DNA of 21,981 bases, from IMG/VR virus record IMGVR_UViG_3300002511_000003, positions 1-21,981 of that record; one strand, given 5' to 3'. Source of the stretch: a virus. Shown piece by piece: positions 1 through 21,981 of this stretch (positions are counted from its first letter, which is position 1; the number at the start of each line of letters is the position of its first letter). The notes below the pieces were generated by a model. The model was not told the DNA's origin. It ran no database searches and was given only the letters and a program-made list of their open reading frames with translations. Made by a program: the position numbers and the translations under genes.

Positions 1-366
1 CAGAAGACGATGAGTGAGGAGCAGTTGAAACAGCAGCAGATGGCTAACCTTCAGAGCTTCTCTGGGTTAGCTCCTGTATCTGCACAGTTCGGGAACATAC
101 AAGGGGCGCAGCAAGGTGTAGCATCCAGTTACCAACCGATTCAATACCAGCCCACCAATGTAATGGGACTGTTGCAGGGACAACAGGCACTGGCTTCCAG
201 CAACTTCGGGACACAAGCGAATATCTATGGGACACAGGCTCAGATGGCAATGCAACCCAGTGGGGCCGCTGGATTTGGGAAGTTAGCGGGAACAGCAATC
301 GGAGCCGCAGGAACAGCAGCCAGTGGCGGAGCCGGGGCTACAATATGGTCAGGCTTGGGCTTTTAG
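1..366 (+). CDS. C-terminal part of a phage virion protein (5' partial)
   Basis: The frame is open from the first base of the window, so the ATG at 10 is probably internal and the gene begins upstream. What is visible is a Gln/Ser/Gly/Ala-rich segment followed by a small-residue, weakly hydrophobic tail (GAAGTAASGGAGAT). That composition is common at the ends of phage tail-tip, tail-needle or internal virion proteins. No catalytic motif is seen. Only 12 bases separate it from the next gene, which has a clear ribosome binding site (AGGAG), so it belongs to the same late operon as the two long coiled-coil proteins downstream. The virion role is inferred from position and composition. The family is not recognised. 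Confidence 0.55.
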   Translation, partial: QKTMSEEQLKQQQMANLQSFSGLAPVSAQFGNIQGAQQGVASSYQPIQYQPTNVMGLLQGQQALASSNFGTQANIYGTQAQMAMQPSGAAGFGKLAGTAIGAAGTAASGGAGATIWSGLGF

Positions 367-378
367 GAGAACTTAATT

Positions 379-2181
379 ATGGCAAAGTGGTTAAAAGGAT
401 TGGGAGAGTTTGCTGGCGGATTCGCCGAAGGATGGGAGCCGTGGATCAAGCTATCAGCCGAAGAAAAGCGCGAACGAGAAAAGCTGGAAGCGGAAGCGGA
501 GGCGTATAGCGTAATACTCGCGAGATTAAGGGGCGAGGAAGCGGGGGAAGACCCGCTCAAACCCCTTGTGGTTCCTGCTGGTGCAGATTTACTTCCCAAG
601 CTGGAACAAGGGCCGCGTTCGCCCGTCACCAGGAGACAGTTGTTGACAGGCGGGATTACTGGAAAAGCAGATATTGCTGCGCTCAGAGCTAAAATAGCTG
701 AACGAAAAGCCACGGCAGCACAGGAATTAGTGCGTCAGCAAAAACTTGAGGATGACAGGAGAAAGTCAGAGGAAGCGTCACAGATAAGATTTGAGCAGCA
801 ACAGGAAGCGCGTGCTGTTCGGAAAGCAGAAGAGGAGAGGAAAAAAGCCGCCGATATAGCTGGGCGACAGGAGGAGATGCGAGATCGTCTTGCGGGTGGC
901 GCGGCTTTACCTCCCAGACTCCGGCCAGACCCCATAGGAACAGTGGACGATCCCTTTATCCCCAAACTCCCCGCCAAGCCCTTTGCACCAGACCGCCCTG
1001 TCACTGCCAGAGAACTTGCGATTATGGCGGCAGGGACGCCAGAGGCGAAACGGACGGCTGCGGCGGCTTTGAGGCAGAAAGAAATTAAGGAAGAAAAAGC
1101 CAAGGAGCAAAGGGGTGAGGAGCGGGGTAAAAGAGAAGCAATGTTTCCGAAATGGCAAGCGGAGAAGTTGCCCACGGCCCCCACCCTGCACGCAAGGGTG
1201 GAGGAATTGGTGAAAATCATAAACAACCCCGACTCCACACCTCTAGAGAAGGCAGAAGCGCAGCAGATTTTGGATAAATTAAAGCCACCGGCAGCGGGTT
1301 CCGCTCCAACAGCATGGCAAGCACAGGAGGGTTACGTTAAAACAATAAACGACCCAGACGCTACTGCTGACGAGAAGAACTTTGCTCAACAAATGTTAGA
1401 CAGAACCGGGGGCCAAGTCATTACAGTTACCGACCCTGAAACGGGAATTGTAACCCTGCAAGTGGGGAGAGCGGGAGCGGCTGGGGCGAAGACACCTGAA
1501 CCGGATAAAATGGCGATAGCGCAGCTTTTGCTTTCAAAATTGAAAGAGGGATTTAACCCAGATAACCCGCAAGTAGGCTGGATTGCTACCGCGAAAAACG
1601 CTCTCTTTGACAAGGTGGCTACTCAAGCCATGGTAACAGCTTGGGCTGACCCAGACAGGGTTGCATACAGGCAATTGGTTAATGAGTTTCAAGTGAAATA
1701 TGTTTTAGCCCTGAATGCGCCGGATTATCGCCTATCAGATAATGACAGGAAAATCCTGCTGCCCCTTGCTCCGAGCGTCAATGATTCTCCCTTCATGTTT
1801 GAGAAAAAACTAGGGGCAATTGATCGTAAGCTGGGGCTTTTAACGAAATTCCATGATGCTTACAAGGGCAAGAAGGATATTTGGGGCATGAGTCTCAAGG
1901 AAGTTATGAATGCTCGCAAGCCGCAGGGTCAAGGCGGAATACCGGGGATGAATGATGAATTGGCTGCGTTTATCCTGTCAGAGAAACACGGCCTACAAGG
2001 ATTCGCCGATCCAGATAACCCGGATTTGTCTGCCAATGAGGTTACACAAATCCGCGAGAGAAATGCAAAGGCGATTACCGACTTCCAAGAGAACGTAAAG
2101 CGATTGCAGGAGAGCGGCGACATCACAGATAACGAGGCATTTTTCCTATATCGCTCTGTCTTTAAGAACCCAAATAGATAA
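379..2181 (+). CDS. 600-aa coiled-coil virion protein, probable internal or ejection protein
   Basis: The start is the ATG after AGGAG with good spacing. Two charged, heptad-like stretches (about residues 25-55 and 100-165, rich in K, E, R, Q and A) predict long coiled coils. Residues 277-299 and 319-341 are an internal repeat of the form VK-I-N-PD-T--EK--AQQ-LD, with the copies about 41 residues apart. The C-terminal third (from about 390) looks globular. There is no signal peptide, membrane segment or enzyme motif. The gene lies 11 bases before an even longer protein and follows another virion gene. That arrangement matches the end of podovirus-type structural modules, where internal core or DNA-ejection proteins are encoded. 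This function is inferred from size, composition and order, not from a recognised domain. Confidence 0.6.
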   Translation: MAKWLKGLGEFAGGFAEGWEPWIKLSAEEKREREKLEAEAEAYSVILARLRGEEAGEDPLKPLVVPAGADLLPKLEQGPRSPVTRRQLLTGGITGKADIAALRAKIAERKATAAQELVRQQKLEDDRRKSEEASQIRFEQQQEARAVRKAEEERKKAADIAGRQEEMRDRLAGGAALPPRLRPDPIGTVDDPFIPKLPAKPFAPDRPVTARELAIMAAGTPEAKRTAAAALRQKEIKEEKAKEQRGEERGKREAMFPKWQAEKLPTAPTLHARVEELVKIINNPDSTPLEKAEAQQILDKLKPPAAGSAPTAWQAQEGYVKTINDPDATADEKNFAQQMLDRTGGQVITVTDPETGIVTLQVGRAGAAGAKTPEPDKMAIAQLLLSKLKEGFNPDNPQVGWIATAKNALFDKVATQAMVTAWADPDRVAYRQLVNEFQVKYVLALNAPDYRLSDNDRKILLPLAPSVNDSPFMFEKKLGAIDRKLGLLTKFHDAYKGKKDIWGMSLKEVMNARKPQGQGGIPGMNDELAAFILSEKHGLQGFADPDNPDLSANEVTQIRERNAKAITDFQENVKRLQESGDITDNEAFFLYRSVFKNPNR

Positions 2182-2192
2182 GAGGGAAAACT

Positions 2193-5100
2193 ATGGCTGA
2201 TGACATTAAAAATCCACCCGCATTAACCGACGAACAGATTCAGCAGATAATTAAGGCCACTAGGGAGGGCCGACCCCTTGACGTTCAGCAGACATTCAGT
2301 GAAGAGTTTGGCATGGGTGGTGGAGAAAAGGAGGTTGCGAAATACAGGGGGAGCGGAGTCACTGAACGACAACTCCATGAGTTGAAGGCGAAGTTTGGCA
2401 CGGAAGGAGTGGAGCTAGACCCCCGTGGTCTTCCGGGCGCATACCGCTCAGTAGCAGGTCTAGCATCAACACCTGGCGATAAAGAGGCTGTGTATAAGCA
2501 ATTGTTCGGCAAGAACAATGTTAAGCCAATTGGAGAAACTGGGAGGTACATAATTCGGGTTTGGCGAGGCGGTAAGCCCGTGGATGTTCTGGACGACGAA
2601 CCCTCATTGACCTTGAGAGATGTCAGTGACTTATCGGGTCTTGTTCCTGAAGTGGCGACATCTATGGCGGTTTATATGAAAAAGTTTCCTAAAGCCACTC
2701 CGGCTGGGATTGCGAGTCATATTGGTGCTGCGGCTTGGGGGGCCATGGGGGGTCAGGTAGTAGGTGGACTGAAAGATGCTGCACTGCGAGCGGCGATAGA
2801 TGAACCCGTTGATTGGGAGGAAATTGGTTCTCGCAGGGTGAAGCACGCTGCGCTGGAAACCGCATTGGGCGGCATTATCCCGTATGCTGGACAAAAGGCG
2901 GTAAGCGCACTCAAACCATCAACGATGTTTCCGGCGGCGCAAGGGTTCAGCAAGAAAATAGCGGCGGAAGGAGTGGAGGCGGCAGGGCAACTGGAAGCCA
3001 AAATGGCAACCCCCGCCGGAACTGGCATGAAGTTTCCTTTAACAGCCGGAGAAACCACGGGCGTCAAGGGCATTCAGGAGTACGAACAGCTTTCCGAGAG
3101 AATCAGTCGCTTGGTTGATCCTACCAAGCAACTCCGTGCGGCACAGGAATCCGCCATCACAAAGGGTCAGTTCGGGGTAAAAGAAACGCGAGGGGCCATT
3201 GATCCAGATTTGGGAATGAAAGTTGCTCAACGACTCGGTGAGCTTGAAAGCGGAGTGGCAAGAGGGGCAGCACATTTTGCCCGTACAGGCGTTAAGGAAG
3301 CGGAAAAGCAAGCGGCGGCTGTTACGGGCAACCTTGGGCAATCTGTTTTGGATACTGGAGCGCAATTGCGCCAAACGCTCCGCAGCACTGTTGAAAGCAA
3401 AAAAGCTGCCCTGAAGAAATCCTACAAGAAGGCTGACGAAGCACGCATGGCGATCACAGGGGCCGAGGAAAGATTTATTCTTCCCACCGAAACCAGCCAG
3501 TTAGGCAAGGAAATCACCGGAGGGGAAACCCTAATCAAAGAGACCAAGCAAACCACCCCTCTTTTCCTGCCGAAAGGGGGAAAAGTTGATGTCACAACAG
3601 GGACAACAACCGAACCCATTGGCTGGGCGGTTCCAGCGTACAAGGAAGCTCAAAGTTTTGCCAGGATAGGGTCTGACCGCCAATCGCTGGCTGCGATGAT
3701 TGAAGCGCGGGCAACATTCGGGGAGGTAATAGGTCGTGCCAATGCCACCGGCAAAGGAGAATTGGGTGGGGGCTTTTCTGTCGGACAAGCCAAGCGGTTT
3801 TACAAGGCGTTAAGCAATGACATTGATGCGAGCCTAGAGAAGTTAAGCCCCGATGTGGCTGCTTTATACAAGTCAGCACAGACAGATGCAAAGGCTCTTT
3901 TTGATGGTTACACCAAGAATCCCGTCCTCAACCGCATAAGAAGAGATGCAGCCGAAGGGGGGCTGGCTGAAGTGGGGGATATAATGGGCCTCTTCACGTC
4001 TGGCAGGGGTAAGCCCTCTCTGTTACGAGATATGGAAAAGCTGCTTCCTCCAGCAGAATACCTTTCCCTTAAGCGAGGTATATTGGCGGAATTGGGAGAC
4101 AAAGCGACAGTCCAGATAGGCAAAGGCGAGGCGGTTATAGATTTCGGGGTGTTTCAACGTAATCTGGCGAATCTTCACCCAGAATTTGCACAAAAGTTAG
4201 TGGGAGGGAAAGAGCAATATGTGAGGCTTCAGCAAGCATTAAACGATTTCGGGACGGCAGCAGAAGCGGGGGGGCGGAAGAGCATATTACAACAACCCGC
4301 CTCTGTGGGTCAAGATTCGCTGGATGCCCTGCGAAACTCTCTGGATGATCCGGCGATGTTTAGCTCTGTTAAGGAAAACATCAATAAAGCCATCAGCCTC
4401 AAGGCAAGGCAGAGAAAGGAGTTTGCAAACGAACTTACCAAGAAGATTAGGGCTGGGGATGCGTTGCCAGAGATAAACGCTGACAAATTTATTGACGATT
4501 TTGTGCTGGAGGTTGGGGACTACAAGCTGGTGAGAGATGCCCTTGAGAAGTTGCCACAGGATTTAAGGGAGGAAGTGGCGAGACAAACGATTCGCAGAAT
4601 GTTCCAAAAATCAAATGAGATGGCAAAGCAATCTTTTGATGAATTGGTGCTTCAAGATAAGGCAAGCGTCATTACCGGATCAAAGCTCCAAAAGTTGATG
4701 TACGGGGGAGACGCGCAGAGAAAAATCATACAAGAAATTCTCCCAAGAGAAACGCAGGATTTCATGGATAACCTGCTCAAGTACCAGTTAGCGATTGAAA
4801 CATCGCGGCGAAATGCTGGTTCAGTGGGGGGAATGGCTAGGGATTACGTCCTTGGAAATTTGTCTGCGTCAGTGGGGAACATAGCAATGGCTAAACTTAT
4901 TTTCTCTGGGCCTATGCAGTCTTTCCTAAAACAAGCCGCATCATCCCCCAGCGCATTGGACAGGTTAGCGGCGGCTTTAGGGAGCGGCCTTGAGTATAAA
5001 ATCCCCGGTCAAGTAGGAAAGGTAAGGATTCCCGCTGGTCTTGGAGGTGGGAAGTCCCTCTTTCCTGACAAGGTAGGGCCATATAGGGTGATGTTAGCCT

Positions 5101-5339
5101 CAAAGCTGGACAAGGAGGTTATGGGGCTTGCAAATCTATGGGGGGAAGCAACCAAGGATTTGGATGATATTCAGAGGGAGGCCCTTGAAAAAACCTACAT
5201 CTCTCTGACAGGTGACGCGCCAGAATTATCAGATGACGAAATCGCAGCCTTGGTGGCGAAGAACAAAGTTGTCCCAGCGTTACGCAAGACATTAAAGGAA
5301 CAAAGGTTTCAAGCACGTATGCCGAGGCGAAACAAGTAA
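2193..5339 (+). CDS. 1048-aa large virion protein, candidate DNA-ejection protein
   Basis: This is the largest gene in the window. The ATG follows GAGGG at suitable spacing. The protein is mostly helical and rich in A, K, E and L. A glycine/alanine-rich, weakly hydrophobic patch lies around residues 170-195 and another around 880-920, which could be membrane-active segments. A polar Gly/Ala/Lys-rich C-terminus ends in several basic residues (RMPRRNK). I see no lysozyme, transglycosylase or protease motif, although long ejection proteins sometimes carry one. Its length and its place at the end of the virion operon, before non-structural genes, resemble the large internal or ejection proteins of podoviruses. 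A tail-length or other structural role is possible. The function is inferred. Confidence 0.55.
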   Translation: MADDIKNPPALTDEQIQQIIKATREGRPLDVQQTFSEEFGMGGGEKEVAKYRGSGVTERQLHELKAKFGTEGVELDPRGLPGAYRSVAGLASTPGDKEAVYKQLFGKNNVKPIGETGRYIIRVWRGGKPVDVLDDEPSLTLRDVSDLSGLVPEVATSMAVYMKKFPKATPAGIASHIGAAAWGAMGGQVVGGLKDAALRAAIDEPVDWEEIGSRRVKHAALETALGGIIPYAGQKAVSALKPSTMFPAAQGFSKKIAAEGVEAAGQLEAKMATPAGTGMKFPLTAGETTGVKGIQEYEQLSERISRLVDPTKQLRAAQESAITKGQFGVKETRGAIDPDLGMKVAQRLGELESGVARGAAHFARTGVKEAEKQAAAVTGNLGQSVLDTGAQLRQTLRSTVESKKAALKKSYKKADEARMAITGAEERFILPTETSQLGKEITGGETLIKETKQTTPLFLPKGGKVDVTTGTTTEPIGWAVPAYKEAQSFARIGSDRQSLAAMIEARATFGEVIGRANATGKGELGGGFSVGQAKRFYKALSNDIDASLEKLSPDVAALYKSAQTDAKALFDGYTKNPVLNRIRRDAAEGGLAEVGDIMGLFTSGRGKPSLLRDMEKLLPPAEYLSLKRGILAELGDKATVQIGKGEAVIDFGVFQRNLANLHPEFAQKLVGGKEQYVRLQQALNDFGTAAEAGGRKSILQQPASVGQDSLDALRNSLDDPAMFSSVKENINKAISLKARQRKEFANELTKKIRAGDALPEINADKFIDDFVLEVGDYKLVRDALEKLPQDLREEVARQTIRRMFQKSNEMAKQSFDELVLQDKASVITGSKLQKLMYGGDAQRKIIQEILPRETQDFMDNLLKYQLAIETSRRNAGSVGGMARDYVLGNLSASVGNIAMAKLIFSGPMQSFLKQAASSPSALDRLAAALGSGLEYKIPGQVGKVRIPAGLGGGKSLFPDKVGPYRVMLASKLDKEVMGLANLWGEATKDLDDIQREALEKTYISLTGDAPELSDDEIAALVAKNKVVPALRKTLKEQRFQARMPRRNK

Positions 5340-5372
5340 CCTAACAGCAACAAGCGTGCTGGGGGGCCGCGC

Positions 5373-6134
5373 ATGAAAGGAAGTACCACAGAAAGTTTTG
5401 TAGCATGGGGGGATGCCCATGGTGACATGTCGTCACGCTCCACGATAGATGCCCTTGAGAAGCACATCGCAGAGTTAAAACCCAAACACCGAATCTGCCT
5501 CGGAGATAACTTTGATTTGCGAAGTCTCCGCAAGGGAGTAAGCAATCAGGATTCCGAACATTATGATTCTTTGGTGAGCGATCTCACGCAGGGCTACAAT
5601 ATGTTGGAGCGGCTACGCCCCACAGTCTTTCTTAACGGCAACCACGAATTTAGGCTCTACAACACTGCCGAGAATGCAGCCAGCGGCATTGTGCGCCAGT
5701 ATTGCCAAGAGGGAGTGGACAAGCTGGAGAAGTACCTGCGGAAGATGGGCTGTAAGGTGTATCCGTATCACTACGACCAAGGAGTGCATAGGATTGGCTC
5801 TGTCGCCTTTGTTCACGGCTACACGGCCAACGTGGCGGCTGTTAAACAGCACGCAGAGATTTACGCCGATCCTGGTGGTGCGGTGGTCATGGGGCATTTG
5901 CACAGGATTGAAGCTGTTCAAGCAGTGCGGCATGGGGGAGCGAAAGGTTATTCTGGCGGATGTTGCGCCAACATACCGAGGCTAACTTATGCTGCGCTGC
6001 GACCAGCCACAATGCGATGGGAGAATGGCTGGTTGTTTGGTATAGTGGGTAAGGGCAAAAAAAACTTTAAGATATGGCAAGCCGAAAGAACAAACGGAAA
6101 GTGGATTCTTCCAACGAACCTGACGGAGCTTTAA
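5373..6134 (+). CDS. Calcineurin-like metallophosphoesterase
   Basis: The binuclear metal-site motifs appear in order: D14-x-H16 (WGDAHGD), GDNFD at 44-48, GNHE at 89-92, a VHG motif at 147-149 and GHLH at 174-177. These are the hallmark motifs of the calcineurin-like phosphoesterase superfamily, and the length of 253 aa is typical for a stand-alone enzyme. The substrate cannot be told from sequence; phage members have been linked to hydrolysis of cyclic nucleotides, phosphodiesters or nucleic-acid ends. The start follows a G-run (GGGGGG). The gene is 33 bases after the large virion gene and its end overlaps the next gene by 61 bases. It could be a host-takeover or anti-defence enzyme (inference). 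Confidence 0.9.
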   Translation: MKGSTTESFVAWGDAHGDMSSRSTIDALEKHIAELKPKHRICLGDNFDLRSLRKGVSNQDSEHYDSLVSDLTQGYNMLERLRPTVFLNGNHEFRLYNTAENAASGIVRQYCQEGVDKLEKYLRKMGCKVYPYHYDQGVHRIGSVAFVHGYTANVAAVKQHAEIYADPGGAVVMGHLHRIEAVQAVRHGGAKGYSGGCCANIPRLTYAALRPATMRWENGWLFGIVGKGKKNFKIWQAERTNGKWILPTNLTEL

Positions 6135-6355
6135 CCGACTGGGCCAAGGCTCTGGAGTCAGTTGTAGAGCCTACCGACGTTGTGCCGGAAGGCTTTTACA
6201 CCGTGGTGGAATTGGCGGATCAACTCCATCTGTCCATATCCTCTGTGCGCCGCAAAGTCTACATGATGCGGAAAGAAGGCAAAGTTGAGGTGAAGCGGTT
6301 CCGGCGACAAGGTGCAGCAAAGGTTTACCCAGTTGACCACTACAAGATTCCCTAA
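6074..6355 (+). CDS. Small winged-helix/HTH DNA-binding protein
   Basis: The 93-aa protein has a basic N-terminus (MASRKNKRK). A helix-turn-helix segment lies at about residues 42-70: FYTVVELADQLHLSISSVRR, followed by a basic wing-like part (KVEVKRFRRQGAAKVYPVDHY). The pattern is that of short phage HTH proteins that bind DNA as regulators or packaging factors. The first 61 bases overlap the phosphoesterase gene, and the stop shares its last A with the ATG of the next gene (TAATG), so translation is likely coupled. No strong ribosome binding site precedes the ATG, so a later start is possible. The target is unknown. Confidence 0.65.
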   Translation: MASRKNKRKVDSSNEPDGALTDWAKALESVVEPTDVVPEGFYTVVELADQLHLSISSVRRKVYMMRKEGKVEVKRFRRQGAAKVYPVDHYKIP

Positions 6356-6600
6356 TGAAGAAGCCTCCCAAGAGTTGGGTTTCCAAACGCATAGCCGTTT
6401 TTTGGCTAGACCCATGTGGTTTCGTAAACGCAGAACTGTCCGAGGTTGATGTGGCCGAGTGCGTGAGCGAAGGAACCCTCATCTCCATGGACGAGCGGAA
6501 GCTGATCCTGCGAACTGCCGTCTATCCCAAGGACAAGAATTTTGGAGACTGGACGGCGATCACTCTGGGGGCGATTGTCAAATGCCGGAAAATCACTTGA
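6355..6600 (+). CDS. Hypothetical 81-aa protein
   Basis: The start overlaps the stop of the HTH gene by one base (TAATG), which is good evidence for a real, coupled gene. The protein looks like a small beta-rich fold. No cysteine pairs, membrane segment or enzyme motif are seen and the family is not recognised. Its last 8 bases overlap, tail to tail, the end of the minus-strand ribbon-helix-helix gene, so the rightward late transcript and the leftward regulator transcript collide here with no visible terminator. Confidence 0.6.
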   Translation: MKKPPKSWVSKRIAVFWLDPCGFVNAELSEVDVAECVSEGTLISMDERKLILRTAVYPKDKNFGDWTAITLGAIVKCRKIT

Positions 6601-6814
6601 GGATGTAGCGGCAAAGCTCAATGAAGGTCTTTTTCGGACTCCGCTTTGCTTCAACCCGATCCATTGTATCCACGACAGATCGGCTGATGAATTGAGAGCG
6701 GCTCATGCCCACACGGCGAGCCATGTCGTTGAGACGTTTGAGTTCCGCGTCTGTCATTCTGAATGCGACGAACGTGGATTTGAGTTTAGTTTTTTGTTTT
6801 AGCATCCTAGCCAT
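6593..6814 (-). CDS. Ribbon-helix-helix (Arc/CopG/MobC-like) DNA-binding protein, candidate repressor
   Basis: The core has the form KSTFVAFRMTDAELKRLNDM followed by RVGMSRSQFISRSV. A short beta strand with alternating residues, a helix, a turn and a second helix (MSRSQFI) is the signature of ribbon-helix-helix proteins. These include phage repressors and plasmid MobC/CopG regulators. I chose the ATG at 6814. A GTG at 6841 would overlap the palindrome at 6834-6842, and the ATG at 6805 is a third option. None has a good Shine-Dalgarno. The gene reads away from the control region shared with the integrase and is the only minus-strand gene in this half, as expected for a lysogeny regulator. Acting as the phage repressor is an inference. 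Confidence 0.7.
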   Translation of the reverse strand: MARMLKQKTKLKSTFVAFRMTDAELKRLNDMARRVGMSRSQFISRSVVDTMDRVEAKRSPKKTFIELCRYILK

Positions 6815-6833
6815 ATGAACAAGGTATCCACAG

Positions 6834-6842
6834 TGTGACACA
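6834..6842. promoter_or_regulatory. Palindromic operator-like motif TGTGACACA
   Basis: This odd-length perfect palindrome (TGTG-A-CACA) lies just upstream of the ribbon-helix-helix gene. The same 9-mer read on the other strand (TGTGTCACA) occurs at 15655 and 18314, with a one-mismatch copy at 20994, all outside genes. A DnaA-box-like GTATCCACA (8 of 9 to TTATCCACA) abuts it at 6824-6832. On the minus strand a possible -10 (TATCTT, complement of 6847-6852) lies immediately upstream, so a protein bound here could block transcription of the regulator gene. Confidence 0.5.
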
Positions 6843-6888
6843 AAGCAAGATAAAACATCACATTGCGAACAAGTTGTGGGCGGGGGAA

Positions 6889-6942
6889 GGGGTCACCCAT
6901 GGCAGGAAAGCCGAGGTTCATCTGGCTACCGAGGGGTCACCC
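6889..6942. repeat. GGGGTCACCC repeat pair
   Basis: Identical 10-mers lie at 6889-6898 and 6933-6942, 44 bases apart (about four helical turns). A third copy, GGGGTCACC at 7097-7105, sits inside the spacer of the putative integrase promoter. The core GGGTCACCC is an odd-length palindrome. Likely roles are repressor operators or integrase arm sites. It shares the central GTCAC with the TGTGTCACA motif but has different arms. Confidence 0.5.
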
Positions 6943-6984
6943 GATTTACAATATGCAGTTTTCCAGTTGTGAAAGTAATATAGG

Positions 6985-7005
6985 CATCGGTTTAGAAAAC
7001 CGATG
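6985..7005. other. Perfect inverted repeat upstream of integrase
   Basis: CATCGGTTT and AAACCGATG form a perfect 9-bp stem around a 3-base spacer (AGA). A wider inverted pair, AGGCAT (6982-6987) and ATGCCT (7011-7016), competes with it. No T-run follows on either strand, so it is not a canonical terminator. It could be an integrase core site with inverted arms, a regulator site or an RNA hairpin. Confidence 0.45.
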
Positions 7006-7090
7006 ACTATATGCCTCCGCTACGGGGAGTATTCACGTTTTTCGTACTGAAGCGTGGCGACCTATACACCTATTTACGCCTAAATACCCC

Positions 7091-7118
7091 TTGACAGGGG
7101 TCACCGAGGGTGTATCTT
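7091..7118 (+). promoter_or_regulatory. Putative sigma70-type promoter for the integrase
   Basis: A perfect -35 hexamer TTGACA (7091-7096) is followed after 16 bases by TATCTT (7113-7118, 4 of 6 to TATAAT). The -35 is flanked by an inverted CCCC/GGGG pair. The spacer contains one GGGGTCACC repeat, so a protein binding that repeat would sit between the -35 and -10 boxes. The integrase start is 60 bases downstream of the -10. Confidence 0.4.
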
Positions 7119-7177
7119 GCCCCCCGCGTTGAGGTTACTGGACACAGTGTGCAGCCCTCACAAGAGAAAGCTAGGAT

Positions 7178-8338
7178 ATGAATATAATAAAAGACCCCAA
7201 GAAGCCCGAAGGAACAAAGCAATACCGCGCCACTTTTACTGTTAAGGGAAAAAGGAAAAAGAGGTGGTTTGCCAGCAGGGCCGAGGCCGAGAAGTTTGTT
7301 ACAGATCGGGAAAAGGAATTGTCAACCTACGGCGCATCCATTGCTGACCTGTCCAGCGAGCAGCGCATGGACTTGAGCAGGATCGCCAAGCTATCGCGTG
7401 AGATGGATTGTTCCCTATTTGATGTCCTTCAGATTTTAAAAGAGAAGGATACCGATTCGGCCCTAAAGGATGATGTGCCGGTGAGTGAACTGTACTGGGA
7501 CTTTCGCGATTCGCTGGTCAAGAAGGGCTTACGGGAAAAAAGCATTGAATGCCTTCTCTATGCCGTGCAGGGGTTTTACGGCTACCAGGATGTGAAGGTA
7601 AGGGATGTTACCGACCAGTTCGTTTTGGAGTACCTCAATCACAATGGATGGGGGAACAACACAAAGCGGCTACGCCGGAATCAGCTACATCAATTCTTTG
7701 CGTGGGTGAAGCGCGAGGACTACCGGCGGGACAATCCGGTTGCCAAGATTAACTGCAAGGAGGAGTTCGGAGCCTATCAAGGCAAGGAAGATGTGGCCGT
7801 ATTCTTTCCCGACGATGTGCGTAAGATATTTGAAGTATGCCGAGAGCATGATCCAGAGCTTCTCCCGTACTACGCTCTTGGAATCTTTTGCGGAGTGCGC
7901 CCCAATGAAATTGCTTCCGTGCATTGGCGGCATGAGTTCCCCGCCAAGCAGTGGAAGAACCTGCCGAGCTACGTATGTTTGGAGGCAAACGCCGTTTACA
8001 TTTCAAGAGGCGGATCAAAGACGCGGGAGAAAAGGGAAATCCCCTTACAAGACAATGCGAAGGCGTGGCTTGAGCTAGGTGGAGACTTGCCAGCCATGCG
8101 AAACATACGCCGCCGGAGGGACAGGATTAAATACATTTCAGGCGTAACATGGGGCAAGGATGAGTCCGACATAATGCGCCACACCTTTGCATCGTGCCAC
8201 CTCAAGCACTTCCGCCACGAGACGGATTTGAAGACTGCAATGGGGCATTCCATTAATACCACCACCCTGTTCACTCATTACATCGGCAGCGCGATTACTC
8301 CTCCCATGGCAAAGGATTTCTGGAATATATTCCCCTAG
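7178..8338 (+). CDS. int: Tyrosine recombinase / phage integrase
   Basis: The 386-aa protein has the usual three parts. Residues 1-50 form an arm-binding AP2-like N-terminus (KQYRATFTVKGKRKKRWFAS), about 100-185 a SAM-like core-binding domain, and 205-386 the catalytic domain. Catalytic residues in view are R241 (GVRPNEI), K281 (GGSKTREKREIPL), R334 in DIMRHTFAS, H357 in MGH and the nucleophile Y368 (FTHY). The first residue of the usual HxxR box is D331 instead of His. The FW-IFP ending resembles integrases I associate with Verrucomicrobiota-like hosts. It catalyses phage integration and, with a helper, excision. A terminator follows at once, so it is likely a single-gene transcript. Confidence 0.93.
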   Translation: MNIIKDPKKPEGTKQYRATFTVKGKRKKRWFASRAEAEKFVTDREKELSTYGASIADLSSEQRMDLSRIAKLSREMDCSLFDVLQILKEKDTDSALKDDVPVSELYWDFRDSLVKKGLREKSIECLLYAVQGFYGYQDVKVRDVTDQFVLEYLNHNGWGNNTKRLRRNQLHQFFAWVKREDYRRDNPVAKINCKEEFGAYQGKEDVAVFFPDDVRKIFEVCREHDPELLPYYALGIFCGVRPNEIASVHWRHEFPAKQWKNLPSYVCLEANAVYISRGGSKTREKREIPLQDNAKAWLELGGDLPAMRNIRRRRDRIKYISGVTWGKDESDIMRHTFASCHLKHFRHETDLKTAMGHSINTTTLFTHYIGSAITPPMAKDFWNIFP

Positions 8339-8363
8339 CCAGACATATCAACAAGCGGTGAAT

Positions 8364-8397
8364 AAGCTGTGAGTTTAACGCTCACAGCTTTTTCTTT
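8364..8397 (+). terminator. Rho-independent terminator after integrase
   Basis: A 10-bp perfect stem (AAGCTGTGAG / CTCACAGCTT) with a 7-base loop is followed by a T-rich tail (TTTTTCTTT). It lies 26 bases after the integrase stop. This separates the integrase transcript from the early operon that begins at 8433. Confidence 0.85.
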
Positions 8398-8432
8398 GCC
8401 CGGATGACTTCAGGGGCATACTTGGGGTTCGC

Positions 8433-8591
8433 ATGATGCTAACCGTTGACCAAGTTGCAGAGAGATTTGAGGTGACGCCCGAAACAATTCGGCGTTGGGT
8501 TAGGAAAGGGAAAATCAAAGCGAGGAAGATAGGCTACCGGACACTCCGCTTCCGCTTGGCTGACATCGTTAAATTTGAGGAAGGACGATGA
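8433..8591 (+). CDS. Excisionase-like MerR-type HTH protein (52 aa)
   Basis: A short gene starting ATGATG and ending TGA, with its last bases overlapping the next ATG (ATGA). The product has the classic excisionase/HTH_17 layout: MLTVDQVAERFEVTPETIRR, then WVRKGKIKARKIGYRTLRF and an acidic LADIVKFEE tail. Such proteins bind DNA through a winged HTH and act as recombination directionality factors (Xis) or small regulators. The position directly after int supports Xis, but the neighbouring gene has a similar fold, so which one is Xis is open. It is the first gene of the early operon. Confidence 0.75.
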   Translation: MMLTVDQVAERFEVTPETIRRWVRKGKIKARKIGYRTLRFRLADIVKFEEGR

Positions 8592-8875
8592 CCACCGATT
8601 TCACCTATGAATATAAGAGCGGGGTCATCATGCAAGATGGCGAGGACTTGGAAATCTCCACCCTCCTTTCCATTCACGATGTGGCGGCGATCATCGGCGT
8701 ACACCACTGCACGATCCGACGATGGGTTCATGCTGACAAGCTGGATGCTTTCAAGTTTGGAGATGGCGAGACTGCCACTCTGCGATTCCGTGCATCGGAC
8801 ATTGACAAACTCCTTTTGCAGAAACTAAAAAAGAATGCCAAGAAAAAATCCAAAGATGAGCGTGCAACTCGTTAA
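8588..8875 (+). CDS. Second excisionase-like HTH DNA-binding protein (95 aa)
   Basis: The ATG overlaps the stop of the previous gene (ATGA). After an acidic leader of about 25 residues, the segment TLLSIHDVAAIIGVHHCTIR followed by RWVHADKLDAFKFG and LRFRASDIDKLL has the same HTH_17/MerR-like pattern as the preceding gene: helix-turn-helix, basic turn, wing and C-terminal helix. The tail is very basic (KKNAKKKSK). The two genes look like a tandem pair with divergent sequences. The likely role is Xis or a transcription regulator of the early operon. The last 41 bases overlap the next gene if that gene starts at 8835. Confidence 0.75.
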   Translation: MTTDFTYEYKSGVIMQDGEDLEISTLLSIHDVAAIIGVHHCTIRRWVHADKLDAFKFGDGETATLRFRASDIDKLLLQKLKKNAKKKSKDERATR

Positions 8876-9098
8876 GCTAGAGCCGCCCAGGGGAGGCTAC
8901 TGCTATATTTGCGAGGACTACGACTCTGTGGTGGTCACGGGAGATGCAGCCATTGAGCGAATGATTTGCGCGGAGTGTGCGCCGGATGCTCTTGCGATTG
9001 AGAAATTCATGTGCCTCGCCTTTCCAGAGTGGGGCATTCGCCACCCAAGACCTTACGAAACTCATATGCTAAATGTAACCCGCCAAAACTATTTATAA
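8835..9098 (+). CDS. Small Cys-rich, possibly zinc-binding protein
   Basis: The 87-aa product contains two cysteine pairs, CYIC and CAEC, about 20 residues apart. That spacing fits a small zinc-binding knuckle, after which the chain is helical and aromatic. The start is uncertain: the ATG at 8835 overlaps the upstream gene by 41 bases, while an in-frame ATG at 8856 gives a shorter overlap. Neither has a clear ribosome binding site. It ends 5 bases before recT, in the same operon. The family is not recognised; the zinc-binding proposal rests only on the Cys spacing. Confidence 0.6.
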   Translation: MPRKNPKMSVQLVKLEPPRGGYCYICEDYDSVVVTGDAAIERMICAECAPDALAIEKFMCLAFPEWGIRHPRPYETHMLNVTRQNYL

Positions 9099-9103
9099 AT
9101 CTT

Positions 9104-9847
9104 ATGACACAAGCACTAACAAAGAGTACGAAGAAGCTGCAAGACTTGATCGGCAGCGACAAGTTCAAGGAGCAGATGGCCCTTGCATTACCAAAGCACC
9201 TCACGCCAGACAGAATGGCGAGGGTAGCCCTTACAACACTACTAAAGACACCCAAGCTGGGCGAGTGCGATCCGGCTAGTGTGTTGCAAGCCCTAATGAC
9301 TTGCAGTCAGCACGGCATTGAGCCGGATGGTCGCCGCGCCCACCTCATCCCCTACGGCAACCAATGCCAGTTGATAATTGACTACAAAGGCATCGTTGAA
9401 TTGGTCATGCGTTCGGGTAACATAAGTTACATCCATGCAGACGTAATCTATGCCAATGACGATTTTGAGTATGATCGGGGCGAATTAAAGGCCCACAAAT
9501 ACGATCTGGGCGAAGATAGAGGGGAGTTGGTAGGTTGCTATGCCCTCTGTCGCTTTAAAGACGGTACGGAGAAATGCGAGGTGATGAGCAAGGCCGAAGT
9601 GGAAGCAATCCGCAATCGGAGCAAGGCTGGCAAGAGCGGCCCTTGGGTAACGGATTGGAATGAGATGGCCAAGAAAACCGCCTTTCGCCGCCTGTCAAAA
9701 TGGCTCCCCATGGATGGAGAGATCCGCGAGGCGTTTGAATCGGATGACACCCAATTCAAGTTCAACAAGCCCCAGCGTGCTACTGCCACCCATTCAGATA
9801 TGTTTACAGAAGATGCCGTGAAGGTTGCCGAGGAGGCATCGCCGTGA
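9104..9847 (+). CDS. recT: RecT-family single-strand annealing recombinase
   Basis: The start at ATG 9104 gives MTQALTKSTKKLQDLIGS; the open frame extends upstream, but that part overlaps the Cys-rich gene and is not coding. The protein shows the RecT pattern: RMARVALTTLLKTPKLGECD, then SVLQALMTCSQHGIEPDGR and AHLIPYGNQCQLIIDYKG. Further on is WNEMAKKTAFRRLSKWLP, and the length of 247 aa is normal. RecT anneals complementary single strands during phage recombination and replication, working with a partner exonuclease. The next gene (GTGA overlap) encodes a RecB/Cas4-like nuclease, which fits such a pair. Confidence 0.93.
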   Translation: MTQALTKSTKKLQDLIGSDKFKEQMALALPKHLTPDRMARVALTTLLKTPKLGECDPASVLQALMTCSQHGIEPDGRRAHLIPYGNQCQLIIDYKGIVELVMRSGNISYIHADVIYANDDFEYDRGELKAHKYDLGEDRGELVGCYALCRFKDGTEKCEVMSKAEVEAIRNRSKAGKSGPWVTDWNEMAKKTAFRRLSKWLPMDGEIREAFESDDTQFKFNKPQRATATHSDMFTEDAVKVAEEASP

Positions 9848-10926
9848 GCAGTAACGGCGATCTCCGAGGTGGTTGGCCAAGTGCTTCCGCGATTGAGAAC
9901 TTGAGCCTCTGCCCCGGAGCCTTCACGGCACAGAAAGACATCAAAGAGGATCAGATGAGCTTTGATGCCGTGAAAGGCATCCGCATCCATAGCTACTTGG
10001 AAGGCAAGCAGGAAATAATACTGGATGTTGCCGAGCAGGATATTGCTGATGAACTGGAAGCCAAGCGTGAGCTTTTGGAAGCCGAGGTTTTCCCTCGCGC
10101 AAAGAAAGTCATTACGGTGATGAAAGAGCATCGCCTTTGGCTCTCGCCCCCAGCCACTCCTGCTCAACTCAACTACAGCGGCATGGCTGACCAAATCACC
10201 ATTCAAGGTTCAACCGCTTTGATTGTGGACTACAAGACAGGTCGTGGAGAGGTGACGCCCAGCAGACGCAACCTTCAGCTACTGGCTCTCGCCGTGCTGC
10301 TCAAGGCGAACTTTCCCAAGGTGCGCAAGATTCATGCCGCCATCCTTCAGACGCGGGAGCCTGTGGAGGTGGCAACCTTCAACGCCAAGCAGTTGCGGGA
10401 CGGCAAGGAATTGATTTTGAATATCCTTGAGCTTGCCCTAACGCCCTCGGCGCGAAGGTTCGCTGGGGAGAAGCAATGCAAGTGGTGCAAGTACAAGACC
10501 CAATGCCCCGAAGCAATGGGAGCCATGCTCACGCTGGTGCAGGTCACAGAGTTAAGCGACCCCACAAGATTCGCGGAGCTACTGGATTATGTTGGTGTAG
10601 CCAAGAAGCTCATCCCTGAGATTGAGAAGAAGGCTCGGGAGACGCTGGACAATGATCCTTACTCAATTCCTGGCTATAAGATTGCCGAGGGAAGGAAGCG
10701 CAGGAAGATCACAGATAGCCAAGAGGCTTTCAACCGATTGCGCGAAGACAAGCTCATCTCCCAAGAAGACTTTCTCAAAGCCGTGAAGGTATCTGTTCCC
10801 CAAATTGAAAGCGGGGTAGTGGCTACCACTGGCAAGAAGAAGAGCGAGGCGTACAAGGCTGTGGCCGATTCATTGGAGGATTTAATTGAAACAACAACAG
10901 ACCAACCAAGATTAGTGAAAGAATAA
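9844..10926 (+). CDS. PD-(D/E)XK exonuclease of the RecB/Cas4 type with four-Cys cluster
   Basis: It starts with GTG overlapping the recT stop (GTGA). Nuclease motifs are in order: GIRIH with H49, GMADQI with D116, IVDYKTG with D129 and K131, and the QL motif with Q145. Four cysteines (C23 in LCPGAF, and C212, C215 and C221 in CKWCKYKTQC) match the iron-sulfur cluster arrangement of Cas4 and AddB-type nucleases. The C-terminal 130 residues are an extra helical region. It probably resects DNA ends so that RecT can load. No CRISPR array or other cas gene is present, so a Cas4 adaptation role is not indicated. Confidence 0.88.
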   Translation: MSSNGDLRGGWPSASAIENLSLCPGAFTAQKDIKEDQMSFDAVKGIRIHSYLEGKQEIILDVAEQDIADELEAKRELLEAEVFPRAKKVITVMKEHRLWLSPPATPAQLNYSGMADQITIQGSTALIVDYKTGRGEVTPSRRNLQLLALAVLLKANFPKVRKIHAAILQTREPVEVATFNAKQLRDGKELILNILELALTPSARRFAGEKQCKWCKYKTQCPEAMGAMLTLVQVTELSDPTRFAELLDYVGVAKKLIPEIEKKARETLDNDPYSIPGYKIAEGRKRRKITDSQEAFNRLREDKLISQEDFLKAVKVSVPQIESGVVATTGKKKSEAYKAVADSLEDLIETTTDQPRLVKE

Positions 10927-10928
10927 TT

Positions 10929-11273
10929 ATGGAAGAAAAAAGAAAGTTACAACCGGGCCGCTTCAGCATCTACCAACAGGTAGAGAAGAAGATTGAGAAA
11001 CCAACCTACCCAGACTTTAAGGGACTGTGGAACGATGGGGGCAACCTCAAGAGTATATCCTTTTGGATCAACGGCACGCTCGGCTCCGAAGGCTTCTCCA
11101 TCTCCGGTTCCATAGAGGATTTCAAGGATTACTCAAAGAAGCCCATGTCCGAGGCCGACTCCAAGAAAGCGTTCAGCACTTTGATTGAGAGTCTTGAAGA
11201 AGGAGAGCCGCCCACGCCTGTGGAGCAAAGCCTACCAGCCCCCAAAGCCGAAGAGGATGATGTACCGTTTTAA
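10929..11273 (+). CDS. Candidate single-stranded DNA-binding protein with acidic tip
   Basis: The 114-aa product starts 2 bases after the nuclease stop. The N-terminal two thirds is predicted beta-rich (LWNDGGNLKSISFWINGTLG). The protein ends in a Pro/Glu-rich linker and the tip EEDDVPF, which closely resembles the DDIPF C-terminal tip that bacterial and phage SSB proteins use to recruit partners. The place beside RecT and its nuclease agrees. The N-terminal part does not match an SSB OB-fold that I can recognise, so SSB-like function is inferred mainly from the tip and context. Confidence 0.55.
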   Translation: MEEKRKLQPGRFSIYQQVEKKIEKPTYPDFKGLWNDGGNLKSISFWINGTLGSEGFSISGSIEDFKDYSKKPMSEADSKKAFSTLIESLEEGEPPTPVEQSLPAPKAEEDDVPF

Positions 11274-11950
11274 TGTCAGGGGTTATTGACAGTTACGGTT
11301 TTATGCAGCTTGACCCGTTCATCCGGTGCAACTCGCACTGGGTAAGGGACTTCTTTCCGGTGGATGATGCGGAGACGCTCAAGGATGCCAACCGGACGGG
11401 AGCCTACAAGCATCAGGAGATCGTAAAGGTGCTGCCGAACTATACCGAGCGAGAACTTTTGCGGCTCACGGAGAAGGAGGAGTTGCGGAGGGAGAAGGCG
11501 CATGGGGTTGGGCGTGAATATGTAAACTGGCGTTGGGTTAGGCGTGAGATTGAAAGAGATGCTAGGTCGTACCGGAAGGAACAGGCCGCGAGCCGCAAGG
11601 GCAAGTCCTCAAGGGCAAGATACAAGCCGACTGATGGAGTGCTGGGGTACTCCCCTCCCGAACCTAGTTGGGGAGATGGGCGAACAAGTTGGGTGGAGGC
11701 GTACCCTGAAACTTGGGATCACCTCACATTCCAGGATACCCAGCTGGTCAAGAGCCTTGCCAACCCTAACCGCCATGACCCTCCGCAAGTCAATAAGCTG
11801 ATAGAGGAAATTAAAGTCACCCTCAAGGCGGAGATGCTGAAGGCTTACCAACCCAAACAAGTCGCCCAAGTGTGGAAGAACTTCTTTGCCGCTCTGGAGG
11901 GGATAGCTCCACTGCGGGAGAAGCTGAGAGAGATTAACTATGAAATTTAA
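11273..11950 (+). CDS. Hypothetical 225-aa protein in the replication operon
   Basis: The ATG shares one base with the previous stop (TAATG). The central part is strongly basic and helical (RRREIERDARSYRKEQ-like charge pattern around residues 80-115), then a Pro/Trp/Gly-rich linker, then a helical C-terminus. I see no catalytic motif. Operon position among recombination and replication genes suggests a DNA-related role, such as a primosome or helicase-loader-like component, but there is no direct evidence. Its end overlaps a 37-codon ORF by 11 bases. Confidence 0.6.
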   Translation: MSGVIDSYGFMQLDPFIRCNSHWVRDFFPVDDAETLKDANRTGAYKHQEIVKVLPNYTERELLRLTEKEELRREKAHGVGREYVNWRWVRREIERDARSYRKEQAASRKGKSSRARYKPTDGVLGYSPPEPSWGDGRTSWVEAYPETWDHLTFQDTQLVKSLANPNRHDPPQVNKLIEEIKVTLKAEMLKAYQPKQVAQVWKNFFAALEGIAPLREKLREINYEI

Positions 11951-12053
11951 CCGGCACGCAGCGGTCTACTGGGTTCGCCTCCTAGCTAGGCGGGGTGCAT
12001 CCACTCCGGCTATTCAAAAACCCACGTTGCGTGTCGGTGCTTTTAACAAGTGA
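11940..12053 (+). CDS. 37-aa basic ORF, possible coupling peptide upstream of the methyltransferase
   Basis: An ATG inside the end of the previous gene opens a frame of 37 codons that ends TGA at 12051-12053. The stop is overlapped by the GTG start of the methyltransferase and directly followed by the ATG of the nested frame (GTGAATG). The peptide is basic (RLLARRGAS, KPTLRVG). A 5-bp hairpin (11976-11992) lies within it. There is no ribosome binding site for the methyltransferase, so terminating ribosomes may supply its translation. Whether the peptide itself has a function is unknown. Confidence 0.45.
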   Translation: MKFNRHAAVYWVRLLARRGASTPAIQKPTLRVGAFNK

Positions 12054-12874
12054 ATGAACGACGAAAACACATTGATCTCTTCAGCGGGATCGGAGGATTC
12101 GCCCTTGCAAGCAATGCTGCCGGGTTTTCCACCAGCGTGTTCTGCGAGTCCGACCCCTACGCCACCAGAGTCCTCAAGCGACATTGGCCCACCGTCCCAA
12201 TCATCAAAGACATCCGAGAGTTTGACGGCACAAGATGGCGAGGGGCCGACCTCCTCACAGGCGGATTTCCTTGCCAACCTTTCAGTCAAGCCGGGGAGCG
12301 ACGAGGCGAGGAGGATGACCGTGCGCTCTGGCCTGAAATGTTCAGAGTTATTAAAGAAGCAAGACCCGATTTCGTGCTTGCAGAGAATGTTGCTGGCCTC
12401 ATCAACATGGCACTCGACGATGTGCTTTCTCAACTGGAAGGCGAAGGGTACTCCACGGGGACGGTTGTACTTCCAGCTTGCTCCCTCAACGCCCCGCACA
12501 GACGAGACAGGGTGTGGATACTTGCCCACGCCGACAGCATCCGATGCGAACACCCACTGGAACGACAAGATTCGTTACGACAGTCTATCAGCGGAAATAA
12601 ACAGACAACGGGACGACCCCAACAGGATGTGGCCCACGCCAACAAGTCGAGATTGGAAGGATGGTCGCAAACCTTACGACAGAAAGAAGGACGGAACAGC
12701 GACACAGGACACACTGGGGAGAACTCTAGCTGCGATGGGCGAGACAACCAATGGAGCGTTGAACCCAACGTGGGTCGAGTGGCTCATGGGATACCCTCTC
12801 GGACACACAGACTTAAAGCCCTCGGAAACGCCATCGTCCCACAAGTAGCTTATGAAATACTAAAAAGAATATGA
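12050..12874 (+). CDS. dcm: DNA (cytosine-5) methyltransferase, Dcm-like
   Basis: The 274-aa protein carries the C5-methyltransferase motifs in order: I, DLFSGIGGF (9-17); IV, GGFPCQPFS with catalytic C75; VI, ENV (112-114); VIII, RRDRVW (151-156); and IX/X, RLKALGNAIVPQ (254-265). The target-recognition part (about 158-250) is short and low in complexity, with AHAD and AHAN repeats and VGRVAHGIP. It methylates cytosine C5 in a short site, probably protecting phage DNA from restriction. No cognate endonuclease is nearby. The start is GTG at 12050, overlapping the stop of a 37-codon ORF, and the end overlaps the next ATG (ATGA). A second long frame is nested inside at +1. Confidence 0.93.
   Translation: MNERRKHIDLFSGIGGFALASNAAGFSTSVFCESDPYATRVLKRHWPTVPIIKDIREFDGTRWRGADLLTGGFPCQPFSQAGERRGEEDDRALWPEMFRVIKEARPDFVLAENVAGLINMALDDVLSQLEGEGYSTGTVVLPACSLNAPHRRDRVWILAHADSIRCEHPLERQDSLRQSISGNKQTTGRPQQDVAHANKSRLEGWSQTLRQKEGRNSDTGHTGENSSCDGRDNQWSVEPNVGRVAHGIPSRTHRLKALGNAIVPQVAYEILKRI
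12054..12848 (+). CDS. 264-aa ORF nested in dcm in the +1 frame (dual-coded candidate gene)
   Basis: The ATG is 4 bases after the dcm GTG and the frame stays open to 12848, entirely inside dcm. The product has features I recall from separately annotated phage proteins found near C5 methyltransferases: CFLNWKAKGTPRGRLYFQL, then ETGCGYLPTPTASD, WPTPTSRDWKDGR and LNPTWVEWLMGYPLGHTDL. The N-terminal 65 residues are Ser/Pro/Thr-rich and look disordered. The same nucleotides give AHAD/AHAN in Dcm and LPTPT/WPTPT here, and RVAHGIP versus VEWLMGYP. It may be a real second protein, or a conserved shadow of dcm that has been annotated elsewhere. Length alone is weak support, because antisense frames up to 222 codons also occur in this window. 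Confidence 0.5.
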   Translation: MNDENTLISSAGSEDSPLQAMLPGFPPACSASPTPTPPESSSDIGPPSQSSKTSESLTAQDGEGPTSSQADFLANLSVKPGSDEARRMTVRSGLKCSELLKKQDPISCLQRMLLASSTWHSTMCFLNWKAKGTPRGRLYFQLAPSTPRTDETGCGYLPTPTASDANTHWNDKIRYDSLSAEINRQRDDPNRMWPTPTSRDWKDGRKPYDRKKDGTATQDTLGRTLAAMGETTNGALNPTWVEWLMGYPLGHTDLKPSETPSSHK

Positions 12875-13224
12875 AAACAAAAACGAAACAGGAACAGATC
12901 GCAGAGATTGTCAAAGCTGTGGCAAAGGTCACTGGCGTCAGCGAGCAAACCATGATGTCCAGACTCCGAACAGATGAAGCTGTGGAAGCACGGTGGATAT
13001 GCTGGCATTACATCCATTGCCACATGGGCCTTCAATGCGCCGTAATAGGCCGTAGGTGGGGCAAAGGGGTGAACCATGCCACTGTCATCCATGGGCTGAA
13101 ACAAATCGCTTACAAACTCATGTACGCACGCGATTGGGACTTGCGCCCGATGATGGAAGATGTGGCGGAAGTGCTGAAGATTGAGCCGAAGTTGCCCAAG
13201 GCGCAGGTCAGGGAGGTAGCTTGA
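12871..13224 (+). CDS. Stand-alone DnaA domain IV-like DNA-binding protein
   Basis: The start overlaps the dcm stop (ATGA). The 117-aa product matches the C-terminal DNA-binding domain of the replication initiator DnaA. It has a helix with VTGVSEQTMMSRLRTDE, then VEARWICWHY and MGLQCAVIGRRWGKG, and the DnaA signature NHATVIHG (residues 68-75). The ATPase domain of DnaA is absent. Known DnaA domain IV binds the 9-mer TTATCCACA through this HTH. The protein could direct replication factors to phage sites or compete with host DnaA; both are inferences. The next gene begins immediately after the stop. Confidence 0.8.
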   Translation: MKTKTKQEQIAEIVKAVAKVTGVSEQTMMSRLRTDEAVEARWICWHYIHCHMGLQCAVIGRRWGKGVNHATVIHGLKQIAYKLMYARDWDLRPMMEDVAEVLKIEPKLPKAQVREVA

Positions 13225-13526
13225 ATGGCGATAAGGATAGTGGTCAAGCAGCCCATCCCAAGCCTCAACCGGCTATTAGCATTGGGGCCGTGGGCGAGGA
13301 AGAAGCTGAAGGAGGATATCTTCAAAGAAATCTGGTACGCATTACTTCCTACAGATGCAGACTCCTTGACCCTGACAACCTTGCTGGAGGCTGCAAATAC
13401 GCGATTGACGCGATCAGGAAAGCGAAAGTCATCAAAGACGACAGGGAAAAAGACATCCGGCTTGAAATCTTCCAAGTCAAAGTCAAAACGCGGAAAGAGG
13501 AAAAAACGGTGATTGAAGTGGAATGA
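13225..13526 (+). pseudogene. rusA: RusA-like Holliday junction resolvase split by a frameshift
   Basis: The N-terminal part is in the frame that starts ATG 13225 after GAGG: IPSLNRLLALGPWARKKLKE and DIFKEI. This matches RusA-type N-termini. The C-terminal part, with the catalytic acidic motif (RLLDPDNLAGG, DAIRKAKVIKDD and a trailing beta strand), is in the frame one base back (-1), which ends at 13526. The join falls near 13325-13335. Either frame alone gives half a resolvase and half a Lys/Ser-rich or meaningless sequence. I see no canonical slippery heptamer there, so a one-base deletion or sequencing error is more likely than programmed frameshifting. RusA resolves Holliday junctions in phage recombination. 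Confidence 0.7.
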
Positions 13527-13675
13527 CTGAATACGATTTTAGTGAGGACGAGCTTCACGATGAGCCGGTCAACAAATGCCCGGAGTGCGGGACAATGCGA
13601 TGGTTTGAATCGGGCAGCAGCAATATGCTCGCTTGCCATGAATGTGGGTACGGAGAAAGGGAAGAGGATGAGTAA
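13523..13675 (+). CDS. 50-aa zinc-ribbon protein
   Basis: The ATG overlaps the stop of the RusA C-terminal frame (ATGA). That is good evidence that this frame is translated through to its end. The product has an acidic N-terminus, CPECG (19-23), a short beta hairpin and CHECG (38-42), then an acidic tail. Two CxxC knuckles 15-20 residues apart define a minimal zinc ribbon. Such small phage proteins are usually annotated as hypothetical. It overlaps the start of the Lar-like gene by 8 bases. Confidence 0.7.
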   Translation: MTEYDFSEDELHDEPVNKCPECGTMRWFESGSSNMLACHECGYGEREEDE

Positions 13676-14120
13676 AGAAACAAGAATAAACATAGCCGAA
13701 GTAGACTTACTGCCCTGCCCGTTTTGCGGGGGCAAACCTGAAACAGACTTCTGGGAAGGAGACGACAAGAATGCAGATTCTTTCACCATCGGATGCCTTG
13801 ATGGGTGTTGCCATTTAAGCGATCCGCTTCCAGAGGAGTTGGTGAATGAATGGAATACGCGAGAGGGCAAGCTATTGGTGGAACAAGTGCCGGAAGTGGT
13901 TGGCAAATTCAGGATGGCTTACCATGGCACGTATGTCGCCATAAACATATTTCAGGAAATGCGGGAGGTGGCGGATTGGATGGCTAAAGTGATGAAGCCA
14001 GAGAACGCTAATGAATACGAAGACCCCTCTAACGAGAGAATGACGCTTAAAGACCTGTCCTATCAGCTTGAAAGCCTTGGCTGGGTTCGGAAGGAAGATG
14101 AAGAAAAGCGCGACACTTGA
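13668..14120 (+). CDS. Lar-like restriction alleviation family protein with C-terminal extension
   Basis: I chose ATG 13668 (MSKETRIN, after GGGAAG). The frame is open further upstream, but that part overlaps the zinc-ribbon gene. Residues 13-60 match the Lar/restriction-alleviation zinc-finger pattern: LLPCPFCGGKP, then IGCLDGCC, then a helix ending VNEWNTR. Lar of the Rac prophage modulates type I restriction to protect unmodified DNA. This protein has about 85 extra residues after the domain, with no motif I recognise. Together with the orphan methyltransferase it suggests an anti-restriction strategy. Family membership is fairly sure, the activity is not. Confidence 0.75.
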   Translation: MSKETRINIAEVDLLPCPFCGGKPETDFWEGDDKNADSFTIGCLDGCCHLSDPLPEELVNEWNTREGKLLVEQVPEVVGKFRMAYHGTYVAINIFQEMREVADWMAKVMKPENANEYEDPSNERMTLKDLSYQLESLGWVRKEDEEKRDT

Positions 14121-14289
14121 GGAATGGGAGAACATAGCTCGCAAGATGCTCGCAGACCCTCATGCAAGCAGGAGTGAAGTGGATAGTGTGCTGATCGGAA
14201 TAACCAGGAGTAGGGATGAATGGCTAAAAGAGGAATTAACAAAGAAACGCAAGAAGGCGTGGACGTTCGGTGGGGGTCAAAGAAAATAA
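14098..14289 (+). CDS. Hypothetical 63-aa basic protein
   Basis: Start ATG 14098 follows GGAAGGAAG and overlaps the Lar-like gene by 23 bases. The product is helical and charged (LEEWENIARKMLADPH, then a Lys/Arg-rich tail KKRKKAW). No domain is recognised. Its 3' part overlaps the small membrane-protein ORF by 70 bases in another frame, so one of the two may be translated weakly or start later. Confidence 0.5.
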   Translation: MKKSATLEEWENIARKMLADPHASRSEVDSVLIGITRSRDEWLKEELTKKRKKAWTFGGGQRK

Positions 14290-14429
14290 AGAAGCTCTCA
14301 AGGACGCCAAGGAAACGAAAGAAGAAGAAGAAGAGAGGCCCAAAGATGAGAAACAAAGATTGGCGACTAGTAATTGACCTCCTGCTGGTGCTTGCACTGG
14401 TCTGGCTCTTATACATGATTAGTAAATGA
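14220..14429 (+). CDS. Small single-pass membrane protein with basic N-terminus
   Basis: The C-terminal 20 residues (VIDLLLVLALVWLLYM) form one clear transmembrane helix. Before it comes a dense Lys/Arg stretch (RKRKKKKKRG), which by the positive-inside rule would stay in the cytoplasm. Two starts are possible: ATG 14220 after TAGGG (69 aa) or ATG 14346 after GAGAGG (27 aa, almost only the helix). Size and topology would allow a holin, antiholin or spanin-like role, but it lies in the replication operon and no endolysin is seen nearby, so the function is open. Confidence 0.55.
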   Translation: MAKRGINKETQEGVDVRWGSKKIKKLSRTPRKRKKKKKRGPKMRNKDWRLVIDLLLVLALVWLLYMISK

Positions 14430-14433
14430 CAGC

Positions 14434-14910
14434 ATGACAGATGAATTGAGAGAACATCAGAAGTTCGTTGACAGCTTGGATCAAAGTGCTGAGGCGGTCT
14501 TTAAGTGCGCGAAATACCTTTACGCCAAGGGTATGCAAGTCGCCATTGCGCCCATGTTCAAGTGTAAGGACTGGGAAGACCGCCATAATTGCATGGATGA
14601 CGGTGATTTGTTCATTCAGCAGCGTATAGAGGTCAAAGGACTCACAGCAGAGTTCACTAATGCCTCAAATTGGCCCTTTGGAGAGGATTTTATCGTGTGT
14701 GCGGCCAAAACCTATGACCGTGCCAAGCCAAAGCCCTACGCATACATGATTTTGAACAAACAACAGACCCACGCGGCTATTGTGTACTGCAAAACACGCC
14801 CATATTGGCGTAAAAAGACCATCACAGACCGCCGGTACACTAACATGACCCAAATCTTTTACCTTTGCCCCCTTGAACACATTGAATGGAGACCTCTGAA
14901 TGAAAGATAA
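14434..14910 (+). CDS. Hypothetical 158-aa protein, possible PD-(D/E)XK-like fold
   Basis: The start is ATG 14434, 4 bases after the previous stop. The segment DDGDLFIQQRIEVKGL has an acidic residue followed about eight residues later by E-x-K on a predicted strand, the spacing of a PD-(D/E)XK nuclease core. A helix with FKCAKYLYAKGM precedes it and a strand/helix region follows. The C-terminal part has many aromatic and Cys residues without a clear metal site. Similar small phage proteins are annotated only as hypothetical. The nuclease idea is speculative. The end overlaps the DUF1376 gene by 11 bases. Confidence 0.6.
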   Translation: MTDELREHQKFVDSLDQSAEAVFKCAKYLYAKGMQVAIAPMFKCKDWEDRHNCMDDGDLFIQQRIEVKGLTAEFTNASNWPFGEDFIVCAAKTYDRAKPKPYAYMILNKQQTHAAIVYCKTRPYWRKKTITDRRYTNMTQIFYLCPLEHIEWRPLNER

Positions 14911-15592
14911 ACTCTTTAAAATGCCCCTCTACGTGAATGATTTCATCGCCTCCACCATGGTGATGAGTGCCGCCGAGCGTGGAGCTTACATCAGCCTTTT
15001 GTGCCATGCGTGGATTGATGATGGACTGACTTCTGACAAGGCAAAGCTCGCCAGACTAGCCGGATGCGATCGCATAGAGCTTAAAGCCGCATTGGAAAGA
15101 TTTTATTTAGATGAGTCTGGAAGGTACAGGCACAAAAGGATGGAAGAAGTGAGGGAAGAGGTCATGGAGAACCGCAAAAAGCTCACAAAAGCAGGGAAAA
15201 AGGGAGCAGAGGCACGTTGGAAACCGGATAGCGATCGCAAGGTGAATCGCAATGCGACCGCTATGCCAGTTAAAGTCAAAGTCAAAGCTATACCTTTAAA
15301 CCCCCCTTCCCCCCTTGGAACAGCCGACAGAATTGGCCTTGAACACGCGCAGAAACTCATAGCCGATGAAATCAAATCCATCCTCAATGGCAGATGCCTA
15401 GATGCTACCGGCGATGTGATTAGCTGGAGCCGCGAGGATGATCCTAATCGCTTGCGAGAACTACGCGAGCAGGAAAGGGAAATCAAATCCACGCTGATGA
15501 GCTTCTCACCACGCGAGCAACAGCAAGCCTCCCTCCCGCCGGGGATTGAAGGCATTGCAGAACTGCTGGCGCGAGGGAAAAAGGCAAGCTGA
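14900..15592 (+). CDS. DUF1376 (YdaU-like) phage replication-region protein
   Basis: The N-terminal 85 residues match DUF1376: MPLYVNDFIASTMVMSAAER followed by GAYISLLCHAWIDDG, then the loop LARLAGCD and a helix. This is a winged-helix-like domain found in phage replication modules, often near DnaC- or DnaB-type proteins. The rest is a basic linker (KKLTKAGKKGAEARW, typical of this family) and a helical C-terminus without known motifs. It closes the early operon, and 310 bases without a gene follow. A role in replication initiation is inferred from the family's usual context. Confidence 0.85.
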   Translation: MKDKLFKMPLYVNDFIASTMVMSAAERGAYISLLCHAWIDDGLTSDKAKLARLAGCDRIELKAALERFYLDESGRYRHKRMEEVREEVMENRKKLTKAGKKGAEARWKPDSDRKVNRNATAMPVKVKVKAIPLNPPSPLGTADRIGLEHAQKLIADEIKSILNGRCLDATGDVISWSREDDPNRLRELREQEREIKSTLMSFSPREQQQASLPPGIEGIAELLARGKKAS

Positions 15593-15654
15593 AGTCTCAC
15601 CAGAATAGCCCGTAGTGGCCCGTAAAGGGGTGCTGACGGTCTTTTGTGGTGGGT

Positions 15655-15663
15655 TGTGTCACA
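15655..15663. promoter_or_regulatory. TGTGTCACA palindromic motif, copy 2
   Basis: A perfect odd-length palindrome 63 bases after the DUF1376 stop. The 12-mer GTGTCACATTGT (15656-15667) is repeated exactly at 20995-21006 after terL. Confidence 0.5.
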
Positions 15664-15800
15664 TTGTAGCTTGGGAGGTGTACAGGCGCGATTTAGAGGC
15701 TTTTAGGTTGTAACGAGAATTGACCCTGTTTGTGACTTGACAGTACGCACACGTATTAGCCCGCGAAAGGGCAATCCACGGGTTAAGACTCCCATGACTC

Positions 15801-15830
15801 CCACGCGTGGAGGTCGTGCAAGTCGTGCAG
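15801..15830. repeat. Palindrome plus tandem 9-mer repeat
   Basis: CCACGCGTGG (15801-15810) is a perfect 10-bp palindrome. It is followed by GTCGTGCAA and GTCGTGCAG (15813-15821 and 15822-15830), a near-perfect tandem repeat, and then GTCA. It may be an iteron-like protein-binding site. Confidence 0.5.
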
Positions 15831-15877
15831 GTCAAAGGAAAGGGGCCACCAGCTTTCGCCAGTGACCCCGCTAGGAA

Positions 15878-15896
15878 TGGGCAAGCTAGTTGCCCA
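15878..15896. terminator. Hairpin at the end of the minus-strand block
   Basis: TGGGCAA / TTGCCCA form a 7-bp stem with a 5-base loop (GCTAG). It sits just after the stop of the last minus-strand gene (15903). No T-run follows on either strand, so termination is only a possibility. Confidence 0.3.
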
Positions 15897-15902
15897 AGTG
15901 TT

Positions 15903-16211
15903 TCACTTCCCTTGGTACGCGTTCATGTGGGTTGCCACTTCAAGGATTTCGTCCGGCATATCATCCCATTCACCATCCCAAACGTGCGTTTGATCCAGTT
16001 GCTCAATGGCGCGATTTATGCCATAATAACCGGACATTAGGGTGCGGGATTCGCTCATCCACATATCATTCATTTCCTCCAAGGAATCAATGCCGTTTTT
16101 CATTTCGGCAACCCCCTTTCGGATTTCTGTTTTCAGGTTTTCCAAGTCAATCTTTTTGTGCTTGTCCGTTTTTTCGTTCCACTCTGTTTTTTTTGTCTTT
16201 GTGTTTTTCAT
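15903..16211 (-). CDS. Hypothetical 102-aa protein, last gene of the minus block
   Basis: The ATG lies 4 bases after the stop of the preceding minus-strand gene. The N-terminal third is very Lys-rich (KNTKTKKTEW, KTDKHKKIDL), the middle is a predicted amphipathic helix with Met and Asn, and the C-terminus is acidic. This layout suggests a helical, possibly oligomeric, protein. No domain is recognised. Its + strand shadow frames are not believed because they would run through the non-coding repeat region. Confidence 0.6.
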   Translation of the reverse strand: MKNTKTKKTEWNEKTDKHKKIDLENLKTEIRKGVAEMKNGIDSLEEMNDMWMSESRTLMSGYYGINRAIEQLDQTHVWDGEWDDMPDEILEVATHMNAYQGK

Positions 16212-16215
16212 AATT

Positions 16216-16416
16216 TTAATGTGTTAATTGATAATATTTTGCATTCTCAAATTGTTTATACGCGAGCGAGTACGCGCAATAAACGTCATTGGTTAAGGGA
16301 TGGTAGATAATCCAATCGCCCGCGTGAATACGCAAGCGTGTTTCCGCACAATACCCGGCAAACCTTGCGCGGATATGGCGGGGGTCTGTGGCTAGTTGTT
16401 GCTGTGGTGCAATCAT
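16216..16416 (-). CDS. Small 66-aa protein of a mobile-element family
   Basis: The start overlaps the stop of the upstream minus gene (ATGA). The pattern ARFAGYCAETRLRIHAGDWI-Y-P-T-DVYCA resembles short proteins I recall from plasmids and integrative elements, in which C-x-ET-xx-I-xx-GDW-I-x-Y-x-P is conserved. It probably forms a small beta-barrel-like fold with two functional Cys. The activity is unknown. Family assignment is by memory of the pattern only. Confidence 0.6.
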   Translation of the reverse strand: MIAPQQQLATDPRHIRARFAGYCAETRLRIHAGDWIIYHPLTNDVYCAYSLAYKQFENAKYYQLTH

Positions 16417-16796
16417 TCTTTCCCCCCTTTAGCGTTGGCAATGGCTCGCCGCGCATCCGCCAAGCCTTTGCAATTTTCAAGCCCGTCATGCGTTGCGCTT
16501 TGGTCTAATTGGCTCGCGGCTAATGCTGTGAGCTTTTCCAATGCCGCCAGCGTTTCCGGCTGTATCGCGTCCCGTTTCACGCGGTCAATGTGCATTTCTG
16601 TATTGGGCAAGCTGTAGCTTTGGAAAACAACGCCGCCGCCGTACCCTTTTGTATGGTATTTCCTGCCGCCGATCTTGTTTGCCAGCTTTACCGCGTCCGG
16701 GTAATTATCAGCAAGATTTAGGAAATGAATCACAAAACGCGGGTTGCCGTTTATATCGCTATTAACCCGCGTCCAATCGTATTTAGTGCGGCTCAT
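16413..16796 (-). CDS. Hypothetical 127-aa protein (KYHTKGYGGG motif)
   Basis: The protein begins MSRTKYDWTRVNSDINGNPR, then has a helical segment and the strand-rich motif RKYHTKGYGGGVVFQSYSL, followed by a helical C-terminus. Both ends overlap neighbouring genes by 4 bases (ATGA), showing a tight operon. Proteins with the NGNPR-V-HF and YGGG-VFQSY patterns occur on plasmids as hypothetical accessory genes in my recollection. The function is unknown. Confidence 0.6.
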   Translation of the reverse strand: MSRTKYDWTRVNSDINGNPRFVIHFLNLADNYPDAVKLANKIGGRKYHTKGYGGGVVFQSYSLPNTEMHIDRVKRDAIQPETLAALEKLTALAASQLDQSATHDGLENCKGLADARRAIANAKGGKE

Positions 16797-17254
16797 GCGT
16801 TCACCTCTTTTCCTGCTGTTTCCAATACTTCAATGGCTAATTCGTCAAAGTTGTTTCCCGCTTCACGATCAGCGGAAAAGTATCGCTCACTAATTCGCGC
16901 ATAATGGCCGGTGATATTCCCGCAAGTATATTCGCACATCCGGAACATTTCCACGCCGCCCACGGTTTGCCATTTTTCAGGCGGCAAAACTTCCAACATA
17001 TCCCACCAAGTTTCCTTGCTAATTTCCACCCACGGTTTGCAATATTCTGCGTGGTCAAGCGTGCGGATTTTCTTTACCGCGTCGTCAAGCGGCAGAATAA
17101 TTGCCCCCGGATGGCTGGCAAGGTATGCGTCCGGCGTTGTGGGGTTGTCTTGGTAGGCAACAAAGCCGTCCGGTTTTATGTAGCTTTCAATATGCCGCTC
17201 GCCTTCCACATATATGGCAAGCACTTCTTTTGCTTGTTTTTGTTTTGCTTTCAT
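16793..17254 (-). CDS. Hypothetical 153-aa protein, resembles DUF1419-type plasmid proteins
   Basis: After a Lys/Gln-rich start the central part reads CKPWVEISKETWWDMLEVLP, then PEKW and GGVEMFRMCEYTCGNITGHY, and a last part RYFSADRE. The W-MLEVLPP-W-GG-EMF arrangement resembles DUF1419-like proteins of plasmids and genomic islands, but I cannot confirm this. The gene is preceded by a leader with the box AGACTAGGA (complement of 17258-17266), shared with two other minus-strand genes. It starts the downstream four-gene operon of the block. Confidence 0.6.
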   Translation of the reverse strand: MKAKQKQAKEVLAIYVEGERHIESYIKPDGFVAYQDNPTTPDAYLASHPGAIILPLDDAVKKIRTLDHAEYCKPWVEISKETWWDMLEVLPPEKWQTVGGVEMFRMCEYTCGNITGHYARISERYFSADREAGNNFDELAIEVLETAGKEVNA

Positions 17255-17369
17255 GTTTCCTAGTCTCCGCCTTGGGCGTGTTAACCCACGTTTGCCCGTT
17301 TGTTCTTATCCTAGCCAATCGGGCATCCAAGGCACTTTACCTGGCTAGGTTTGTGGTAATCCCACATTG

Positions 17370-17394
17370 CCGCCCTCGCAAGTTGCAAGGGCGG
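17370..17394 (-). terminator. Strong hairpin between two minus-strand transcripts
   Basis: CCGCCCT and AGGGCGG form a GC-rich 7-bp stem, extended by a further GC pair past one mismatch, around a small loop. It lies 10 bases after the stop of the 79-aa gene. The T-run that would make it a classic terminator is missing, but its place between a stop and the next leader suggests it ends or attenuates that transcript. Confidence 0.4.
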
Positions 17395-17403
17395 AGTGTA
17401 GGA

Positions 17404-17643
17404 TTATTTTGCAAACTGTTTTCTGCTCCAAACTAGCCGCCCGTATTCAATTAACCATTCGGCACGTTTTTCGCTGATCTGATAATCTTCAGCAATCCGC
17501 GCAACCGTGAGATAATTATTGAGCCAATCAAAATAAAAGCTCGCCGCGTTTATTGGTTGATTCTCATTCTGTAAATCAGGATCAAATATATTCACGGGAG
17601 TTTTCGTTTTCTTGGTAAGGGCAATTTGATAATCTTTATTCAT
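17404..17643 (-). CDS. Hypothetical 79-aa protein with possible HTH
   Basis: The C-terminal half (LTVARIAEDYQISEKRAEWL followed by IEYGRLVW) has the spacing of a helix-turn-helix in which an AxDYxIS turn is followed by a recognition-like helix. The N-terminal half is polar without features. It begins 13 bases after the stop of the preceding minus gene and is followed by a strong hairpin. A DNA-binding role is possible. The family is not recognised. Confidence 0.55.
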   Translation of the reverse strand: MNKDYQIALTKKTKTPVNIFDPDLQNENQPINAASFYFDWLNNYLTVARIAEDYQISEKRAEWLIEYGRLVWSRKQFAK

Positions 17644-17656
17644 TTTGTGAGTTTGG

Positions 17657-17887
17657 TTATTTGCCTGAAAAGAAGTTTCTCAATGCGTCATCGGCTGCAC
17701 CGTCTGGCGTGTTTGCTTCACCTGTTGCGACAACAGGTTTTCGCATTGCGCCCGATACCATCCTTATCTTTTTGCCCGTGCGGATTTCTCCAACATAGGT
17801 TTTGGATTGGTCATCAAATAGGATGCCAACATTTATTAAGTTACCAAGGGAATCCCTTCGCGGCAGTATTTGTGGGGTATATTTCAT
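17657..17887 (-). CDS. Hypothetical 76-aa protein
   Basis: The ATG follows AGACTAGGATA with AGGA at good spacing. The protein reads as a small beta-rich domain (NVGILFDDQSKTYVGEIR) with a Gly/Ala-rich, helical C-terminus (DGAADDALRNFFSGK). No cysteines, membrane segment or catalytic motif are seen. It is flanked upstream by a small stem (17932-17945) that on the minus strand has a GAAA loop. The function is unknown. Confidence 0.55.
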   Translation of the reverse strand: MKYTPQILPRRDSLGNLINVGILFDDQSKTYVGEIRTGKKIRMVSGAMRKPVVATGEANTPDGAADDALRNFFSGK

Positions 17888-17960
17888 TTTTTTATCCTAG
17901 TCTATTGGTTTACTAATCGCACAAGGCAAACACCAGTTTCCTGGTATCTGCACAATGGGA

Positions 17961-18197
17961 TTAATTTCTTATTATGTGCGCTACATAGTCGCAAACGTCT
18001 CCGCCTAATGTGGTGGCGTCATTTGTCCATGAAAAGTATTGCTCACCACAATCAACAAAGTTTGGGTCTTTGTTTGCTTGCAAGAATGAATCCACCGTTT
18101 GCAATTCGCTTTCCTCCAATCCGCTTGCGTCTCCATTGATTAGGTAGCTTGCCCAATAGGCTGGCAGTTTATAGGTGGTAGTTTCAATTTGTGTCAT
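17961..18197 (-). CDS. Small accessory protein of the YWASYLINGD type (78 aa)
   Basis: I chose ATG 18197, preceded by TAGGAAACA. A GTG further upstream would add a basic, unlikely extension. The sequence YKLPAYWASYLINGDASGLE, followed by DCGEQYFSWTNDA and GGDVCDYV, matches a small-protein family I recall from plasmids and integrative elements, where LPAxWASALINGDxSGL is typical. The function is unknown. It is the first gene of the minus-strand block, facing the TerS-like gene across a 218-base divergent region, so its promoter must lie there. Confidence 0.65.
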   Translation of the reverse strand: MTQIETTTYKLPAYWASYLINGDASGLEESELQTVDSFLQANKDPNFVDCGEQYFSWTNDATTLGGDVCDYVAHIIRN

Positions 18198-18235
18198 ATT
18201 GATTTGTTTCCTAGCTAACTTTCCTAGTCTTTTGC

Positions 18236-18248
18236 TGGCACCGTGCCA
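18236..18248. promoter_or_regulatory. 13-bp palindrome TGGCACCGTGCCA
   Basis: A perfect odd-length palindrome (TGGCAC-C-GTGCCA) in the leader of the minus-strand block. It has the look of an operator for a dimeric regulator. It could also form a short RNA stem, but with a 1-base loop that is unlikely. Confidence 0.4.
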
Positions 18249-18313
18249 ACACAGAGAGCGTCGGTGCAAATGCGTACAAATGCAAATTAATTCGTAAACT
18301 TTATTTAACACGA

Positions 18314-18322
18314 TGTGTCACA
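18314..18322. promoter_or_regulatory. TGTGTCACA palindromic motif, copy 3
   Basis: A perfect copy of the 9-mer, about 94 bases upstream of the TerS-like gene and 117 bases upstream of the first minus-strand gene, between divergent operons. This is the best regulatory context of the four copies. Confidence 0.5.
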
Positions 18323-18415
18323 ATTGGCATGGGATGTGCTTGTGAGAATTCATTGCTTTGAATAATTGGCTTTTCTTCCCCGTCCCTATTAGCTAAAACG
18401 TAACGCGCTTTTATT

Positions 18416-18865
18416 ATGGCTGTTAAGATCACAAACAAACGCCCGCCAAGTGTGAAGAAGGTTGGCCGTAAACCAGCCATACGCAAATTGACTCCTGAAA
18501 TGGTCACAGAAGCTTGTGAAGCACTAGCCTTGGGCTATCCACAAGCAAGGGTTGCAAGCTTGCTAGGATTGAATGAAAGCGTGTTCAATCGCATTCTCAA
18601 GAGAACGGAAGGTGCTGCTGTTGCCCTCTCTTTGGCAAAAGAGAGTGGAGTTAAAAAGAACCTCTCTTTAATCCACAAGCACGCGGAAAGGAACTGGCAA
18701 GCTGCCGCATGGCTACTGGAACGGTGCAATGGCATGGAATACGCACAGCGTACGCAAACCAACGGAACCGGCAACAGTTCAACGGGTTCTGTGCTGTTAA
18801 CCTTGGTTCAGAATGTAACCGGCAAGACCAAGGAAGCCACCAAGCAAGCCACTGTGGAGATTTGA
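18416..18865 (+). CDS. Terminase small subunit-like DNA-binding protein
   Basis: The N-terminus is basic (KKVGRKPAIRKLT). A helix-turn-helix follows at about residues 28-62: EALALGYPQARVASLLGLNE with SVFNRILKR. The segment ERNWQAAAWLLERCNGMEYA is typical of small terminase subunits, which bind the packaging site and recruit the large subunit. The tail is Thr/Asn/Lys-rich. It is the first gene after the divergent region and is separated from TerL by one other gene, an acceptable order for a packaging module. The call rests on the WQAAAWLLER signature and position. Confidence 0.75.
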   Translation: MAVKITNKRPPSVKKVGRKPAIRKLTPEMVTEACEALALGYPQARVASLLGLNESVFNRILKRTEGAAVALSLAKESGVKKNLSLIHKHAERNWQAAAWLLERCNGMEYAQRTQTNGTGNSSTGSVLLTLVQNVTGKTKEATKQATVEI

Positions 18866-19013
18866 CGCTTGCCTGCTTACTCAACAGTGGTTCCCAAAAC
18901 CAATGTGCAGGGAATTCCCCGTCATCAGCGACCCACGCCCACCACCACCACCCCCCCCTGCTGCGCTTGCTGTTGCTCCCCCCTCCATCCAATAGCCCTA
19001 AACAAAAAAGCAT
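18866..19013. other. Intergenic C-rich tract between TerS-like gene and XF1762-like gene
   Basis: These 148 bases have no gene. A pyrimidine-rich part (18936-18986) contains ACC repeats running into eight C and then CCCCCC, with a CTGCTGCG spacer. The complementary strand is therefore G-rich, with runs able to form a G-quadruplex. An EcoRI-like palindrome GGGAATTCCC lies at 18910-18919. A packaging (pac/cos) recognition element is an attractive but unproven reading because terminase genes flank it. Confidence 0.4.
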
Positions 19014-19475
19014 ATGACTATTGTTCCGGTAACATTGCGTGAGGCTAATGATTTCGTTGAGTCGTTTCATCGGCACAACGGGAGGACGGTTAGGAATGGT
19101 GGGAAGTTTGCGATTGGTTTGGAGGAAGGCGAACTGGTTGGGGTAGCGATAGTGGGCAATCCGTTATCGGCTACGTTCATGGTGCGAGGAACTGCGGAGG
19201 TGTTGCGGGTTTGTGTGAATGGGAAGGCCCCGAGGAATTCCAATTCAAAGTTGTATGGCGCGTGTTGGCGAGCGTGGAGGGCGATGGGTGGTGACAGGTT
19301 GGTGACTTATACATTGCAGGATGAGAGTGGTGCGAGTTTGCGTGGATCGGGATGGCGGATAGTCGCGGAGGTAAAGCCGCATGATGCTTGGGGCCGTAAG
19401 AGCAAGCGAGACGGCAAGGTGCGTGAATGGCAACCGATATACGGCCAACAGAAATTCAGGTGGGAGATAGCATGA
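19014..19475 (+). CDS. XF1762-family (GNAT-like) protein
   Basis: The 153-aa product shows the pattern of the XF1762 family of phage and plasmid proteins: ANDFVESFHRHN, GKFAIGLEEGELVGVAIVG, EVLRVCVNG, then LYGACWRAW, VTYTLQDESGASLRGSGWR and KPHDAWGRKS. The fold is related to GNAT acyltransferases but no substrate is known. The stop overlaps the ATG of terL (ATGA), so the two are translationally coupled. Its base usage is strongly G+T-biased like terL and unlike most other genes in the window, suggesting the two arrived together. A role in modification of a capsid or terminase component is only a guess. Confidence 0.8.
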   Translation: MTIVPVTLREANDFVESFHRHNGRTVRNGGKFAIGLEEGELVGVAIVGNPLSATFMVRGTAEVLRVCVNGKAPRNSNSKLYGACWRAWRAMGGDRLVTYTLQDESGASLRGSGWRIVAEVKPHDAWGRKSKRDGKVREWQPIYGQQKFRWEIA

Positions 19476-20971
19476 AGAAGTCATCAAAGCCCGTTACAAG
19501 TAAACCTGCGGCCAAGAAGGCGGGTCGTCCGAAAGGATCAAGGAACCGGAAAGGTAAGGAGAGTGAACTGGCTCGGTCAAAGCGTTCTGACTTGCATTGG
19601 TTTGCGAAGACGTATCTGGACATGGACTTGTATCCTTGGCAGGTGGATGTGTTGAAGGAATTGAATTATCGTGAGAGTCGTGTGGCGTTGAAAGCGGCGA
19701 ATGGTAGTGGGAAGACTAGTATGGTGGCGGCGATAGCGGTGTTGTGGCATGTGATTAGTTTTCCTGATAGCTTGGTGGTGTGTACTGCTGGAGTTTATCG
19801 TCAGGTGGAAGCTGCTTTGTGGCCTACGTTGAAGAGGTATGTGCAGCAATTGACGGCGGGTGAGGGGTTTGAGGTTACGCAGAGTGGGTTGAGGTTTGTG
19901 AATGGGGCGCGGGCGATTGGGTTTAGTGCTAGTGACCCGCACAAGGCGGAGGGTTGGCATAGGCAGGGGGAGAGTAACAATCTTTTGTTTATTGTGGATG
20001 AAGCGAAGGGTATCCATGATGATGAGATTTTCCATGCGGTTGAGCGGTGTCAGCCTAGTCGGTTATTGATGATGAGCAGTCCGGGAGCGGCTACGGGTTT
20101 CTTTTATGACGCGTTCACTAAACAACGGGAGCGTTGGGAGACATTTACTGTGACGGCCTATGACTGTCCCCATTTGACGAAGGACTGGATTAGCGAACAG
20201 ATTGCGACTTATGGAGAGAGCAGCCCTTTGATTCGGAGTATGATCTATGGCGAGTTCATGGATGACAGTGATGAGGGTGTGGTGTTGATGTTGAAGGACT
20301 TGGAGAAATGTTTGAAGGAACCGCCTGAGCGTAAGGATGGGATGAAGTGTGCGTTTGTGGATTTCGCAGCAGGAGGTGATGAGTGTGTGTTTGCTTTGCG
20401 AGTGGGCAATGAGGTGACAGTGATGGAGTGTTGGAAGGATCGGGACACGAACAAGAGTATAGGTAGGTTATTGCAGTTGTTTGATATTCATGGGGTGGTG
20501 GGGGATGAGGTGTATGGAGATGAAGGCGGTTTGGGATTACCGATGTGCGATGCCTTGATGGAAGCGGGGTTTGACATCCATCGGGTAAACTTTGGGGGGA
20601 AACCTTTTGATCCTAGGTATACTAATCGGGGGGCAGAGATTTGGCATCAGGCAGCTAGAGCTATTGAGCGGCAGGATGTGCGTTTGTTTGATGATGGATT
20701 GTTGCATCAACAGATGATTACCAGGAGGAGCGATGTGGGTCGGTCAGGCAAGCTGGGAGTGGAACCGAAGGATCGCATGAAGGCGCGTGGATTGGCTAGT
20801 CCTGACAGGGCTGACGCGGTGTTGGGGTGCATAGCTTGTGGAGGCGGGATAGGCGGGTCTTGGGAATATTATGAGAGTATTAGCCGTCCATCACTGGGCG
20901 AGTTGTATGATGAAGCGGAGGCTATAGCTGATTCAATGTCTGTCCCGCCGGGGATGGAGGTTGGATGGTAA
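19472..20971 (+). CDS. terL: Terminase large subunit (ATPase-nuclease)
   Basis: I chose ATG 19472 (MKKSSKPVT, ATGA overlap), which gives 499 aa; the frame extends upstream into the previous gene. An AT-hook-like GRPKGSRNRKGK is at the N-terminus. The ATPase has Walker A (ANGSGKT, 76-82), Walker B with DE at 176-177 (LLFIVDEAKG) and a coupling motif MMSSPG. The nuclease domain has D297 (AFVDFAAGGDE), DEVYGDEGG and a final DRADAVLGC. It cuts concatemeric DNA and pumps it into the prohead through the portal, whose gene begins about 700 bases downstream. The coding strand is markedly G+T-rich. Confidence 0.93.
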   Translation: MKKSSKPVTSKPAAKKAGRPKGSRNRKGKESELARSKRSDLHWFAKTYLDMDLYPWQVDVLKELNYRESRVALKAANGSGKTSMVAAIAVLWHVISFPDSLVVCTAGVYRQVEAALWPTLKRYVQQLTAGEGFEVTQSGLRFVNGARAIGFSASDPHKAEGWHRQGESNNLLFIVDEAKGIHDDEIFHAVERCQPSRLLMMSSPGAATGFFYDAFTKQRERWETFTVTAYDCPHLTKDWISEQIATYGESSPLIRSMIYGEFMDDSDEGVVLMLKDLEKCLKEPPERKDGMKCAFVDFAAGGDECVFALRVGNEVTVMECWKDRDTNKSIGRLLQLFDIHGVVGDEVYGDEGGLGLPMCDALMEAGFDIHRVNFGGKPFDPRYTNRGAEIWHQAARAIERQDVRLFDDGLLHQQMITRRSDVGRSGKLGVEPKDRMKARGLASPDRADAVLGCIACGGGIGGSWEYYESISRPSLGELYDEAEAIADSMSVPPGMEVGW

Positions 20972-20993
20972 TATGAATTATTTATTTGCCAGT

Positions 20994-21002
20994 GGTGTCA
21001 CA
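20994..21002. promoter_or_regulatory. GGTGTCACA, imperfect copy 4 of the TGTGTCACA motif
   Basis: One mismatch from the palindrome, but the following bases make a 12-mer identical to that at 15656 (GTGTCACATTGT). It lies in the 50-base gap between terL and the small basic gene. Confidence 0.4.
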
Positions 21003-21021
21003 TTGTGTTACGGGGGATTGA

Positions 21022-21153
21022 ATGAAGGTTGTTAAGGAGAAAAAGGTTAAGCGGGGGAACATAACTCCACAGGGATATACTGTGCCGACCAAGGCGGATA
21101 TTAAGGCCGGGAAGATTGAGCCGCGTGGTCGCAACCGTGGAAGGGGAAGATAA
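21022..21153 (+). CDS. 43-aa very basic protein
   Basis: ATG 21022 follows GGGGG at good spacing, and the stop abuts the next ATG (TAAATG). The product is Lys/Arg/Gly-rich, ending with an RGR-type tail (RGRNRGRGR), and probably binds nucleic acid or another acidic partner. The middle (TPQGYTVPTKADIKAGK) is reminiscent of small phage proteins next to portal genes. No family is recognised. Confidence 0.6.
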   Translation: MKVVKEKKVKRGNITPQGYTVPTKADIKAGKIEPRGRNRGRGR

Positions 21154-21342
21154 ATGGCAGGTAACTGGATTCAAAATGCGAACATTAAGAAGGGGGCATT
21201 CACAAGGAAAGCCAAGGCAGCAGATAAGTCTGTCGGGCAGTATGTGAAACAAGTCCTGAAACCGGGTTCCAAGGCAAGCGCGAAAACGAAGAAACAGGCG
21301 GTCTTGGCCCGGACATTCAGGAACATGGCGCGTAAAGGTTGA
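21154..21342 (+). CDS. Small basic phage protein (62 aa) near portal
   Basis: The ATG directly follows the previous stop. The protein begins MAGNWIQNANIKKGAFTRKA, continues with AADKSVGQYVKQVL and ends in a Lys/Arg-rich helix (KKQAVLARTFRNMARKG). This MAGNWI-KKGAFTRKA-TKKQAxLAxTxRxM pattern recurs in phage genomes beside the terminase and portal genes, usually as a hypothetical protein. It could be a scaffold-like or DNA-associated minor protein. The function is unknown. Confidence 0.7.
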   Translation: MAGNWIQNANIKKGAFTRKAKAADKSVGQYVKQVLKPGSKASAKTKKQAVLARTFRNMARKG

Positions 21343-21418
21343 CGATCAGCATTGAGCGACAAAAAGATTTGTCAGTCAAAATCGGGGGAATATGAGCGAC
21401 TAACTGAAGGGAAAGATC

Positions 21419-21673
21419 ATGCCAAAGAATAAGGGATTTAATTTACCACCCACCTATGCTGAAACGAAGGAGCGCGAAGCGGTGCGCCAGTGGAGACTCA
21501 AGGGGAAGACTCCTGCCATTGTTACTGCCGCGAGAAAAGCGAAGAGCGGAATCCTGAAAGAAGAGGAAGCCATCAGAAGCAAATCGGATCGGAACGATGC
21601 GACAGTTAAACTTTGGGAGCAGGGAAAAATCACCTCTCAAGAAATGTTCAAGAGGATGGAAGACAAAAAGTAG
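21419..21673 (+). CDS. Hypothetical 84-aa helical protein
   Basis: ATG 21419 follows GAAGGGAAAG with suitable spacing. The product is charged and helical (YAETKEREAVRQWRLKGKTP, TAARKAKSGILKEEEAI), with a likely C-terminal amphipathic helix. It fits between two small basic proteins and the portal start. No domain is recognised. A head-associated or scaffold function is possible by position only. The portal ATG is 8 bases after its stop. Confidence 0.6.
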   Translation: MPKNKGFNLPPTYAETKEREAVRQWRLKGKTPAIVTAARKAKSGILKEEEAIRSKSDRNDATVKLWEQGKITSQEMFKRMEDKK

Positions 21674-21681
21674 ATATTTAG

Positions 21682-21981
21682 ATGAGCGAGAAGATTTACA
21701 ACTTGGTGGCGGATGACATCAAGTCCCGCGTGGAATGGGAGACGCGACAGGCGTTGTGGTATCAGATGCGTAACAACGGTCTGAAGCGGAAACACAAGCC
21801 TTGGCCTAACGCGGCTGATATGCATTTCCCGTTAATAGATACCACCATCAACAAGTTGAAGCCGGGGTTCTTTCAACAAGCCATGGGGCTTGAGGTACTG
21901 GCTACGTTTGTTCCCATGCGAAGTCAGTTGGCGGGATTCACCACGGCGGCTGAACAATGGTTTTCCTATAAGCTCCATGAG
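21682..21981 (+). CDS. Portal protein, N-terminal part (3' partial)
   Basis: The frame runs off the window end after 100 codons. The N-terminal pattern KSRVEWETRQALWYQMRNNG, then HKPWPNAADMHFPLIDTTIN and KLKPGFFQQAMGLEVLATF, is the form seen in a class of phage portal proteins (PWPNAxDxHFPLIDT). Portals form the dodecameric ring through which TerL threads DNA. The order terS-terL-small genes-portal confirms a packaging module that continues to the right, where capsid genes are expected. Confidence 0.8.
   Translation, partial: MSEKIYNLVADDIKSRVEWETRQALWYQMRNNGLKRKHKPWPNAADMHFPLIDTTINKLKPGFFQQAMGLEVLATFVPMRSQLAGFTTAAEQWFSYKLHE

Follow-up and report, generated by a model that had tools for sequence, protein, structure and literature searches.

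Lee, Kam and Shaw are said to have reported in NAR in 1995 that the small-chain gene of M.EcoHK31I is nested in the large-chain gene in another frame and that both chains are needed in vitro. The specificity of M.EcoHK31I is YGGCCR. M.EaeI is another C5 methyltransferase composed of two polypeptides. In M.EcoHK31I, a characterised two-chain C5 methyltransferase, the large chain carries motifs I-VIII and X and the small chain carries motif IX, with the predicted recognition domain assigned to the large chain (PMC3404938). In M.AquI, motifs IX and X belong to the small chain, together with part of the variable region (PMC3404938). In the literature covered, which was partial, no account of genes nested within those of phage C5 methyltransferases was found.

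The DNA analysed here (the window, 21,981 nucleotides) is a portion of a 25.7 kb virus record. Based on sequence comparisons and structure models, positions 12050-12874 of the window very probably code for the two chains of a single C5-cytosine DNA methyltransferase, an alpha-beta heterodimer of the M.EcoHK31I type. The gene of alpha, the putative large chain (274 amino acids; motifs I-VIII and X), starts with GTG at 12050 and ends with a stop codon at 12872-12874. A 264-codon ORF in the +1 frame runs from an ATG at 12054 to a stop at 12848, and its product, beta, is the proposed small chain, which would carry the DNA-recognition part and motif IX. These and the features within the locus described below are on the + strand. 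The sequence-only reading had placed the +1 frame wholly within dcm and had derived motifs of both products from the same bases, and the sequence confirmed this: the bases read as ILAHAD, DVAHAN and RVAHGIP in alpha are read as LPTPT, WPTPT and VEWLMGYP, respectively, in beta. The two start codons fall inside five bases, right where a 37-codon ORF ends (ATG at 11940, TGA at 12051-12053). Dual starts of the form 'RTGAATGA' are common to many relatives in which the beta frame is already open where alpha starts. This arrangement suggests possible translational coupling.

Alpha matched the Pfam family DNA_methylase (E 4e-47) and also phrog_363. When compared with M.HhaI, the alpha profile matched motifs I-VIII and, weakly, motif X, and motif IX was not matched. 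Motif IV, Pro-Cys-Gln with the catalytic cysteine, lies at 12269-12277 (P74, C75 and Q76 invariant in 78 homologs), motif VI, Glu-Asn-Val, at 12383-12391 (E112 invariant, N113 and V114 nearly so), motif VIII (RRDRVW) at 12500-12517 (R152 and R154 invariant), and motif X (RLKALGNAIVPQ) at 12809-12844 (G259 and N260 invariant, with helices predicted at residues 251-259 and 264-273). The AF2 model of alpha contained an HhaI-like catalytic domain with pLDDT values mostly above 90 and a VIA Z of 21 to M.HhaI. The pLDDT was below 50 at amino acids 172-234 and 238-246, where the target-recognition domain is expected, and the linker of amino acids 164-246 (12539-12787) was predicted to be disordered. 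Among 124 distinct viral homologs, motif X was present in the alpha frame of 122, while the motif-IX pattern was found in the alpha frame of none and in the +1 frame of 109. Alpha thus lacks motif IX and, as modelled, a folded target-recognition domain.

The beta product matched phrog_1008 (E 2e-37), a phage family labelled 'DNA methyltransferase', and no family in Pfam or NCBIfam. The best-predicted part of beta is a hairpin at 12426-12488, with AF2 strands at residues 125-132 and 138-145 within FLNWKAKGTPRGRLYFQL and a mean pLDDT of 90 in the block of residues 131-140. The repeats LPTPTxxD and WPTPTxxD (12522-12647), read from the alpha LAHAD and VAHAN, occur in frame in single-chain mycobacteriophage enzymes. 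The C-terminus consists of the motif-IX-like segment LNPTWVEWLMGYPLGHT (12759-12809; L236, P238 and G246 invariant) plus a short tail. This segment was aligned by hhalign to FPEWMMGWPAGW of the single-chain mycobacteriophage enzymes (E 1.2e-8), and its profile alignment to the canonical motif IX LTPKECWRLQGFPD was weak but exactly placed (E 0.003, probability 10%). A search of PDB sequences with the beta profile returned nothing up to E 10. When beta was modelled alone, AF2 gave a pLDDT of 57, which is too low for a fold search; a low value is what a partner-dependent chain should give, though it does not prove that beta has a partner. The recognition part appears to be located on beta.

To evaluate the openness of the +1 frame, the alpha gene was shuffled synonymously, with the alpha protein and codon usage held fixed. 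In the window, the +1 frame did not reach 264 codons in any of 5,000 shuffles (mean 99, maximum 254). Across the 124 homologs, the longest +1 frame averaged 252 codons as compared with 98 in the shuffles, and all 124 were significant at p<0.05, while the +2 frame of the same genes was significant in only 6. The test is calibrated, since only 8 of 150 unrelated ORFs, nearly all taken from the same contig set, were positive (5%, chance level). A metallophosphatase-like gene in the window (5373-6134) had a +1 frame open over 0.53 of its length as compared with 0.22 in shuffles, an observation to be read against those 8 positives in 150 control ORFs. Scores of homologs were also compared with synonymous resampling (beta median z 7.4), and this test was set aside as evidence because the +2 control frame rose too (median 3.9).

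We counted substitutions by their effect in both frames in 30 close homolog pairs. The homologs are related, and counts among them are accordingly not independent events; the pairs were picked so that no sequence recurs. Across alpha amino acids 61-262, the omega of beta was 0.40 (CI 0.30-0.51), indicating purifying selection; it was 0.35-0.42 over amino acids 61-232 and 0.35-0.39 over amino acids 61-163. In the linker (alpha amino acids 164-232), alpha was neutral with an omega of 0.96 (0.82-1.13), whereas that of beta was 0.40 (0.26-0.54). Thus, the DNA in the linker is kept for beta, and alpha need only stay open there. This outcome of the per-frame rate comparison proposed in the sequence-only reading, together with the disorder in the AF2 model, strongly supports its suggestion of a conserved dual-coding locus in which the target-recognition region of Dcm serves as a linker carrying the second protein. 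Over alpha amino acids 2-60, the omega of beta was near neutral (0.75-0.84, with confidence intervals including 1), and therefore either there is no constraint on the first ca. 55 residues of beta or its translation begins at an internal codon. Selection is measurable from about 12222, where an alternative TTG start is located, and the conserved core of beta accordingly spans 12222-12848; ATG codons lie upstream at 12054 and 12114. The start of beta is probably ATG 12054, which lies four bases past the alpha GTG, or else an internal codon near 12222.

Rates at the third codon positions of alpha agree with this. In 52 independent pairs, third-position divergence was 0.31 at alpha amino acids 1-20 and 0.28 at 263-274, beyond the conserved part of beta, and 0.155 at 111-163 and 0.128 at 233-262; the ratio of third- to first-position divergence fell from ca. 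3 outside the conserved part of beta to ca. 0.8 inside it. In addition, the Ala codon of alpha RVAxG, which lies beneath the Leu of beta WLMG, was GCT in 99 of 100 genes, as compared with 23% of Ala codons generally. The substitution pattern shows the beta frame to be coding and conserved.

Three layouts of the same domain were recognised among relatives. In VRedHorse and ca. 25 relatives, motifs I-VIII, LPTPxARDxK-like repeats, motif IX and motif X lie in one ORF; the chain order in the VRedHorse family of mycobacteriophages is I-VIII, LLPTPVARD repeats, FPEWMMGWPAGW and X. In Toaka, Jordennis and a few others, motifs I-VIII are in one gene, and the repeats, IX and X are in a partly overlapping +1 gene. 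The nested layout was found in the window, in Mycobacterium phage Hades (alpha of 237 amino acids, beta in +1), in E. coli prophage genes, in enterobacterial phages and in prophages or contigs assigned to many bacterial phyla. To judge from these sequences, nested C5 pairs are widespread in phages and prophages. Beta overlapped alpha in all 246 sequences examined, which were loci found with beta or alpha queries, and none of these contained a free-standing beta gene. Of 387 overlapping domain hits, 381 were at offset +1 and the other 6 at offset 0, loci with disrupted frames among them. That the second product should have no homolog outside dcm overlaps, a point on which the sequence-only reading had hinged its test, therefore held for free-standing genes among the loci examined and did not hold for homologous segments, which occur in frame within single-chain enzymes and also in genes that overlap in part.

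Several individual loci are worth recording. The annotation of Paenibacillus phage Shelly records a 'g55 internal gene', and that of Escherichia phage fTaEco01 has an inner 'putative Mte8-like' methyltransferase. One E. coli prophage (L165) carries two different nested C5 methyltransferase pairs, at 1342-2418 and 4390-5127. A search of E. coli DNA for a close EcoHK31I-like locus returned prophage genes only. Five single-chain mycobacteriophage enzymes (L268, L269, L270, L276 and L284) have genes in which an ORF of 177-192 codons is nested in the +1 frame, with a product that matches beta in its N-terminal half (E 1e-15 to 1e-17); for L268, the openness of this ORF alone was not significant (p 0.08). 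These five may possibly represent an intermediate layout.

Single-chain C5 genes that have every motif, taken from phages of Streptococcus and others (L308-L387), had been intended as a negative control. The motif-IX pattern was in frame in 69 of 70 of them and in the +1 frame of none. Nevertheless, they hold a +1 ORF over motifs IV-VIII that is without motif IX, with a mean of 166 codons as compared with 65 in shuffles (significant in 69 of 70), and third positions are suppressed there. The nested products end in SLSDILE..KYFLS and match phrog_16143. We observed that phrog_1008 and phrog_16143, both labelled DNA methyltransferase, match the +1 nested products and not the methyltransferase frame. 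The dmt gene of phage P1 (L389, NC_005856.1, 66412-68676) contains an unannotated 163-codon +1 ORF at ca. 66710-67201, over codons 99-262. Third-position divergence, measured in 38 pairs of P1-type genes, was ca. 0.40 before the nested ORF, 0.13 inside it and 0.32-0.38 after it, boundaries that fit the ORF, while the openness test alone was weaker (42 of 77). The C5 genes of phage Wphi and of a Ruminococcus phage had no long +1 ORF. Beta also resembled the nested products of complete C5 genes (profile E 5.5e-7). We did not count this similarity as a sign of independent homology, since the two are read over homologous Dcm motifs and in one and the same frame relative to Dcm.

Since complete C5 genes hold nested ORFs without motif IX, the supply of motif IX cannot be the whole function of such ORFs, and in the complete class it cannot be their function at all. 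It is likely that phage C5 genes commonly hold a second selected +1 gene, which in the class of the window would provide the recognition part and motif IX, and in the complete class, including P1 dmt and many Streptococcus phage genes, would have a role that has not been described, probably that of a built-in enzyme partner. The presence of selected +1 ORFs in genes that already have every motif is also what would be expected if beta were a separate protein, such as a regulator, an inhibitor or an anti-restriction factor, that shares the gene by chance and does not complete the enzyme. However, in the class of the window alpha has neither motif IX nor a folded recognition region, and the beta segment is homologous to the in-frame recognition and motif-IX region of single-chain relatives. 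We thus regard a separate protein as unlikely.

A programmed frameshift near motif VIII would yield one fused chain with motifs I-VIII, the recognition part and motif IX, and no free beta. The existence of single-chain homologs is compatible with this, as are two loci (L076 and L077, 2994-3841) in which the frames are swapped by an indel, so that a single ORF continues from alpha I-VIII into the recognition part and motif IX of beta. In these loci, motif X is in another frame; they are identical in two metagenomes, and the change is either a natural indel or an assembly error. On the other hand, beta is under selection far upstream of motif VIII, over the alpha amino acids 61-163 mentioned above, which a shift at that point would not need, and almost every nested beta has one or more possible starts within its own frame. 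A frameshift is, accordingly, quite improbable. Least probable of all, to the point that we consider it very nearly eliminated, is the counter-view of the sequence-only reading that beta is an untranslated shadow frame conserved only through the constraint of Dcm on the same bases: conserved Dcm motifs do give weak partial matches to the beta profile when the +1 fragments come from genes that lack a whole nested beta (E ca. 1e-3 to 1e-7) and do inflate the similarity of beta to other nested ORFs, but beta is constrained where the Dcm frame is free, third positions that are free in Dcm are suppressed only across beta, one Ala codon is fixed as GCT, the shuffles and ORF controls point the same way, and a WVEWLMG-like shadow was present in 0 of 70 complete C5 genes.

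Returning to the heterodimer, alpha would be the catalytic part of the enzyme, binding AdoMet and attacking the cytosine with motifs I-VIII, which motif X closes. Beta would be a separate translation product of the +1 frame and would supply motif IX and probably the DNA-recognition domain, and the active enzyme would be the alpha-beta heterodimer, as in M.EcoHK31I. On the sequence and model evidence, we infer that both chains are made and bind each other and that beta reads the target. The neighbours of the locus include RecT, a PD-(D/E)XK nuclease, a DnaA-C-like protein and a weakly matched Lar-like restriction-alleviation protein (window 13542-14120; E 1e-4, under the Pfam cut-off). Since no restriction nuclease was recognised among the neighbours of the methyltransferase, the phage would most likely use the enzyme to guard its own DNA against restriction.

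As compared by description, alpha resembles the large chain of M.EcoHK31I in having motifs I-VIII and X, with motif IX on beta, and the small chain of that enzyme is likewise said to be encoded within the large-chain gene in another frame. Since alpha is without motif IX and beta carries it, a heterodimer of the M.EcoHK31I type is most likely, and the claim of an undescribed system at this locus is not supported, M.EcoHK31I being already characterised as a two-chain enzyme with motif IX on its small chain (PMC3404938). Unlike in M.EcoHK31I, the recognition stretch of alpha in the window is disordered and neutral, the conserved frame there being that of beta, and the copy resides in a phage without a recognised restriction nuclease. 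Because the large chain has no recognition domain of the M.EcoHK31I kind, we call the window locus a variant that would work like M.EcoHK31I and not a proven member. It shares with M.AquI the division of one enzyme's motifs over two chains, the partly overlapping layout of which is seen in Toaka and Jordennis, but it keeps motif X on alpha and its beta is fully nested. It shares with the VRedHorse-type enzymes the TPTxxD-like repeats and a FPEWMMGWPxGW segment between motifs VIII and X, but does not have all motifs in one frame and chain; it differs from canonical single-chain C5 methyltransferases in that motif IX is not in frame with the others.

What appears to go beyond M.EcoHK31I is the wide spread in phages and prophages, the apparent location of the recognition part on beta and the nested ORFs in complete C5 genes. 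Few long, fully nested phage gene pairs show clear selection on both frames. Here both products apparently belong to one enzyme, so that the overlap would have a direct reason in function, and since relatives show one-chain, partly overlapping and nested forms of the domain, the origin of the overlap is traceable. Through the nested ORF of P1 dmt, the second class is open to testing in a laboratory phage. If the heterodimer reading is true, many phage 'DNA methyltransferase' genes are annotated as half an enzyme, and expressing alpha alone, or assigning its specificity, would fail.
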